A stretch of DNA of 64,000 nt from Haloglomus litoreum (lineage in GTDB: Archaea > Halobacteriota > Halobacteria > Halobacteriales > Haloarculaceae), in the NCBI RefSeq assembly GCF_029338515.1, contig NZ_CP119988.1, forward strand, positions 4,030,001 to 4,094,000, read 5' to 3'. The translations under genes and the position numbers were made by a program. Below are positions 1 through 64,000 of the stretch, piece by piece. How positions within the stretch are numbered: the first letter of the stretch is position 1; each line of letters begins with the position of its first letter. The notes beneath the pieces were generated by a model. That model had not been told where the DNA came from. It did no database searches and saw only the letters and a list, made by a program, of their open reading frames with translations.

Positions 1-435
1 ACGAACGGGTTGGAAGCTCCTGGCCGCTCGACCGTCCGGGATTGGCTGTTCCACGGAGCGTCCGCACCGAGCCAGCACGGTGCGAAGCGATCCTGGACCG
101 CCGAATCGGGTGGGACTGAAAGGGGCCGCGGGCTCGGCGGCCCCCCGGCGATGCAAGCACCGCAGCGGACGCCCGGAACGGCGGCCGACCGAAGGGAGGC
201 CGCCGCATGACCGGACCGCGAGGAGCGCAGCGAGCCGCGGGGTCGTTCGAGAGAGCTCCGCTCTCTCGTGATGACGAAGATCTCCGATTTTCGAACCATC
301 CCGAGCCCGCGGGGGCTTTCAATAGCTCATCACTGTCGCTGTCGTCCCCCCCATCATCGTCGAACGAATCGCTACAGACACAGTCCCACCGGATCGACCC
401 GTACCGTTAGGTGGGGCGGTCCCCAGCCCCCTCTC
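1..435. other. Gene-free left edge containing a hairpin-bounded repeat
   Basis: No convincing coding frame is seen; the open frames here are Arg/Pro/Ser-rich and unlike the acidic proteins of the window. Most of the stretch is taken up by one copy of the repeat listed at 112-320. A weak TATA-like CGTTAGG near 405 lies about 29 nt before the first gene's ATG. Confidence 0.6.
112..320 (+). repeat. Hairpin-bounded intergenic repeat, copy A
   Basis: It begins GGGACTGAAAGGGGCC and ends GGGGGCTTTC. The terminal arms (about 118-137 and 301-320) pair over roughly 20 positions. The same architecture recurs at 13923-14038 (reversed) and 14315-14431, with different but complementary stem sequences. The interior holds the GCGAGGAGCGCAGCGAGC type of short repeat. 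This copy has a longer interior than the others. No open frame is conserved, so it is either a structured RNA/termination element or a small non-autonomous mobile element; the sequence alone does not decide. Confidence 0.6.
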
Positions 436-1155
436 ATGCCAGCCAAGGTGACGGACCCGCCGGCGGGGTACGAGGAGGGGCTCCGGTGGGACGGGGGCGT
501 GGAGTGGCTCGTCCACCCGGACGAGACGATGGAGCGCGCCAGCACGGCGCTCGCGACCGACGAGGGCGTCTACCTCGTGGACCCCCTGGACGCCCCGGGA
601 GTCGACGACCTGATCGCCGAGTTCGGTGAGGTCGCGGGCGTCGTCCTGCTGTCGAACCACCACACCCGGGACGCTGGCCTGTTCGCGCGGCGCCACGAGG
701 TGCCGGTGTACGTGGGCGCGGACGTGCCCGAGGACGCGACGCCCGACCTGGCCGTGCCCATCGAGCGCATCGCCGTCGGGGAGCGACTGGGCGACTACGA
801 GTTCGTCGAGGTCGCGACCGGGACGGCACTGGGCGCGCCCTGGTACGAGTACGCGCTCTGGAACGGCGAGACGCTCCGGGTGAGCGAGTGCGTCGGCACG
901 GCCGAGTACATGCGGGTCGGTGACGAGCCGCTGGGCGTGATGACGATGCGGCGACGCCACCCACCGACGGCGCTCCGGGGCCTCGAACCCGAGCGGGTCC
1001 TGTCGGGCCACGGGCCTGGCCTCGACGAGAACGCGGCGGAAGCCCTCGAGGCAGCCATCGACAGCGCCGAGGAGAACTTCACGACGGCGCTCGTCCAGAA
1101 CGGGCTCGACCAGGCCCGGACGGTGCTGGCCGCGCTCCGGTCGGACCTGGGGTGA
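436..1155 (+). CDS. Degenerate metallo-beta-lactamase-fold protein
   Basis: The 239-residue protein looks like a metallo-beta-lactamase (MBL) fold. Residues 73-81 read SNHHTRDAG, where active hydrolases have HxHxDH, and a late SGHGPG near residue 190 matches the usual final glycine/histidine loop. The metal site is incomplete (HxxxD rather than HxHxD), so hydrolase activity is doubtful. The ATG at 436 is chosen because the upstream in-frame extension reads as non-coding repeat DNA and a TATA-like box lies about 29 nt before it. It stands alone, convergent with the regulator downstream. Function unknown. Confidence 0.75.
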   Translation: MPAKVTDPPAGYEEGLRWDGGVEWLVHPDETMERASTALATDEGVYLVDPLDAPGVDDLIAEFGEVAGVVLLSNHHTRDAGLFARRHEVPVYVGADVPEDATPDLAVPIERIAVGERLGDYEFVEVATGTALGAPWYEYALWNGETLRVSECVGTAEYMRVGDEPLGVMTMRRRHPPTALRGLEPERVLSGHGPGLDENAAEALEAAIDSAEENFTTALVQNGLDQARTVLAALRSDLG

Positions 1156-1164
1156 GCAGTCGAG

Positions 1165-2034
1165 TTACAGCGTCTCGCCGTCGACGACGTCGTAGCCGAG
1201 GTCGCCCTCGCGCAGCGCGTCGGTGAGCGCCGACAGCTCCGTCACGCTGGCGACGACCAGCACGTCCAGCCCGCGGTGGGCGGCCTCCGTGACCGCGGCG
1301 GGGACGCCAAAGCGGATGTCCGGGTCGAGATCGACCCGCGAGACGGCCGCGAGCGCCTCGCCGCCGGCGACCGCGAGCAGGTCGGTCTCGCCGGCCCGCT
1401 CGGCGAGCGCGTCGGCGTCGACCGCCCGGCTCCCACCCTCGTGGACGCGCGGGACGCTCACGACACGGACCTCGCCCCACTCGTAGTCCACCAGTCCCTC
1501 GAAATCCGTGACGCCGACGTCCTCGTCCGCTTCGGCGCTCGTGACCGCGACGCCGGTGGCGCCGCCGGCGCCCCCGGGTGTCGCCCGGAGGACGCCGTCG
1601 CGCATCGACAGCGAGACGGGCTGGCCCTCCGCGATATCGGCTGTCGCGATGGCCGTGTCCACGTCCACCCGCCCCAGGACGTCCTCGGAGACGTGGCTGA
1701 CGTAGTCGCGCAGCGCCTCGGTCCGGCTCATCAGCCAGTCGACGCCCTCGTTGGTCACCTCGTAGCGTCCGCGGCCGTGCTTCTGGACGTACCCCTCCGC
1801 GACGAGCCCCTGGAGGTAGTCGCTGACGGCCTGGGCCGTGACGCCGATCTCGTCGGCGACCTCCTGCTGGCTGACCGCCGGCTGGCGCTGGGCGATCTCC
1901 ACGAGGATCTGGTAGCGGGTCGCGTCGCGCTTGCTCCGCAACACGCCGGTCCGGTCGCCGGCGCCCAAGTCCTCGCCGGGGGCCCCCTCACCGTTCCCGG
2001 CTGCGGCCTCGTCGCCGCCCTCGTCACCACTCAT
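1165..2034 (-). CDS. Winged-helix transcriptional regulator
   Basis: The 289-residue protein has an acidic Gly-rich leader (1-30) and a winged-helix DNA-binding domain at about 36-105. The recognition region includes SQQEVADEIGVTAQAVSDYL and a wing around KHGRGRYEVT. It resembles MarR/IclR-like haloarchaeal regulators. The C-terminal 170 residues alternate beta and alpha segments, possibly for effector binding, and I do not recognise the family. The gene diverges from the cobamide block, so control of those genes is possible but unproven. The ATG at 2034 precedes the acidic leader; a much longer upstream frame is the antisense shadow of the next gene. Confidence 0.75.
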   Translation of the reverse strand: MSGDEGGDEAAAGNGEGAPGEDLGAGDRTGVLRSKRDATRYQILVEIAQRQPAVSQQEVADEIGVTAQAVSDYLQGLVAEGYVQKHGRGRYEVTNEGVDWLMSRTEALRDYVSHVSEDVLGRVDVDTAIATADIAEGQPVSLSMRDGVLRATPGGAGGATGVAVTSAEADEDVGVTDFEGLVDYEWGEVRVVSVPRVHEGGSRAVDADALAERAGETDLLAVAGGEALAAVSRVDLDPDIRFGVPAAVTEAAHRGLDVLVVASVTELSALTDALREGDLGYDVVDGETL

Positions 2035-2265
2035 GCCAGCCAGTCCGCCCGCCCAACGCAAGTAGCTTTGGAGCGGAACGCCGGAGTCGGGCGTTCGTCG
2101 ACGAGGAGTACAGCCAGGGTTGCCGTAGTGCAACTCCCGCTGTCGACGTGACGGGTCCGGTTGTACTGGCGGGCCCCACCCACCACCGGCGGGCGACGGG
2201 TTCAAGTCCGATTGTCCGAAGGGAGGGACAGTGAGTCGAGAGCCGACCGGAGCCACGGGTGGCCG

Positions 2266-3321
2266 ATGACGCGGTTCGTCCTCGTCGCCGGCGGTACCGC
2301 CACCGCACGCATCGACGGCATCAGCGCCGCCGGCGCCGACCCGGCGCTGATGGCCCACACGCCCAGCGCTGACGCCGAGATACTCGTCCACGGCGAACCG
2401 ACCGGCGCCCCCGTCGTCCCCGTGAGTCCGTCGGGCTGCCCGACGCCCGCGGTCGTCACGCGGGCGGTCCGGGAATGCCGCCCGTTCGACACCGCCGTCG
2501 TCGACGCCGGGCTGGCCGCCCCGACGGACGCCGAGACGACGACCGTCGCCGACGACCCCGGCGCCGACATCCGGGAGCCCGTGGCCGTCCCCGACGCGGC
2601 CGCAGTCGTCGCACGAGCCCGCGAGCACGGGCGGGCGCTCGCGGACTCGGCGGCCGAGCCCTCTCGCCTGTGGCTCGCCGAGACCGTCCCCGGCGGTACG
2701 ACGACGGCGTTCGGAACCCTCGCCGCGCTGGGCGAGGCGGCCCCCGTCTCCTCCTCGCTGGCGTCGAACCCGCTCGAGTTGAAACGGCGGGTGGTCGAGG
2801 CGGGGCTGGCGGCCAGCGGCATCGAGCGCGGCACGCACGCCGACGACCCCGTCGCCGCGGTGCGGGCGATGGGCGACCCGACGCTGGCCGCGACGCTCGG
2901 GCTCGTGCAGGGCGCGACCGAGGCAGGCGCCGACGTGACGCTCGCGGGCGGGACCCAGCAGGCGACCGCCGCCCTGCTCGCCCGGCGGGCCGGTGTCGAC
3001 GCGCCGCTGACCGTCGCCACCACGGCGTTCGTCGCGCGCGACGGGAGCGCCGCCTTCCGGGCGCTGGCCGCCGCCGCCGACGCCGACGTGCGCGTCACCG
3101 ACCCCTCGTTCGACGGGCACGACCACCCGGCTATGCGGGCGTACGCCGCCGGCGAGGCGAAGGAGGGGGTCGGGATGGGTGGCGCGCTGGCGCTCGCGGC
3201 CGACGCGGGCGTCGGGATGGGCGCCGTCCGCGACCAGGTCCGGGCGGTCTACGACCGGCTGCTGGCCGACACCGACCGCCCGCCTGCGACGGGGTCGGGG
3301 ACGGACACGGTGAGGGACTGA
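2266..3321 (+). CDS. CobT-like nicotinate-nucleotide phosphoribosyltransferase family protein (UPF0284)
   Basis: The 351 residues resemble the archaeal CobT-like family of the nicotinate-nucleotide:dimethylbenzimidazole phosphoribosyltransferase fold. Visible glycine-rich signatures are [10 protein letters not shown] (141-150), [12 protein letters not shown] (about 226-237) and [10 protein letters not shown] near the C terminus. The expected role is activation of the lower-ligand base in cobamide assembly, although the true substrate of the archaeal branch is unsettled. Its stop codon overlaps the ATG of cbiA by one base, so it is the first gene of a cobamide operon. The ATG at 2266 gives the family's usual N terminus, and no Shine-Dalgarno sequence is obvious. 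Confidence 0.8.
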
Positions 3322-4625
3322 TGCGCGGCCTCGTCCTCGGCGGCACCGCCTCGGGCGTCGGCAAGACGGTCGCCACGCTCGCGGTCTGCCGCGCCCTCGC
3401 GGACGCGGGCGTCGACGTGCGCGCGGGCAAGGCCGGCCCGGACTTCATCGACCCGAGCCACCACCGCGCCGTCACCGGCCACCCGTCCCGGACGCTGGAC
3501 CCGTGGCTCGAGGGGACCGCGGGTATCCGCCGGAACTTCGACCGCGACGGCGGCGACCTCCGCGTCGTGGAGGGCGTGATGGGACTGTACGACGGGAGCG
3601 TCTCCTCGACGGCCGACGTGGCCGCGGCGCTCGACCTGCCGGTCGTCCTCGTGGTGGACGCGGCGGCCGGGATGGAGAGCGTCGCGGCGACGGCCCTGGG
3701 CTTCCGCGAGTACGCGACCCACGCGGGCCAGGACATCGACGTGGTCGGCGTCCTCGCCCAGCAGGCCCACGGCGGCCGCCACGCGGACGGCATCCGCGAG
3801 GCGCTCCCCGACGGACTGGCGTGGTTCGGCCGGATCCCACCGGACCCGGCCCTGGAGATCCCCGAGCGCCACCTCGGCCTCCACCTCGGCGACGAGGCAC
3901 CGCTCCCCGACGAGGCGCTCGCCACGGCCGCCGAGGGCGTCCGGGCGGACCGCCTGCTCGACGCCGCGCGGGAGGCCGGCCGACCCGAGGACCCGGGCCG
4001 GGAACGCGAACGGACCGGCGCGCGCGTGGCGGTCGCACGGGACGCGGCGTTCCGGTTCTGCTATCCCGCGACCCGTGAGCGCCTGCGCGAGCGGGCGACC
4101 GTGACGACGTTCTCGCCGGTCGCCGGCGACCCCGTACCCGACTGCGATGGCGTCTACCTCCCCGGCGGCTACCCCGAACTGCACGCGGCCGCGCTCGCCG
4201 ACGGGGGCACCCTCGATGCCCTCGGCGCCCGCGCGGCCGACGGCCTGCCCGTGCTGGGCGAGTGCGGCGGCCTGATGGCGCTGGCCGAGTCGCTGACGAC
4301 CGACGACGGCACGCACGCGATGGCCGGCGTCCTCCCCGCGGAGATCGGGATGCGCGACCGGTACCGGGCCCTCGACCACGTCGAACTCGCGGCCCGCGAC
4401 CGGACGCTCACCGCCGACGCCGGGGGGACGCTGCGCGGCCACGAGTTCCACTACTCCGAGGCGACCCCCGCCCGGGACGCCCGCTTCGCGTTCGACGTCC
4501 GCCGGGGTGACGGCATCGACGGCGACCACGACGGCCTGACCGAGTACCGCACGCTCGGGACGTACGCCCACGTCCACGCGGCGAGCGGCGCGTTCGACCG
4601 GTTCGTGGAGGTGCTGGATGGCTGA
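3321..4625 (+). CDS. cbiA: Cobyrinic acid a,c-diamide synthase
   Basis: This 434-residue amidotransferase makes the a,c-diamide of cobyrinic acid using ATP and glutamine. An N-terminal P-loop GTASGVGKT (8-16) opens a dethiobiotin-synthetase-like ATPase domain. The C-terminal class I glutaminase-like domain has its nucleophile in GECGGLMAL (Cys315), with a late HEFHYSE segment. Length and domain order match the CbiA/CobB family. The start overlaps the previous stop (ATG within TGATG), and the gene overlaps cbiP by 8 nt, so the three genes are probably translated together. Confidence 0.93.
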
Positions 4626-6228
4626 CCGATCCGACGGCGGCGACCCGCGAGCGCCGACGCTCCTCGTCGCGGGGACGGCCAGCCACGTCGGGAAGTCCAC
4701 GGTGGTCGCCGGGCTCTGTCGGGTGCTCGCCGACGCCGGCGTCGACGTCGCGCCGTTCAAGGCCCAGAACATGAGCAACAACGCCCACGTCGCGCTCCGC
4801 CCCGAGGCGGTCCAGGGTGGGGCCGCGCGGGAGTCTGGAGGGGCCGACGGCGCTGGCGAGGGGACCGAACGCGGGGGCGGCGCGTGGGGCGAGATCGGCG
4901 TCTCGCAGCACACGCAGGCCCGGGCCGCGCGCGTCGCGCCGACCACGGACCTGAACCCCGTCCTGCTGAAGCCCCGTGGCGACGGCGAGAGCCAGGTCGT
5001 CGTGAACGGGGTCGCCGTCGGGCACTACGGCGCGGGGGACTACTACGACGACCACTGGGAGCGTGCCCGCGAGGCGGCGGTCGCGGCCCACCGCCGCCTC
5101 GCGGCCGCGCACGACGTGGTCGTCGCCGAGGGTGCCGGGAGCATCGCGGAGATCAACCTCCACGACCGCGACCTGGCGAACGTCGAGACCGCCCGCGCGA
5201 CCGACGCCGACGTGCTCCTCGTGGCGGATATCGAGCGCGGCGGCGTCTTCGCCTCGCTCGTCGGGACGCTCGAGTTGCTCCCGGACGACATCCGCGAGCA
5301 GGTCGTCGGCGCCGTCGTCAACAAGTTCCGGGGCGACCGCTCGCTGCTGGCCCCCGGCCTCGACGAGTTCGAGGCGCGCACGGGCGTCCCCGTGCTGGGC
5401 GTCCTCCCACACGAGGACCCCGGGCTGCCCGACGAGGACAGCCTCTCGCTGCCCGCACGGGGCGAGCAGGCGGTCCGGGGGGGCGACGACGGCGTCCCCG
5501 ACACCGCGGCGGTGACCGTCGCGGTGGTCCGCCTGCCCCGGCTCTCGAACGCGACCGACGTCGACCCCCTCGCCCGGCTCCCGGGCGTCAGGGTCGGGTT
5601 CCGGCCGCCGGACGCCTCGTTCGCCGACGCCGACGCCATCCTCCTCCCGGGGACGAAGAACGCCGTCGACGACCTGCTGGCCTGCCGCGAGGCGGGCCTC
5701 GGTGCCGAGCTGCGGGCGTTCGACGGGCCCATTGTCGGTATCTGTGGCGGCTACCAGCTGCTCGGCGAGCGGCTCGAGCGCGTCGAGCACGAGAGCACAC
5801 GCGCCACGGGCCACATCGAGGGGTTCGGACTCCTCCCGGTCGTCACCCGGTTCGCCCCCGAGAAGCGCGTCGCACGGGTCGAGCACACGCTCGGCGACGA
5901 CGGGCCGCTGGCCGACGCGGCGGGCGCGACCGTCGCGGGGTACGAGATCCACGCCGGGGAGACGGTCGCTACCGGGGCCATCGCGCGGCCCGTGGGGCCG
6001 GCGAGTGCCGTCCGCGGGACCGTGCTGGGGACCTACTGCCACGGGCTGTTCGAGACGCCGGCGGCGCGGCGGGGGCTGGTGGCACCACTGTTCGACGCCG
6101 AGAGGCCACCGGCAGCGACCGACCGGACCCCACTGGACGCTGCTGCCGGGCTCGTCCGCGAGTGGCTCGACCTGTCGGCGGTGCCGTCCGTCGGCCCGCT
6201 ACTCGACGATACCAGGGGTGGCGAGTGA
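4618..6228 (+). CDS. cbiP: Cobyric acid synthase
   Basis: The 536 residues match CbiP/CobQ, which amidates four side chains of adenosylcobyrinic acid a,c-diamide. The P-loop [10 protein letters not shown] spans 19-28 and is followed by the family signature [10 protein letters not shown]. The glutaminase nucleophile lies in [10 protein letters not shown] (Cys376), and the partner histidine is His475 in CHGLFE. A short Gly/Glu-rich insertion at about 65-85 is not typical of bacterial CbiP and is probably a surface loop. It is the last gene of the CobT-like/CbiA/CbiP run. Confidence 0.95.
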
Positions 6229-6292
6229 GGCCGGCTGTCGCGAGGAGCGCCGACGGCGGCAGGTTTTAACCCACGGGCCCGCCACCCCCGGT

Positions 6293-6532
6293 ATGCGACG
6301 CGAGGACCGGAGCTGGGTCGTCACCCTGCTGATGGTGGTCGTGCTGGCGGCGGTGGCGTGGCTCGGGGGCGGAGCCATCCGGGTCGGGCTCCTGTGGGCG
6401 GGGCGGACGCCCGACTTCGCCGGGGACGTTGGCGCCATGGCGTCGGTCGCGCTGTTCCTCCTGCTGGTGCTCGGCTACTGGCTCTACGACTACGTCCCCT
6501 GGTCCCAGGACGGGCGGCGCGACGTCCGGTAG
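6293..6532 (+). CDS. Small two-helix membrane protein
   Basis: This 79-residue protein of unknown function has two hydrophobic helices (about 9-32 and 48-66) joined by a short loop, ending in charged residues. A TTTTAAC box centred near 6266 is 27 nt before the ATG, consistent with a leaderless transcript. It lies 64 nt after cbiP on the same strand but probably has its own promoter. No family is recognised. Confidence 0.6.
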   Translation: MRREDRSWVVTLLMVVVLAAVAWLGGGAIRVGLLWAGRTPDFAGDVGAMASVALFLLLVLGYWLYDYVPWSQDGRRDVR

Positions 6533-6533
6533 C

Positions 6534-6692
6534 TCAGAACAGCCGCAACGCCGGCGTCCCACAGTCGCCACACACCATCGCCCGGTCGCCCTTGTACGTC
6601 CCGCGCCGGAGCGCCGTCGAACCACACCAGCCACAGTCGGCACCCGCGAGCGCCGCGAGCGGTTCGGCCGCCCGCGTGGGCACGTCAGTCAT
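6534..6692 (-). CDS. Small zinc-ribbon protein
   Basis: This 52-residue protein has paired cysteines in CGWCGST and CGDCGTP, separated by about 17 residues, which is a compact zinc ribbon. Haloarchaea encode many such one-domain zinc micro-proteins, mostly of unknown role. The ATG at 6692 lies within the end of the 38-residue frame upstream (8-nt overlap). It converges with the membrane protein to its left. Confidence 0.65.
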   Translation of the reverse strand: MTDVPTRAAEPLAALAGADCGWCGSTALRRGTYKGDRAMVCGDCGTPALRLF

Positions 6693-6801
6693 CCGCGACC
6701 CCCCGTACGGGGCCGGAGTCCACGGTCGGCACGGCCGAGTCCCGCCGCCCGTCACCGTCGACGAACGTCGCGATGCGCCGGAGGTCCTGTTCGGAGACCA
6801 T
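6685..6801 (-). CDS. Possible 38-residue protein, coupled to the zinc-ribbon gene
   Basis: The frame starts with ATG at 6801 (MVSEQDLRRIATFVDGDG) and ends inside the start of the zinc-ribbon gene. It is acidic at the N terminus and lacks the Arg/Ser bias of shadow frames. The 8-nt overlap suggests translational coupling. No family is recognised and the length is short, so this stays tentative. Confidence 0.4.
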   Translation of the reverse strand: MVSEQDLRRIATFVDGDGRRDSAVPTVDSGPVRGVADD

Positions 6802-6983
6802 ACTCGGCCTGGAACCACCCGGAAGAGAACCGTTGCTATGTGGGGTACGGGCCGCTCTATATCCCTCGTGACCGGCAGGCCGGGCGGACCCCGACGGGTG
6901 GGGCTGCGGCAGGTGGGGCCCGGTGGGCACGTGACCCGGACAGCCGCCGGAAGCTAGTTCCGGCCGGTGGCCGTACCGCAGGT

Positions 6984-7433
6984 GTGAACGTCACCGGCAG
7001 CTGGACGGAGGCGGAGACGGCGTCGTTCCTGGCCGACACGGCGGTCCCGGTCCGCGTCGCCTGTCGAACGCCGAGGGGGGGACTCTGGATGCTCTCGCTG
7101 TGGTTCCTCCCGTGGGACGGCGCGCTCTGGTGTGCCACCGGTGCCGATGCCGACGTGGTGCGGTACCTCGACCACGACGACGGCGTCGCCTTCGAGGTGT
7201 CGACCAACGAGCCGCCCTACCGCGGCGTCCGCGGTGCCGGCACGGCGACCGTCGAGCCGGATACGGACAAGTCCCTGCTCCGGGCGCTGTTCGACCGCTA
7301 TCTCGGCGGCACGGACAACAGCCTCGCCGACCGGCTGCTGGCCGACGACCGGGACGAGGTCCGCATCCGCATCGACCCGACCCGGCTCTACACCTGGGAC
7401 TTCACCGAGCGGATGCGCGACGCCACGGACTGA
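6984..7433 (+). CDS. Pyridoxamine 5'-phosphate oxidase-fold protein
   Basis: This 149-residue single-domain protein has the split-barrel flavin-binding pattern of the PNPOx-like superfamily: WTEAETASFLADTAVPVRVAC, then a GLWMLSLWFLPWDGALWCAT strand pair, then FEVSTNEPPYRGVRGAGTA. Such proteins bind FMN, F420 or haem; the cofactor cannot be told here. A GTG start at 6984 is chosen because no in-frame ATG precedes the conserved helix. It is monocistronic. Confidence 0.75.
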   Translation: MNVTGSWTEAETASFLADTAVPVRVACRTPRGGLWMLSLWFLPWDGALWCATGADADVVRYLDHDDGVAFEVSTNEPPYRGVRGAGTATVEPDTDKSLLRALFDRYLGGTDNSLADRLLADDRDEVRIRIDPTRLYTWDFTERMRDATD

Positions 7434-7765
7434 GCGCACCGGCCGGCCGTCACCGTGCCCCCGCCCGACGGTACCGGCCAGCGAGGAGGCGTTCCGGACG
7501 GTCGAGCGCCGTCTTCGGGATACCGTCCCGCTACGGTCCCTTCCCGGAGCATCTGACACGACTTATACGCCCCCGGCATGCACGGCGAAATGAATATCCT
7601 AATAGGTCTATTAAGACGCGCTGCCGGCGTGGAGGCACACCCGCTGCCATGTACGTCCGGACCGGTTCCCGGTCCGGACATACGTCCCCACCATCCCACC
7701 ACCACCACATCGCGCTTCGACGCCGGCGCCTCTCTCTCCCTTTCGACAGGTCGCGTAGCCGCGGC
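7434..7765. other. Intergenic region with long hairpin
   Basis: No coding frame is supported. The region has a locally AT-rich patch near 7588-7616 and the long inverted repeat listed separately at 7651-7683. It separates two convergent genes, so transcription termination is the simplest role. Confidence 0.5.
7651..7683 (-). terminator. 15-bp hairpin between convergent genes
   Basis: Arms 7651-7665 and 7669-7683 (GTACGTCCGGACCGG against CCGGTCCGGACATAC) pair at 14 of 15 positions with a 3-nt loop. On the minus strand the odd pair becomes G-U, so an RNA read leftward from the SRPBCC gene would form a full 15-bp stem. It lies about 80 nt beyond that gene's stop. Archaeal terminators usually need a T tract, which is not obvious here, so terminator versus other RNA structure is open. 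Confidence 0.5.
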
Positions 7766-8290
7766 TCAGACGCTCTCGGGGCTCCGATGGATATCCAGGT
7801 CGACGTCCCGCGGTTCCCCCTCGATGTCCCGGGCGATTCCCGCCACGATGTCCTCGGCCTCGCGCACCACGAGCGGCTTGATGCGGTCGAACAGGCGGTC
7901 CAGGGTCCAGCCCGCGAGCGGGACCGACCCGAGCGTGTCCGGATCGAACTGGATGCGGAGCCGGACCCGGGTCGCGTGTTCGCGGTCGGGTGGCGTCTCG
8001 GCCTCGGGGAGCGGCTCGATACGCCAGAAGCCACGCGCCTTCAGGCCCTGCGTCGTCCGCCAGTCGACCCGTTCGGGCGGGTCCGTGTCCGTGACGGTCG
8101 TGTGGGAGGTGTAGGAGAGCCGCCACCACGAGACGACGATCTCGTAGTCGGTCCCGGGCCCGCCGTCGCCGTACTGACGGACCGCGTCGAGATGGGGCGA
8201 GTACTTCGCGTAGCCGCGCATCCCGGTGACGAAGTCGTACAGTTCCTCGGGCGGAGCGTAGAGCACCGCGCTGACGTCGAGGCCGTCCAC
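7766..8290 (-). CDS. SRPBCC (START-like) family protein
   Basis: The 174-residue protein starts with GTG and has the polyketide cyclase/START-like layout. An N-terminal strand (LDVSAVLYAPPEELYDFV) is followed by the helix of the family, a YEIVVSWWRLSYTSHTTV strand, and a long C-terminal helix (LDRLFDRIKPLVVREAEDIV). This fold binds hydrophobic ligands; the ligand is unknown. It lies downstream of the ABC exporter operon on the same strand, 74 nt after the permease stop. Membership of that operon is possible. Confidence 0.75.
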   Translation of the reverse strand: MDGLDVSAVLYAPPEELYDFVTGMRGYAKYSPHLDAVRQYGDGGPGTDYEIVVSWWRLSYTSHTTVTDTDPPERVDWRTTQGLKARGFWRIEPLPEAETPPDREHATRVRLRIQFDPDTLGSVPLAGWTLDRLFDRIKPLVVREAEDIVAGIARDIEGEPRDVDLDIHRSPESV

Positions 8291-8364
8291 ACCGAACCCA
8301 CGGGCGGCAGCCGCATAACGGTGGCCCCCGGGGCACCCGACGCCGAAGTCCGGGAACGACGCTG

Positions 8365-9552
8365 TCAGTCCCGGAGCGCGTCGACGGGCTCCTCGTTGGC
8401 CGCCCGGTAGGCCGGGTAGAGTCCCGACACGAGGCTGATGAAGACGCCGAACGCGAACGCGACGGCGAGGTAGACGCCGTTGCTCGGGGCGAGAACGACG
8501 TCCAGGCCGATGGAGCTGAACGCGTAGAGCGCGCCGACGGCGACGCAGGTGAGGAGGACGCCGCCGATCCCGCCGAGGACGCCGAGCAGCGTCGCCTCGA
8601 CCACGAGCGTCCGGAGCACGTCGCCCTTCTGGACCCCGACCGCGCGGAGGACGCCGATCTCGCCGCGTCGCTCCGTCGTGGACATCAGCATCACGTTGAA
8701 GATGGCGACGCCGGCGACGACCAGTGAGACGGCGCCCAGGGCGATGAGGAAGCCGTTGAGGAGGCCGAAGAACTCGTTGATGCGGTCGAGGATGCTGGAG
8801 AGTTCGAAGACGCTGACCCGGCGCTCCCGGGCGTTGAGCCGCTCGCGGACCTCGCGGGCGACGTAGGAGGCGTCCTCGCCGGAGTCGGCCTGGACGACGA
8901 CCTGGCTGGGGGCGTCCTGGGCGAACGCGTCGCGGGGCAGGACGACGGCGTTCGACGGCTGGATGGGCGTGATGTCGTCGGTCTCGGCGAGGACGGCGAT
9001 GACGCGGAAGCGCTGGCCCTCGATCTCGACGGCGCTCCCGGGCTGGAGGCCGAGCCGGCCGGCGACCGACGAGCCGACCAGCGCGCCCTGGCGGTGGAAC
9101 TCCGGCAGCCGCCCCGACCGGGCCTCGAACAGCGCCCGTGGGCGGTCGAGCCCGTACAGCTGGGCGAACGTCTGCCCGCCCGGACCGTTGATGACGGCGC
9201 CGTTGGTCACCAGCGGGACCGACGTCCCCCGGCCCTCCGCGATGCGCTCGATCGCCGCCACGTCCCGCGGCGAGAGGGCCTCGCGGCCGGCGTCCTCGTT
9301 GGGGCTGACGATGACCTGGTTGCCGATGCCGCCCAGCTCGTTCGTCGCCGACAGCTGGAGGACGTTGCCGAAGATACCCAGGGTCGCGATGGCCAGCACG
9401 CCGATGACGATACCCAGCGCGGCCAGCCCGGAGCGGAGGCGGTTGCGCGAGAGGTTCCGCCGGGCCATCAGCACCGAGGGGAAGCGCTCGAGGAGGCCGA
9501 GTCCGCTCGCGGTGGCCTCGTCCCCGCCGGGCGACGGGTCGCTACCGGACAT
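8365..9552 (-). CDS. ABC transporter permease, MacB/FtsX family
   Basis: The 395 residues have the MacB topology. One transmembrane helix follows a cytoplasmic leader (about 40-65). A large extracytoplasmic domain (about 70-270) is followed by three helices in the FtsX domain (about 275-385), with an [20 protein letters not shown] coupling segment. It pairs with the ATPase encoded just upstream, whose stop it overlaps by 11 nt. MacB-type systems use ATP to drive extracytoplasmic work, such as lipoprotein or peptide export, rather than classic import. Confidence 0.88.
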
Positions 9553-10312
9553 CCCGTATCACCCCGTCGACGAGCTCGACGACGCGGTCGGCGAACTCGT
9601 TGACCAGCGGGTCGTGGGTGACGGTGACGACGGCGACCCCCTCCTCGCACACCTGCGCGAACTCCTCGAGGATGGTGGTGCCCGTCTCCTGGTCGAGGTT
9701 CCCCGTCGGCTCGTCCGCGAGGACGACCGCGGGTTCGTTGATGAGCGAGCGGGCGATGGCGACGCGCTGTTTCTGCCCGCCCGAGAGCTGCGTGGGCCGG
9801 TGGTCGAGCCGGTCACCCAGCCCGACCCGCTGCAGCAGGTCGACCGCCCGGCCCTCGGCCGCGGGGTCGCGCTGGTAGACGGTCGGCAGCGTGACGTTCT
9901 CGACCGCGGTGAGCGCGTCGATGAGGTAGAACTGCTGGAAGACGAAGCCGATGTACTCGCGGCGGGCGTCCGTGCGCTCGGCGTCGTCGTAGGTCGCGGC
10001 GTCGACCCCGTCGAGCAGGACCTCGCCCGAGGTGGGCGTGTCGAGCAGCCCCAGCATGTTCAGCATCGTCGACTTGCCGGACCCGGAAGGCCCGATGACG
10101 GAGACGAACTCGCCGCGCTCGACGGCGAAGTCGACGCCCTTCAGCGCCCGGACGGTCTCGGCGCCGGAGTCGTACGCCTTCACGACGTCCCGGAGTTCGA
10201 GCGGCGTGTCGGTGTCGCCCGCGAGCGTGGCGTCCGCGCCGCCCGTGGTGTCAACATCGCTCCCCCCGGCGGAATCGGGCGGTTCCGTCCCGCTCAGCCG
10301 GTCCCCCGTCAT
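9542..10312 (-). CDS. ABC transporter ATP-binding protein, MacB/LolD type
   Basis: This 256-residue ATPase has Walker [10 protein letters not shown], the signature [14 protein letters not shown], Walker [13 protein letters not shown] and the H-loop VTHD. The LolD/MacB-type DEPTGNLD sequence and length fit the permease partner. About 25 extra residues precede the usual start. ATG at 10312 overlaps the stop of the upstream secreted-protein gene (ATGA), so the three genes form a tight operon. Confidence 0.92.
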
Positions 10313-11958
10313 CGCCGGCGGAGGTAGACGAGGGGTGCCCCGACGACCAGCAGCGCCACGGCGACGCCGAGGCCGGCCAGCGGCGCGACGCCGAGCGAGA
10401 GCAGGCCGCCGCGGTTGCGGGCGGGCGGGTCGAGGTCCTCGTCGAACGGGAGCGTCGCCGCCCGGGTGCGCTCCTCGCCGTCGACGACGTACGTCACCTG
10501 GACGGGGAGTTCGGTGGCGTTCTCGGCGTCCACGTCCGCCGTGAGTTCGAAGGGCGCGAACTCGCTCCCGTCGACGGTCCCCACGAAGTAGGTCCGGCCA
10601 GGGTACGCGGGCTCGACGAACTCGTTGCGCCCCATCCGCACGACCACGCCGTCGACCGGGGCGGTGCCGATGTTGCCGGCGTTGCCGCTGATGCGGAGGG
10701 TCCCGTCGTCGTCGAAGGCGAGCGAGACGTCCGTCACGCGGATGTCGCCGGCCGGCCGGCGGAACTCGAAGGTCCCGCGGGCGCGACCCTGGCGGGCACG
10801 GGCGTCGGCGTCGCGCACGTCGGCGTCGCGGGAGCCCGCGGGACCCGTCCCCGCGACGGTGTAGTTCGCCACCGCGACGACCGTCGCCGAGCCCTCGACA
10901 CCCGAGAGGTCGACCTCGACGGACCCGGTCTCGCCGGGGGCGAGGCGCCCGACGAACCCGCGGGGCAGCCGCTGGTCGCCCGCACGCGGCCGGACGACGA
11001 CGTTCTCCACCGGCACGTTGCCGAAGTTCGTCACCGCGACCTGCACGCGCTCGGAGGAGTCCTCGCCGGCGCCCTCGTCCTGCAGCGCGCCGCCACCACC
11101 GCCACCACCGCCGAGGCCGGCCGCGCCGCCGAGTAGCGACGCGATGTCGGCGTTCCCACCGCCCTCCTCCGGCGGCGGGACCCGTGAGACGGCGACGCCC
11201 ACGTCCTCGCGGAGCGGCGGCGCGTTCACCGTGACGCGGCGGCGGGTCACGTCGCGCTCGCCGGTCGACGTGGTGTAGGCCGCCGCGACGACGAGGGCCC
11301 CCTCGCCCCGCTCGGGCCGCATCGAGAGGTTGACGTCGGTCGTCGCACCCGCCGCCAGCGTCGGGACGACGGCGCGCTTACGGACCGCACGCGGGCCCTC
11401 GATGGTCACCTCGATGTCGCTGACAGCGTTCGCACTGGGGTTCGACACCGCGACGGTGACGCGGCTCTCGACGCCCGCCACCGGATCGGGAACGGTCACG
11501 TCCAGCTCCGGCGGCGCCTCTCGGACCACCAGCGTCACCGGGCGCTCGACGCGGACGGTCTCGTTGGCGGTCGAGGAGTTCGTGACGGCGACGAGGGTGA
11601 GGTCCTTCTGCCCGCGCTCGGCGAACGAGGTGACGAGGTCGACCGTGAGGCTGTCGCCCTGCGAGAGCGACCCCGGGCCCACCGCGCGGGCGAGCGTGGT
11701 CGAGTCGTCGCGCAGGAGGACGCGCTCGACCTCGGCGGTGGCGGCGCTGCCGGCCGAGAGCTGGACGGTCGCGGAGACGGTGACGGGCTCGCCCGTCGTC
11801 GGGGCGTCCGGCGAGACCGCCACGTCCGAGAACTGCAATCGGGCATCGGGGACGGCGGCGGCCGTGCCCAGCAGGGGCGCCACGGGTGCCAGTATCAGGA
11901 GGGCGACCAGCAGGACGAGCCCCGCACGGGGGAGCGAAATCGCGGGCGGGCGGCGCAT
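10309..11958 (-). CDS. Secreted CARDB-repeat (COG1361-like) membrane-anchored protein
   Basis: The 549-residue protein has a Sec signal peptide (about 10-36), several Ig-like domains of the CARDB/COG1361 type (for example VTVAVSNPSANAVSDIEVTI and VAVTNFGNVPVENVVVRP), a glycine run near 275-290, and a C-terminal anchor helix followed by YLRRR. It is the first gene of the ABC operon. In archaea such proteins commonly sit beside MacB-like transporters and may be the extracytoplasmic partner. A TATA-like CTTTTGCG lies about 30 nt before the ATG at 11958. Confidence 0.8.
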   Translation of the reverse strand: MRRPPAISLPRAGLVLLVALLILAPVAPLLGTAAAVPDARLQFSDVAVSPDAPTTGEPVTVSATVQLSAGSAATAEVERVLLRDDSTTLARAVGPGSLSQGDSLTVDLVTSFAERGQKDLTLVAVTNSSTANETVRVERPVTLVVREAPPELDVTVPDPVAGVESRVTVAVSNPSANAVSDIEVTIEGPRAVRKRAVVPTLAAGATTDVNLSMRPERGEGALVVAAAYTTSTGERDVTRRRVTVNAPPLREDVGVAVSRVPPPEEGGGNADIASLLGGAAGLGGGGGGGGALQDEGAGEDSSERVQVAVTNFGNVPVENVVVRPRAGDQRLPRGFVGRLAPGETGSVEVDLSGVEGSATVVAVANYTVAGTGPAGSRDADVRDADARARQGRARGTFEFRRPAGDIRVTDVSLAFDDDGTLRISGNAGNIGTAPVDGVVVRMGRNEFVEPAYPGRTYFVGTVDGSEFAPFELTADVDAENATELPVQVTYVVDGEERTRAATLPFDEDLDPPARNRGGLLSLGVAPLAGLGVAVALLVVGAPLVYLRRR

Positions 11959-12108
11959 TCGATTGTCACGCCTAGGGGTCGGACGCGCAAAAGGGTTCGC
12001 GTGGGGGTGTCGGCGCGTTCGACCGACTGCACGTGCGCGTGGAGCCGACCCGCGGTCCGGACTGCCGCGGGGACAACGACCATCCCCCATCCGCCCGTGC
12101 CGCACGAT

Positions 12109-12795
12109 ATGAACGTACTCATCACGGGAGCCAGCCGTGGCATCGGCGCCGCCGTCGCCCGTCGGTTCGGCGAGGACGGGGCTCACGTCGCGCTGTGTGC
12201 CCGCGACGAGGAGCCGCTCCACGCGGTGGCCGCCGACGTCGTGGAGGCTGGCGGCGAGGCGACGACCCAGCGCGCCGACGTGCGCGACGAGTTCGACATC
12301 GAGCGCTTCACCGAGACCGCCGCCCGCGAGGGGGGCCCCATCGACCTCGTGGTCGCGAACGCCGGCGTCTACCACGGCGACCCCGGGGAGACGCCGCTCG
12401 CCGACGAGTCGTACGCCGCGTTCGACGAGCACATCCGGACGAACGGCCGGGGCGTCTTCGCCACGGTCCGGGAGTCCGTCCCCCACCTCGCCGACGACGC
12501 GCGGGTGCTGGTCCCCTCGGGGAGCATCGCCCGGGACGCCAAACCCGGCTTCGGGAGCTACGCGGTCTCGAAGGCGCTGGCGGAGGCCATCGCCCGCCAG
12601 TTCGCCACCGACCTCGACACCCCCGTCGGCGTCGTCGACCCCGGACAGGTCTCGACGGAGCTCACGGGCGAGGGACCCGGCCGCGACCCGGCGGAGGTGG
12701 CCGACCTGTTCCACTGGGCCGCGACCGAGGCGCCGGCCGAGGATCTGAACGGCGGCGTCCTGGACCTGCGGGCGTGGAAGCAGGCGACGCGGTGA
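12109..12795 (+). CDS. Short-chain dehydrogenase/reductase
   Basis: The 228 residues form a classical SDR. TGASRGIG at 6-13 binds NAD(P), the NAG motif appears in VVANAGVY, and the catalytic Ser plus YAVSK tyrosine/lysine pair are intact. The substrate cannot be inferred. The ATG at 12109 places the Rossmann strand MNVLITGAS directly at the N terminus, as expected. It diverges from the ABC operon and has no obvious partner gene. Confidence 0.85.
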   Translation: MNVLITGASRGIGAAVARRFGEDGAHVALCARDEEPLHAVAADVVEAGGEATTQRADVRDEFDIERFTETAAREGGPIDLVVANAGVYHGDPGETPLADESYAAFDEHIRTNGRGVFATVRESVPHLADDARVLVPSGSIARDAKPGFGSYAVSKALAEAIARQFATDLDTPVGVVDPGQVSTELTGEGPGRDPAEVADLFHWAATEAPAEDLNGGVLDLRAWKQATR

Positions 12796-12948
12796 GGCCG
12801 ACGCGCTGAGGCGCCCCCGTAGCACGCCGCGCAGAGTCCCACCCTCCCCTCGTCCACAGCCGCTAGCAGCAGCGCTCGCCCGTATTATTAACTCAAGAGG
12901 CCTCGTTCCGATAGTTCTATTAACGGAGCGCCAAGAGTTGTTATCAAC

Positions 12949-13830
12949 ATGAGCGCGGAGACCCGGACGGACGGTGACGAATCGACGGCGGTGGGCGGCC
13001 TCGGCGGGGTGTCGGCGGTCGGCGCCGCGGCGGTCGTGGGGCTGCTCGCGGTCTCCGCGCTGGCGGTCACCGCGGAACTGTGGAAGCTCCTCATCATCGG
13101 CTGGGTCGCGTTCGTCGCGATGGCCGGCGCCGCGCTCCTCGGTAATCGGGCCGCCCGGACCCGCGACGCGTTCGGCCTGGTGTGGGGCTACGGTCTCGCC
13201 GCGGGTGCGATGGTCACCTCCGCCGCCGTCTTCCTCCTGCCGCAGGCGTTCGGCCTCGGCGGGCAGATCGGCGGCTTCGGCGTCGCCGCGGGGCTGCTGG
13301 CGGGCTACGCCTCCCACACCGCCAGCCACCGCCTCGCGCACATCGACGGCGTGAACTCCTCGGCCGTCGAGCTCACCGCACACTCGCTGGCCGCGGGCCT
13401 CATCATCGGCGTCATCTACGCCGCGCTTCCGGACCCCGGCCTCCTGCTGGGACTGGCCATCGTCTCGCACAAGGGGCCGGCGGGCTACGCCGCGGCCCGC
13501 CGCCTGCGCCACGAGGGGCAGCGCATCTCGCTGCTGCTCCTCCCGGCGGCGGGCGTCGCCCTCGCCGCGATTCCGGTCGCCGCCATCCAGCCGCCGCTGT
13601 CGGCGAACGTGAGTGCGGCGGTGTTCGGCTTCGCCGCCGGCATCTTCCTCCACCTCGCGATGGACTTCCTGCCCGAGTGCGAACTCGGCGGGGAGGTCGG
13701 GCAGGTCGCGGAACTGGGGGACATGGACGGCGAGGCCCACCACCTGCTGGACCGACTCCGACTGCACGCCGTCGGGAGCACGGCGCTGGGCGCGCTGGCC
13801 GTCTTCGGTGCGTGGCTCGTTATCGCGTAA
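12949..13830 (+). CDS. ZIP-like family membrane transporter, divergent
   Basis: The 293-residue protein has about eight hydrophobic helices and a layout resembling ZIP metal transporters. Histidine-rich spots include GYASHTASHRLAH, ELTAHSLAAGL and VSHKGPAGYA, at positions where canonical ZIPs carry HNxPEG-type metal ligands. The usual glutamates are absent, so the transported ion or even transport itself is uncertain. A CTATTAAC box centred at 12921 is 28 nt from the ATG, which suggests a leaderless mRNA. Confidence 0.65.
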   Translation: MSAETRTDGDESTAVGGLGGVSAVGAAAVVGLLAVSALAVTAELWKLLIIGWVAFVAMAGAALLGNRAARTRDAFGLVWGYGLAAGAMVTSAAVFLLPQAFGLGGQIGGFGVAAGLLAGYASHTASHRLAHIDGVNSSAVELTAHSLAAGLIIGVIYAALPDPGLLLGLAIVSHKGPAGYAAARRLRHEGQRISLLLLPAAGVALAAIPVAAIQPPLSANVSAAVFGFAAGIFLHLAMDFLPECELGGEVGQVAELGDMDGEAHHLLDRLRLHAVGSTALGALAVFGAWLVIA

Positions 13831-13922
13831 TATTGAATATATCCCGTATAATTTTGATGTTATTAGATAATTTCCCGCATTGATTTCTTATACCCCAACT
13901 GACACGGCAGAGGACAACCAGG

Positions 13923-14038
13923 AAGCCCCCGCGGGCTCGACGTTCCGGGGCTCGCTGCGGTCCTCGGGTTCGCTTCGCTCACCCTGCGGTCCTTGCTTCG
14001 CCCGGGAACGGTCGAGCCCGCGGCCCCTTCCATTCCCA
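13923..14038 (-). repeat. Hairpin-bounded intergenic repeat, copy B (reversed)
   Basis: Read on the minus strand it runs from GGGAATGGAAGGGGCC to GGGGGCTTC and has the same order of elements as copy C: stem arm, CCCGGGCGA, GGACCGCAG, GAGCGAAGCGA, GAGGACCGCAGCGAGCCC, stem arm. The stem is CCGCGGGCTCGAC with its exact complement, against CCGGCCGCTCGAC in copy C. Confidence 0.65.
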
Positions 14039-14314
14039 CCCGTATCGGTTGCCGAAGCTCGCGGTGCCCCTGCCCTTCCCCGCGTCGCGCGGCACTCGGG
14101 CCGTCCGGCCCTCGGCACGCGCTCCCGGCCGGGTGGCGGTTGGTCGGCCGGCCGGTTCCGGGACCAGGAAGCGCGCGGGCGCCACCCGCGGTGAACCCCG
14201 AGGCCTTCGGCCGAGGGGGTGAACCGCTCCCGGCGCCCGCGCGGGGAGGTGTGGGGGCACCCTGCTCGGCCGGAACCACCACGCGCGAACGCTCGGTGGA
14301 ACGGGCAACAGGGC
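14039..14314. other. Structured GC-rich core between inverted repeat copies
   Basis: It contains a perfect 11-bp inverted pair, GCGCGGGCGCC and GGCGCCCGCGC, enclosing two direct copies of GGTGAACC and a central GAGGCCTTCGGCCGAGG hairpin. A separate GGTCGGCCGGCCGG palindrome also occurs. The nested symmetry suggests a folded RNA or a recombination substrate; neither can be confirmed by eye. Confidence 0.4.
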
Positions 14315-14431
14315 GGGACTGAAAGGGGCCGGCCGCTCGACCTGTCCCGGGCGACGTAAGGACCGCAGGCCGAGCGAAGCGAGGCCGAGGACCGCAGCGA
14401 GCCCCGGACAGTCGAGCGGCCGGGGGCTTTC
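14315..14431 (+). repeat. Hairpin-bounded intergenic repeat, copy C
   Basis: It begins GGGACTGAAAGGGG and ends GGGGGCTTTC. The 13-bp arms CCGGCCGCTCGAC and GTCGAGCGGCCGG enclose a segment rich in CGAGCGAAGCGAG-type words. It matches copy B in inverted orientation and copy A at both ends. Confidence 0.65.
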
Positions 14432-14579
14432 TATCCAGCCCCATCACCGTCGTGTCACACATCCGAGCCGTCGAGAGAGTCTCATCCGACTCCACCGTCT
14501 CATTCGTCCCCACGTTCGTCATCAAGAGTGTTCTGCCCCCACCAACACGTTGACGAGACTCCCGCGAGCCACCCGTAGT

Positions 14580-15068
14580 ATGACGCTGGCAGCCGACACG
14601 CGCGAGGCCGTCGACGCGCGGCCGTTCCTCCACGCCGCGCTCCAGGCGGGCGTGGTCAACTACACCGCGGCGGCGCGCTACCTCGACGTGGGCGACGGGA
14701 GCGACGAGGACCACGAGGCCGTCGCCGCCGCGCTCCGGCGCTACGCGGACGAACTCGGGGAGTACGAGCCCACCACCGCCGGGACGAGCGCCCGCGTGGA
14801 GATGCGCTCGGGCGTCGGCCCCACGGACGACCGGGGCGACGCCGTCCTCGCGGTCGGCGGGACCATCCTCGCGCCGACGGGCGGCGACGACACGGCCATC
14901 GTCGCGACCGGCGACCACGACCCGACGCAGCTGGCGGCCGTCCTCGACCGCCTCCGCATCGACGACATCGACGTGCACGCGGCCGGCGCGACCGACGAGA
15001 CGGTGGTCGTCGTGGTTCCGCGGCGCGACGGCCCGACGGCGCTGCGCGTGGTCGAAGAGACGCTGTAA
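14580..15068 (+). CDS. Conserved hypothetical protein upstream of cysS
   Basis: The 162-residue acidic protein has no signal peptide or membrane helix. An N-terminal helical part (TREAVDARPFLHAALQAGVV) is followed by a compact alpha/beta part. Alternating strands such as VLAVGGTILAP and ETVVVVVPR suggest an ACT-like or ferredoxin-like fold. It lies 73 nt before cysS on the same strand, and I recall a similar neighbour in other haloarchaea. Function unknown. The ATG at 14580 is preferred to an upstream basic extension. Confidence 0.7.
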   Translation: MTLAADTREAVDARPFLHAALQAGVVNYTAAARYLDVGDGSDEDHEAVAAALRRYADELGEYEPTTAGTSARVEMRSGVGPTDDRGDAVLAVGGTILAPTGGDDTAIVATGDHDPTQLAAVLDRLRIDDIDVHAAGATDETVVVVVPRRDGPTALRVVEETL

Positions 15069-15141
15069 CCCGGCGCGCGAGCGACGCCGACGGTCCACGG
15101 CGACCGCATCGTTGAAATCCCGACCCCGGCTACGCCCGCCC

Positions 15142-16641
<1,500 letters not shown>

Positions 16642-16735
16642 TCGTCCACACCGAGGGAGAGGCTGACCGTCCGTTCGGCACGCTGACGGGGCCATGCCAC
16701 CGGACTTATCCCCGACAATCGAGAATCGACGGCCG

Positions 16736-17467
16736 ATGACACGACGTGCTGTCGCCGCGTTGCTCGTGCTACTGACCATCACGGCCGGCTGTTCGTTCCT
16801 CTCGGGGGCGACCACCTTCACCGCCGAGCGGGGGACCGTCTCCGAGTCGGCCCAGTCCGAGACGGACTACTCGCTGACGAACGAGAACACGACGACCGTC
16901 ACCCGGAGCTTCGCCGGACAGGAGGTCGAGGTGAACAACCAGCTCACCGAGTACTCGCGCTCGACCAGCCTGCCGGTGTTCGGCGACCAGGAGGTCGCCC
17001 GGTTCAGCGTCTTCACGACGCCGGCCGTCGAGGTCGCCGGCCAGGGGCCGTTCAACCCGGTCTCCAACCTGAACAACACGGAGCTGGCGCTCCGGCTCCA
17101 GGCCCAGTACGGCACCATCGACAACGTCCAGTTCGAGGAGAACCGGACGGAGACGATGCTCGGCGACGAGGTGACCGTCGGCAAGTTCAGCGCCGACGCC
17201 CGGACCTCCCAGGGGACCGACACCGAGGTGTTCATGCACATCGCACAGACGCGGAGCGGCGACGACTTCGTCATCGCCATCGCCGTCTACCCGACGCAGC
17301 TCGACGGCGAGCAGGAGAACGTCGACACGCTCCTGAACGGCGTCCAGCACCCCGGCAGCAGCGATAGCGGCTCGGACGGCGGTGACGCCACCCCGACGAG
17401 CGGTGACAGTGGCAGCGACGGCGGCGCGACGCCGACCGCCACCTCCACGGACGACGGCGTCGTCTGA
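16736..17467 (+). CDS. Predicted lipoprotein of the DUF6517 type
   Basis: The 243 residues start with a Sec-type lipoprotein signal ending in ITAGC (Cys19). A globular, Thr/Asn-rich domain (about 30-205) follows, with many potential N-glycosylation sites (NNT, NTT, NRT). The C-terminal 40 residues are low-complexity Ser/Gly/Asp/Thr. It resembles a haloarchaeal lipoprotein family of unknown function. CTTATC at 16704-16709 is 29 nt before the ATG, which fits a leaderless start. Confidence 0.75.
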   Translation: MTRRAVAALLVLLTITAGCSFLSGATTFTAERGTVSESAQSETDYSLTNENTTTVTRSFAGQEVEVNNQLTEYSRSTSLPVFGDQEVARFSVFTTPAVEVAGQGPFNPVSNLNNTELALRLQAQYGTIDNVQFEENRTETMLGDEVTVGKFSADARTSQGTDTEVFMHIAQTRSGDDFVIAIAVYPTQLDGEQENVDTLLNGVQHPGSSDSGSDGGDATPTSGDSGSDGGATPTATSTDDGVV

Positions 17468-17527
17468 GGCCCGGCCGCTCGAGGGCTGCGCGGCAACGCT
17501 TTTCTTCCCGCCGCCTGCGTGAGGGGT

Positions 17528-17806
17528 ATGGCCGACACCGTCACGCTGGCCGGCGGGGGGCTGACCCTCCTTTCGACGGCCGGGTACGCGGTGGCGACCG
17601 TAGCACCGTACCCCGGACGGGCCATCACGCTCCCGGGGATGATGGTCGGGTTGACGCTGCTGGCCGTCGGGCTCGCGGCCGACCACGACATCACCGCGAC
17701 AGCATCGGAGGCGGCGGCAGCCGCCGAGACAGCATCGGAGGCGGCGGCAGCCGCCGAGACGGCATCGGAGCCGAGCGAGGGGAACGACGGCGCGGAGGCC
17801 CGCTGA
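17528..17806 (+). CDS. Small membrane protein with Ala/Glu tandem-repeat tail
   Basis: The 92-residue protein has two hydrophobic helices (about 5-28 and 33-52) and a cytoplasmic-looking tail. The tail is built from a 10-residue repeat TASEAAAAAE, encoded by the exact 30-bp tandem repeat at 17701-17770. Its TGA overlaps the corA ATG by one base, so the two genes are translated as a unit. A role in magnesium transport is possible only by position. Confidence 0.65.
   Translation: MADTVTLAGGGLTLLSTAGYAVATVAPYPGRAITLPGMMVGLTLLAVGLAADHDITATASEAAAAAETASEAAAAAETASEPSEGNDGAEAR
17701..17770 (+). repeat. 30-bp tandem repeat inside a coding region
   Basis: Two identical 30-bp units (17701-17730 and 17731-17760, each starting AGCATCGGAGGCGGCGGCAG) are followed by ten bases of a third with one change. 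The period is in frame and encodes ten residues per unit. Confidence 0.9.
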
Positions 17807-18792
17807 TGCTGGATGCCGTCGTCTACGACCGGGACCACGGCGTCCGGGAGTTCGACGCCGCCGCCTCGCTCGACGCGGCCCGCGACGCCGACGGGACGAC
17901 GTGGGTCCGGGCCCACGAGACCGACCGCGAGACGTTCGACCGCGTCGCCGAGGTCTTCGGCATCCACGCCCTGGCCGTCGAGGACGTCGTGAACAACGTC
18001 CAGCCGAAGGCCGAGGAGTTCCAGAACTACACGTTCTGCCTGGTGAAAGCGACCGCACTCCTGCGCGACGACGCGGAGACGCCCGCGTTCGACGAGGTCG
18101 TCCGGGACGACCCCGTCGGCGTCTTCTTCGGCGACGACTGGGTCGTGACGATGTCGACCGCGCGACTGCCCTCCGTCGACCGGGTCCGGCAGGCCGTCGC
18201 CCGCGAGGACGAGCGCCTGCTCCAGCGCGGCCCGGACTTCACCGCGTACCGCGTCCTCGACGTGGTCGTCGACGGCTACTTCGACGTGCTGGACGACATC
18301 GAGGCCAGCATCGAGGACCTGGAGGAACTCGTCCTCGTCACGACGGACATCGAGGTGCTCGAGCGGGTGAACGGGCTCCGGCGTGAGCTGCTGGCGTTCC
18401 GGAAACTGGCGTGGCCCGCCCGCGACGCCGTCGGGGTCCTGGCCCGGGGCGACCCCGACCAGGTCGCCCCGGAGACGGAGAAGTACTTCCGCGACGTCGC
18501 CGACCACCTCGTGCAGGTGGTCGACCTCGTCGAGACCTACCGCGAACTGGTCCGGGGCTCGCGGGACATCTACCTCAACACGCTCTCCCAATCCACCAAC
18601 GAGGTGATGAAGCGGCTCACGGTCGTCGCGGTCATCTTCCTCCCGCTCACCTTCTTCGCGGGACTGTTCGGGATGAACTTCGAGACGATGCCGGAACTCG
18701 GGTGGCCGTACGCCTACCACGCCGCGCTGTTCGGGATGGCGGCCGTCGCGGCCGTGCTGGCGCTGTACTTCAACGAGCAGGGCTACCTGTGA
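17806..18792 (+). CDS. corA: CorA family magnesium transporter
   Basis: The 328 residues match CorA. A long cytoplasmic alpha/beta funnel domain (1-265) is followed by two C-terminal helices. The first helix ends in the diagnostic GMN selectivity motif (FGMNFETMPE), and the second is followed by a short tail ending in EQGYL. CorA pentamers carry Mg2+ or Co2+ across the membrane. The ATG sits in TGATG with the preceding small membrane protein gene. Confidence 0.92.
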   Translation: MLDAVVYDRDHGVREFDAAASLDAARDADGTTWVRAHETDRETFDRVAEVFGIHALAVEDVVNNVQPKAEEFQNYTFCLVKATALLRDDAETPAFDEVVRDDPVGVFFGDDWVVTMSTARLPSVDRVRQAVAREDERLLQRGPDFTAYRVLDVVVDGYFDVLDDIEASIEDLEELVLVTTDIEVLERVNGLRRELLAFRKLAWPARDAVGVLARGDPDQVAPETEKYFRDVADHLVQVVDLVETYRELVRGSRDIYLNTLSQSTNEVMKRLTVVAVIFLPLTFFAGLFGMNFETMPELGWPYAYHAALFGMAAVAAVLALYFNEQGYL

Positions 18793-18861
18793 GGATGGAT
18801 CGGGCGGCCGCCGGCCGCCGCGACACGGCAGGTTCAGGTGGCTGGCGTCGAATCTCCAGTC

Positions 18862-19200
18862 ATGAGCGACGACGACGGGTACGTCCACGACCCGACCGCC
18901 TTCCACGAGGACGCCGACGCGGGCGACGGGGCGGACCCCGAGGCCGACGCGACGGGCGATACGGCTCCCGGCGACATCCCGCGCGGCGACGCCCGCGAGT
19001 TCGACTGGCGCGGGTGGACGCTGGTCGTCGCCATCCTGTTCGCGTTCGTCGTCATCCCGGCCATGCTCTATTTCCTCCCGCGCGCGCAGGGATTCGTCGC
19101 CTCGCTCGGCCTCTCGCTGCGGGACGCCTTCCTCGTCCTGCCGCTGCTGCCGGCGCTCGTCCTCGGGGCGCTCGCGGTGTGGGCGACGACACGCCCCTGA
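18862..19200 (+). CDS. Small two-helix membrane protein
   Basis: The 112-residue protein has a very acidic N-terminal half (about 1-45, Asp-rich) and two hydrophobic helices (about 50-72 and 85-108). It resembles small haloarchaeal envelope proteins with no assigned role. The ATG at 18862 is preferred because the in-frame upstream codons read as leader. It lies 69 nt after corA on the same strand and converges with the next pair. Confidence 0.65.
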   Translation: MSDDDGYVHDPTAFHEDADAGDGADPEADATGDTAPGDIPRGDAREFDWRGWTLVVAILFAFVVIPAMLYFLPRAQGFVASLGLSLRDAFLVLPLLPALVLGALAVWATTRP

Positions 19201-19206
19201 CCGGCG

Positions 19207-19488
19207 TCACTCGGTGAGTTCGGCCGCCAACTGCTTCGCCGCCCGGACGTGCTCGTCGGCGGTCTCGTCACCCGTTCCCTCGACGTTGGAGAGGAGGTCG
19301 ACCACCTCGCCGAGCCGCTCGCGCGCGACCGCCGGGTCCTCGATGTGGCGGGCGTCCGCGGCGACGGCCTCGGCCTCCCCGAGCCAGCGGCTCGCGGTGC
19401 GCTCGACGGGCCGCTCGGCCGTGGCCGCGAGGTGTTCGTGGAGCGATTCGAGCGCCTCGCGGTCGAGGGCGTCGGCGTCGTCGCTCAC
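19207..19488 (-). CDS. Small acidic helical protein coupled to the MaoC gene
   Basis: The 93-residue protein is predicted to be all-helical, with heptad-like spacing of Leu/Val. No family is firmly recognised. The GTG start at 19488 is chosen because it forms a GTGA overlap with the MaoC stop, the usual coupling arrangement. An ATG further upstream would overlap the MaoC gene by 40 nt and encode a Gly/Pro-rich leader. Confidence 0.65.
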   Translation of the reverse strand: MSDDADALDREALESLHEHLAATAERPVERTASRWLGEAEAVAADARHIEDPAVARERLGEVVDLLSNVEGTGDETADEHVRAAKQLAAELTE

Positions 19489-19943
19489 GACTCGCGCTTC
19501 CCCATCAGGATGGCCACCGTCCACGAGCAGACCACCGTCTCGTCGTCCCCGTCGCCGTCGCTCGCCAGCACCTCGACGTCGCGGACGACGACGCCGGCGT
19601 CTGGGTGACTGTCGGAGTCCCGGCGCTCGACCACCTCGTGTCGCACCCGGAGGACATCACCCGGCCGGACGGGCCGGTGCCAGGTCAGGTCCGTGAGGCC
19701 GAGGCCGCCGCGGTTCGAGGAGTCGTTGAGGAAGTTCTCGACCATCAGTCGGGTGGCGACGCCGATGGTGTGGAGGCCGCTCGCGATGAGCCCGCCGTAC
19801 TGGCTGTCGGCGGCCGCCTCGGGGTCCGTGTGCATCGGCTGCGGGTCGAACTGCTCGGCGAACGCGACGATCCCCGCCTCGGTCATCTCGTGACTCCCGT
19901 ACGTCTCACCCCAGCCGACCGCCATGTCCTCGAACTGGTACAT
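19485..19943 (-). CDS. MaoC-family (R)-specific enoyl-CoA hydratase-like protein
   Basis: This 152-residue hot-dog-fold protein has the hydratase 2 motif. The catalytic Asp and His lie in QFDPQPMHTDPEAA, followed by YGGLIASGLHT. The reaction is probably hydration of 2-enoyl-CoA or a related thioester; the natural substrate is unknown. It is the first gene of a two-gene unit, with ATG at 19943. Confidence 0.82.
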   Translation of the reverse strand: MYQFEDMAVGWGETYGSHEMTEAGIVAFAEQFDPQPMHTDPEAAADSQYGGLIASGLHTIGVATRLMVENFLNDSSNRGGLGLTDLTWHRPVRPGDVLRVRHEVVERRDSDSHPDAGVVVRDVEVLASDGDGDDETVVCSWTVAILMGKRES

Positions 19944-20055
19944 ACCGCCCGTTCCGTCGGCCGAGATGGTAAACCCACGTCACCATGACCCCGTGTCACA
20001 GGGGGAGGACACCGCGCGCGCAACGGTTATGTCCTTGTGAGTCATTCACATACAT

Positions 20056-20175
20056 ATGTCCGTTCGAGTGTACGAGTGCATCCAGTGCGGCGCGCGGGCG
20101 ATGGCCCGGGGCTACCCCGGGCGCTGTACCGGCTGCGGTGGCCAGTTGATGAACCTGGCCGTCCGTCGAGAGTGA
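20056..20175 (+). CDS. Rubrerythrin-like zinc-ribbon micro-protein
   Basis: The 39-residue protein (YECIQCGARA ... RCTGCGGQLMNL) has two CxxC pairs forming a rubredoxin/rubrerythrin-like metal knuckle. Similar proteins of about 40 residues are common in haloarchaea and have no known role. A GTTATG box at 20026-20031 lies 27 nt before the ATG, so a leaderless transcript is likely. Confidence 0.8.
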   Translation: MSVRVYECIQCGARAMARGYPGRCTGCGGQLMNLAVRRE

Positions 20176-20238
20176 GACGCCGGCCCCACGACGGGGCCAC
20201 GAGACGATGCCGACGCGTCGGCCGACCGTGATGGTGCC

Positions 20239-20427
20239 CTACCTGGCCCGGGCGGCCGGCTCGCTCGCCGGGTGTGACTCATCCCCCGTCCCCACCGACA
20301 CGCCGTTGGCGCGCAGACAGCGGCGCATCCGCGCGGGCGAGACGCCCACCGAGCGAGCCGCCCCCGCGATGTCCACCGTTCCGGTCTCGTACAGCGTCAC
20401 AGCCGTCCGAAGTGCATCTGCGCGCAT
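20239..20427 (-). CDS. Small helix-turn-helix protein
   Basis: The 62-residue protein is almost entirely one helix-turn-helix unit: LRTAVTLYETGTVDIAGAA, then GVSPARMRRCLRANGV as the recognition part. It resembles resolvase- or MerR-like HTH modules found alone in haloarchaea. The C-terminal 15 residues are disordered. It converges with the rubrerythrin-like gene. The target is unknown. Confidence 0.65.
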   Translation of the reverse strand: MRADALRTAVTLYETGTVDIAGAARSVGVSPARMRRCLRANGVSVGTGDESHPASEPAARAR

Positions 20428-20689
20428 CTGTTACGACTCGGGCGAATACGCCCACAGTGATAACTTCTTCGGAGTATAAGACCATATTCGAACATACAGA
20501 TTCGATTCTGCAAGACAAACGTCATCCTCTCCCCGCCATAGATTGACAAAGATGCACAACACGAGGAGATCGATGTGGTTCGCCAGCGAGCGGTGGGTGG
20601 TCGGAGGGGTCGAGAGCGGGGCGCCCTCGGCAGGTTCGGTCCGTTCCGAAGCGCGGGCGTCAAATAGGGAGCGGACCGAACGAACTCGC

Positions 20690-20899
20690 ATGAGCATGAC
20701 CGAGCGGTTCGACGCACTGGGCGAGAAGGAGAAAGTCGGCGGCGGCGCGGTGCTGCTCGTGGCGGGCGTCCTCATCCTCGCCCTGCTCACCTTCGCCGGC
20801 GTCGGGTCCCGGGCACTCCAGATCGTCCTCGGAACCGTCGGCGTCATCACCGTCGTCATCGGCGTCCTCTCCATCGGCATCAGCGAGAAGTCGGTGTAG
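20690..20899 (+). CDS. Small two-helix membrane protein
   Basis: The 69-residue protein has a charged N terminus (MSMTERFDALGEKEK) and two membrane helices (about 18-36 and 42-62) ending in GISEKSV. No function is known. The start at 20690 gives the charged leader; a second ATG six bases later is also possible. The 260 bp upstream hold no other gene. Confidence 0.6.
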   Translation: MSMTERFDALGEKEKVGGGAVLLVAGVLILALLTFAGVGSRALQIVLGTVGVITVVIGVLSIGISEKSV

Positions 20900-21019
20900 G
20901 AACCGGCCCACACCACTCGCCGGGGCCACGGGGAGGAGAGTTATTGCCGCAAGAGTCCGATATTCCGACTACATTCGCTTCTCGGCGATAGATAGAACAT
21001 TTCAGAAATTATTCAACCC

Positions 21020-21643
21020 CTATTCCAGGTATCCCTCGGTCAGCGACTCGACGTACTTCGCGACCACGTCGACCTCCAGGTGGACCGGGTCCCCGACGGA
21101 CTTCTCGCGCAGGTTCGTCAGGTCGTAGGTCGCGGGGATGACCGCCACGTCGAACTCACCCTCGGCGCCGCCCTCGTAGCCCGTGTCGGGTTTCTCGAGG
21201 CGGGCGACCGTCAGCGAGATGCCGTCGACGGCGATGGAACCCTTCTCGACGACGTACCTCGCGAGCGGGCGCGGCAGCGAGAACGAGAACGTCCAGTCAT
21301 CCCCCAGTTGTTCGATGCCCGTCACCCGGCCGGTCCCGTCGACGTGACCCTGGACGAAGTGGCCGTCGAAGCGACCGTCGGCAGGGAGCGCCCGCTCGAG
21401 GTTGACGACGTCGCCCGCCTCGAGCGACCCGAGGTAGGTCCGCTCGATGGTCTCCTCCGAGCAGAACAGCTCGAACGACTCGTCGTCGTGGGCCTCGACG
21501 GTGAGGCAGGCCCCGGAGACGGCGATGGATTCGCCGTGTTCGAGGTCGGCCGCGAACGACGCCGCGACGCGCAGGCGCAGCCCCTCGTCGGTCTCCGTCC
21601 GGTCGAGAATCTCGCCGGTCTCCGCGACGATGCCGGTGAACAT
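21020..21643 (-). CDS. ribE: Riboflavin synthase, alpha-subunit type
   Basis: The 207 residues consist of two lumazine-binding repeats, starting with the hallmark MFTGIVAETG. The paired motifs VSGACLTV (first half) and VDGISLTV (second half) bind substrate. The enzyme dismutates two 6,7-dimethyl-8-ribityllumazine molecules to riboflavin. Many archaea use the unrelated RibC type, but haloarchaea carry this bacterial-type enzyme. The ATG at 21643 is fixed by the motif; the upstream frame is basic and not real. Confidence 0.95.
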   Translation of the reverse strand: MFTGIVAETGEILDRTETDEGLRLRVAASFAADLEHGESIAVSGACLTVEAHDDESFELFCSEETIERTYLGSLEAGDVVNLERALPADGRFDGHFVQGHVDGTGRVTGIEQLGDDWTFSFSLPRPLARYVVEKGSIAVDGISLTVARLEKPDTGYEGGAEGEFDVAVIPATYDLTNLREKSVGDPVHLEVDVVAKYVESLTEGYLE

Positions 21644-21848
21644 ACCCGGGCTTGGGACGGTGGTGTCGAAAGGCCTCCGGGTCACGTGCCGGGGCGAGAA
21701 CGGCCGACCCAGGGACCGCCGAGCCGGGACCGACCCCATGCCCCGGCGACCACCGCCGCCCTGGCCCGGGGCGTGTGTCACGGGGACTCGGCCAAATCGC
21801 TGTTTGAGTCACGGAAACGCCCTTTGTGGCGGCGCGTAGAGCGACAGC

Positions 21849-22829
21849 ATGGACGCCACGCCCTCCCGACGGCGGTTCCTGACGGCGACGCTCGCCGCGG
21901 GGGCCGCCGTCACGGCCGGCTGTACCGACGCCCTCGGTAGCGAGGGCACCGAGCGCGAACTGGAACTCCACCTCTCCCGGGAGGACGGCCCCCTCCACGA
22001 GTCGTTCGTCGTCGACCTCGCGGAGACCCGGTCGCCCGACGACGAGGACGCCTTCGCGGCGGCCGTGAACGGCGAGGCCTACACCACCCAGTACCGCCGC
22101 CCCTTCTACTCCACCGCGGAGGACCCGAAGTACGTCGAACACGAGGGGACCTACTACCGCCTCGGCGCCGTCGTCGTCGACGAGGTGGCCGTGACGCGGC
22201 CGGTGCTCCGCCTCTCGACGGTCGCGGACGCAGACGCCGAGGACGCCCCCGACGGCATCGCGATGGAGGCACTCCCGGATGCCGACCGGCGGGCCGTTCG
22301 CGTCGCCTACTTCGCCGCCCGCGCCCGGGGGAACGAGGGGGGTGCCCCGCAGGGGCTGGTCCAGCGCGGCGGCTACGTCTACCGCGACACGGACGCCATC
22401 GCGGCGAGCGAGCTGCTCGGGTCGGACGGCCCGGACCACGTCACCCACCGCGAGACGGTGTACGCCGTCGAGGTGACCCGCGAGCGGTTCCACGAACCGG
22501 TCTACCGGGCGACCGCCGAGCCGGTCGCCGAGTCGCCCGAGCGGCTGGAGGCCATCCTCCGCGCGAAGTTCGTCGACGCGCGGTTCTCGCGCGAGGACCG
22601 CTCGCAGGCGGCCCGCGACGTGCTCCGCGAGGCCGAGACCGATGGGTACAGCGAGCCACATCCCTACTCCGACGGGTTCCGCGAGGTGCTCGTCGCGCTC
22701 CACGAGCGGGCCTACCTCGACGGGAACATCGAGAAGGACGCCGGCATCGAGCGCGGGCGCCGGATGGTGCTGTACGACGGGACGTACTTCGACTACCGGC
22801 TCCGGTTCACCGGCGGAACGGACGCGTAG
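21849..22829 (+). CDS. Tat-exported lipoprotein of unknown function
   Basis: The 326-residue protein has a twin-arginine signal (SRRRFL, 6-11) and a lipobox ending TAGC (Cys25). The mature part is acidic and globular, with no recognised family. It includes repeated VYR/YRA segments and an extended VLYDGTYFDYRL end. GTTTGAG at 21802 is about 45 nt before the ATG and belongs to the shared promoter-like motif described in the findings. Confidence 0.7.
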   Translation: MDATPSRRRFLTATLAAGAAVTAGCTDALGSEGTERELELHLSREDGPLHESFVVDLAETRSPDDEDAFAAAVNGEAYTTQYRRPFYSTAEDPKYVEHEGTYYRLGAVVVDEVAVTRPVLRLSTVADADAEDAPDGIAMEALPDADRRAVRVAYFAARARGNEGGAPQGLVQRGGYVYRDTDAIAASELLGSDGPDHVTHRETVYAVEVTRERFHEPVYRATAEPVAESPERLEAILRAKFVDARFSREDRSQAARDVLREAETDGYSEPHPYSDGFREVLVALHERAYLDGNIEKDAGIERGRRMVLYDGTYFDYRLRFTGGTDA

Positions 22830-22857
22830 CCCGACGGGACGCGGCGCTCCCCGCTCG

Positions 22858-23241
22858 TCAGTCCACCTTCGTGACGAACATCGCGTGGGCCGCGTTCTCG
22901 CTGTGGGAGGTGACCTTCAGCCGGATGGTGTCGCCGGTCTCGACCGTGTCGGGGACGTTCTGGTCGACGAAGACGACCAGCCCGTTCACCTTCACGACGG
23001 CCTCGCGGCCCTGGCTGGTCTCGTTGGTCTCGGTGACGACCGCCGTCTGCTCGGAGCCGACCGGCGCGGCCTCGCCCTCGTCGCGGGCCTGTGCGGCCTC
23101 GTGGGCGGCCTGGGCCTCGGGGTCGTCGTACTTGTCGTCGCCGCCGAGCACGGCCCGGCCGAGCAACAGCAGGACGAGCACGAGGACGCCGCCGCCGGCG
23201 ACCAGTGCGAACGGGAGTTCGGACTGGAGTACGGGGAACAC
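22858..23241 (-). CDS. Membrane-anchored TRAM-domain protein
   Basis: The roughly 127-residue protein has one N-terminal membrane helix (about 10-30), an Ala/Glu-rich linker, and a C-terminal TRAM-type beta-barrel (about 65-127). The barrel runs from GREAVVKVNGLVVFVD to DTIRLKVTSHSENAAHAMFV. TRAM domains bind RNA and are usually fused to tRNA-modifying enzymes or occur alone in archaea. A membrane-tethered form is less usual. A GTG start at 23241 is inferred because the upstream frame is basic; the exact start is uncertain. Confidence 0.65.
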   Translation of the reverse strand: MFPVLQSELPFALVAGGGVLVLVLLLLGRAVLGGDDKYDDPEAQAAHEAAQARDEGEAAPVGSEQTAVVTETNETSQGREAVVKVNGLVVFVDQNVPDTVETGDTIRLKVTSHSENAAHAMFVTKVD

Positions 23242-23373
23242 GGTGGTTTCGAGGAGGGGGGAGCCGATAACAGTCCCGGCATCGACCCGGGAGGCCGGGC
23301 GCGATAGCCCGGCCGCATCCGACGACCCGCAGCCGGGCCCGGCAGCTATACGCCGCGGCCGCGATGGGGCAGT

Positions 23374-24165
23374 ATGCAGACACGAACGAACGGACTCCGC
23401 GCACGCATCGCCGACGGCGAGGTGTCGCTCGGTGTCCTCGACAACACGTACAGCCCGACCCTGGTGGAGTTCTACGGCGACCTCGGCCTCGACTTCGTGT
23501 GGATCGACCTGGAACACGGCGGCCCCTCGCCCGCCGACGGACCCGCCCTGGATGGGCTACTCCGGGCGGCCGAACGGACCGGGACGGAACTGCTGGTACG
23601 CCTGCCGACCGGGTCGCCCGCCGAGATACGGAAGGCACTGGATGCGGGCGTCCGGAACGTGTTCCTGCCGCGGGTCGACGGTCCCGAACCCGTCCGCGCG
23701 GCGGTGCGGGCAGCCCGGTTCCGCTACGAGGACGGTCCCGGCGATCGGGGGCTGGCGGCGCCACGGGCCCGGCGCTGGGGCCTGGCCGACGACTACGTCG
23801 CCGCGGAGGACCGCGAGACGCTCGTCGGGGCGACCGTCGAGACCCGGGCCGCCATCGACGCGATCGACGACATCCTCGACGTGCCGGAGCTGGGCTTCGT
23901 CTTCGTCGGCCCGCTGGACCTGTCGGTATCGCTGGGACACCCCGGCGAACTCGACCACCCGGACGTGCAGGCCGCGGTCGAGACCGTCCGCGCGGCAGCC
24001 GTCGACGCCGGGGTGCCCGTCGGCGGCCTCGGCTTCGGGATGGATGACGTGAACCGGAAGGCGGCGAACGGCTACGATCTGCTCAACCTCGGGAGCACGA
24101 CGGGCGCGCTCCGGACGGCGGTCTCCGACTGGCTGGACGCGTACGACGGCGACCGCGGGTCGTGA
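23374..24165 (+). CDS. HpcH/HpaI aldolase-citrate lyase family protein
   Basis: The 263-residue TIM-barrel protein has the family's metal/pyruvate-binding signatures: FVWIDLEHGG (about 46-55), FLPRVDGPE, and FVGPLDLSVSLG. These class II aldolases cleave 2-keto-3-deoxy-type acids, such as 4-hydroxy-2-oxo acids, to pyruvate and an aldehyde. The substrate cannot be fixed. A CTATAC box centred near 23348 is 26 nt from the ATG at 23374, which supports a leaderless start. Confidence 0.88.
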   Translation: MQTRTNGLRARIADGEVSLGVLDNTYSPTLVEFYGDLGLDFVWIDLEHGGPSPADGPALDGLLRAAERTGTELLVRLPTGSPAEIRKALDAGVRNVFLPRVDGPEPVRAAVRAARFRYEDGPGDRGLAAPRARRWGLADDYVAAEDRETLVGATVETRAAIDAIDDILDVPELGFVFVGPLDLSVSLGHPGELDHPDVQAAVETVRAAAVDAGVPVGGLGFGMDDVNRKAANGYDLLNLGSTTGALRTAVSDWLDAYDGDRGS

Positions 24166-24262
24166 CCCCCGTACCGGCGGCGGCGCAGCGTTCGAACCGG
24201 AGCGGTTCGTCGACACCCCGCCGACCGACGGGTTGAAGTGGCGAACGGCCCGGATACGCGGT

Positions 24263-24718
24263 ATGAGTGTGGAGCTACCGTTCGCCCCCGTCGACAGCGT
24301 CATCCGGCGGAACGCGGGCGACCTCCGCGTGAGCGCCGAGGCCGCCGAGGAGCTCGCGCGCCGGATCCAGGACCGCGGGGCCGCGCTGGCGGTTCACGCC
24401 GCCGAACGTGCCACCGCGGACGGGCGCAAGACCCTGATGGCCGAGGACTTCGCCGACACCGTCGACGGGCCGGTGCCCACGGACGGCGACCCCGAGGGGC
24501 TGGAACTCCCCATCGCGCCGGTCGACCGCATCGCCCGGCTCGACATCGACGACTCCTACCGGGTCGCGATGGACGCGCGGGTCGCGCTCGCCACCGTCCT
24601 CGAGCGGTACGCCGACCGCGTGGCGGCCGCCGCGGCCGTGCTCGCCGAACACGCCGACCGCCGCACCATCAAGGGTGAGGACGTGGCGGTCTACTTCCGA
24701 CTGGCCGAGTACTTCTGA
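24263..24718 (+). CDS. Archaeal histone with two fused histone folds
   Basis: The 151-residue protein carries two histone folds in tandem. The first begins LPFAPVDSVIRRNAG (5-19) and the second LPIAPVDRIARLD (about 82-94). Each has the long central helix and the end motifs TLMAEDF and TIKGEDV. Haloarchaea typically encode such a doublet, which mimics a histone dimer, instead of single HMf-like histones. Its TGA overlaps the ATG of the deacetylase-family gene, giving a two-gene chromatin-like operon. Confidence 0.92.
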   Translation: MSVELPFAPVDSVIRRNAGDLRVSAEAAEELARRIQDRGAALAVHAAERATADGRKTLMAEDFADTVDGPVPTDGDPEGLELPIAPVDRIARLDIDDSYRVAMDARVALATVLERYADRVAAAAAVLAEHADRRTIKGEDVAVYFRLAEYF

Positions 24719-25722
24719 TGCGCTTTGGCTACCGGGAGGCCTGCCTGCGGCACGAGACGGGCGCCCGACACCCGGAGTCGTCGGACCGGCTGCGGGCCAT
24801 CCGCCGGCGCCTCTCGCGACTCCACGGCGTCGAGTACGAGGAGGGTGACCTGGCGACCCGCGAGGCGCTCGAGCGCGTCCACGACACCGCCTACCTCGAC
24901 GAGGTCGAGCAGTTCTGCGCGGACGGCGGGGGCACCTGGGACGCCGACACCGTCGCCGTCGGCGCCACCTGGGAGGCCGCCCGCGCGAGCGCCGGCCTCT
25001 CGGTGTGGGCCGCCAACGCCGCGCTCGACGGCCAGCAGGGCCACGACACCCCATTCGCCATCGGCCGCCCGCCCGGCCACCACGCCGAGCCGGACGAGGC
25101 TATGGGCTTCTGTTTCCTCGGCAACGCCGGCGTCGCGGCCGCCGACGCCCTCCAGCGCGACGGCTGCGACCGCGTCGCCGTCTTCGACTGGGACGTCCAC
25201 CACGGCAACGGCACCCAGAAGATGTTCTACGAGCGCGGCGACGTCTTCTACGCCTCCATCCACGAGCGCGGCCTCTTCCCGGGAACCGGCTTCGTCGACG
25301 AGCCCGGCCGGGGCGAGGGCGAGGGCAGCACCCTGAACGTGCCCTACCGCGGTGGCTGTGGCGACGCCGAGTACTGCGCCGCCATCGACGAGGCGCTCCG
25401 CCCCGCGCTGGAGCGGTACGGTCCCGACCTCATCATCGTCAGCGCGGGCTTCGACGCCCACGAGCACGACCCCATCTCCCGGATGCGCGTCTCCACCGAG
25501 GGGTACGGCGCGATGACCCGCCGGATGGTCGACCTGTGCGAGGACGTGGACGCCGCGCTCGCGTTCGTCCTCGAGGGGGGCTACAGCCTCGACGCGCTCG
25601 CGGACTCCATCGCGATGGTCCACGAGACGATGCACGGCCGCGACCCCGTCGAACCCGACGGCGAGGTCAACGACCGGGCGCGCGAGCGGCTGGACGAGGT
25701 GCGGGCCGAGCACGACCTCTGA
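24718..25722 (+). CDS. Histone deacetylase family protein
   Basis: The 334 residues have the arginase/deacetylase fold. Active-site histidines lie in RPPGHHAEPDEAMGFCF, and the metal ligands in DWDVHHGNGT and the GFDAHEHDP loop. The catalytic set is complete. The family also includes acetoin-utilisation and acetylpolyamine amidohydrolase proteins, so histone is not proven as substrate. Even so, the one-base overlap with the histone gene makes a chromatin or general lysine deacetylation role plausible. It terminates convergently with the membrane protein gene. Confidence 0.9.
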   Translation: MRFGYREACLRHETGARHPESSDRLRAIRRRLSRLHGVEYEEGDLATREALERVHDTAYLDEVEQFCADGGGTWDADTVAVGATWEAARASAGLSVWAANAALDGQQGHDTPFAIGRPPGHHAEPDEAMGFCFLGNAGVAAADALQRDGCDRVAVFDWDVHHGNGTQKMFYERGDVFYASIHERGLFPGTGFVDEPGRGEGEGSTLNVPYRGGCGDAEYCAAIDEALRPALERYGPDLIIVSAGFDAHEHDPISRMRVSTEGYGAMTRRMVDLCEDVDAALAFVLEGGYSLDALADSIAMVHETMHGRDPVEPDGEVNDRARERLDEVRAEHDL

Positions 25723-25732
25723 GGACGGTCCC

Positions 25733-26110
25733 TCACTCGCGCCGCCCACGGAGCAGAAGGAGTCCCCCGAGACTGACGGCCAGGAAGGCCCCGACGCTGG
25801 CGAGGGACGAGTCGAGCGCCAGCGCTCGCCCGGCGAGGAAACTCCCGACGAACGCGACGACGACGAGACCGCAGGCCACGAGCACCCACGCCACCGCCTG
25901 CCAGGCGTGGTCGTAGCGGGGCCAACGCTCCTCGTAGGCCGAGGGGACACCGACACCGAGCAGCATCAGGAGCAGGAAGCTCCCCGCGTACACGCCGAAC
26001 CGCGCCTCGAAGGCGTACCCCGCGGCGAGCGCGACGAGAACGGCGACGAGCGTGGCGACCTGCTGCTGGTCGGTGAGCCAGTTCCGGAGTCTGCTGATGG
26101 TGGAGGGCAT
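25733..26110 (-). CDS. Four-helix membrane protein
   Basis: The 125-residue protein has about four hydrophobic helices (about 17-32, 38-54, 68-90, 100-120) and a charged N terminus MPSTISRLRNWLTDQQQ. No family is recognised. The ATG at 26110 is chosen because the upstream frame is the Ser/Arg-rich shadow of ftsY. It follows ftsY by 40 nt and may be read with it. Confidence 0.65.
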   Translation of the reverse strand: MPSTISRLRNWLTDQQQVATLVAVLVALAAGYAFEARFGVYAGSFLLLMLLGVGVPSAYEERWPRYDHAWQAVAWVLVACGLVVVAFVGSFLAGRALALDSSLASVGAFLAVSLGGLLLLRGRRE

Positions 26111-26150
26111 ACGGGCTAGAATCGGGGGCGACCGGAAAAAGGACCGGGCG

Positions 26151-27407
26151 TCAGTCGTCCCCGCCGACGATGCGGTCGACGATGACGTCCGGGTCGAACC
26201 GTTCGAGGTCCTCGTACCCCTGGCCCACGCCGAGGAAGAGGATGGGCTTGCCCGTGACGTGCGCGATGGAGACGGCCGCACCGCCCTGGGAGTCAGCGTC
26301 GGCCTTCGTCAGCACGACGCCGTCGATCTCGGCGGCATCGTTGAACTGCTTGGCGCGCTGGGTGGCGTCCTGGCCCGCGACGGCCTCGTCGACGAAGATG
26401 GTCATGTCCGGGTCGACGACGCGGTCGATCTTCTCCAGCTGGGCCATCAGGTCGTTCGAGGTGTGCAGGCGACCGGCCGTATCGCCCAGCACCACGTCGG
26501 CGTCGTTGGCCTCGGCGTACTCGACGGCGTCGTAGATGACGGCGGCCGGGTCCCCACCCTGCTGGTGGGTGATGATCTTCGCGTCCAGCGCCTCGGCGTG
26601 CTCCTCGATCTGCTCGTTCGCGCCGGCGCGGTAGGTGTCGCCGTTCGCGATGACGGGCGTGAGGCCCTGGTTCTGGAAGCGCCGGGCGAGCTTGGCGATG
26701 GTCGTCGTCTTGCCGACGCCGTTGACGCCGGTGAAGATGATGGTGACCGGCTTGTCGGCCTCGGCGATGCGCTGGTCGAAGTCGAACTGACCGACGCTGA
26801 TGACGTCCCGGAGCGCGTCACCGATGGCGCGCTGGACGACGATCTCGCCGGTCTGGACCTGGGCGCGGGTCTGCCCGACCAGTTTCTCCTCGATGCGGTC
26901 GGTGATGGCCTGCGCGACGCTCATCTCGACGTCGCCCTGGATGAGCGCCATCTCCAGCTCCTCGAGGGGTCGCTGGAGCTCCTCGCGCTTGATGAGCGCC
27001 TTCCCGGTGGCCGCACGCTTCACGGAGCCGAAGAGGCTCTCGCCACCGGTCTCCTCGGCGGAGCCGGCGGTCACCTCCTCGGTCCGGCGCGAGAGCGCAT
27101 CGGGGACGTTGCTCTCGCGTTCGGGCTCGGCTTCACCCTCCCGGGCGGGCGCCGATTCCGAGTCGGCTCCCGCTTCGGGGGTGGCCTCCTCGGCCGCGGG
27201 CTCGTCCGGGGCGGGCTCTGCGTCTGCGTCCGCCTCCGACTCGACCGCTTGCTCGGGGGCGGACTCCGCGTCCGACTCGGCGGACTCGGGAGTGTCGTCG
27301 GGGGCGGCCTCGTCGGCCGGCTCCTCGTCGGTCTCCTCGACCTCGACGGCCTCCTCGGCGGCGTCGTCGCGGAACTTCCCGAGTTTCTCCTTCAGACCGT
27401 CGAACAT
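26151..27407 (-). CDS. ftsY: Signal recognition particle receptor FtsY
   Basis: The 418-residue GTPase docks SRP-ribosome complexes at the membrane. A very acidic, Glu/Ala-rich extension (about 10-115) precedes the NG domain. G1 is GVNGVGKTT (Lys233), G3 is DTAGRLHTSNDL and G4 is TKADADSQGG, with the closing FLGVGQGYEDLERFD. The acidic leader is the usual archaeal/halophile replacement for the bacterial A domain. The gene starts 4 nt after the pfdA stop, in the rplX-pfdA-ftsY operon. Confidence 0.95.
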   Translation of the reverse strand: MFDGLKEKLGKFRDDAAEEAVEVEETDEEPADEAAPDDTPESAESDAESAPEQAVESEADADAEPAPDEPAAEEATPEAGADSESAPAREGEAEPERESNVPDALSRRTEEVTAGSAEETGGESLFGSVKRAATGKALIKREELQRPLEELEMALIQGDVEMSVAQAITDRIEEKLVGQTRAQVQTGEIVVQRAIGDALRDVISVGQFDFDQRIAEADKPVTIIFTGVNGVGKTTTIAKLARRFQNQGLTPVIANGDTYRAGANEQIEEHAEALDAKIITHQQGGDPAAVIYDAVEYAEANDADVVLGDTAGRLHTSNDLMAQLEKIDRVVDPDMTIFVDEAVAGQDATQRAKQFNDAAEIDGVVLTKADADSQGGAAVSIAHVTGKPILFLGVGQGYEDLERFDPDVIVDRIVGGDD

Positions 27408-27411
27408 CGCG

Positions 27412-27885
27412 TCACTCGTCCTCGTCGCCCTCGCCCTGCATCTGCTGTTGCTGCTGCATCATCTGCTGCATCTGCTGCTGCTGGGCCTGCTGGGCCTTCT
27501 GCTCGACCTGTTCGGTCTGCTCCTCGATCTCGTCGATCTCGGCCTCCAGCTCGGCGATGCGCTGGTCGAGCACGTCCTTCTTGCTCTCCAGCGTGTCGAT
27601 GGCGCCGTCCTCGTCGCGCTCGGCCGCGAAGCCGCCGCCGATGGAGACGACGATCTCGTCGATGCTGCCCAGCTCCGCGCTGACGTACGCGTCGCCGCCC
27701 AGCGGCACCTGCACGGTGTCGCCGCTCTCGAGCTCCTCCAGCGCGTCGATGGCCTCGTCGATGTCGGTCTTGTCGGCCTGGACGCCCTGGATCTCCTCCT
27801 TGACGGCCTCCTTCTCCTGTTCGAGCGCCTGGAGCTGCTGTTGCAGCTGGTCCATGCCACCGCCGCCGCCACCACCGAGGCTCAT
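27412..27885 (-). CDS. pfdA: Prefoldin alpha subunit
   Basis: The 157 residues show the prefoldin alpha pattern. Two long coiled coils (about 10-55 and 90-145) flank the beta-hairpin region VQVPLGGDAYVSAELG. A Gln/Met-rich tail near the C terminus is typical of haloarchaeal copies. Prefoldin delivers unfolded proteins to the thermosome. The ATG overlaps the rplX stop as ATGA. Confidence 0.93.
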   Translation of the reverse strand: MSLGGGGGGGMDQLQQQLQALEQEKEAVKEEIQGVQADKTDIDEAIDALEELESGDTVQVPLGGDAYVSAELGSIDEIVVSIGGGFAAERDEDGAIDTLESKKDVLDQRIAELEAEIDEIEEQTEQVEQKAQQAQQQQMQQMMQQQQQMQGEGDEDE

Positions 27886-28058
27886 GCGGCACGCACCTCC
27901 TCGAGCTCGACCTGCGTGCGCCTCTTGCCGTGCCGGGAGCCGACGTTGGCGTACGTCCGCTCGCGGGCGACGTCCTCGTTGGGTGCCTCCACGTTCGTCT
28001 CGAACTCCTGCCAGCCGTCGCGGGCCTGGAAGCGCCCGCTGACCGTGTACTCGCTCAT
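27882..28058 (-). CDS. rplX: Ribosomal protein LX (eL20/L18a family)
   Basis: This 58-residue ribosomal protein begins MSEYTVSGRFQARDGWQEFE and ends KRRTQVELEEVRAA. The sequence and its place directly before pfdA and ftsY identify LX, the short archaeal counterpart of eukaryotic L18a. It was missed by length-filtered ORF finding. Its stop overlaps pfdA (ATGA). Promoter elements must lie in the 126-bp gap shared with the divergent HNH gene. Confidence 0.92.
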   Translation of the reverse strand: MSEYTVSGRFQARDGWQEFETNVEAPNEDVARERTYANVGSRHGKRRTQVELEEVRAA

Positions 28059-28184
28059 GTACGGAACCGGGCGTGCGAGCGGGAAAGTCCTTCCGACTCT
28101 CGAAACGTGCCGGCGCGCCGGCCGACGGCCCGGGACCGGAGCCCGGGCGTACGACTCTTGCTCACCGCGCCCCTACCGGCGGCC

Positions 28185-28478
28185 GTGCCGACCTGTGAAC
28201 TCTGCCGCCGGCGCATCCAGGGCGTCCGGGACCCACAGGCCATCCAGACCCACCACCTCCGGCCGGAGGAGCGGAAGACGAGCCCGACGGCGACGCTCTG
28301 TCGGCCCTGTCACGACCAGGTCCACGCGCTGTTCACGAACGAGGAGCTGCGCGAGTCGTTCGACACCGTCGCGGCGTTGCGCGAGGCCGACCGCCTGCAG
28401 GACTACATCGCGTGGATACGCACGACCGACAAGCTCCGCATCGAGACCCGGACCAGCGACCACGTCCGGGGGCGGTGA
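28185..28478 (+). CDS. HNH endonuclease-type protein
   Basis: The 97-residue protein has the HNH zinc pattern CELCRRR, then THHLRPEERK, then CRPCHDQVHALF. The paired Cys and the HH dyad match the McrA-like HNH nuclease fold. Stand-alone haloarchaeal copies have no assigned role. The GTG start at 28185 sits just before the first CxxC. It diverges from rplX. Confidence 0.8.
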   Translation: MPTCELCRRRIQGVRDPQAIQTHHLRPEERKTSPTATLCRPCHDQVHALFTNEELRESFDTVAALREADRLQDYIAWIRTTDKLRIETRTSDHVRGR

Positions 28479-28527
28479 CCCGGCATCGGACAGAGGCATT
28501 ATCCATGGCCCCGGCGACCGCCCGGGT

Positions 28528-28908
28528 GTGGTATCGACCCTCCGGGAGGCGCCGGACGGGCGGTCATGGGCCATCCCGGGGTTCGCGCTGGCGACACTGG
28601 TCCTCGCGGCGGGACTGGTGTTCGTCCCGCCGGACGAGACCGCCACGGGGCAGGCGCTCCTGGTCGGCGGCGTCGTTGGGCAGGTCGGGGCCGTGGTCGG
28701 CGGCTCCCGGGGCGCCGACCGGACGATGGTGACCGGCTCGCTGCTGCTCCTCCTCGCGGGTCTCCTCGTCGCGGCGGCCGCCACGGACCCGAGCAGCCCC
28801 CTCGGACGTGGCGCCGGGCGGGCCGGCGGTGCGCTCATCGTCGGGACGGTCTGGGCCGGCGCCGGTTACCTCGGCCGCGCACTCCTCGCACGGCTCCCCG
28901 TGGGATGA
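28528..28908 (+). CDS. Membrane protein with about four helices
   Basis: The 126-residue protein has four hydrophobic segments (about 15-32, 44-58, 70-85, 100-120), Gly/Ala/Leu-rich. The start is an inferred GTG at 28528, since no ATG is available before the first helix. It lies 49 nt after the HNH gene. No family is recognised. Confidence 0.55.
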   Translation: MVSTLREAPDGRSWAIPGFALATLVLAAGLVFVPPDETATGQALLVGGVVGQVGAVVGGSRGADRTMVTGSLLLLLAGLLVAAAATDPSSPLGRGAGRAGGALIVGTVWAGAGYLGRALLARLPVG

Positions 28909-28924
28909 GCGGCCATCTCGACCC

Positions 28925-28940
28925 GAAACGGTGCCGTTTC
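28925..28940. terminator. Small hairpin between convergent genes
   Basis: GAAACGG and CCGTTTC form a 7-bp perfect stem with a 2-nt loop. It is placed 17 nt past the stop of the rightward membrane protein gene and is followed by GC-rich inverted words. It may terminate transcription from either side. Confidence 0.4.
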
Positions 28941-29012
28941 CACTCCGGACGGCTCGGGAGGGCTCCGGAGCCGTACCGGACGGTCCCGAGCACTCGAACC
29001 GCCGTCGCGGGG

Positions 29013-29990
29013 TCAGGCGGGGAGTCCGACGCCGAACAGCCCGAGCAGCCAGTGTAGGCCGAACGCCGTCGCGCCCGTGCCGACGAGGGCACCGAGGAGC
29101 GCGCGCTCCCGGTAGCGGCGGAGGCTCCCGGCCCGCGAGCGGTCACTGACCACGAACGACCGGTCGGCGGCGTCCGTCAGGACGGCGGCCGCCCCGACCT
29201 CGGCGGCGAGGTCGTCGGCCGCGCCGGCCCGGTCGCCGTAGTCGTGGGTGACGGGCTCGCGGGCGGTCCCGAGGACGGTGACCGTCTCGCCGGGCGCGAG
29301 CCGGCGTTCGATGAAGCGGAAGCGCTCGCCGCCCATGTCGAGGTCCGCGGCCGTGGCGGCGCGCCCGGGCGGGTCGTCCGGGTCGCGCTCCTCGGTCGTC
29401 GTCCCGGAGAGATCGAGCCGCGCCTCGGCCGGGTCGACGACGAGCGGCCCGCTCCCGTCGTCCAGCCGGAACGGAACGCCGCCCCGCCCGGTACGGGCCC
29501 GGCTCCACGCCCGCCGGCCGTCGTCGTCCGTCCCGTGGCGGTTCTTCGCCTCCACCGACCACTCCCACGCGACCGCCGGGCTGCCGAAGAACGGGGCCCC
29601 GGGCGGGTCGTCGTGCTCGACCGTGCCCGTCACGGCGACGGGACCGGGACCCACGTCGCCCGTGGGTGTGTCGCCCCGCCGGTGGAACCCGACCCACGTC
29701 CGAGCGTTGGCGACGCCGGCCGCGAGTCCGAACAGACCGACGGCGACCAGCATCGCGGGCGGCAGGGCCGACTCCAGTCCGGCCTCCGTCCGGGGGAACC
29801 GCCCCACGGTGCCCAGCGCACCGACGAGGACCAGCAGCCCCACGACGATGGCCCCCACGACCCCCCGAGGGACCCCGGTCCGGCTCCGGAGCCAGTCGTG
29901 GTCGGTGGGCGTCGCCAGAGCACCGAGAACGAAGAGGAGCGCGATGGTGGCGAAGGCCGCGTACAGTACGAGAACGGCGTTCTCGTTCAC
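29013..29990 (-). CDS. GIDE-like domain membrane protein
   Basis: The 325-residue protein has N-terminal helices (about 5-27, 42-62 and 75-95), a C-terminal helix (about 300-320), and an intervening soluble domain. That domain's layout (VAVTGTVEHDDPPGAPFFGS ... WEWSVEAK ... PFRLDDGSGPLVVDPAEA ... RRLAPGETVTVLG) resembles the GIDE/MUL1 domain of mitochondrial E3 ligases and their prokaryotic homologues. No RING finger is present, so ubiquitin-ligase activity is not implied. The GTG start at 29990 is inferred. Confidence 0.7.
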   Translation of the reverse strand: MNENAVLVLYAAFATIALLFVLGALATPTDHDWLRSRTGVPRGVVGAIVVGLLVLVGALGTVGRFPRTEAGLESALPPAMLVAVGLFGLAAGVANARTWVGFHRRGDTPTGDVGPGPVAVTGTVEHDDPPGAPFFGSPAVAWEWSVEAKNRHGTDDDGRRAWSRARTGRGGVPFRLDDGSGPLVVDPAEARLDLSGTTTEERDPDDPPGRAATAADLDMGGERFRFIERRLAPGETVTVLGTAREPVTHDYGDRAGAADDLAAEVGAAAVLTDAADRSFVVSDRSRAGSLRRYRERALLGALVGTGATAFGLHWLLGLFGVGLPA

Positions 29991-30474
29991 GCCGACTGAC
30001 GACGGGTGGCGGACGCAAAAACGCACGGACGACCACCGACGCCCGGAGCCATGCTCTCCACCGGAAGCATCGGGTGCCCGCTCCCGTGACGGTCCGGCCC
30101 CGGCGTCGCGACAGCAGTGGTCCGATGGCGCCGTCGGGCGGCCGGAGCCGCCTGTGATGGTCGACATTCGGGCGTGACACGAGCGCCCGAGCACCGGGGC
30201 CGGCGGTCGCCCCCGGACGGAAGGCCGGAGGCAGGCGGGAGTGGCAGCGCCAGCAGCCTGGCTCTCACCCCGCAGGTGTGCGGGTGCTTATCACTGGCGG
30301 CGGGGGCCGCGCCTCGGAACCGACCCGTCCGCACTCGACTCAGAGCGCTGCGGAGTCGAGCGACCCCAGTATATAAAGGACCGCAGCATGGCGGCAGGCA
30401 TCTCAACCACGTCACCGGCCTCGACCGGGACGAGTTCGCATGGGTCGACCCCGTGCGGCCGGAGCCCACAGCGT
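29991..30474. other. Divergent intergenic region
   Basis: No supported coding frame is seen; the open frames are Arg/Ala/Ser-rich. The right part holds a strong TATA box for the SCP2 gene (30369-30378). The left 300 bp show nothing I can name. Confidence 0.5.
30369..30378 (+). promoter_or_regulatory. TATA box of the SCP2-domain gene
   Basis: GTATATAAAG is a textbook archaeal TATA box. Transcription would start near 30398, leaving a leader of about 75 nt. This argues for translation from 30475 rather than from the ATG at 30388, which lies upstream of the predicted start site. Confidence 0.7.
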
Positions 30475-31188
30475 ATGACACTCTTCCCCACCGAACAGTG
30501 GCTGGCCGAGTACGGCCGCCTCCTCGACGAGAGCGACGCACTCGACGACGTCTCGGTCGGCTGGGGCGTCGGCTTCGACGGCGACATCCGGCTGGTCATC
30601 GACGACGTGCCGCTGGCGGAGACGACGCTCGACGAACTACCGCCCCGGGTCCTCGCGGACCTCCCCGAGCACGTCCGGGCGGGCGTGGGGGAGGTCACGC
30701 TCGCCGACGCGCCCGACCGCTTCGACGAGCACGTCCGCCCGTCGCTCCCCGACGTCGTCCAGGACCTGCTCCGGCAGATCGAGGAGAACGTCCACGACGG
30801 CGCCATCCACGCGCACGTCGGCCTGCGCGAGGGCAGCGTCACCGCGGTCGAGACCCTGACGGACCCGGACGCCCGCGACGCCGGCTTCGTCATCCACGGC
30901 TCGCTCACGACCTGGCAGGGCATCCTCGACGGCCGCCCGGCGGTCTCGGCGCTCATGACGGGCGACCTGACCGTGCAGGGGAACCAGGTCCGGTTGCTGC
31001 GGTATTCCTCGATGCTCGGCCTCCTCGGCGAGGTGGCGGCCGACGTCGGGACCACGCACCTGTTCGCCGAGCCGGGACCGTCGGTCACGCGGGATGTCGT
31101 CGACGCCGCCACGCGGCCGGGCGTCGCGGTCCAGCGGACGGCAGAGCGGCAGGTGACGCGGACGCTCCGCGACCTCTCGTTACTGTAG
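30475..31188 (+). CDS. SCP2 sterol-binding-domain-like protein
   Basis: The 237-residue acidic protein starts MTLFPTEQWLAEYGRLL. A C-terminal part (about 115-215) resembles the SCP2 lipid-transfer fold: HAHVGLREGSVTAVETL, then FVIHGSLTTWQGILDGR, then LMTGDLTVQGN. The N-terminal half (GVGFDGDIRLVID) has similar beta segments, so a doubled domain is possible. Ligand unknown. The start is set by the TATA box about 100 nt upstream. Confidence 0.75.
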   Translation: MTLFPTEQWLAEYGRLLDESDALDDVSVGWGVGFDGDIRLVIDDVPLAETTLDELPPRVLADLPEHVRAGVGEVTLADAPDRFDEHVRPSLPDVVQDLLRQIEENVHDGAIHAHVGLREGSVTAVETLTDPDARDAGFVIHGSLTTWQGILDGRPAVSALMTGDLTVQGNQVRLLRYSSMLGLLGEVAADVGTTHLFAEPGPSVTRDVVDAATRPGVAVQRTAERQVTRTLRDLSLL

Positions 31189-31225
31189 GCGTCGGTGACG
31201 GCCGCGTGGCCGTCGTAACGGGCCG

Positions 31226-31468
31226 CTACTCCGGTGCCTCGGCCGCCGTCCAGCACGCCAGGCACCGCCGGCACCACTCCCGGTGCGCCGGCGGCACCGT
31301 CTCGACACCCTTCCGCCGGAGGTCACCCTCGATCCCACAGCGCGTCCCGCCGTCGTGAGGGATGTGACAGCGGTTCCGGCTCCCCGACCACACCAGCGTC
31401 TCGAGTGCCTCACCGGGGTCGGCTCCCGGGACGGAATCGGTCGAATCGACGTGTTGGCTCCGGCTCAC
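31226..31468 (-). CDS. Small Cys/His-rich protein, possible zinc binder
   Basis: The 80-residue protein has a disordered N terminus and a Cys/His-rich C-terminal half: RCHIPHDGGTRCG and CRRCLACW, which could coordinate zinc. The GTG start at 31468 is inferred; the much longer upstream frame is a shadow of the regulator gene. It diverges from the Bat-type regulator at 31589. Confidence 0.55.
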   Translation of the reverse strand: MSRSQHVDSTDSVPGADPGEALETLVWSGSRNRCHIPHDGGTRCGIEGDLRRKGVETVPPAHREWCRRCLACWTAAEAPE

Positions 31469-31588
31469 GGACAGCGGTAGGGGGCCCCGGCGGAATGCAT
31501 AACTGCCTAGCACCCTCGGTAGTTCATACCTGGCCGGCGCCGGGGCGGGACCCACCTCGACCCGACCGAGCCATCCGAAGGAACCCAC

Positions 31589-32239
31589 ATGCGAGCGATA
31601 ACCGTCACCGTCACGCCGCCGGAGGGAGCCCCGCCGAACCGACTGTTCGAGGACGGGACGGACGTCTACCCCGAGCGCGTCCACAACTTCAACGTCCTCG
31701 ATGACGGGAGCATCGTCCTGCTCGGCCGCATCCGGGGGGACCTCGACCGGATCCGGGCCATCCTGGAGGCAGACCCCGACGTTCTCGGGTTCAGCATCTC
31801 CGGCGAGGACGAGCGGGGCGGCCTCGTCTACGTCCACAGCCGCCCGCCGCCGGCCGTCGCGGCGTTCCTCGGCCTCCCGCACGAGCACGAGGTGTTCTTC
31901 GACTTCCCCGTCGAGGCGACGCCCGACGGCCGCTACCGGGTCGACGTGGTCGGCGAGACCAACGAGGTGCTGCAGGCGGCACTGGCGGACGTGCACGAGG
32001 GCATCGAGTTCAGTGTCGAGCGCATCGGCCCGTATCTGGAGGAGCGCGGCGACCTCGCCGCGCTCCTGACCGAGCGCCAGTGCGAGGTCCTCGCCGCCGC
32101 CCGCGACCTGGGCTACTACCGGGTCCCCCGGGAGGCGACCCACCGGGACATCGCCGACCGACTGGACATCGCGACCGGAACCGTCGCCGAACACCTGCAG
32201 AAGATCGAGGCGCGCATCATCGGCGCGCTCGATGCCTGA
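31589..32239 (+). CDS. HTH-10 (Bat-type) transcriptional regulator
   Basis: The 216 residues have the haloarchaeal HTH-10 layout. A sensor-like N-terminal domain (1-150) is followed by a C-terminal helix-turn-helix (about 158-212) with LTERQCEVLAAARDLGYY and DIADRLDIATGTVAEHLQKI. The family is named after the bacterio-opsin activator Bat. The effector is unknown. It precedes the alpha/beta hydrolase by 84 nt. Confidence 0.88.
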   Translation: MRAITVTVTPPEGAPPNRLFEDGTDVYPERVHNFNVLDDGSIVLLGRIRGDLDRIRAILEADPDVLGFSISGEDERGGLVYVHSRPPPAVAAFLGLPHEHEVFFDFPVEATPDGRYRVDVVGETNEVLQAALADVHEGIEFSVERIGPYLEERGDLAALLTERQCEVLAAARDLGYYRVPREATHRDIADRLDIATGTVAEHLQKIEARIIGALDA

Positions 32240-32296
32240 GAGCGGGAACCGAGCGAGCGCAGGACGGCGGGCGAGCGCCACGACCCCCGGCCTACT

Positions 32297-32345
32297 ATCC
32301 CGGCGGGACGCGAACGGCGAGCGATGAACCACCACGAACTACTCG
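32297..32345 (+). repeat. 49-bp direct repeat, left copy
   Basis: It matches 35179-35227 at 46 of 49 positions. It begins ATCCCGGCGGG and runs across the start codon of the alpha/beta hydrolase gene, encoding its first seven residues. The two copies are 2,882 bp apart in the same orientation. Confidence 0.9.
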
Positions 32346-33232
32346 ACGTCGCGAGCGTCCGGCTCGCGGCCCTGGTCGCGGGTGACGCGCGCTACTTCTC
32401 GCGGTCGCTCGAGGGGCCGTCGCTCCACGGGGCGGCAGCGGCGGCCACCGTGGCCGACGGCGTGGGCGACCTCCGCCACGCGGGCGTCGAGACGGTGGAC
32501 GTCGACACCCCCGCCGGGACGTTCGCGGCCGCCTACCTGCCCTGGCAGTGGCACGGACCCGACCACCCGACGCTGGTCTACCTCCACGGGAGCGGGGAGC
32601 GCCCGTTCGACTTCGGCCGGTTCGGCAGCAACTCCTTCCGCCGGCTGTTCGTGGGCGCCGACGTGCCGGCGAACCTGATCGCCGTCCGCGCCCCGTTCCA
32701 CGAGGGGTCGAACCGGGAGTACCTCCGGGAGATGGGCGACCTGGAGAACTTCGTCGGGATGCTGGCGGCCTCGACCGGCCTCGTGGACGCGCTCGTCGAC
32801 CGGGCCAGCGAGGTGACCGAGGGGCCCGTCGTCGTCTCGGGCATCAGCCTCGGCGGCTGGACGGTCAACCTCCACCGGGCGTGTCACGGGAGCGCCGACC
32901 GCTACGCGCCGCTGCTGGCCGGCGCCGCGCCCGGTGAACTGTTCGTCTCCTCGGCCTACCGGCACCTCACCGCGACGGCCGCGCTCGAGCGGGCGGCCCA
33001 CCTCCGCGACCGACTCGACTTCGAGGCCGCGTTCACCGCCGTCGAGGCCGCGGACTGCGACCCGCTGCTCGGCCGCTACGACCGCATCGTCGAGTTCGAC
33101 CGCCAGCGCGACGGCTACGCGGGACTGCCGCTCGCGGTGCTGGAGACGGGCCACGTCACCGGGGCACTCGCCACCGAGCGGCTCCGCGAGCACGTCCTGG
33201 GAGCGCTCGCAGCGGCCGAACGCGAGGAGTGA
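32324..33232 (+). CDS. Alpha/beta hydrolase
   Basis: The 302-residue hydrolase has the oxyanion region LVYLHGSGERPFDFG, the nucleophile elbow GISLGGW (Ser in GxSxG) and a late GHVTG histidine. A long helical cap lies between. The substrate is unknown; related proteins are esterases or acyl-hydrolases. The start codon sits inside a 49-bp repeat that recurs after the ABC genes. A hairpin follows the stop. Confidence 0.8.
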   Translation: MNHHELLDVASVRLAALVAGDARYFSRSLEGPSLHGAAAAATVADGVGDLRHAGVETVDVDTPAGTFAAAYLPWQWHGPDHPTLVYLHGSGERPFDFGRFGSNSFRRLFVGADVPANLIAVRAPFHEGSNREYLREMGDLENFVGMLAASTGLVDALVDRASEVTEGPVVVSGISLGGWTVNLHRACHGSADRYAPLLAGAAPGELFVSSAYRHLTATAALERAAHLRDRLDFEAAFTAVEAADCDPLLGRYDRIVEFDRQRDGYAGLPLAVLETGHVTGALATERLREHVLGALAAAEREE

Positions 33233-33242
33233 GACCACCCTG

Positions 33243-33271
33243 GCGTGGTTCTCTCTTCGCTGGAACCACGC
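33243..33271 (+). terminator. Hairpin after the hydrolase gene
   Basis: GCGTGGTTC (33243-33251) and GAACCACGC (33263-33271) form a perfect 9-bp stem with an 11-nt loop, starting 11 nt after the stop codon. It separates the hydrolase from the ABC genes. Confidence 0.55.
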
Positions 33272-33383
33272 TTCGACGTTAAGAGGAGTCGCCGTGAATC
33301 CCGAGTCGTGACCCCCCGATGACGCGATTCACGACACACAGCGGGGCGCTCGACGCCTCCGGACCGGCACGGGCGGTGAGCCG

Positions 33384-34331
33384 ATGACGGCCATCGAGAC
33401 GAACGACCTGACGAAGCGCTACGGCGAGTCCGTCCTCGCGGTCGACGGCCTGGACCTGACCGTCGAGGAGGGCGAGGTGTTCGGCTTCCTCGGGCCGAAC
33501 GGCGCCGGCAAGTCGACGACCATCGACATGCTGCTGGACTACGTCCGCCCGACCAGCGGCACCGCGACCGTCCTGGGGTACGACGCCCAGGCGGAGACGA
33601 AGGCGATCCACCGCCGGGTCGGCATCCTCCCGGACGGCTACGGCCTCTACGACCGGCTCTCGGGCCGCAAGCACATCGAGTTCGCCATCGACCTGAAGGG
33701 GGTCGACGACGACCCGGACGAGCTACTCGACCGCGTGGGGCTCGAACGCGAGGCGGCCGGGCGCCGGGTCGGCGGCTACTCGAAGGGGATGACCCAGCGG
33801 CTCGCGCTGGCCATCGCGCTCGTGGGCGACCCGGACCTGCTGGTGCTGGACGAACCCTCCAGCGGCCTCGACCCGAACGGCGTCCGCGAGGTGCGCGCCA
33901 TCGCCCGCGAGCACGCCGAGCGCGGCGGGACGGTCTTCTTCTCCAGTCACATCCTCAGCCAGGTCGAGGCGGTCTGTGACCGCGTCGGCATCCTCAACCG
34001 CGGGCGGCTCGTCGCCGTCGACACCATCGCCGGCCTCCGCGAGTCGCTCGGCACCGGCTCGACCATCGCGCTCACGGTCGACGCGGTGCCCGCGGCGCTC
34101 TCGCTGGACGGCCTCGCGGGTGTCACGACCGTCACCGTCGACGGACGGACGGTGCGGGCGACCTGCGAGGAACCGGAGGCGAAGATCGCGGTCATCGAGT
34201 GCCTGCAGGCCGCCGACGCCGCCATCCTCGACATCCAGACCAGCGAGTCCTCGCTGGAGGACCTGTTCGCGGCCTACACCGGGAGCGACGGCGCGACGAC
34301 CGGGACGCCCACACAGGGGGTGGCCCGATGA
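33384..34331 (+). CDS. ABC-2 type transporter ATP-binding protein
   Basis: The 315-residue ATPase has Walker A GPNGAGKST, a GGYSKGMTQRLALA signature (a variant of LSGGQ), Walker B LLVLDEPSSGLDP and the switch SSHILSQVE. The roughly 90-residue C-terminal extension is typical of drug- or multicopper-related ABC-2 exporters (NosF/CcmA-like). It overlaps the permease start by 4 nt. The cargo cannot be inferred. Confidence 0.9.
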   Translation: MTAIETNDLTKRYGESVLAVDGLDLTVEEGEVFGFLGPNGAGKSTTIDMLLDYVRPTSGTATVLGYDAQAETKAIHRRVGILPDGYGLYDRLSGRKHIEFAIDLKGVDDDPDELLDRVGLEREAAGRRVGGYSKGMTQRLALAIALVGDPDLLVLDEPSSGLDPNGVREVRAIAREHAERGGTVFFSSHILSQVEAVCDRVGILNRGRLVAVDTIAGLRESLGTGSTIALTVDAVPAALSLDGLAGVTTVTVDGRTVRATCEEPEAKIAVIECLQAADAAILDIQTSESSLEDLFAAYTGSDGATTGTPTQGVAR

Positions 34332-35161
34332 CCTGGGCCGTCGTCGCGCGCAAGGAGTTCACCGATGCCTTCCGGGCACGCATCCTCTGGGGCATCGTCG
34401 CCATCATCGGCATCCTGACCGGTGTCATCACGCTGGCGACACGGTTCATCCCGGGCGTCGAGCCGAACCCGCTGACGGGCCTCGGGGCGGCGGCCCAGTT
34501 CGCCGCGATGCTCGTTCCCATCATGTCGCTCGTCGCCGCGTACCTCGCCATCGCCGGCGAGCGCGAGTCGGGGAGCGTGAAGGTGCTGCTCGGCCTGCCG
34601 CCGTCGCGGGGCGAGGTGCTGCTGGGCAAGTTCCTCGGCCGCGGCGGCGTGGTCGGGCTCGGACTGGTGCTCGGCTTCGCCGTCGCCGGCGTCGGGACGG
34701 CGCTGGCCTACGGAACGCTTCCGCTCGCGGCGTTCGCCGCCATCACCCTGCTGACGGTCGCGCTCGGCGTGACCTTCGTCGGCATCGCCGTCGGCATCTC
34801 CGCCGCCACGGCGACCCGCGCCCGCGCCATGACCGTCTCCATCGGCGTCTACCTCGTGCTCGTCCTCCTGTGGGATATCCTCCCGCAGGGGCTGCACTTC
34901 CTCGTCTACGGAACGATCCCGAGTGGCGCGGTCCCCGGCTGGTTCCTCGGCCTGCAGGCGCTCAGCCCGCCCGGGGCGTACAACGCCCTCGTGATGACGG
35001 CGCTGGCTGCCGGCGACCCCACGGTTCCCGGGCTGGCAGCGCGGGTCGGCGGCTCGCTTCCGCTCTACCTGGAGCCCTGGGCCCTGCTGGGCCTGCTCGC
35101 GGCCTGGACGCTCGTCCCGCTCGCGCTGGGCTACCGACGGTTCGAGCGGGCCGACCTCTGA
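34328..35161 (+). CDS. ABC-2 type permease
   Basis: The 277 residues have about six membrane helices and the start MTWAVVARKEFTDAFRARI, typical of NosY-like ABC-2 permeases. The ERESGSVKVLLGLPPSRGEV segment between helices 2 and 3 is the family's conserved cytoplasmic loop. It functions with the preceding ATPase as an exporter. The ATG overlaps the ATPase stop (ATGA). Confidence 0.88.
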   Translation: MTWAVVARKEFTDAFRARILWGIVAIIGILTGVITLATRFIPGVEPNPLTGLGAAAQFAAMLVPIMSLVAAYLAIAGERESGSVKVLLGLPPSRGEVLLGKFLGRGGVVGLGLVLGFAVAGVGTALAYGTLPLAAFAAITLLTVALGVTFVGIAVGISAATATRARAMTVSIGVYLVLVLLWDILPQGLHFLVYGTIPSGAVPGWFLGLQALSPPGAYNALVMTALAAGDPTVPGLAARVGGSLPLYLEPWALLGLLAAWTLVPLALGYRRFERADL

Positions 35162-35178
35162 CCGGGACACGGCGCGGG

Positions 35179-35227
35179 ATCCCGGCGGGCCGCGAACGCC
35201 GAGCGATGAACCACCACGAACTAGTCG
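35179..35227 (+). repeat. 49-bp direct repeat, right copy (truncated hydrolase start)
   Basis: It copies the hydrolase 5' region, including ATG and the first six codons (MNHHEL), after which the reading frame runs into unrelated sequence. Its AACTAG end also supplies the stop codon of the minus-strand fibre-like gene. There is no promoter or downstream hydrolase, so it is a remnant. Confidence 0.85.
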
Positions 35228-36429
35228 TCCGCCGGTGTCGGGCCGCCGGTCGACGCCCCGGCCGCCGGCTCGCGGACGACCTGCTTGTCCTCGTGACCAT
35301 CGCGGGTCCCCTTGACGGTGTAGGCGAACTCGTAGTCACCCTCGCCCTCGCGGTCCGCGACGACGAGCCGTTCCCGGGACCGCCCCACGACCGCCAGCCC
35401 GTTCGACTCGACCGCGTACGGCGTGGTCTGGACGTGGAGCGGGTCCTCGTCGCTCGTCACCCACGCGAAGTGCTCGGGCAGCGTGATCTCGACGCGGCCG
35501 TCGTCGAGTTCGGCGACGCCCGAGGCCTCGGTGTGGGGCGTCCCCGCCTCCGTCGCGGTGTAGACGACCTCCCGCTCGCCGTCGTCGGTGTCGACCGACT
35601 GGACGAAGTTCTTGTTCCCGCTCACGTCCAGGTCGCCATTCACCGAGGCCGTGTCGGGCTGGATGCGGAGCGTGTGCCCGTCCGTTCCGGCCCCGAGCTG
35701 GAGCTGCTCGATACCGCCCTTCGCACGGATGTTGCACGCGCCCGCGCCACCGCCCCCGAGCGCGACGCCCATCACGAGTCGGTAGTCGTCGTCGCCGATC
35801 TCGAAGTCGCCGTCGTTGCTGTCGACGTTCCAGTTGTTCTGCCCGCCGACCCGGAGGTGGCCGTCGACCGTCGCCGGGCCGTCACTGTACAGCCCGAGGC
35901 CGGCCCCCGCAGCCCGTCCGTAGATGCCGTACCCGTTCTCGGTGTTGGTGTATCCGTAGACGCCACCGCCCTCGGAGGAGTCCGAGAGCCCGCCGAGACC
36001 GAACGTGAAGCCACTGTCTGCCTCCGATCTCCCGACGACCCCGAACGAGGCCGGACCGGTGGACCGACTGATGCCACGGAGGCCGTGGGACGTGATGTCG
36101 TCGGTGTTGGTGTTCACCACCTCCACCAGTTGCCGGTCGTCCTCCCCCTCGACCCGTAGTTCGTCCTCGACCACCAGTCGCTGGAGCACCGGGTTCGACC
36201 CGGTAGCGGGCATAGCGAGCCACTGCGAGCCGTCGCCGATGAATATCCTCCCGGTGTCGATGGCGAGGAACTTCGCGTCCGCCTTCGGCTCGTAATCGGT
36301 GAGGTTCGAGCGCTCGTCGCGGATCTCGATGTCCGTGTCGTACTGCTCGAAGTTCTCGTTCAGCGGCTCGTGCCAGTTCTGTTCGCCTTCGTCCGGAACG
36401 TTGTAGCCGTGATTTGGTGTCTCGGGCAT
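35221..36429 (-). CDS. Fibre-like beta-rich protein, possibly surface or tail-like
   Basis: The 402-residue protein starts MPETPNHGYNVPDEGEQNWH, continues into a Gly/Asp-rich repetitive middle (about 110-250; GGVYGYTNTENGYGIYGR and LYSDGPATVDGHLRVGG), and ends in a compact region. The middle reads like the parallel-beta repeats of phage tail-spike or adhesin proteins. The segment SGNKNFVQSVDTDD followed by beta-rich sequence resembles the domain near the end of many tail-fibre-like proteins. No signal peptide is visible. It starts 21 nt after the Thr-rich lipoprotein gene, so the two form one operon. Confidence 0.6.
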   Translation of the reverse strand: MPETPNHGYNVPDEGEQNWHEPLNENFEQYDTDIEIRDERSNLTDYEPKADAKFLAIDTGRIFIGDGSQWLAMPATGSNPVLQRLVVEDELRVEGEDDRQLVEVVNTNTDDITSHGLRGISRSTGPASFGVVGRSEADSGFTFGLGGLSDSSEGGGVYGYTNTENGYGIYGRAAGAGLGLYSDGPATVDGHLRVGGQNNWNVDSNDGDFEIGDDDYRLVMGVALGGGGAGACNIRAKGGIEQLQLGAGTDGHTLRIQPDTASVNGDLDVSGNKNFVQSVDTDDGEREVVYTATEAGTPHTEASGVAELDDGRVEITLPEHFAWVTSDEDPLHVQTTPYAVESNGLAVVGRSRERLVVADREGEGDYEFAYTVKGTRDGHEDKQVVREPAAGASTGGPTPADD

Positions 36430-36450
36430 GGTATCAGTCTCCTCGTCGCG

Positions 36451-36903
36451 TCACGGGGCGACGCCCCCGTAGCCGTACTGGCCGTAGGCCTGCTCGCCGT
36501 AGTCGTCCTCGGGGACCGGCGTGTCGGTCGCCGTGGACCCGGACGAGGGTGTGTCGGTCGCCGTGGCCGTGTCGGTCGGTGTATCGGTGGCCGTCTGCGA
36601 CGACTGGCCGCCGGGCGTGTCCGTCGCTGTCTCCGGCCCGTCCGTCGCAGTCTCCGTGTCACCGGGCGTCATCGTGTCTGTCGCCGTCGCCGTGGCGGTC
36701 GCTGTCGCCGTCGCCGTGGCGGTGGGAGAGCCGCCGTAACCGAACGAGGTCGGCGTCGGCGTGTCGTCACCACCGTCACTGCCGTCACCATCACCACCGT
36801 CACCACCCCCCGAGAGGAAGGAGCAGCCAGCAGTGCCGACCGCCATCGTCGCGCTCACGCCGGCGAGCAGTTCACGTCGGCGTGGGCCGTCCCGGTCAGT
36901 CAT
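36451..36903 (-). CDS. Thr-rich Tat lipoprotein with a YGxxGYGG tail
   Basis: The 150-residue protein has a twin-Arg signal (GPRRRELLAG) and a lipobox GTAGC (around Cys27). A Gly/Asp linker leads to a long Thr/Ala/Asp/Pro low-complexity stalk (TATATATATATATD, ATDTPT) and the end EDDYGEQAYGQYGYGGVAP. The stalk is likely O-glycosylated and could hold the tail away from the S-layer. It is the first gene of the pair with the fibre-like protein. Function unknown. Confidence 0.65.
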   Translation of the reverse strand: MTDRDGPRRRELLAGVSATMAVGTAGCSFLSGGGDGGDGDGSDGGDDTPTPTSFGYGGSPTATATATATATATATDTMTPGDTETATDGPETATDTPGGQSSQTATDTPTDTATATDTPSSGSTATDTPVPEDDYGEQAYGQYGYGGVAP

Positions 36904-37300
36904 CCGCCTCGATACCTCCGTCGCTGCGGCCGCCGCGGTCCCCCCGGGACGGCCGTACAGCCGGTGTTGTGGGTCATAGCTCGTCTCCCCCGAACGACAC
37001 ACCCCAACCGCGGTGTGCACAAGAGGTTCCAGTGTACCGAGCAGGAGCATGCGTAAGTATCCCAAGGTAAAGTAGTAATTATCTGATGAGAACATGGATG
37101 GAAGTGGTGACGAGCCGTTCGCCACGGCTGGACGGAGGGGCCGGTGGCCGGCTGGCACGGGACCTCCCACCCCGGAGCAGCGACCGACAGGAGACCGACA
37201 CCACGCGACGCCACCTCGATTTATACCCGTCCGGCGGGGAGGTCGAACCGATGACACGCCGCCGAACACCCACGGGCCGCCAGCCCGGCACGGGGCCACG
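36904..37300. other. Divergent intergenic region with AT-rich patch and uORF
   Basis: It separates the lipoprotein/fibre operon (left) from surE (right). There is an AT-rich patch at 37052-37085 of unknown use, perhaps a distant promoter for the leftward operon. The surE TATA box lies at 37220-37227, followed by a short ORF listed separately. No other gene is seen. Confidence 0.5.
37220..37227 (+). promoter_or_regulatory. TATA box of the surE transcript
   Basis: TTTATACC is a strong archaeal TATA box. Transcription would start near 37250, exactly at the ATG of a 17-codon frame (37251) and about 50 nt before surE. Confidence 0.6.
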
Positions 37301-37304
37301 ATGA
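37251..37304 (+). CDS. Possible leaderless 17-residue upstream ORF
   Basis: The ATG lies at the predicted transcription start. The frame MTRRRTPTGRQPGTGPR ends in TGA overlapping the surE ATG (ATGA). Its Arg-rich composition is not like halophilic proteins, so if translated it is more likely a coupling or attenuation leader than a functional peptide. Confidence 0.35.
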   Translation: MTRRRTPTGRQPGTGPR

Positions 37305-38149
37305 ACGTCCTGCTCACGAACGACGACGGCATCGACGCCCCCGGCCTCCGGGCGCTGGCCGACGCACTCGACGCACTCGGTGAGGTGACCGTCGTGGCCC
37401 CCGCCAGCAACCAGAGCGCCGTCGGCCGGGGCCTCTCCTACGGTCGGATGGGGCCCGACGGCGGGAACGACGGCGACCTCGGGCTGGGCGAGGACCCCGA
37501 GGACCCGTTCACCGTCCACATCCCGCACGAGGAACACGAGCTGGGCTACGCCGTCCACGGCACCCCCTGCGACTGCGTCATCCTCGGCATCGGCGCGTTC
37601 GAGCCCGACATCGTGGTCGCGGGCTGCAACGCCGGGGCGAACCTCGGCGTCCACGTCCTCCCGCGGTCGGGCACCGCCAGTGCCGCGGTCGAGGCCGCCT
37701 CGCTCGGCGTGCCGGGAGTGGCGGTCTCGATGGACGTCATCGGGCTGGACAGGGACGGACTCGCGCCGTCGGACTTCGAGCGGGCCGCCCGGGTCGGCCG
37801 CGCGGTCGTCGAACGGGCGCTCGACCGGGACGCCTTCACCGACACGGACTACCTCAACGTCAACGTCCCGCGGCCGGACCGCGACCTCGCGGGCGTCGCC
37901 GTCACCCGGCCGACACCGCAGTACGACATGCACGCCGACCTCGCAGACGGGCGCTTCGCGCTCCACAACCCGCTCCACGCCGGGATGGCCGAGGGCGACA
38001 TCCCCGACGACGAGGGGACCGACCGGCGGGCGCTGCTCGAGGACCGGGTCAGCATCTCGCCGCTGACGCTCCCCCGGCACGGCATCGACGCGAGCGTGTT
38101 CGACCGGCTGGACGAGGTGTTCGCGGACGTGGCGGCGCTCGGGAGGTGA
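37301..38149 (+). CDS. surE: 5'/3'-nucleotidase SurE
   Basis: The 282-residue protein has the SurE metal site TNDDGIDAPG (6-15), the APASNQSAVGRG loop and the metal-binding Asn in AGCNAGANLG. SurE hydrolyses nucleoside monophosphates and polyphosphate. In the last motif the usual SGINxGxN is changed to AGCNAGAN, but the metal-binding Asn is kept. An acidic insertion (about 50-78) is typical of halophilic copies. Confidence 0.9.
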   Translation: MNVLLTNDDGIDAPGLRALADALDALGEVTVVAPASNQSAVGRGLSYGRMGPDGGNDGDLGLGEDPEDPFTVHIPHEEHELGYAVHGTPCDCVILGIGAFEPDIVVAGCNAGANLGVHVLPRSGTASAAVEAASLGVPGVAVSMDVIGLDRDGLAPSDFERAARVGRAVVERALDRDAFTDTDYLNVNVPRPDRDLAGVAVTRPTPQYDMHADLADGRFALHNPLHAGMAEGDIPDDEGTDRRALLEDRVSISPLTLPRHGIDASVFDRLDEVFADVAALGR

Positions 38150-38197
38150 GGCGCCCGGCGCGGAGCCGACGCCCGGAGACGAGGACCCGTGGCCTGC

Positions 38198-40381
38198 TCA
38201 CGAGCCGCGTATCAGGGCGACGTTGCCGGGGCTGTCGTGCACGACGCGTTCGGTGACCGTTCCGAAGCGGATTCCGGACCCTCCGGGCCGCCCCGAGAGC
38301 CCGACACAGACGGTGTCGTACTGGCCGGTCGCCTCGACGACCGCCCGCCCGACGTCGTCGTCGACGACGACCCGGACGTCGTACTCGTCGGGGTCGAGGC
38401 CCGCCGCCTCGGCGGCATCGGTGACGACTGCTTGCCCCCGTGCCTCGGCGTCCGCGTCGCTCTCGCTCCGGGGGGACTGGACGTTCAGCAGGGTCGGGAC
38501 GGTCCCGTCGACGGTCGCGAACTCGACCGCCTGGTGTGCGACGACCGGGGCGTTGGGGCCCGGCGCGACGAGCGCCACCGGCGTCCCGACGGTCTCGGTC
38601 CGGAGGTCGACGAGCGAGACGTCACAGGGGGCGTCCCGGACCACCGGGTCGACCGTCGTGCCGAAGACGTGGCCGTCCCAGTCGAGCGTCCCGTCCCAGC
38701 CGAGGATGACCTCGTCGGCCGCCTCGTCCTCGATCACGTCAAGGATCGCCTCACCGACGTCCGGTGCGACCACCGCCCTGGTCCGGAGGGTGACGTCCAT
38801 CTCCGTCGCGATGTCGTGCGCGTTCTCGAGGAGGTCGCGCTGGTGGTCGGCGCGGTCGGCCTCGACGTTCTGGAGCGGCGAGGGGTGGGCGACCGGCGTG
38901 ACGTTGACGGCGACGAGTTCGGGCGTTCCCCGGTCCTCGTTGGCGTGTGCGCTCGCCGCCGCGAGCCGGAGGAGGCCCCGCTGGGTGCCCGGGTTCGCCA
39001 CGGGAACGACCACGCGGAACGGCTCGGCCGGCTCACCCCGGATCGCCTCGCGGAGGAGCCCCTCGCTCACGACACGGCCCCGCGCGTAGACCGCGTACCA
39101 GACGACGCCGAAGGCGACGATGCCGGAGCCGATGACGACGACGACGGTCGCCATCTGCGAGACGACCAGCAGCGAGAGGAGCACACCCAGGATCGGCACG
39201 ACCGGGTAGACGGGCCACGGGAGCGCGAACGATGGGTCGTAGTCGTCCGGGTCGGCCCGCCGGAACACGACCAGCGAGACCTGAACGAGCGAGTAGGAGA
39301 CGAGGAAGCTGAAGCTCGCCGCCTCCGCCAGCAGCGCGATGATCGTCTCCACGCCGAGCCCGGCGAGGATGAGCAGCGCCGTCACGCCGCCGGTGGCGGC
39401 GATGGCCCGGTGTGGCGTATAGAACCGCGGGTGGCTCGCGTTGAGCCAGTCGGTCACGATCCCGTCCCGGCCCATGGCGTAGATGACCCGCGAGGCGGCG
39501 AGGATGGAGGAGTTCGAACTCGAGATGGCCGCGATGATGGCGGCGAAGACGATGGCAATCACCCCCAGCGGCCCCAGGTAGACGACGGCCACGTCCGAGA
39601 CCGGGATGGGGGACTCCCCGAGCGACTCGAAGGGGATGACGCCGGTGCTGACGAGCATGACCAGCACGTAGAGGATGGTCACCAGCACCACCGAGAGGAT
39701 CATCGACAGCGGGATGATGCGACTGGGGTTCTTGATCTCGCCAGCGACGGTGGCGATGATCTCGAAGCCGAGGAAGGAGATGAAGACGATGCCGGTCGTG
39801 GCGACGACCCCGCCGGCGCCGAAGGGGGCGAACGGCTCGAGGTTCCCGGGGTCGATGAAGAAGAGGCCGACGGCGACGAAGACGAGGATGATGGCCGTCT
39901 CGGTTCCGATGGTGACGTTCTGGAAGGCGCTGGACTCCTCGGTCCCGTAGTAGTTGACCCCCAGCAGCAGGGCCAGCCCGACGAGCCCGATGCCGACGAT
40001 GACGGCCCGTCCGTCGAGGAAGGGGAGCGGCTCGACGAGGTACTGTCCGAAGCCGATCATGTAGAAGGCACTCGCGAACATCAGCCCGGTCCACATCCCC
40101 CAGCCGACGACGGCCCCGAAGAGCCCGCCGAGCGCGCGGTTGACGTAGTGGTAGCTGCCGCCGGCGATGGGCATCCCGGTCGCCAGTTCCGAGAGCGAGA
40201 GCGCCGCGAGCAGCGCGACGAAGCCCGCGATGGCGTAGGAGACCGAACTCGCGGGTCCGGCCGTCTCGGCGGCGATGCCCGGGAGGATGAATATCCCCGC
40301 ACCGATCATCGTCCCGCCGCCGAGCGTCATCGCCTCGACGAAGCCGAGCGTCCGCTCGAGTTCGCCACCCTCGGCGCTCAT
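38198..40381 (-). CDS. APC amino-acid permease fused to universal-stress domains
   Basis: The 727 residues join an amino-acid/polyamine/cation permease with about 12 helices (1-440) to a cytoplasmic part with two Usp-like domains (about 455-590 and 600-727). The permease begins GGGTMIGAGIFILPG, the substrate-binding helix-1 motif of the family. The second Usp domain ends VHDSPGNVALIRG. Such fusions are frequent in haloarchaea. The Usp part may sense ATP or energy state. It lies 31 nt after a separate UspA-family gene. Confidence 0.88.
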   Translation of the reverse strand: MSAEGGELERTLGFVEAMTLGGGTMIGAGIFILPGIAAETAGPASSVSYAIAGFVALLAALSLSELATGMPIAGGSYHYVNRALGGLFGAVVGWGMWTGLMFASAFYMIGFGQYLVEPLPFLDGRAVIVGIGLVGLALLLGVNYYGTEESSAFQNVTIGTETAIILVFVAVGLFFIDPGNLEPFAPFGAGGVVATTGIVFISFLGFEIIATVAGEIKNPSRIIPLSMILSVVLVTILYVLVMLVSTGVIPFESLGESPIPVSDVAVVYLGPLGVIAIVFAAIIAAISSSNSSILAASRVIYAMGRDGIVTDWLNASHPRFYTPHRAIAATGGVTALLILAGLGVETIIALLAEAASFSFLVSYSLVQVSLVVFRRADPDDYDPSFALPWPVYPVVPILGVLLSLLVVSQMATVVVVIGSGIVAFGVVWYAVYARGRVVSEGLLREAIRGEPAEPFRVVVPVANPGTQRGLLRLAAASAHANEDRGTPELVAVNVTPVAHPSPLQNVEADRADHQRDLLENAHDIATEMDVTLRTRAVVAPDVGEAILDVIEDEAADEVILGWDGTLDWDGHVFGTTVDPVVRDAPCDVSLVDLRTETVGTPVALVAPGPNAPVVAHQAVEFATVDGTVPTLLNVQSPRSESDADAEARGQAVVTDAAEAAGLDPDEYDVRVVVDDDVGRAVVEATGQYDTVCVGLSGRPGGSGIRFGTVTERVVHDSPGNVALIRGS

Positions 40382-40412
40382 CGGCTCCTCCGCGCTCGCG
40401 TGGCCCGGGGAC

Positions 40413-41120
40413 TCATTCGACGTCCCTCACGATGAGCGCCGGGACCTCGAGCGCGTCGACGATGCCGACGAGGACGGTCCCGATGATGCGTTCCGCGAGC
40501 GAGGGCTCGGTCTCGCCGAGGACGACGAGGTCGTACTCCGCGGCGAGGTCGGCGATGTCGGACTGGGGGTCCCCACCCTCCGCGAGCCGCCAGTCGACCC
40601 GGTCGCGGTCGACCCCGTACTCGACCAGCCGGTCGACGGCCCCCATGAGGAGGAGTTCCCCCTGGCTCGGGTCCACGTCCTCCGGGACGGAGTGGAAGAG
40701 GGTGGCGGTCTCCTCACCCGCCAGCAACAGGTCGGCGACGACCCCGAGGATGCGGTCGAGGTTCACGTCCCCCCGGAGCGGGACGAGGACGCGCTCGACG
40801 CCCGCCGAATTACCCGCCGTCAGCACCGCGTCGCAGTCGTACTCGTCGGCGATCCGGTCGATGGTGGCCTCGCGGTCGTGCGTGAAGACGAGCATCTCGG
40901 CGTGAGCGCCACGTTCGTCGGCGACGGCGTCCAGCCGGGCTGCCGCCTCGGAGCCGTACTGGTCCCTGAGCAGTGCCGGTTCGGCCTGGTCCGGGACCGG
41001 GAAGTAGCCGAGCAGGACCACCTCGACGGCACCGAGGTCGTCGAGGACGTCGAGGGCGGGGGGCTCCGCATCCGAGACGTCGAACGGGACGAGGATCGTC
41101 AGGTCACCGGTACGGACCAT
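40413..41120 (-). CDS. UspA-family tandem-domain protein
   Basis: The 235-residue protein has two universal-stress-like alpha/beta halves. ILVPFDVSDAEPPALDVL opens the first, and DIADLAAEYDLVVLGETEPS with VPALIVRDVE closes the second. The GxxG(S/T) ATP loop is weak. It is the first gene of the unit with the Usp-fused permease and probably acts as its regulatory partner. The ATG at 41120 is preferred to an Arg/Ser-rich upstream extension. Confidence 0.8.
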   Translation of the reverse strand: MVRTGDLTILVPFDVSDAEPPALDVLDDLGAVEVVLLGYFPVPDQAEPALLRDQYGSEAAARLDAVADERGAHAEMLVFTHDREATIDRIADEYDCDAVLTAGNSAGVERVLVPLRGDVNLDRILGVVADLLLAGEETATLFHSVPEDVDPSQGELLLMGAVDRLVEYGVDRDRVDWRLAEGGDPQSDIADLAAEYDLVVLGETEPSLAERIIGTVLVGIVDALEVPALIVRDVE

Positions 41121-41310
41121 GATTGCCTCACCATCCACGGCAGGTCGTTTCAATCCTTCGCGGGGGGGACTGGCGGCTCCGACCACCGGGGACGACCGAG
41201 CCCTCCGGTTCCGGCGGGTCGATAGCGGTGGGGCGGGCGACGTGTGTCGGCGCGCCGTCACCGAGCGCCTCGCGCGCCCGGTCGACGATGGGGAGCGCGA
41301 GGCCGGGACC

Positions 41311-44300
41311 CTACTCGGCCAGCGCCGCGCCGAGCATCTCCACCGGGTGGGGCGGGTCGTCGACGTGGTCGTCCAGTTGCGTCCGGCAGGACGCCCCCGG
41401 TGCGACCACGGTGTCGCCGTCGCTGTCGTCGACCTGGCCGTAGAGGATGCGGCCGATGGCCTTCGAGACCTCGTAGTGCTCGGCCTCGTAGCCGAAGGAG
41501 CCGGCCATCCCGCAGCAGGTCGAGTCCAGCGGGTCGACCGCGTAGCCCGCCCGCCGGAGCACGCCGACGGCGTGGTGGTCGGTCCCGACGGCCTCCTGGT
41601 TGCAGTGGCCGTGGTAGGTGAGCGCCTCGTCGGGGGCGGCCCAGTCGACGGCCTCGTCCAGCCGGTGGACGTCGAGGTACTCGCAGACGGCGTACGAGCT
41701 CCCGGCCAGCCGGTGGGCGGCCTCGTCGTCCGGGAAGAGGTCGAGGTACTCGTCCTGCAGCATCACCGCGTCCGAGGGCTCGACGAAGACGACCTCCCAG
41801 CCGTCGTCGACGCGGGGCGCGAGCGCGTCGACGGTGTCGCGGGCCCGCTCGCGGGTCTCGTCGAGCAGCCCCTGCGAGAACGCCGGACGGCCGGTCGGCC
41901 CGAGGTCGCCCGGCACCTGCACGTGGACGCCCGCCGCTTCGAGGACGCGGACGGCGGCCTTCCCCGGTGCCGTGTAGCTGTAGTTCGTGTACGTGTCCGG
42001 GTAGAGGACGACCGTTCGGTCGGCCTCGGCCGCGGAGACGCGGGGCCCACGGGACTCGAACCAGTCGACGAGCGTCTCGCGCTCGAAGTGGGGCAGGTCG
42101 CGCTCGGGCGCGATATCGAGCAGGCGCTCGCCGAGCCAGTCGGCGCCGGGCAGCGACTGCGCCCAGTTCGACAGCGGCGCGAGCGCGCTCCCGACCGCGG
42201 AGACGCGGTGTACGTTGCCGAACAGGCGCTCGCGGAGGCCGACCCCCTCGCGCTGGTGGTACTCGTGTTTCACCTCCGTCTTCAGCTTCGCCATGTCGAC
42301 GCCGGTCGGGCAGTCGCTGGCACAGCCCTTGCAGCCGACACAGAGGTCCAGCACCTCCTCCTGGAACCGCTCGCTGTACAGCTCGTCCTCCGAGATCTCG
42401 CCGGAGATGCCCGCGCGGAGCATGTTCGCCCGGCCCCGGGTCGTCTGGATCTCCTCCTTCGAGGCGCGCCAGGTCGGGCACATCACGTCCGTGTCGGTCT
42501 GCCGGCAGGTGCCACAGCCGTTGCAGAGCTCGACGAGGTGCGAGAACCCGCCCTCGTCCGCGAAGTCCAGCTCCGTCTGCGGCTCGACGGACTGGTACGC
42601 CGGGCCGTAGCGCAGGTGCTCGCGGTTGTCGGCGCCGACGCCGCGCTCGGAGTCGGGCCCCACGTCCTCGGGACCGTCCCGGTAGACGACGTTCCCCGGG
42701 TGCATGAGCCAGTCCGGGTCGAACGCCGTCTTCACCTCCTTGAACGCCCGCCAGAGGTCCGGCCCGTACATCTTCGGCGTGAACTCGGTGCGGGCCATCC
42801 CGTCGCCGTGCTCGCCGGAGAAGGCGCCGTGGTGTTCGAGGACGAGGTCGGTCACGTCGTCGGTGATGGAGTGCAGCGCCTCGACGCCGCCTTCCTCCTT
42901 GAGGTTGAGGATGGGCCGGATGTGGAGCGTCCCGCTCCCGGCGTGGGCGAAGTACGCCGCCGAGGTGTCGTGGTTCTCGAGCACCTCCTCGAACTTCTCC
43001 ACGTACGCCGCGAGTTCGGCGGGCGGGACGGTGGCGTCCTCGATGAACGGGTACGGCTTCGGGTCGCCCTGCAGGGACATGAGGAGCGGGATGGCGGCCT
43101 TCCGGAGCTTCCAGATGTCGGCCTGGGCCTCGTCGGTGTACGCCTCGACGACGTCGAAGGCGTCCCCCTCGTCGACGAAGTGCTCGTTCGTGGCGCCGAT
43201 GGCGGCCTCGAAGTCGTCGTGGAGCTCCGAGTCGTACTCGACCATCAGCGCGGCCGCCGTCCCCTCGGGGATGGGCTCGACGTACTCGGCGTAGCCGTCG
43301 GACTCGGCGGCCATCCGGAACACCTCGTCGTCCATCAGCTCGACCGCGCTCGGGTCGAAGTCCAGGGCCTGGGGCACCGCCCGGAGCGCCGCGTCCAGGC
43401 TCTCGAAGCAGTACAGCGCCAGCGCCGTCTCTTCGGGCACCGTCACCAGCGAGAGCGTCGCCTCCACGAGGACGCCCAGCGACCCCTCGCTCCCGACGAA
43501 CAGTTTCGCGAGGTTGATCACCTCGTCGCCGTCGTCGTTCTCGTAGACGACGCGGTCGAGGTTGTAGCCCGTGACCCGGCGCTTCAGGTCCGGATACTTC
43601 GCCTCGATGTCGGCCTCGTGCTCCTCGACGAGCGCGCGGACCGTCTCGTAGATCTCGGCCTCGCGGTCGTCCTTCGAGACGATGTCGTCCCATTCGTCGC
43701 TGTCGAGGACGACCTCGCGGGCGTGGATGAGCGAGCCGTCAGAGAGGACCGCCGTCACCGCCTCCGTGTAGGCGTCGGTGATGCCGTACCGGACCGAGTG
43801 GGCACCGGTGGAGTTGTTCCCGATGCCGCCGCCGACCGTCGCGCGGTTCGAGGAGGCCGGGTCGGGAGCGAACTTCAGGCCGTACTCCGCGAGCTGGGCG
43901 TCGAGGTGGTCCTGCACGACGCCGGGCTGGATGGTCGCCTCCTGGGCCTCGGGGTCGATCTCGAGCACGTCGTCCATGTGCCGGCTCACGTCGAGGACGA
44001 TGCAGCCGGGGCCGACCGCCTGCCCCGCCAGCGAGGAGCCGGTCCCGCGGGGCATGACCGGGACGTCGTGCTCGCGGGCGACATCGACGGCGGCCTGCAC
44101 GTCCGCCACGTCCGTCGGGAAGACGACGCCCGCGGGGCGGGCCTGGTAGATGCTCCCGTCGGTCGCGTACAGCACCTGGGCGTACTCGTCGAACCGCACG
44201 TCGCCCGAGACGTTCGCCCGCAGGTCGGCAGCCACGGCGGCGTACTCGGCGACATCCGGATGGTCGTGTCCCAGTGCGTCGACCGAGGCCCCGGGGTCCG

Positions 44301-44316
44301 CGGGGTCGATTGCCAT
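41311..44316 (-). CDS. FAD-linked oxidase/iron-sulfur fusion, D-lactate dehydrogenase type
   Basis: The 1001-residue protein fuses a GlcD-like flavoprotein to a GlcF/LutA-like iron-sulfur part. The FAD-binding PCMH domain is at about 60-230 (GTGSSLAGQAVGPG, then GGGIGNNSTGAHS). An FAD-oxidase C domain runs to about 540. Two 4Fe-4S motifs follow: CNGCGTCRQTD (about 598) and CVGCKGCASDCP (about 658). A cysteine-rich CCG motif CCGMAGSFGYE lies near 933. It likely oxidises D-lactate or a similar hydroxyacid to the respiratory chain. The first CCG-like position reads PTGRPAFSQG, having lost its cysteines. Confidence 0.88.
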   Translation of the reverse strand: MAIDPADPGASVDALGHDHPDVAEYAAVAADLRANVSGDVRFDEYAQVLYATDGSIYQARPAGVVFPTDVADVQAAVDVAREHDVPVMPRGTGSSLAGQAVGPGCIVLDVSRHMDDVLEIDPEAQEATIQPGVVQDHLDAQLAEYGLKFAPDPASSNRATVGGGIGNNSTGAHSVRYGITDAYTEAVTAVLSDGSLIHAREVVLDSDEWDDIVSKDDREAEIYETVRALVEEHEADIEAKYPDLKRRVTGYNLDRVVYENDDGDEVINLAKLFVGSEGSLGVLVEATLSLVTVPEETALALYCFESLDAALRAVPQALDFDPSAVELMDDEVFRMAAESDGYAEYVEPIPEGTAAALMVEYDSELHDDFEAAIGATNEHFVDEGDAFDVVEAYTDEAQADIWKLRKAAIPLLMSLQGDPKPYPFIEDATVPPAELAAYVEKFEEVLENHDTSAAYFAHAGSGTLHIRPILNLKEEGGVEALHSITDDVTDLVLEHHGAFSGEHGDGMARTEFTPKMYGPDLWRAFKEVKTAFDPDWLMHPGNVVYRDGPEDVGPDSERGVGADNREHLRYGPAYQSVEPQTELDFADEGGFSHLVELCNGCGTCRQTDTDVMCPTWRASKEEIQTTRGRANMLRAGISGEISEDELYSERFQEEVLDLCVGCKGCASDCPTGVDMAKLKTEVKHEYHQREGVGLRERLFGNVHRVSAVGSALAPLSNWAQSLPGADWLGERLLDIAPERDLPHFERETLVDWFESRGPRVSAAEADRTVVLYPDTYTNYSYTAPGKAAVRVLEAAGVHVQVPGDLGPTGRPAFSQGLLDETRERARDTVDALAPRVDDGWEVVFVEPSDAVMLQDEYLDLFPDDEAAHRLAGSSYAVCEYLDVHRLDEAVDWAAPDEALTYHGHCNQEAVGTDHHAVGVLRRAGYAVDPLDSTCCGMAGSFGYEAEHYEVSKAIGRILYGQVDDSDGDTVVAPGASCRTQLDDHVDDPPHPVEMLGAALAE

Positions 44317-44340
44317 GCGCTAGCCTGTTACTGCCGGTAC

Positions 44341-44346
44341 GTTAAA
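44341..44346 (-). promoter_or_regulatory. TATA-like box of the FAD/Fe-S oxidase gene
   Basis: Read on the minus strand it is TTTAAC, about 27 nt before the ATG at 44316. This fits a leaderless transcript. Confidence 0.5.
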
Positions 44347-44365
44347 CACTGCGTCCGCGGCGACC

Positions 44366-44389
44366 CCGTCCGGCGGTTCCGCCGGACGG
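44366..44389. promoter_or_regulatory. Perfect palindrome between divergent lactate-utilisation promoters
   Basis: Two 11-bp arms, CCGTCCGGCGG and CCGCCGGACGG, are separated by TT. The site lies between the TATA-like boxes of the two divergent transcripts and directly abuts the lutC promoter. A dimeric regulator bound here could control both directions. The protein is not identified; no adjacent regulator gene is present. Confidence 0.6.
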
Positions 44390-44423
44390 AACCTACAAGC
44401 GCGTGCCAGCCGAGCGACGACGT

Positions 44424-44942
44424 ATGGCAGCGAGTGACACGGGACGATTCACCGACGCGCTAGCGGACCTCGACGTCGGGTGGACCAGGGCTACGGCCGC
44501 CGAGTGGCCGACGGTCCTCACGAAGGTCGTCGAGCCGCCCGCCGTCGGCGCCGCACTGCCCCACGAGGGGGTCTCGCTCGACGCGAGCGAGGTCGACGTC
44601 GAGATGGACCCGTCGCTCGAGGACCTGCGGGCGGCGCGGACGGGCGTCACCGGCGCCGCGCTCGGCATCGCCGACTACGGGAGCGTCGTCCTCCGGACGG
44701 ACGAGGCGCCGCTGACCGAGGCGGCGAGCCTCTTCGTCGACCACCACGTCGCGGTGCTGGGGGCCAGCGACGTCCGACCCGACATGGCGGCCGCGCTGGA
44801 GACGCTCGGCCCCGTCTTCCGCGAGGAGGACGCCGACGCCATCGTCGCCACGGGGCCGAGCGCGACCGCCGACATGGGCGCGCTCGTCCGCGGCGCGCAC
44901 GGGCCCGAGACCGTCCACGTCGTGCTCCTGACCGACCGATGA
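44424..44942 (+). CDS. lutC: LUD-domain protein LutC
   Basis: The 172 residues form a single LUD domain, as in LutC/YkgG of the lactate-utilisation complex. Family features are the GVTGAALGIADYGSVVL segment, the VDHHVAVL strand and the closing ATGPSATADMG. LutABC oxidises L-lactate through Fe-S proteins. The ATG at 44424 is about 27 nt after a CTACAAG box, so it is likely leaderless. The stop overlaps the following gene (ATGA). Confidence 0.88.
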   Translation: MAASDTGRFTDALADLDVGWTRATAAEWPTVLTKVVEPPAVGAALPHEGVSLDASEVDVEMDPSLEDLRAARTGVTGAALGIADYGSVVLRTDEAPLTEAASLFVDHHVAVLGASDVRPDMAAALETLGPVFREEDADAIVATGPSATADMGALVRGAHGPETVHVVLLTDR

Positions 44943-47239
44943 GCCTGGACCACGGGACCGACCCGACGGACGCGAAGCGTCGGGGAGACACGGGCGAGAC
45001 GGACGCGCCGGGGCTGAATCGTGCCGAGAAGGCCGCCCGCATCCGCCGGCTCATGGCGACCGAGGGCGACGCCATCGGCGAGAACACGCGCGGCTTCAAC
45101 CAGGGGCGCTACGACGCCGTCGCCGACCTCGAGGACTACGAGCGGTACAAGCGCGAGGCCCGGGCGACGAAGGCCGAGGCCATCGAGCGGCTGCCGGAGC
45201 TGCTCGACCGGCTCCGCGAGCAGGTCCGGGCCAACGGCGGCACCGTCTACCTCGCCGACGACGCGGCGGACGCCAATCGCTACATCGCCGACGTGCTCGA
45301 CGACGTGGACGCATCGCGCGTGGTGAAGTCCAAATCGATGACCAGCGAGGAACTCGAGGTCAACGAGGCCATCGAGGCCACCGGGACGGACGTGGTGGAG
45401 ACGGACCTCGGGGAGTGGGTGCTCCAGCTGGCCGACGAGACGCCGAGCCACATCGTCGCGCCGGCCATCCACAAGTCCCGCGAGGAGATCGCCGCGCTGT
45501 TCGCCGAGCGGTTCGACCTGGACGAGCCCCCGGAGACCGCCGCGGAACTGACCCGCTTCGCCCGCGAGCGCCTCGGCGAGCAGATCGAGGCCGCCGACGT
45601 CGGGATGACGGGGGCGAACTTCATCACGGCCGACTCGGGGACGCTCGCGCTCGTGACGAGCGAGGGCAACGCCCGGAAGACGGTCGCCGCGACCGACACC
45701 CACATCGCGGTCGCCGGGGTCGAGAAGGTGGTCCCCAGCGTCGAGGACCTCCAGCCGTTCGTCGAACTCATCGGCCGCTCGGGGACCGGCCAGGACCTCA
45801 CCTCCTACCTCTCCCTGCTCACGCCGCCGGTGTCGTACCCGTCGCTGGACGCCGACGACCCCGAGAGTCCCCTCACGGCGACCGACCCGGACCGCGAGTT
45901 CCACCTCGTCCTCGTCGACAACGGCCGCATGGCGATGCGCGAGGACGACGACCTGCGGGAGACGCTGTACTGCATCCGCTGTTCGGCCTGCTCGAACACC
46001 TGCGCCAACTTCCAGTCCGTCGGCGGCCACGCCTTCGGCGGCGAGACCTACTCCGGCGGCATCGCGACGGGCTGGGAGGCCGGCGTCGAGGGGCTGGACG
46101 TCGCCGCCGAGTTCAACGACCTCTGCACGGGCTGCTCGCGCTGCGTGGAGGCCTGCCCCGTCGGCATCGACATCCCGTGGATCAACACGGTCGTCCGCGA
46201 CCGCATCAACCGCTCGGGCGACCCGTCGCGCTTCGACTGGCTGGTCGACGGCCTCTCGCCGGACGCCGAGTCCGGGAGTGTCGGCCTGCGCGAGCGCTTC
46301 TTCGGCAACTTCGGGACCGTCGCCGCCCTCGGGAGCGCGACGGCCCCGCTCTCGAACCGGCTCGCCGACAGCGGCCCCGTCCGGCGGGCGATGGACCGCT
46401 GGCTCGGCATCACGCCCGAGCGCGACCTCCCGACGTTCGCGGGCGAGTCGTTCTCGACCTGGTTCGAGCGCCGTGGGGGCGCGCAGGTGCCGCCCGCCGC
46501 GGCCACCCGCGAGGTGGCGCTCTACCCCGACATCTACACGGAGTACATCGACACCGCACGCGGGAAGGCGGCGGTCCGGGCGCTGGAGGCGCTGGAGGTC
46601 AACGTTCGGGTACCGTCGGTCGGCGGGAGCGGCCGCGCGGCGCTCTCACAGGGGATGATAGAGACAGCCGCTTCACGGGCTCGGGCGGTGGTCGACGGGC
46701 TGGCGCCCCACCTCGACGCCGGGCGGGACGTGGTGGTCGTCGAGCCGTCGGACCTGGCGATGTTCCGCGGCGACTACGACCGCCTCGTCGACGACGACGG
46801 CGGGCTGAGCGAGGCCAGCTACGAGCCCTTCGAGTACCTCTACGGCCTGGCGGCCAACGGGGCCGACCTCGACGCGCTCCGGGGCGCCGGCGCGGCGTCG
46901 ACCGGCCGGCTGGCCTACCACAGCCACTGCCAGCAGCGCACGCTCGGCCTGGAGACGTACACGGTCGCCGTGCTGGAGGACCTGGGCTACGACGTGGTCA
47001 CCTCCGACGTCGAGTGTTGCGGGATGGCCGGCTCCTTCGGCTACAAGTCCGAGTACTACGAGCTGAGCGTCGACGTCGGCGAGCGACTCGCCGACCAGTT
47101 CACGGCCGACGGGACAGCCGACCGTCGGGTCGTCGCCAGCGGCACCTCCTGTCTCGACCAGCTCGACTCGCTGCTGGCCCGACAGCCGGCACATCCGGTC
47201 GAGGTCATCGCGCCCGGCGACGGCCCGGGGGACGGCTGA
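44939..47239 (+). CDS. LutB-LutA fusion iron-sulfur protein
   Basis: The 766-residue protein joins LutB and LutA. The N-terminal LUD domain covers about 75-310 (NGGTVYLADDAADANRYIAD; GANFITADSGTLALVTSEGN). Two 4Fe-4S motifs are CIRCSACSNTC (about 344) and CTGCSRCVEACPVG (about 396). A C-terminal LutA/GlcF-like part begins near 520 and contains CCGMAGSFGYKS (about 693). The first CCG site reads GGSGRAALSQG, lacking cysteines. With LutC it should form an L-lactate dehydrogenase complex feeding electrons to the membrane. Confidence 0.9.
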   Translation: MSLDHGTDPTDAKRRGDTGETDAPGLNRAEKAARIRRLMATEGDAIGENTRGFNQGRYDAVADLEDYERYKREARATKAEAIERLPELLDRLREQVRANGGTVYLADDAADANRYIADVLDDVDASRVVKSKSMTSEELEVNEAIEATGTDVVETDLGEWVLQLADETPSHIVAPAIHKSREEIAALFAERFDLDEPPETAAELTRFARERLGEQIEAADVGMTGANFITADSGTLALVTSEGNARKTVAATDTHIAVAGVEKVVPSVEDLQPFVELIGRSGTGQDLTSYLSLLTPPVSYPSLDADDPESPLTATDPDREFHLVLVDNGRMAMREDDDLRETLYCIRCSACSNTCANFQSVGGHAFGGETYSGGIATGWEAGVEGLDVAAEFNDLCTGCSRCVEACPVGIDIPWINTVVRDRINRSGDPSRFDWLVDGLSPDAESGSVGLRERFFGNFGTVAALGSATAPLSNRLADSGPVRRAMDRWLGITPERDLPTFAGESFSTWFERRGGAQVPPAAATREVALYPDIYTEYIDTARGKAAVRALEALEVNVRVPSVGGSGRAALSQGMIETAASRARAVVDGLAPHLDAGRDVVVVEPSDLAMFRGDYDRLVDDDGGLSEASYEPFEYLYGLAANGADLDALRGAGAASTGRLAYHSHCQQRTLGLETYTVAVLEDLGYDVVTSDVECCGMAGSFGYKSEYYELSVDVGERLADQFTADGTADRRVVASGTSCLDQLDSLLARQPAHPVEVIAPGDGPGDG

Positions 47240-47240
47240 G

Positions 47241-47705
47241 TCACGCCGTCCCGGACCCGCTCCCGGTGGCCCGCCGCCACAGCAGTATCGAGTAGCCCGC
47301 ACCGGCCGCCACGACCACGATGAGCGCGAGCAGGATGGCGAACGCCAGGTAGCCGAACACCGGGTTCGCGTACGGGAGGATGACATCCCCCGGCGGCTCC
47401 ACGGCCCAGGGGCTCAGGTGGAAGAACACCAGCATCCCGACCCCGAACGTCATCACCCCGGCCCAGTAGCGGGCCCCCGCCCAGCCCGTGACCGCCAGCA
47501 CGAACCCGAGCGCGACCAGCGGGTAGATGGCCAGGCTGTAGGTGAACGGGTTGACGCTGGCCGTGACCGGCCAGCCGACGTGGTTCCCGCGGATGACGTG
47601 GTCGACGTGGTGGGCCATGCCCAGCACCGTCGCCAGACCGAACAGCAGGTACGCCTGGGTGGTCAGACTGCCGCCGATCCGTCGTGACTGCTCCGTCCCG
47701 GTCAT
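47241..47705 (-). CDS. Four-helix membrane protein
   Basis: The 154-residue protein has about four membrane helices (about 17-33, 52-74, 80-98, 118-143). A His-rich loop GMAHHVDHVIRGNHVGWP follows helix 1 and could bind metal or haem. No family is recognised. It converges with the LutB-LutA gene one base away. A 14-bp palindrome lies 36 nt upstream of its start. Confidence 0.65.
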   Translation of the reverse strand: MTGTEQSRRIGGSLTTQAYLLFGLATVLGMAHHVDHVIRGNHVGWPVTASVNPFTYSLAIYPLVALGFVLAVTGWAGARYWAGVMTFGVGMLVFFHLSPWAVEPPGDVILPYANPVFGYLAFAILLALIVVVAAGAGYSILLWRRATGSGSGTA

Positions 47706-47740
47706 ACCAGAGACCCGTCCGGACCGAGGGAGAGGGTTTA

Positions 47741-47754
47741 CCCAACATGTTGGG
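47741..47754. promoter_or_regulatory. 14-bp perfect palindrome upstream of a membrane-protein gene
   Basis: CCCAACATGTTGGG is fully symmetric. It lies 36 nt before the ATG at 47705, where the TATA/BRE region would be expected, so a repressor or activator site is plausible. Confidence 0.5.
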
Positions 47755-47943
47755 CCGGACGCCGGCGGTAGATCGTCCGTGTCGACGGGTCGGCCGTCGC
47801 AGCCGGAGTGGTGCAGTGTGGTACGGCCCGCCCGAGGAACCGGGCCGCGCTCGACATCGGGAGGTACGGCCCGGCTATCGGCGGCAGCTGTGGGGGCGGC
47901 TGGCGGGGCCGGAGGCGACGGTGGCGTGGTGCCTCCCCGTCGG

Positions 47944-47964
47944 TCAAACAGTAGTTTGAGCCAC
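47944..47964 (+). promoter_or_regulatory. Promoter-like inverted motif without a following gene
   Basis: TCAAAC and GTTTGA flank a 4-nt spacer. The right half GTAGTTTGAGCCAC matches the sequence in front of the HTH-10 gene at 48974-48987 at 13 of 14 positions. No start codon lies at the expected leaderless distance. Confidence 0.4.
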
Positions 47965-48046
47965 GGACGCCTTTACCAGCCCCGCGCCCCTCGACCCCGT
48001 TGCCGGCAGCCGCCCCGACGGTTCCCGGCAGCCACATCCCGTGTCC

Positions 48047-48105
48047 GGGCCGGCAGGTGCCGGCCCACCCCCCAACTCGCCTCCCACTCCCCCCTGCTGG
48101 GAGGC
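48047..48105. terminator. Two tandem perfect hairpins
   Basis: GGGCCGGC/GCCGGCCC (48047-48066, 4-nt loop) and GCCTCCCA/TGGGAGGC (48079-48105, 11-nt loop). They lie 80-140 nt past the cupin stop on its strand and could end that transcript, or form part of a rightward RNA. Confidence 0.45.
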
Positions 48106-48187
48106 GTCCCCCCGTTCTGTATCTCCAGGGCCAGCGACAGGAACACACGGAGAACGGGTCGTGTGGTCATCGGCGCGGCCACGCCAG

Positions 48188-48922
48188 CTATCCGAGGTCA
48201 GAGCGGTCCAGCGAGGGTTGCTCGACGTGGCGCCGCCAGAACGCGTCCTCGAGGTACGAGCGGTCGATACCCGAGTACCCGCGCGCCCGTGCCACGCGGC
48301 CGGCGGTGGCCCAGAGCAGTCGCTGGAGGGCGACCGGGGCGGCCGTCACCGTGGTGTCGGGGTACACGTCCTCGCTGAGGACCAGCCCGTGGAGTGGGTC
48401 CGGCTCGGCGAACCCCCCGTCGGCGGCGAACGCGCCCTCGTGGTCGAGTCCCCAGGTGGTGTACAGCGACAGGACGGTCCGCATCGACGGCAGTTCGGCC
48501 CTGAACGCGACGAACCCGTCGGTGTCGTTGCGGAAGGTGTGCTCGACCCCGGGGGCGACCGTGATGGCGTCGCCGGGATCGAGCCGGCGGTCCTCGCCGT
48601 CGCGGACGACGGTCAACCGCCCCCGGAGCACCTCGAACCGCTCCGGCGCCGGATGCCGGTGGGCCGGCGGCTGGCCCGCGTCCGGCCCCAGCCACTGGAG
48701 CAGTTCCGGGGCGTCGGTCCGCCCGGCGTCGGGATGGGAGAGCAGCGTTCCCCACGTCCCGGCCCCAGGGTTCGACGCCAGCGGCCGCGGGGCCGAGCGG
48801 AGCAGTTCGGTTGCCTCGCTCCCCCGTTCGAGTTCGAGCACCGGGCCGTCCCGGGGCTCGCCCTGTTCGTCGAGCGGACGCCCGGTCCGGAGTACGGAGC
48901 GGGCCGCACCAGTCGAAGCCAT
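48188..48922 (-). CDS. Cupin-domain protein
   Basis: The 244-residue protein has a cupin barrel at about 65-150. Motif 1 is PPAHRHPAPERFEVLRG (His-His ... Glu) and motif 2 is ITVAPGVEHTF. The remaining residues form a helical C-terminal extension. The metal ligands look complete, so an oxygenase- or isomerase-like activity is possible; the substrate is unknown. The start is taken at the ATG at 48922. ATGs at 48943 and 48967 are alternatives, but the last is too close to the promoter-like box. It diverges from the HTH-10 gene. Confidence 0.75.
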   Translation of the reverse strand: MASTGAARSVLRTGRPLDEQGEPRDGPVLELERGSEATELLRSAPRPLASNPGAGTWGTLLSHPDAGRTDAPELLQWLGPDAGQPPAHRHPAPERFEVLRGRLTVVRDGEDRRLDPGDAITVAPGVEHTFRNDTDGFVAFRAELPSMRTVLSLYTTWGLDHEGAFAADGGFAEPDPLHGLVLSEDVYPDTTVTAAPVALQRLLWATAGRVARARGYSGIDRSYLEDAFWRRHVEQPSLDRSDLG

Positions 48923-48973
48923 CGCCCCGACTTCGACCAGCATCGGCCAGGGGCTTCTGCGAGACATGGGAGG

Positions 48974-48987
48974 GTAGTTTAAGCCAC
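48974..48987 (+). promoter_or_regulatory. Promoter box of the HTH-10 gene
   Basis: GTAGTTTAAGCCAC has a TTTAAG TATA-like core about 28 nt before the ATG at 49008, which suggests a leaderless mRNA. The same sequence appears near 47951 with one change. Confidence 0.5.
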
Positions 48988-49007
48988 CCACGGCCCGACC
49001 GGTCGGC

Positions 49008-49685
49008 ATGAAGCACCTCCGGGTCACGGCGGACGTCGACCAGGAGCGGGCGCCGCCGTTCTACACGATGCTGTCGGACTCGGCAGCTATCGCCGAGGCG
49101 CGACTGCTGGAGTGGAACCTGCCGGGGGAGGGCATCGAGACGGTGCTGTTCGCCGTCGACGGCGACACCGACCCGTTCGTGGCGGCCGCCCCGGACGCGC
49201 CGAGCATCGAGGCGGTCGAGCGCACGGAGACCGGTCGGTGGACGTACCTCCTCCTCGAACTCCGACCGCTGGAGTCCCCGCTGTTCGAGGCCATCCGCAC
49301 GGCCAGGGCCCGGCGGGGACTCGTCGTCCGCAAGCCCGTCGTCTACCGCGACGGCGGGATGCAGTTCCGGGTCGTGGGCACCGCCACGGCACTCCAGGGT
49401 GCGCTCGCCGACGCACCGGACGCGATGGACGTACAGGTCGAGCGGGTCGGGCGGTTCCGCGGTGGGGCCGAGGACCCCCTCGCGTCGCTGAGCGAGCGCC
49501 AGCGCGAGGCCCTCGAGGCCGCGCTCGAACTGGGGTACTACGACCGCCCCCGCACCGCGACCCACGACGACATCGCCGCCGAGCTGGACTGTGCCCCACC
49601 GACGGCGTCCGAGCACCTCCAGAAGGCCGAGGCGGCGCTCGTCCGGGCCGCACTGGACGGCATCCGTCGGGGCCACGCGCCCTGA
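49008..49685 (+). CDS. HTH-10 (Bat-type) transcriptional regulator
   Basis: The 225-residue protein has the same layout as the regulator at 31589. The sensor-like domain covers 1-160, and the C-terminal HTH includes LSERQREALEAALELGYYDR and DIAAELDCAPPTASEHLQKA (about 163-215). It diverges from the cupin gene and may control it. The signal is unknown. A large AT-rich, gene-free stretch follows. Confidence 0.88.
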   Translation: MKHLRVTADVDQERAPPFYTMLSDSAAIAEARLLEWNLPGEGIETVLFAVDGDTDPFVAAAPDAPSIEAVERTETGRWTYLLLELRPLESPLFEAIRTARARRGLVVRKPVVYRDGGMQFRVVGTATALQGALADAPDAMDVQVERVGRFRGGAEDPLASLSERQREALEAALELGYYDRPRTATHDDIAAELDCAPPTASEHLQKAEAALVRAALDGIRRGHAP

Positions 49686-50509
49686 TACGGCCAGGACGGC
49701 GCCTCGACTCCGCTGTTCCAACCTCAGGCTCGGAGCAAACGCAGGTTCCAGCGCACACCTCCGACGGTCCCCGTTCTGCTGTGGAGCACCCGCACTGTGC
49801 TGGCCCGGGGGAGATGACGAACACCCTCATCGAGAAGATTATAAATCTCTGAGATGTAAATTTATCCTACATATTCCCAACTCACCCAAGAGAAGCATTT
49901 GGAAAATGACTCCAATAATATGGACAATAACTCCAATAACCATACAAAAATAAAATAATATAGCAATATTGCCACATATTATCCAGAATAATTATTTATA
50001 CATTGTTTTATATATTTGTGGGTTTTTAGCCAGAGTGGAATTGGAATATCGACTCGGAGACCCGATATTCGGTTACTGAACCCTTTTTACCCGCTATCAT
50101 GACGCACTTTCCCGCACCCGGAGCTCTGGACACCTCATCACCTAATAGTACGATAATCCGTTAATTCCCACAAAATATAAGTTATCTTATATACAATCAC
50201 TGCCCCTTCGGCAACCGCAGGTCCTCGTCCAGCCGTGCGGAACGTCACCTTCCGACCGGAGAGCCAGAGGGGCCAGCAATAGATTCCTGGCCGGGTCCGC
50301 GAGACATCAATCATCCGCCCTGGGCACCGTCGAAGAGAGCAACCCCGTCGTAACCTGCGATACACGAGTTGGTAGAACGGTGCTACACGATCTCGGGCGA
50401 TCCGAGCCTCCGATTCTCCGGTCGTGAGGCTCCGGTCGTGATAGTGACGCCGAACCGTGGTACGCTATCACAACACATATATGGGTTCGCACGGACGGAA
50501 GATATCACG
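49686..50509. other. AT-rich gene-free island
   Basis: From about 49838 to 50210 the base composition drops sharply to mostly A+T, unlike the rest of the window. It holds poly-A/T runs, two copies of ACTCCAATAA, a perfect hairpin GAATATCG/CGATATTC (50044-50070) and several TATA-like words. No open frame of credible composition is present. It could be a recently acquired or decayed segment, an easily melted region, or an RNA-rich promoter zone. Confidence 0.6.
50476..50483 (+). promoter_or_regulatory. TATA box of the 70-residue protein gene
   Basis: CATATATG centred at 50480 is 30 nt before the ATG at 50510, consistent with a leaderless or near-leaderless mRNA. Confidence 0.5.
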
Positions 50510-50722
50510 ATGGAACGAGACGTTCACGTCCGGAAGGTCGAGACGGTACCCGAGGAGGCCTCGGTGTTCCACTACGACGAGCTGGATGAGGGGTTCAAGC
50601 AGGCGTTCCCGTCGCTGGTCGAGGGGAACGGCGGCACGGTACACGAGTCCGCCACTGACGGGTCGGTGTCGGAGGGGGACTGCGTGAAGTTCACGGACTA
50701 CTACTGCATCACTCGCAGCTGA
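50510..50722 (+). CDS. Small hypothetical protein
   Basis: The 70-residue acidic protein starts MERDVHVRKVETVPEEASVF and ends CVKFTDYYCITRS. It has no signal peptide or membrane helix. Two cysteines near the end could form a disulfide or bind metal. Composition is halophile-like and the TATA box is well placed, so I accept it as real. Similar short proteins exist in haloarchaea, but I cannot name a function. Confidence 0.65.
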   Translation: MERDVHVRKVETVPEEASVFHYDELDEGFKQAFPSLVEGNGGTVHESATDGSVSEGDCVKFTDYYCITRS

Positions 50723-50754
50723 CAGAACGGGGAATCGCTGCTGGGGCCACCTCG

Positions 50755-51486
50755 CTACAGGTACAGCCCGCCGTCGACGAACAGGAGCTGACCGTTGACC
50801 ATCTCCGCCTCCGGCGATGCCAGCCACGCGACGGCCTCGGTGACATCGTCGAACTCCAGCCCACGACCGCTCGGATTCGCCTCCGCGGCGGCTTCGAGTC
50901 GCTCCTCGGCGTTGTCGAGGACCGAGTGGATGGCGTCGGTCTCCAGTGGCCCGGCGGCGACCGTGTTCGCACGGACCCCCCTCGGGGCGAGTTCCTTCGC
51001 CATGTAGCGGATCATGCTCTCGCCCATCGCCTTGGCCGTCCCGATGGCGGCGTACCCAGGGACGACCGTGTCGCTCCCGCGGCTGGACAGGAAGAAGACG
51101 CTGCTCCCCTCGTCCAGTAGCGGGAGTGCGGCACTGACCACGTACTGCAGCGCGACGCCGTTCAGCGTGACGGCCTCGGTGAACCGCTCGGAGTCGGCCT
51201 CTACGACGGAGGTCGAGTACGGGTCGACCGCACAGTGGACCACCTGCCCGAGTTCGTCGGTCTCCTCGGCGACCTGGTCGACCACGGCCTGTGCGCCCTC
51301 GGGCGTGGAGACGTCGCCCTTGACCAGATGGGCTTCCCCGCCCGCCTCCTCGACGGCCGCGACGGCCTCCTGGGCGGCCTCGTCGTCGCTGTGATAGTTG
51401 ATGAAGGCGGTACCACCGTCCTCGGCAAGCCGAGTCGCGATCCGTCGACCGATGCCCTTCGACCCGCCCGTGACGAGGACGGACAT
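50755..51486 (-). CDS. Short-chain dehydrogenase, enoyl-reductase (FabL)-like
   Basis: The 243-residue SDR has TGGSKGIG at the N terminus. Its active site is spaced as in FabI/FabL enoyl reductases, with Tyr and Lys in YAAIGTAKAMGESMIRYMAKEL. The LSSRGS and VVPGYAAIGT pieces also resemble FabL. Archaea lack bacterial fatty acid synthesis, so the substrate is probably another enoyl or keto compound. The ATG overlaps the stop of the EthD gene by one base, making a two-gene unit. Confidence 0.8.
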   Translation of the reverse strand: MSVLVTGGSKGIGRRIATRLAEDGGTAFINYHSDDEAAQEAVAAVEEAGGEAHLVKGDVSTPEGAQAVVDQVAEETDELGQVVHCAVDPYSTSVVEADSERFTEAVTLNGVALQYVVSAALPLLDEGSSVFFLSSRGSDTVVPGYAAIGTAKAMGESMIRYMAKELAPRGVRANTVAAGPLETDAIHSVLDNAEERLEAAAEANPSGRGLEFDDVTEAVAWLASPEAEMVNGQLLFVDGGLYL

Positions 51487-51821
51487 CAGTTGTCTCCCTC
51501 GTGGACGGTTCGCTCGCCGATGCCGACCTCCATCGTCACGCCGAACCGCTCGATCATCTCGCCGGCGTCCTCACGGACGGCCTGCCACTCCTCGGACTCC
51601 TCGGCCTCGTGCATGGCCTCCGGGGTCTCGAAGACCATCTCGGCGACACGATAGAACGCCGGGTCGGCATCCTCCAGCCCCTCCGATGTCCGTGTGGTAA
51701 CAAGTTTCTGCAGATTCGGCACGGCGGCCGCCTTCGGCGCGTGCACGTTCTGGTAGTGCTCTTCGAATGCCTCTTCGTCTTCCGGATCTGGTGCTGACCA
51801 GACGGCTATTAGTTTGTGCAT
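51486..51821 (-). CDS. EthD-family dimeric alpha/beta-barrel protein
   Basis: The 111 residues match the EthD/YciI-like ferredoxin fold: MHKLIAVWSAPDPEDEEAFEEHYQNVHAPKAAAVPNL, here with the conserved HYxxxHxP motif. Members help oxidise or decarboxylate aromatic or polyketide-type compounds; the precise role is unknown. The ATG at 51821 is preferred to a five-residue upstream extension. A minus-strand ATTATC box about 30 nt upstream fits a leaderless start. It is the first gene of the unit with the SDR. Confidence 0.8.
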   Translation of the reverse strand: MHKLIAVWSAPDPEDEEAFEEHYQNVHAPKAAAVPNLQKLVTTRTSEGLEDADPAFYRVAEMVFETPEAMHEAEESEEWQAVREDAGEMIERFGVTMEVGIGERTVHEGDN

Positions 51822-51932
51822 CTGCAATGTTATCAATCACCACGTCACCTGATAATTGTTGGGGCGAGGACGGAACAGAAGCGGCGAATGGGGCGGAGCA
51901 AACACTAACCCGGTGGGAACGGGAGGTGTCGC

Positions 51933-52913
51933 ATGCCTGAGCGACCGTCCATCGTCGTCCTGCGGGCCAAGCCACACGGCATCCCCGCCGAGGAGTACCA
52001 CCAGCTGCTACGCGACCGCCTCCCCGACCACAGCGTCGAACTGGCCCGGACGCCACACGAGGAACGCGAGCTGATCACGGACGCTGACATCGCGACCGGC
52101 ATCCGGTTCGACCCCGTGCTGCTCGACCACGCGGAAGCGCTACGCCTGTTCGCCTGCGGGGCGGCCGGCGTCGACCACCTCCCGCTGGAGCGACTGGCGG
52201 AGGCCGGCGTCGCCCTCACGAACGCCAGCGGCGTCCACGGCCCGAACATCGCCGAGCACGTGCTGGGGTCGCTGCTCGTCTTCGCCCGGGGCCTCCACCG
52301 GGCCTGGGCACGACAGGAACGTGCCGAGTGGCGTCACGAGCGCTCGTTCGGCGAACTGCAGGGGTCGACCGTCACGGTGGTCGGACTCGGGGCCATCGGG
52401 GAGGCCATCGTCGACCGCCTCTCGCCGTTCGGCGTCCCCACCATCGGCGTCCGGCACACCCCCGAGAAGGGTGGCCCCACGGACGAGGTCGTCGGGTACG
52501 GGAACGACCCCTTCCACGACGCGCTGGCCCGGACCGACTACCTCGTCCTCGCCTGCCCGCTCTCCGAGACGACCCGGGGGCTCGTCGGCGCCGAGGAGCT
52601 CCGGACGCTACCGCCGAGCGCGGTGCTGGTCAACGTCGCGCGGGGACCGGTCGTCGACACCGAGGCGCTCCTGGGAGCCCTCCGGAACTTCAGTCAACTC
52701 CGCGGCGCCGCACTCGACGTGACCGATCCGGAGCCGCTCCCGAACGACCACCCCCTCTGGGACCTGGGGAACGTGCTGCTCACCCCGCACTGCGCCGGGG
52801 ACACCCCGCAGTACTGGGAGCGGCTGGCCGACATCGTCGTCGAGAACGTCGAGCGGGTCGAGTCGACCGGGACGTACGACGGGCTCCGGAACCAGGTGCT
52901 CCCCCGGGAGTAG
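51933..52913 (+). CDS. D-2-hydroxyacid dehydrogenase
   Basis: The 326-residue NAD(P)-dependent dehydrogenase has the GLGAIGEAIVDRL Rossmann motif (about 151-163). The catalytic Arg lies in NVARGPVVDTEAL, the Glu in the ALDVTDPEPLPNDHPLW segment, and the His in LLTPHCAGDTP. It interconverts 2-oxoacids and D-2-hydroxyacids (glyoxylate/hydroxypyruvate reductase family). A CTAAC box centred near 51906 is 27 nt from the ATG. It diverges from the EthD/SDR pair. Confidence 0.9.
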   Translation: MPERPSIVVLRAKPHGIPAEEYHQLLRDRLPDHSVELARTPHEERELITDADIATGIRFDPVLLDHAEALRLFACGAAGVDHLPLERLAEAGVALTNASGVHGPNIAEHVLGSLLVFARGLHRAWARQERAEWRHERSFGELQGSTVTVVGLGAIGEAIVDRLSPFGVPTIGVRHTPEKGGPTDEVVGYGNDPFHDALARTDYLVLACPLSETTRGLVGAEELRTLPPSAVLVNVARGPVVDTEALLGALRNFSQLRGAALDVTDPEPLPNDHPLWDLGNVLLTPHCAGDTPQYWERLADIVVENVERVESTGTYDGLRNQVLPRE

Positions 52914-52955
52914 GGACGCCATATCGGAACACCGGACCGGCAGTCCCGAACGGTG

Positions 52956-53735
52956 TCATCCCGAGACGTAGGTGATGCCGCCGTCGACGACGAGTTCGGC
53001 AGCGGTCACGTACGAGGCGAGGTCGGAGGCCAGGAACACGGCCGGCCCGCCCACCTCGTCGAGTTCGCCGTGACGCCCCATCGGGATGCGGGGGGCGATG
53101 GCGTCCATGTTGTCGTGCAGCGGGATGTCGTCGGTCGTCATGGCGGTCTTGAAGAGGCCGGGGTAGAGCGCGTTCACCCGGATGCCCTCCGAGCCGAACC
53201 GGCCGGCGAAGCCGAACGTGAGGTTCCGGACGGCACCCCTCGTGGCCGCATACACCGGTCGGGCCGCGGGCGTCCGCATCGCCTCCGTACTGGAGACGTT
53301 GATGATGGTCCCGCCGCGTCCCTCCTCCACCAGCCGGGTCGCCACCGCACGCGCGGCGAGGAAGTAGCCGCGGACGTTCACCGCCATGAACTCCTCGAAC
53401 CGTTCGGTCGTGACGTCGAAATCGTCCGCGTCGGCGATGGCGGCGTTGTTGACGAGCGTGTCGACGCCACCGAACTCCTCGGCGGCCTCCAGAACGGGGT
53501 CGAACTCCCCCTCCAGCGTCACGTCGCACTCGACGAACGCGGCGTCGCGGTCGGTCTCCTCGCGGACCCGCTCGACGGTCGGTGTGCCGCCCTCGCGTGG
53601 CGTCTCCCGGATGTCCGCGACGACCACGTCCGCGCCGTGCTCGGCGAACGTGAGCGCCACGCCACGACCGATACCGCTCGCCCCGCCGGTCACGACGACT
53701 GTCTGGTCGGCGACCAGGTTGGTGGCTGTTGTCAT
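52956..53735 (-). CDS. Short-chain dehydrogenase with Arg at the catalytic Lys position
   Basis: The 259 residues form an SDR with TGGASGIGRGVAL, the NNAAIAD loop and a C-terminal TAAELVVDGGI. The active site is unusual: Ser and Tyr are present (NVSSTEA, PVYAATRGA) but the usual YxxxK lysine is Arg (codon AGG). Activity may be altered or lost. It diverges from the livF gene, with a TTTATG box 30 nt before the ATG. Confidence 0.82.
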   Translation of the reverse strand: MTTATNLVADQTVVVTGGASGIGRGVALTFAEHGADVVVADIRETPREGGTPTVERVREETDRDAAFVECDVTLEGEFDPVLEAAEEFGGVDTLVNNAAIADADDFDVTTERFEEFMAVNVRGYFLAARAVATRLVEEGRGGTIINVSSTEAMRTPAARPVYAATRGAVRNLTFGFAGRFGSEGIRVNALYPGLFKTAMTTDDIPLHDNMDAIAPRIPMGRHGELDEVGGPAVFLASDLASYVTAAELVVDGGITYVSG

Positions 53736-53812
53736 GCAACGTGGCTGTCGCGAAACAGGCACATAAACGTTCGTCCACCCCGGACGCATCCCTCGGTCGG
53801 CCCATCGACAAC

Positions 53813-53820
53813 TATTAACA
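53813..53820 (+). promoter_or_regulatory. TATA box of livF
   Basis: TATTAACA centred near 53816 lies 27 nt before the livF ATG, giving a leaderless transcript for the importer cluster. Confidence 0.6.
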
Positions 53821-53843
53821 CAGCCGGGGGACTGGTAGATGGT

Positions 53844-54548
53844 ATGTCGTTGCTCGATATCTCCGGTCTCGAGGCCGGATATGGGGATGTGAAGGTCCTC
53901 CACGGGGTCGACCTCCACGTGGAGGACGGGGAGTGGGTGGTCATCGTCGGTCCGAACGGTGCGGGCAAGAGCACGCTGATCAAGACCGTCTTCGGTCTCG
54001 CCGACCACACCGGCGGGACGATCACGCTCCGCGGGGAGTCGATGACGGACCTCCGGTCGAAGGAGATCATCCGCCGAGGGATCGGCTACGTCCCGCAGAA
54101 CGACAACGTCTTCCCGCCGCTGACGGTGGCCGAGAACCTCCGGATGGGGGCGTACATCCTCGACGAGGTGCCCGAGGACACGCTGGCGGAGATCTACGAC
54201 CTCTTCCCCATCCTCGACGAGCGCCGGAACCAGAAGGCGGGGTCGCTCTCGGGAGGGCAGCGCCAGATGCTCGCGATGGGTCGGGCGCTGATGCTGGACC
54301 CGGACATCCTGCTGCTTGACGAGCCCTCCGCCGGCCTCGCACCGGACCTCGTCGAGGAGACGTTCCAGCGCATCGAGTACATCAACGACACCGGGACGGC
54401 GATCCTCATGGTGGAACAGAACGCCAAGAAGGCGCTCGAGCGTGGCGATCGGGGGTACGTGCTGGTGCAGGGCCGGAACCGGTTCACCGACGACGCCGAC
54501 GAACTGCTCGGGAACGAGGAGGTCCGCCAGGAGTTCCTCGGCGGATAG
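53844..54548 (+). CDS. livF: Branched-chain-amino-acid-type ABC transporter ATPase
   Basis: The 234-residue ATPase has GPNGAGKST, GSLSGGQRQMLAMGR and LLLDEPSAGLAPDL, with the short length typical of LivF. It energises the LivH/LivM channel together with LivG. It is separated from livK by 129 nt with its own TATA box, so transcription is at least partly independent. Substrates of such haloarchaeal systems are often not amino acids. Confidence 0.9.
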   Translation: MSLLDISGLEAGYGDVKVLHGVDLHVEDGEWVVIVGPNGAGKSTLIKTVFGLADHTGGTITLRGESMTDLRSKEIIRRGIGYVPQNDNVFPPLTVAENLRMGAYILDEVPEDTLAEIYDLFPILDERRNQKAGSLSGGQRQMLAMGRALMLDPDILLLDEPSAGLAPDLVEETFQRIEYINDTGTAILMVEQNAKKALERGDRGYVLVQGRNRFTDDADELLGNEEVRQEFLGG

Positions 54549-54603
54549 CCGGGGCACGGTTGCCCGACAAACGGACTGCCGTCGTGCGGTTCCCCCAGAG
54601 CCA

Positions 54604-54615
54604 TTTATAAATAAA
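54604..54615 (+). promoter_or_regulatory. AT-rich promoter of the livK-livG genes
   Basis: TTTATAAATAAA and a second box ATTAATAC (54640-54647) lie upstream of livK (ATG 54678). The nearer one gives a leader of under 10 nt, the farther one about 45 nt. Confidence 0.5.
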
Positions 54616-54677
54616 CCACAAGGAAACGGCTCCCAAAACATTAATACTGCAGAACTCGCCGGTTCTTCCGGGAAACC

Positions 54678-56135
54678 ATGACGGACGATAGCATCAACCG
54701 ACGAACAGTACTTGCTGGACTCAGCGCGATGGGCGCAGCCTCGCTAGCGGGGTGCAGCGTCTCCCAGGAAGGAAACGACGGTGGCGGCGACGGCGGTGAC
54801 GGTGGTGGTGGCGGTGACGGTGGTGGCGGCGGCGACGGCGGCGACGGCGGTGACGGCGGGTCGGGCGAGCAGCGGGAGGGAGCAGTGACGCTCGACTCGG
54901 TCCACGTGGTCGCCGCGGACAACCAGACCGGGCCGTTCAACTACCTGTTCACGTCGGCGAACAAGATGACACAGATCGCGCTCGACGAGATCGAGGCGGC
55001 CGGCGGCCCACTGGAGGCCGACGTCACCTTCGACTTCCAGGACACGGCGGTCAACCCCGCCAACTGGAAGGAGGCGATGACGAAGGGCGTCTTCAGCGAC
55101 AACGCGGCGTTCATCTACGGGAGCGCGACCAACGAGGTCGTCGCACACCGCGAGTGGATCAAGGACAACGAGATCCCGGTCGTCACCGGCTGGCCGGGCG
55201 GGCTGGACCTCCGGCAGTACGGTGGCGACAGGGGGAACCCGGACGACCTGAGCCAGCACGACTGGATCTGGCGGACCATCGTGGGCGACAGCCTCACGCA
55301 GCTCGGCGCCGCGCAGTGGGCCGTCGAGACCAAGGGCTGGACGCGCTTCGGCGTCTTCCACGGCGCCTCGTCCGACCAGGCGGTGACCGCCGACGCGTTC
55401 ATCGACGCCCTCGAGTCGAAGGACGGCACCGTCGCCGAGGAGATCCAGTTCCAGGAGGGGAAGACCAACTACGGGGCCGAACTCGACCGGATGCCCTGGG
55501 ACGACATCGACGCGGTCTGGATCATGACCACCGTCGACACCGGGATCGGGTTCATGCGCCAGTGGGGCAACTCCGAGTACGGTGACAAGCCGGCGGTCCT
55601 GCAGGAGTGGGCCCGCCCCCAGAGCTTCATCGACCAGACGAAGGAGGTGCTCCAGGACAAGGAGATCTACACCATGGCGGGGACCCCCGCGACGGACGAC
55701 CCGCTGTACCAGGAGGGCAAGGGCAAGTTCGAGGAGCGGTACCCCGACTCGGACTGGTACCCGCAGTTCACGCTGCCGCCGTACGACGCGGCCATCGTCG
55801 CCTGTCTCGCACTCCACCGCGCGGGAACGCTGGGCAACCTTCCCGCGGACCCCTCCATCGAGGAGATCCGGCGGGAGATCGAGCGCAACATCGGCCACGT
55901 CGGCCGGCCCCCGGGAACCGAGGTCACCAGTTTCGCCGACGGGAAGGCGGCGCTGGACGACGGCGATGACATCAACTACCAGGGCTACTACAGCACGTGT
56001 GACTTCACCGAGTTCGGCAACGTGCTCGTCGACGTCAACATGTTCAAGTACCCGACATCGGATCAGGAGACCTACCAGCAGGTGGCCACGATCCCGCCGG
56101 AAGACCTCCAGTCGCTCACCGATGGCAACTACTGA
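54678..56135 (+). CDS. livK: ABC substrate-binding lipoprotein, LivK type
   Basis: The 485-residue protein has a Tat-type signal (INRRTVLAG) and lipobox LAGC (Cys26), then a Gly/Asp linker (about 32-66) that probably spans the S-layer zone. The periplasmic-binding fold begins at about 74. The first lobe carries the opening strand TLDSVHVVAADNQ, and later strands include VVTGWPGGLDL and FGVFHGASS. The cargo is not clear: aromatic or hydroxyacid-type substrates fit the neighbours, branched-chain amino acids the family name. Confidence 0.85.
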   Translation: MTDDSINRRTVLAGLSAMGAASLAGCSVSQEGNDGGGDGGDGGGGGDGGGGGDGGDGGDGGSGEQREGAVTLDSVHVVAADNQTGPFNYLFTSANKMTQIALDEIEAAGGPLEADVTFDFQDTAVNPANWKEAMTKGVFSDNAAFIYGSATNEVVAHREWIKDNEIPVVTGWPGGLDLRQYGGDRGNPDDLSQHDWIWRTIVGDSLTQLGAAQWAVETKGWTRFGVFHGASSDQAVTADAFIDALESKDGTVAEEIQFQEGKTNYGAELDRMPWDDIDAVWIMTTVDTGIGFMRQWGNSEYGDKPAVLQEWARPQSFIDQTKEVLQDKEIYTMAGTPATDDPLYQEGKGKFEERYPDSDWYPQFTLPPYDAAIVACLALHRAGTLGNLPADPSIEEIRREIERNIGHVGRPPGTEVTSFADGKAALDDGDDINYQGYYSTCDFTEFGNVLVDVNMFKYPTSDQETYQQVATIPPEDLQSLTDGNY

Positions 56136-56176
56136 CCCGACCGCACCCGGCCGAGCCTCCCCCCTCAGCACCAGCA

Positions 56177-57070
56177 ATGGCACTCGTTGACCTCGTCATC
56201 TCCGGTCTCGAGACGGGATCGTTCATCGCCGTGGCCGCGATCGGCATCACGCTCGTCTACGGCTTCACCGATATGATCAACTTCGCACATGCGGAGTTCA
56301 TGGTCATCGGTGCCTACGTCGGCGTGCTGTCGGTCAACGCGCTCGGGCTGCCGCTGATCGGTGCGCTGGTGCTCGTCCCGCTCGTGTCCGCAGCCGCGGG
56401 CTGGGCCGTCGCCCGGACGTTCTTCATGCCGATCCGGGAGGCCGGCCCCATCCCGCTGCTGGTGACATCCATCGGCGTGGGGCTGTTGCTCCGGTTCGGC
56501 ATCCAGATCACCGCGTCGCCGACGCCACGGTATCTGGACCTCGGCTTCGTCTCCGAGACCGTGACCGTCGGCGGCGTGACGATGGCCAGCTACACGCCGC
56601 TGGTCATCGGCATCGCGGCCGCCTCGTTCGTCCTGCTGCACCTGCTGCTGACACGGACGACGCTGGGGACCGCGCTCCGGGCGATGGGCGCCAACGAGGA
56701 CCTCGCCCTCGTGACCGGTATCGACACGGACCGGCTGCGCCACTACATCTGGCTCATCTCCTCGGCCATGGGCGGGCTGGCGGGGTTCCTGCTGACGTTC
56801 CCCCTGTTCGCCATCCCGAGCCTGGGCTTCCAGCAGATCATCATCGTCATCGCGGCGGCCATCCTCGGCGGCGCGGGGAGCGTCTACGGCGCCATCGCCG
56901 GCGCGTACGTCCTCGGGCTGACGATCGCCATCTCCACGGGTATGCTCCTCCCCGCGTGGGGCACCAACCTCGGGACCACCGTCGCGTTCGTGGTGCTGTT
57001 CCTCGTCCTGCTCGTCAGGCCGGGCGGCATCGCGGGCGCCGAGGTGACCAAGATGCGGGAGGTGGCGTAG
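56177..57070 (+). CDS. livH: ABC permease, LivH type
   Basis: The 297 residues have about eight membrane helices and the LivH signatures GFTDMINFAHAEFM (about 30-43) and GANEDLALVTGIDTDRL. With LivM it forms the channel. The gene ends with TAG immediately before livM. Confidence 0.9.
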   Translation: MALVDLVISGLETGSFIAVAAIGITLVYGFTDMINFAHAEFMVIGAYVGVLSVNALGLPLIGALVLVPLVSAAAGWAVARTFFMPIREAGPIPLLVTSIGVGLLLRFGIQITASPTPRYLDLGFVSETVTVGGVTMASYTPLVIGIAAASFVLLHLLLTRTTLGTALRAMGANEDLALVTGIDTDRLRHYIWLISSAMGGLAGFLLTFPLFAIPSLGFQQIIIVIAAAILGGAGSVYGAIAGAYVLGLTIAISTGMLLPAWGTNLGTTVAFVVLFLVLLVRPGGIAGAEVTKMREVA

Positions 57071-58150
57071 ATGGCGACCGACTCGCTGCGCGAGCGGCTC
57101 GGTGGCACGACCGACTTCGATCAGGTCGGCGAACGGACCAGGCTCATCGCCGCGCTCGGCGTCGGGCTGTTCGTGCTGACGCTCGGGTTCCTGTTCAGCA
57201 GCCTCGTGGTTTCGGTCCCCAACGCGAGCCTCGTCTTCATCGAGACGGGCATCACGTGGGGGGTCTATGCACTGCTCGTGCTCGGGCTGAACGTCCAGTT
57301 CGGCAACACCGGCCTCGTCAACTTCGGCTATCTGGTCTTCTTCATGCTCGGCGGGTACACGTTCGCGCTCGTCACCTCGGACGCCGCGGCGTTCGGGGGG
57401 CTGGGCCTGGCCTGGCCGGTCGGGGTGGTCGCCGTGCTCGTCGCTGTACTCGTGCTCGGACTGGCGTTCGGGGTCGTGGCGCTCCGGCTGCGCGACGACT
57501 TCCTCGCCATCGTCACGCTCGCGGCGCTGCTGGTCGGCATCGAGCTCATCGAGTCGTTCGACGGCATCACCGGCGGGACGAACGGTATCTACGGCATCCC
57601 GGAGCTCCTCGACGGCCTCGCCGGCACGTACCAGAACCGGCTGGTGACGACGCTGCTGCTGGTGATCAGCTTCGTCCTCGTCGGGTACGCGGTCAGCCAG
57701 CGGCTGACCGAAGGGCCCTACGGTCGGGTCCTCCGCTCGATCCGGTCGGACGAGCTGGTCTCCCAGACCCTCGGGAAGCGGACCTTCCGCTACAAGGTCC
57801 AGGCGTTCCTGTTCGGGGCGGTGATGGCCGGCATCGCCGGCATCCTGCTGTCGACCCACCGGGGCTCGATCACGCCGGACTTCTTCGGCCTCCACATCAC
57901 GATCATCGTCTGGGTCGGGATGCTGCTGGGCGGCTCGGGCAACAACCGGAGCGTCCTCGCGGGGCTGGCGATCATCCTCGCGCTCAACCTGTCGCTCCGG
58001 TTCGTCTCGAGCGGCGTGACCGACCTGATACCGAACGTCCGGTTCGGCGCGGTCAGCCAGATGATCATCGGCCTGGTACTGGTGCTGGTGATGCGGTACC
58101 GCCCGGAGGGCATCTGGGGGAACCCGGCGGAACTGGAGGTTCACGAATGA
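57071..58150 (+). CDS. livM: ABC permease, LivM type
   Basis: The 359-residue permease has about nine helices. It carries the LivM segments LVLGLNVQFGNTGLVNFGY and SIRSDELVSQTLGKRTFRYK, plus GSITPDFFGLH before the last helices. The N-terminal 30 residues are hydrophilic. It starts right after livH and overlaps livG by 4 nt. Confidence 0.9.
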   Translation: MATDSLRERLGGTTDFDQVGERTRLIAALGVGLFVLTLGFLFSSLVVSVPNASLVFIETGITWGVYALLVLGLNVQFGNTGLVNFGYLVFFMLGGYTFALVTSDAAAFGGLGLAWPVGVVAVLVAVLVLGLAFGVVALRLRDDFLAIVTLAALLVGIELIESFDGITGGTNGIYGIPELLDGLAGTYQNRLVTTLLLVISFVLVGYAVSQRLTEGPYGRVLRSIRSDELVSQTLGKRTFRYKVQAFLFGAVMAGIAGILLSTHRGSITPDFFGLHITIIVWVGMLLGGSGNNRSVLAGLAIILALNLSLRFVSSGVTDLIPNVRFGAVSQMIIGLVLVLVMRYRPEGIWGNPAELEVHE

Positions 58151-58917
58151 GCCTGTTCGAGGCCAGTGGCGTCGGGAAGCGGTTCGCCGGGCTGCAGGCC
58201 CTCGACGACGTCTCCGTCTCCATCGACGAGGGCGAACTCGTCGGGCTCATCGGCCCGAACGGGGCCGGCAAGAGCACGTTCTTCAACGTGGTCACCGGCG
58301 TCCGGCGGCCCGACGAGGGGAGCGTCCGGTTCGACGGCGCGGACATCACGGGCCTGCGGCCGGCCAGTATCGCCCGGCGCGGGATGGTCCGGACGTTCCA
58401 GATGTCCCGCGAACTCGGCGCGATGACCGTCGAGGAGAACCTGGCACTCGGCGCCAGCAACCACCCCGGCGAGACGGTCAGCGGGGCACTCGTCCGGACG
58501 CAAGCGGTCCGCGAGCGCGAGCGCGAGACGCTGGAGCGGGTGGCCGAACTCGTCGACTTCCTCGAACTCTCGGAGCTGGCAGACGAGTACGCCAGCAAGC
58601 TCTCCGGCGGCCAGCGGAAGCTCCTTGCACTGGGCCGCGTGCTGATGTCCGACCCGGAGCTGATCCTGCTCGACGAGCCGTTCGCCGGCGTCAACCCGAC
58701 GCTCGAGCGCAAACTCGTCGAGCGCATCGTCGAGTTGAACGAGGACGGGATGACCTTCCTCATCGTCGAGCACGAGATCGAGACCCTCGTCGAGGTCTGC
58801 GACCGGCTGGTCGTGCTCCACAACGGACGCGTCCTCACCGAGGGCGAGCCCGAGGCCGTCGTCAGCGACGACGAGGTCATCGACGCCTACCTCGGCGACA
58901 CGCTCCAGTCCACGTGA
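58147..58917 (+). CDS. livG: Branched-chain-amino-acid-type ABC transporter ATPase, LivG
   Basis: The 256-residue ATPase has GPNGAGKST, KLSGGQRKLLALGR and LLDEPFAGVNPTL, the last typical of LivG, with the switch HEIETLVE. It completes the five-component importer. The ATG overlaps the livM stop (ATGA). It converges with the FAD oxidase gene 27 nt downstream. Confidence 0.92.
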   Translation: MSLFEASGVGKRFAGLQALDDVSVSIDEGELVGLIGPNGAGKSTFFNVVTGVRRPDEGSVRFDGADITGLRPASIARRGMVRTFQMSRELGAMTVEENLALGASNHPGETVSGALVRTQAVRERERETLERVAELVDFLELSELADEYASKLSGGQRKLLALGRVLMSDPELILLDEPFAGVNPTLERKLVERIVELNEDGMTFLIVEHEIETLVEVCDRLVVLHNGRVLTEGEPEAVVSDDEVIDAYLGDTLQST

Positions 58918-58944
58918 CCGACACCCCTGTCCTCGCCCCGTTCC

Positions 58945-60363
58945 TCAGTGCTCGAACCGGACGCGACCGCCCTCTTCGGCGGTCTCCGGGAACATCTTCC
59001 CCGGGTTGAGGATGTCGTTCGGGTCGAACGCCCGCTTGACCCGTCGCATCATCTCCACCGCGACCTCGCCGTGTTCGCGCTCGAGGTACTGCTGTTTCCC
59101 CATCCCGATCCCGTGCTCGCCGGTACAGGTGCCGCCGACATCCAGTGCCCGCTCGAGGACGGCCTCGTAGACACGCTCGCCCCGCTCGACCATCTCCTCG
59201 TCGGACTGGTCCACCAGCACGGTGTAGTGGAGGTTCCCGTCGCCCGCGTGACCGAACGTCGGGACCAGCAGGTCGTACTCCTCGCCCAGCTCCTTGGCGT
59301 ACCGGACCAGCGGCGGGTACTCGGAGATGGGGACGGTCACGTCGCCGGGATGCATCGGCGTGAGGTCCGGGTCGTACCCCTGGACGGCGAAGCCGAGTTC
59401 GTCCCGGATCTTCCAGAGCTCCGCGGCGCTGGCCTCGTCGCCGACCTCGAACTGCTGGACGTCGTGGGCCTCGAAGATGGAGCGGCAGAACGCCACCTCC
59501 TCCTCGATACCGTGGTCGGCGTGGAACTCCACGAAGATCATCGGCGCGTCCGGGAGGCCGGTGTCCAGGTGCGCGTTGGCCATCCGGGCGGATAGCGCGT
59601 CGATGAGCTCGATCTTCGCGACGTCGACGCCCGAACGGACGGCATCGTAGATGGCCTCCGAGGCGTCGTCGAGGTCCGCGAACACCGCTCGGCCGCCGCG
59701 TTTCTGCTCCGGCAGCCCGTCGAGCCGGAGCGTCGCCCGCGTGACCACGCCGAGCATCCCCTCCGATCCGATGAGGAGGTCCTTCAGGTTGTAGCCGGAG
59801 GAGGTCTTGACCGCCCGCGACCCGCAGGTCATCACCGCACCTTCACCGGTCACCACCTCCAGGCCGAGGACCCAGTCCCCGACCTCGCCGTACTTGACGG
59901 TCTGCTGTCCGGAGGCGTCGTTGGCGATCATCCCCCCGATGGTCGAGAGGTCGGCCGAGGAGGGCATCGAGGGGAAGACCAGTCCGTGGCTGGCGACCGC
60001 CTCGTTCACCTCCGACCCGATGATCCCCGGCTGCACGTCGATCTGGAAGTCGTCCGGGCGGACCTCCAGGATCGCGTCCATCCGGGTCAGGTCCATGCTG
60101 ATGCCGTCGAACTTCGGGACCGCGTTCCCCTCGACGGAGGTCCCCGCGGCCCAGGGGGTCACCGGTACATCGTGTTCGTTGGCGGCCCGGATGACCGCGG
60201 CCACCTCCTCCGTCGACTCCGGCCAGACCACGACCTCCGGGACGACGCCGATGCCGACCTCGCCGGCCCACCAGTCGGCGGCGTGATTCTCGCGCTCCGC
60301 GTCCCCGAACGAGATCTGATCCGATGGCAGTATCTCACCAACGAACGAGCAGTCGTGTGGCAT
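58945..60363 (-). CDS. FAD-linked oxidase, GlcD type
   Basis: The 472-residue flavoprotein belongs to the PCMH/VAO family. The FAD-binding part covers about 40-215 (VTPWAAGTSVEGNAV, GGMIANDASGQQT). The C-terminal oxidase domain has FGHAGDGNLHYTV, TCTGEHGIGMGKQQYL and FDPNDILNPGKMFP. It probably oxidises a D-2-hydroxyacid such as glycolate or D-lactate; its redox partner is unknown because no GlcF-like Fe-S protein adjoins. The ATG at 60363 lies 27 nt from a CTATACC box (60386-60394). A GTG two codons upstream is less likely. Confidence 0.9.
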   Translation of the reverse strand: MPHDCSFVGEILPSDQISFGDAERENHAADWWAGEVGIGVVPEVVVWPESTEEVAAVIRAANEHDVPVTPWAAGTSVEGNAVPKFDGISMDLTRMDAILEVRPDDFQIDVQPGIIGSEVNEAVASHGLVFPSMPSSADLSTIGGMIANDASGQQTVKYGEVGDWVLGLEVVTGEGAVMTCGSRAVKTSSGYNLKDLLIGSEGMLGVVTRATLRLDGLPEQKRGGRAVFADLDDASEAIYDAVRSGVDVAKIELIDALSARMANAHLDTGLPDAPMIFVEFHADHGIEEEVAFCRSIFEAHDVQQFEVGDEASAAELWKIRDELGFAVQGYDPDLTPMHPGDVTVPISEYPPLVRYAKELGEEYDLLVPTFGHAGDGNLHYTVLVDQSDEEMVERGERVYEAVLERALDVGGTCTGEHGIGMGKQQYLEREHGEVAVEMMRRVKRAFDPNDILNPGKMFPETAEEGGRVRFEH

Positions 60364-60385
60364 GCCCACCCCTCCGACCCACAGG

Positions 60386-60394
60386 GGTATAGTT
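60386..60394 (-). promoter_or_regulatory. TATA box of the GlcD-type oxidase gene
   Basis: On the minus strand the sequence reads AACTATACC; the start codon is 27 nt away, supporting a leaderless transcript. Confidence 0.6.
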
Positions 60395-60641
60395 CATGTG
60401 CCGACGTGTGACACCCCGTCCGGCCGTCCTCGACGCCCCTCCAGGCAGTTTTTGTATTGCCCCAGCACCGTTGGTAACAAAGACATCACGCCCGTCCCGT
60501 ACCGATAAAGATAACGAGCTAAGGGCGTTATTCTATCGACCGGGTTCCGTGGTTGACACAGGCTCGTGATGGCTATAGTCACACCACCGACGGTTGGCGG
60601 CGGGCGAAGATTGATGCCGACAGGACGCGACCCGCCAGCAC

Positions 60642-61832
60642 ATGACCGACGAGGACGCCGACCGGCTCGACGGTATCGGCCCGGCCCTGCAGCAGGAGAT
60701 CTACATCGAGGGTGAGGGCCCGTCGGTCCCGCTCTCGGCCGAGGAACTGGAACGGCAGGCGCTGGACGCGATGGCGGCCGACGTCCGGACGTTCGTCGAG
60801 GGGGGCGCGGGCGGCGGTGGAACGATGCGGTCGAATCGGCGGGCGTTCGACCGGTGGCAGCTCGTCCCCCGCGTGCTCCGCGACGTGGCCGCGCGCGACC
60901 TCTCGACGGAGTTCCTCGGCCGGACGCTGCCCGCACCAGTCATGCTGGCGCCCATCGGCGCACAGGCCATCCACCACGACGACGGCGAGCTGGCGACCGC
61001 CAGGGCCGCCGCGTCGCTCGGCATCCCGTACATCGTGAGCACGGTCTCCTCCCGGCCGCTGGAGGAGGTGGCCGGGGCGATGGGCGAGACCCCGAAGCTG
61101 TTCCAGCTCTACTGGGGGCCCGACCGCGAGCTGGTGGAGAGCTTCGTCGGACGCGCAGAGGAGGCCGGCTACGACGCGCTGGTCGTCACGGTGGACATGC
61201 CGCTGACCGGGTGGCGCGAGCGCGACGCCGACGAGGCCGCGCTGCCACCGCTCCGGGGCGAGGGGCTGGCCAACTACACCACGGATCCGGTCTTCCGCGC
61301 GGCGGTCGACCAGCCCCTGTCGGACCACCCGGAACAGGTGGTCGAGCAGTACCTCGCCTCGTTCACGGACGCATCGCTCACCTGGGACGACCTCGCCTGG
61401 CTCCGGGAGCGCACGGACCTCCCGATCCTGCTGAAGGGGGTGCTCCACCCCGACGACGCGGTATCGGCGCTCGACCACGGCGTCGACGGGCTCGTCGTCT
61501 CGAACCACGGGGGCCGCCAGCTCGACGGGGCCGTCGGTGCCCTCCAGGCGCTGCCGCGGATCGCCGAGGCCGTCGACGGGCAGGTACCGGTCGTCTTCGA
61601 CAGCGGGATCCGCCGCGGCCCGGACGCACTCACGGCGCTCGCACTCGGCGCCGACGCCGTCGCCATCGGGCGCCCGTACATCTACGGCCTGGCGCTGGCC
61701 GGCGAGGACGGCGTCCGGGACGTACTCAGGAACTTCCTCGGCGACCTCGACATCGGGCTCGGCCTCGCCGGCTACAGCGACGTGGCGGACCTCGACCGCG
61801 CGGCACTCTGGGAGTCCACCGATGGTGTGTGA
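60642..61832 (+). CDS. FMN-dependent alpha-hydroxy-acid oxidase/dehydrogenase
   Basis: This 396-residue TIM-barrel flavoprotein is of the glycolate/lactate oxidase family. The catalytic His lies in VVSNHGGRQLDGA. FMN-phosphate binding is by DSGIRRGPDALTALALGADAVAIGRPY. APIGAQAIHHDDGE and the substrate-binding TVDMPLTGWRERD segment are intact. It oxidises L-2-hydroxyacids such as lactate or mandelate; the specificity is not visible. It diverges from the GlcD-type oxidase, so both hydroxyacid enantiomers may be handled here. Confidence 0.9.
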   Translation: MTDEDADRLDGIGPALQQEIYIEGEGPSVPLSAEELERQALDAMAADVRTFVEGGAGGGGTMRSNRRAFDRWQLVPRVLRDVAARDLSTEFLGRTLPAPVMLAPIGAQAIHHDDGELATARAAASLGIPYIVSTVSSRPLEEVAGAMGETPKLFQLYWGPDRELVESFVGRAEEAGYDALVVTVDMPLTGWRERDADEAALPPLRGEGLANYTTDPVFRAAVDQPLSDHPEQVVEQYLASFTDASLTWDDLAWLRERTDLPILLKGVLHPDDAVSALDHGVDGLVVSNHGGRQLDGAVGALQALPRIAEAVDGQVPVVFDSGIRRGPDALTALALGADAVAIGRPYIYGLALAGEDGVRDVLRNFLGDLDIGLGLAGYSDVADLDRAALWESTDGV

Positions 61833-61852
61833 GGGTGGTCCCGGGACCGTGC

Positions 61853-63130
61853 TCAGCCCACGAGCACGTTGAGCTCCGGGAAGATGAAGAAGGTGAGCCA
61901 GATGACGACGAGGACGGCGAGGTACGGCACCGCAGCCAGGGCCACCCTGATGTAGTCGATGCCGGTCAGGCTGCTGATGATGTAGAGGTTGAGCCCGTAC
62001 GGCGGGGTGATGAAGCCGATGGCGTCACTCATCATGAACACGACGCCCCACATCACGGGCGAGAGGCCGAGCGTGGCCGCGATGGGCGCCAGCAGCGGGG
62101 CGATGAGGATCATGTTCGGGACGCTCGCCAGGAAGGAGCCGCTGAGCAGCATCACCACCACCATCGCGGCGCCGACGAGCCAGGGTGACCCCAGCGCCTG
62201 GATCGCGTCGGCGATGGCCCGCTGGAGTCCCAGGAACGAGAGGTTCTGCTGGATCATGACCGACGCCACGTAGATGGGGATGATGATCCCCTGGATGGTG
62301 ATCGCGGTGGTCATCCCGCGCAGTAACTGGTTGAACTCCGTGAACCGCGCGGTGACCAGCCCGACGAGCAGGATGTAGCCGGTCGCGACAGCCGCTGATT
62401 CCGTGGGGGTGAACGTGCCGCTGTAGATCCCCCCCAGGAGGATCACGATGGCGAGGAGAGCGTACTTCGCCCGCCAGGCCTGACGGACGACATCCGTCGG
62501 GCTGAACGGCGTTCGCTCCCGCCCGTAGCCGTGCCGGTAGGACTGGACCGTCGCGACCGCCGTGAGCCCGCCGAGCATCAGGATGCCGGGGATGATGCCC
62601 GCCAGGAACAGGTCCGCGATGGAGACGTTGAACAGGGCCCCGTAGAGGATGAACAGGATGCTCGGCGGGATGATGATACCCAGCGTGCCGCCGGAGGCGA
62701 TGGTGGCGGCCGCGAACCTCGGCTCGTACTCCTCCGCCTCCAGGTCGTCGTACAGTGCCTCGCCGACCGCCGCGGTGGTGGCGGAGTTCGAGCCGGTGAT
62801 GGCCGCGAAGATGCCGGCCATCAGCAACGACGTGTTCGCCGTGCTACCGGGGAGCCAGCCGATGAGCGAGCGGGCGAACGCGATGATATCGTCGGAGATC
62901 TGGAACTCGCTGATGAGCGTCCCGATGACGATGAACAGCGGCACCGCGACCAGGGGGTAGCTGTCGAGCTGGTTGTACGCGACCAGCGGCAGGTTGAGGA
63001 ACTGGAAGAGGTCGACGAGGTACGTGAAGCCGACCGTCCAGGCGCCGAACACCAGCAGGATGGGGACCCCGATGACGAACAGCAGGATCGCGAACAGGGT
63101 GAGGAGTATCAGCGGGTCGACGACCGCCAT
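61853..63130 (-). CDS. dctM: TRAP transporter large permease, DctM type
   Basis: The 425-residue protein has about 12 hydrophobic segments in the TRAP large-subunit/DctM pattern (MAGIFAAITGSNSATTAAVG; IPPSILFILYGALFNVSIADLFLAGIIPG; TESAAVATGYILLVG). The start is placed at the ATG at 63130, one base after the dctQ stop; a GTG at 63139 is an alternative. It follows dctP and dctQ in the same operon. Confidence 0.92.
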   Translation of the reverse strand: MAVVDPLILLTLFAILLFVIGVPILLVFGAWTVGFTYLVDLFQFLNLPLVAYNQLDSYPLVAVPLFIVIGTLISEFQISDDIIAFARSLIGWLPGSTANTSLLMAGIFAAITGSNSATTAAVGEALYDDLEAEEYEPRFAAATIASGGTLGIIIPPSILFILYGALFNVSIADLFLAGIIPGILMLGGLTAVATVQSYRHGYGRERTPFSPTDVVRQAWRAKYALLAIVILLGGIYSGTFTPTESAAVATGYILLVGLVTARFTEFNQLLRGMTTAITIQGIIIPIYVASVMIQQNLSFLGLQRAIADAIQALGSPWLVGAAMVVVMLLSGSFLASVPNMILIAPLLAPIAATLGLSPVMWGVVFMMSDAIGFITPPYGLNLYIISSLTGIDYIRVALAAVPYLAVLVVIWLTFFIFPELNVLVG

Positions 63131-63131
63131 C

Positions 63132-63689
63132 TCACTCACCTAGCCCGACATCGGTCCCGATCTCCTCGCCCGCCCGGAACGCGCGCGTCGTGATGACGGC
63201 CCGCTGTGCGACCCGAAGCAGTATCAGGCCGAACCCGACGGGGATCGAGGCGCGGAACAGCCACACCGGGATCGGGAGCCCGACCACGGTCGTCCCGGTC
63301 TCCATGACGTTCGCGGTGATGTCGAGCGAGTACCAGAAGATGACACCCGCGAACGCGACCCAGAGCACCCACTCGAGCACGTACACCGCGTACACGCCAC
63401 GCTGGGAGAGCCGCTCGAACACGAGGGTGAACCGGAGGTGGCTGTTCGTCCGGACCGCATAGGCCGTCGAGAGCCAGGCCAGCCAGATGAACAGCCCGAG
63501 GACGACCTCCTGCCCCCACACCGGCGGGCGCCCGAAGTTCCGCGTGCCGACGTCGTAGAGGATGATGAACAGGTAGACGAACAGCAGCAGGGCGGCGAGG
63601 TACCCCTCGAAGTTGTCGAGGGCACGCCTGACGCGGTCGGAGTCCAGCGCCGTGGTCGCCGCTGCGAGGATGGATATGAGAGCGTTCAT
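63132..63689 (-). CDS. dctQ: TRAP transporter small permease, DctQ type
   Basis: The 185 residues include four membrane helices (about 30-48, 62-80, 100-122, 143-165) and the DctQ-typical segments TRNFGRPPVWGQEVVLGLFIWLAW and SHLRFTLVFERL. It pairs with DctM. The ATG at 63689 lies 6 nt after the stop of the binding-protein gene. Confidence 0.88.
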   Translation of the reverse strand: MNALISILAAATTALDSDRVRRALDNFEGYLAALLLFVYLFIILYDVGTRNFGRPPVWGQEVVLGLFIWLAWLSTAYAVRTNSHLRFTLVFERLSQRGVYAVYVLEWVLWVAFAGVIFWYSLDITANVMETGTTVVGLPIPVWLFRASIPVGFGLILLRVAQRAVITTRAFRAGEEIGTDVGLGE

Positions 63690-63695
63690 GCGCTC

Positions 63696-64000
63696 TCAGA
63701 GCTGGTCGATGTAGTCGTCCCACCAGGCGTCCAGTTCGAAATCGTCCGGCGAGTCCGGAACGGCACTCTCGCGCGCCGTCGAGTGCAGGAAGTCCACGAT
63801 GTCGTCACCGGTGAACAGCTCGTTGGCCCGGGAGATGATGTCGCTGTACTTCCCGCGGTTCTCCGTCACGTCGATGGGGTCCCACCAGGACTGGAGCTCG
63901 CTGTCGCTGAGGAAGTGGACGTCGATGTCGTTCTCCGCGAACGCCGACCCCTCCGGGACGGGGTCGGCCTGCCCGTTGCGTTCCTGGTTGACCTCGTCGA
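63696..64000 (-). CDS. dctP: TRAP transporter solute-binding protein, DctP type (C-terminal part, runs off window)
   Basis: About 100 codons of the C terminus are present, ending WWDDYIDQL. The preceding LQSWWDPIDVTENRGKYSDI and FELDAWWDDY fit a TRAP/TAXI binding protein that feeds DctQM. The start lies beyond 64000. TRAP systems use an ion gradient to import organic acids with high affinity, which suits the adjoining hydroxyacid oxidases. Confidence 0.8.
   Translation of the reverse strand, partial: DEVNQERNGQADPVPEGSAFAENDIDVHFLSDSELQSWWDPIDVTENRGKYSDIISRANELFTGDDIVDFLHSTARESAVPDSPDDFELDAWWDDYIDQL

Follow-up and report, generated by a model that had tools for sequence, protein, structure and literature searches.

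The half-kilobase element at positions 13921–14431 of the analysed window, a stretch of 64,000 nucleotides from Haloglomus litoreum, is a real composite far beyond chance and belongs to a multi-copy family with about fifty scattered copies in its own genome. With moderate confidence, we read it as a giant REPIN/BIME-like non-autonomous dispersed repeat that would have spread in trans as single-strand hairpins. The host genome is a single contig of 4.70 Mb (G000). The element is flanked there by a ZIP-like gene, whose PF02535 match stayed under the curated cut-off, and by a DUF7523 gene with cysS after it.

A first-pass annotation had described inverted copies facing each other, and these were found as two arms. 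The arms were initially estimated at 13920–14041 and 14311–14432 (122 nt, 84% complementary), and their edges were better placed at 13921–14036 and 14316–14431 (116 nt each). They enclose a core as claimed, although the enclosed length of 276 bp became 279 bp with the refined edges. The 11-bp pair (14173–14183 and 14232–14242), the duplicated GGTGAACC (14190 and 14218) and the central hairpin (fold -58.7 kcal/mol, z -4.07, 0 of 200 shuffles as good) reported inside it were all present. The features of the element are as follows.

13921..14036, minus strand: L arm, outward-facing 116-nt hairpin unit (family covariation; match to arm model R3, 7.9e-18; local fold -72.3 kcal/mol, z -5.4)
14037..14315, plus strand: directional core, about 280 nt in intact copies (alignments A1 and A2; match to core model R1, 1.3e-32 over 14066–14285)
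14067..14081, plus strand: conserved block CCCCTGCCCTTCCCC, 5' side of proposed stem P1 (no double changes; covariation gives P1 no support)
14084..14130, plus strand: core hairpin P2, then conserved CTCCCGGCC (double changes in 7 of 11 P2 pairs in compact cores)
14154..14172, plus strand: conserved block GGTTCC...CAGGAAGC, part of proposed stem P3 (no double changes)
14171..14242, plus strand: core hairpin P4, including the 11-bp pair and both GGTGAACC (double changes in 8 of 10 pairs in compact cores)
14243..14256, plus strand: conserved block GGGGAGGTGTGGGG, 3' side of proposed P1 (core alignments)
14272..14283, plus strand: conserved block GGAACCACCACG (core alignments)
14316..14431, plus strand: R arm, outward-facing 116-nt hairpin unit (R3 match 1.1e-18; local fold -72.7 kcal/mol, z -5.65)

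A stretch of 526 nt that includes the element folded with z values of -14.6 and -13.5 on the plus and minus strands, respectively, and 0 of 100 shuffles were as good on either strand. A strong fold alone was not decisive, because a single fold of 526 nt cannot show which stems selection keeps. As had been stated, the element carries no protein frame: its four overlapping ORFs had no Pfam match at E ≤ 0.1, and our own codon-usage gene finder called no gene between 13827 and 14580. Rfam covariance models gave 0 matches at gathering score over the whole window and a best E of 1.3 with lax filters over 13700–14700. A third copy in the same annotation, copy A, was probably an interrupted single arm on the plus strand from window position 113 to about 320, with extra palindromic sequence inside (motif and blastn); it had no R3 match at E ≤ 1e-5.

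When the element was used as a blastn query, 110 matches were found in its own genome, arm-only and reverse-strand matches included, and the long matches showed about 70–86% identity. R1, a covariance model of the core built from 30 copies, found at least 48, 46, 54 and 9 core matches at E ≤ 1e-3 in G000, G001, G002 and G003, respectively (150 candidates scored in each), some of these being fragments and the G003 assembly being 81% complete. R2, a compact core model built from 15 copies of genera g22 and g4, found at E ≤ 0.01 at least 81, 70, 25 and 23 matches in G301, G213, G026 and G000, respectively, 2–3 in G275, G014 and G015, and none in G022, G058 and G041. R2 matched 55 of 392 genomes in an order sample (8 candidates scored in each), a figure that overstates composites, because eight of the 14 loci inspected belonged to family f7, where the core was truncated to its 5' portion and 330 nt of flank on either side contained no arm. 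These f7 loci (L281, L282, L284, L276, L279, L275, L272 and L283) carry a shorter motif, CCTGCCC..CCCC followed by the P2 hairpin and CTCCCGGCC or close variants, which is intergenic and follows other palindromes. It comes after similar gene ends in L282 and L284, and likewise in L279 and L275, which suggests shared positions.

The arm was more widely distributed. R3, an arm model built from 33 arms, gave at least 93 matches in G000 at E ≤ 1e-5 (150 candidates scored) and matched 233 of 293 genomes of the order, in 71 of 88 genera (13 candidates scored in each). All 67 genomes matched in a phylum sample of 392, whose share of other orders is not given, belonged to the same order. Used as queries, the composite found arms in 17 plasmid records and a single arm found them in 26. 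A phage origin was rejected, with no match to the composite in 50,697 phage records.

Covariation indicates that the arms are hairpins that fold on their own, and very strongly so. In the MAFFT arm alignment A6, double changes occurred in 20 of 28 pairs, 95.9% of cells were paired versus 31–46% when the arms were slid, and 0 of 500 shuffles reached any measure. Arms without large inserts were 96–126 nt long (79 arms, extracted by a pattern that admits about 83–148 nt). Shorter palindromes, such as GCCCTATYCGAG..GATATCC or GAGAGCGAAGCTCTC, are nested in some arms, usually near the tip (e.g., L024, L090, L101 and L110). In the compact core alignment A5, double changes were found in P2 and P4 and none in P1 and P3; the latter two stems were predicted and are retained only as conserved blocks. 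Haloglomus cores showed up to three pair types in P4. The ZIP–cysS copies of three species were 79, 81 and 86% identical, and in G001 the inner GG/CC of P4 was changed to TC/GA and the hairpin above it was replaced. The comparison of this locus in relatives, as the annotation had suggested, thus showed folding that is kept despite drift, with paired changes in P4.

A G-U wobble in the folded strand appears as an A-C mismatch on the other strand, so the two were counted to determine which strand acts, using only pairs whose commonest form is Watson-Crick. Read in their own sense, the L and R arms gave G-U:A-C counts of 50:7 and 49:10, respectively (74 distinct rows each), and arms from other genera and plasmids gave 42:10 (41 rows). 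These alignments were fitted to the model (150 of 154 matches aligned); the unfitted alignment A6 gave 28:2. Each arm being biased to its own sense, the favoured strand of L arms is opposite to that of R arms. In the core, the counts were 23:24 for compact copies (56 rows) and 49:19 for Haloglomus copies (48 rows), omitting two and four pairs, respectively, in which G-U was the commonest form. The Haloglomus bias speaks for a putative plus-strand function of the core, but the compact core does not. Because the copies are related, the cells counted are non-independent events, and the test cannot separate single-stranded DNA from RNA.

The L and R arms resembled each other no more within one copy than across copies: likeness within versus between copies was 0.738 versus 0.748 for 25 Haloglomus copies (1726 of 2000 permutations at least as high) and 0.754 versus 0.767 for 35 g22 copies (1918 of 2000). 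Therefore, selection is not maintaining the long stem between the two arms. The nested fold of all 509 bp proposed by the annotation was rejected as the selected structure on this arm likeness and on the wobble bias of the L arm, which is opposite to the core strand, although this stem does form in the minimum-energy fold predicted for the window copy. Opposite biases together with independently varying arms also argue against one RNA that includes both arms, and the earlier suggestion of a single large folded RNA is probably incorrect.

The order of the arms was fixed. In G000, 26 of the 28 neighbouring arm pairs less than 800 bp apart faced outward, one faced inward and one was tandem; 19 outward pairs enclosed a listed core and five enclosed a linker of 80–81 bp. 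Beside listed G000 cores, counted at 46 of the 48 core places, all 58 arms faced outward, with 30 of 30 left arms on the minus strand and 28 of 28 right arms on the plus strand. Either part may also stand alone, as 35 of 93 arms had no listed core alongside and 7 of 46 cores had no arm found alongside. In other genera and plasmids, 42 arms were found at 34 loci, and seven of the eight two-arm loci were outward, six of them with linkers of 27–36 bp and the seventh with one of 131 bp. TCGGYTGGGGAGG..GTGG, which resembles the 3' part of the core, was seen upstream of some arms, in contexts from other genera and in L095 and L099; there may thus be another type of core to which R1 and R2 respond poorly.

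All 47 cores with gene context were intergenic (no predicted-gene overlap above 60 nt), and the strands of the flanking genes relative to the core (13 ++, 12 -+, 12 -- and 10 +-) showed no orientation bias, in a set that includes some orthologues and whose genes were called by our own codon model. These counts give no support to the composite as a 3'-UTR or terminator. Single arms showed an excess of same-strand downstream genes, in 20 of the 25 cases with a downstream call (26 arms), but the question was unplanned, related plasmids were included and no conclusion is drawn from it. Six haloarchaeal plasmid records (L254 and L257–L261) carry a single arm about 470–650 bp from an OB-fold 'DNA-binding protein' gene. 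This lead was rejected: the two genes that were scanned had only below-cut-off OB matches, and the arrangement is taken as a conserved plasmid locus. The annotated gene Halar_0093 (L258:2085-2618), which may be spurious, is antisense to an arm that it overlaps.

Extra terminal units were found outside 25 of 150 arms, mostly 50–60 bp away, versus 1 of 150 for a slightly looser control pattern in the opposite orientation. In L271, one element is flanked on each side by several tandem units of about 50–70 bp, every unit with an arm end. A CRISPR-like reading of the outer tandem units was set aside, and they are read, as yet unproven, as putative hairpin-promoted duplications.

The best-surviving alternative, though an unlikely one, is a family of structured non-coding RNA genes, in which the plus-strand core, with the R arm, would be transcribed and act as RNA and the repeats would be gene copies. 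The directional core, covarying P2 and P4, conserved unpaired blocks, wobble excess of Haloglomus cores and fold kept at the ZIP–cysS locus would all suit such genes, but the L arm is biased on the opposite strand, the compact core is unbiased, gene orientation shows no bias with respect to the core and Rfam gave no match. In addition, there was no A+T-rich box upstream of the arm in the 42 arm contexts profiled (A+T 0.28–0.39 per 10-nt bin).

Most copies in the genus were shared. G001 and G002 are about 93% identical, and over the 400 kb of each that was compared, 10 of 14 G001 copies and 10 of 11 G002 copies were at shared core sites (a split copy counted once). Among seven G000 copies in the tiles, three were common to both congeners, one was absent from both and three had no two usable flanks. 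The window copy was common to three species at the ZIP–cysS locus, and the G003 ZIP flank (1.5 kb) had no core match at E ≤ 10 and one terminal motif only. Losses were visible as well: at one G002 site the core was lost between 6-bp repeats, and another G001 copy stood opposite a replaced spacer. The G000 copy at 3911756 corresponded to a short A+T-rich spacer at the G001/G002 site, with no readable duplication. The annotation had recommended looking for absence in relatives; element-less sites do exist, but the two aligned presence/absence sites showed neither a clean empty site with restored flanks nor a readable target duplication. Judging from these alignments, gains and losses of copies within the genus look old. 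Mobility is inferred because the copies are many and scattered; their mostly shared positions leave recent movement without support, which counts against a mobile reading.

A host cis element, whose hairpins would bind proteins to organise the chromosome, act as insulators or define transcript ends, is quite improbable. It would account for the intergenic position of all 47 copies, the many positions shared in the genus and the wide occurrence of the arm, but copies showed no preference for convergent or tandem gaps and varied in presence among congeners, and 60 of 293 genomes had no arm match at threshold (13 candidates scored in each). Slightly less probable still is a MITE of a classical DDE transposon with the arms, or sequences just outside them, as terminal inverted repeats, since the inverted arms at both ends, the presence/absence among congeners and the partial conservation of about 85 nt outside each g22 arm (14 copies aligned) are outweighed by arms that are not matched within one copy, arms that occur without core or partner, and the lack of a target duplication at two sites or an autonomous relative in the tiles of three genomes. 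The partly conserved flanks in g22 (L088–L114) mean that the element there may be longer. The annotation's terminal-inverted-repeat element thus does not hold as a classical transposon, and its wider idea of a mobile repeat stays as our leading reading in another form.

BOX of Streptococcus pneumoniae is a modular intergenic repeat with predicted RNA structure. By description, our element is alike in its modular, intergenic and structured form and differs in modules and size. Archaeal MITEs are short, non-coding and present in many copies with inverted ends, and these properties are shared, whereas the arms here are independent hairpins that also occur alone and are unmatched within a copy, so that matched terminal inverted repeats were not found. 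GOLLD, ROOL and OLE are long structured non-coding RNAs. The element resembles them in length, structure and lack of coding, but is dispersed in dozens of copies per genome, has its two arms reading in sense on different strands and matched no Rfam family.

The closest likeness was to bacterial REP/REPIN sequences, for which passages of PMC3116915 and PMC8266576 describe inverted doublets, singlets, tandem arrays and one-strand recognition, the single-stranded REP being recognised and the iREP not. As far as those accounts go, REPIN/BIME and the present element are both extragenic and present in many copies, with hairpin units as inverted doublets around a linker, singlets and some tandem arrays that take in flanks, and the wobble bias here would fit the one-strand recognition there. 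The extragenic palindrome with a hairpin and the inverted doublet as common unit were found, but the unit of 20–40 bp and the GTAG/CGTC tag were not. The arm is 116 nt, the arms have internal loops, the core is structured, the host is haloarchaeal and the Y1 association was not significant. The flank consensus of 42 arms was CGGGTG upstream and T.G.TGTT-like downstream with no conserved GTAG; some Haloglomus L arms had CTAC/GTAG at the outer end. On this comparison, the element is termed REPIN-like and not a REPIN. The main texts of a REP survey that includes archaea (PMC12306157) and of a GTAG/CGTC survey (PMC3733652) contain no word beginning with 'halo', and no description of the paired-hairpin element was recognised in the literature searched, which covered few subscription papers. 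Looking there for a named Natronomonas repeat gave nothing relevant.

The REPIN-like reading follows from what comparison showed: a multi-copy, intergenic element of fixed outward order, whose arms fold on their own and favour wobbles on one strand, whose core is directional and contains two hairpins that covary, and which has this copy in three species and later losses. Two large outward-facing inverted hairpin units would surround a long linker with its own hairpins, and a putative trans-acting factor would recognise each arm as a folded single strand, either single-stranded DNA present during replication or repair or an RNA copy. The core may be carried along with the arms during spread, and its hairpins and conserved blocks are probably protein-binding sites. 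The unbiased P2 and P4 stems of compact copies count against this reading in that they give no reason to assume that the core acts as a single strand. No autonomous copy was seen: 400 kb of each of three genomes contained no two arms flanking a gap the size of a gene (motif, groups of up to 700 bp), and G000 arm pairs within 800 bp enclosed none either. Of the 22 genomes with five or more blastn matches, 14 had Y1 (PF01797), as did 16 of the other 37 (Fisher p 0.18), and the arm-rich genomes G005, G015, G026, G041 and G058 were without it. For a Y1/RAYT partner this is a weak positive trend that was not significant, and the comparison, by gene presence in 59 genomes, gave no transposase partner for the element. 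More speculatively, the arm could be an undescribed single-strand mobile hairpin across most haloarchaea and the composite a doublet with a cargo core, mobilised by a recombinase other than Y1-HUH, in an independent archaeal version of the REPIN strategy several-fold larger; we consider this possible but doubtful.

Occurring across most of the sampled order and without an Rfam match where tested, the arm would rank among the commonest unexplained haloarchaeal non-coding elements. Arms also flag annotation errors, such as Halar_0093. The element makes REPIN-like single-strand dispersal in archaea, without a Y1 transposase, directly testable.
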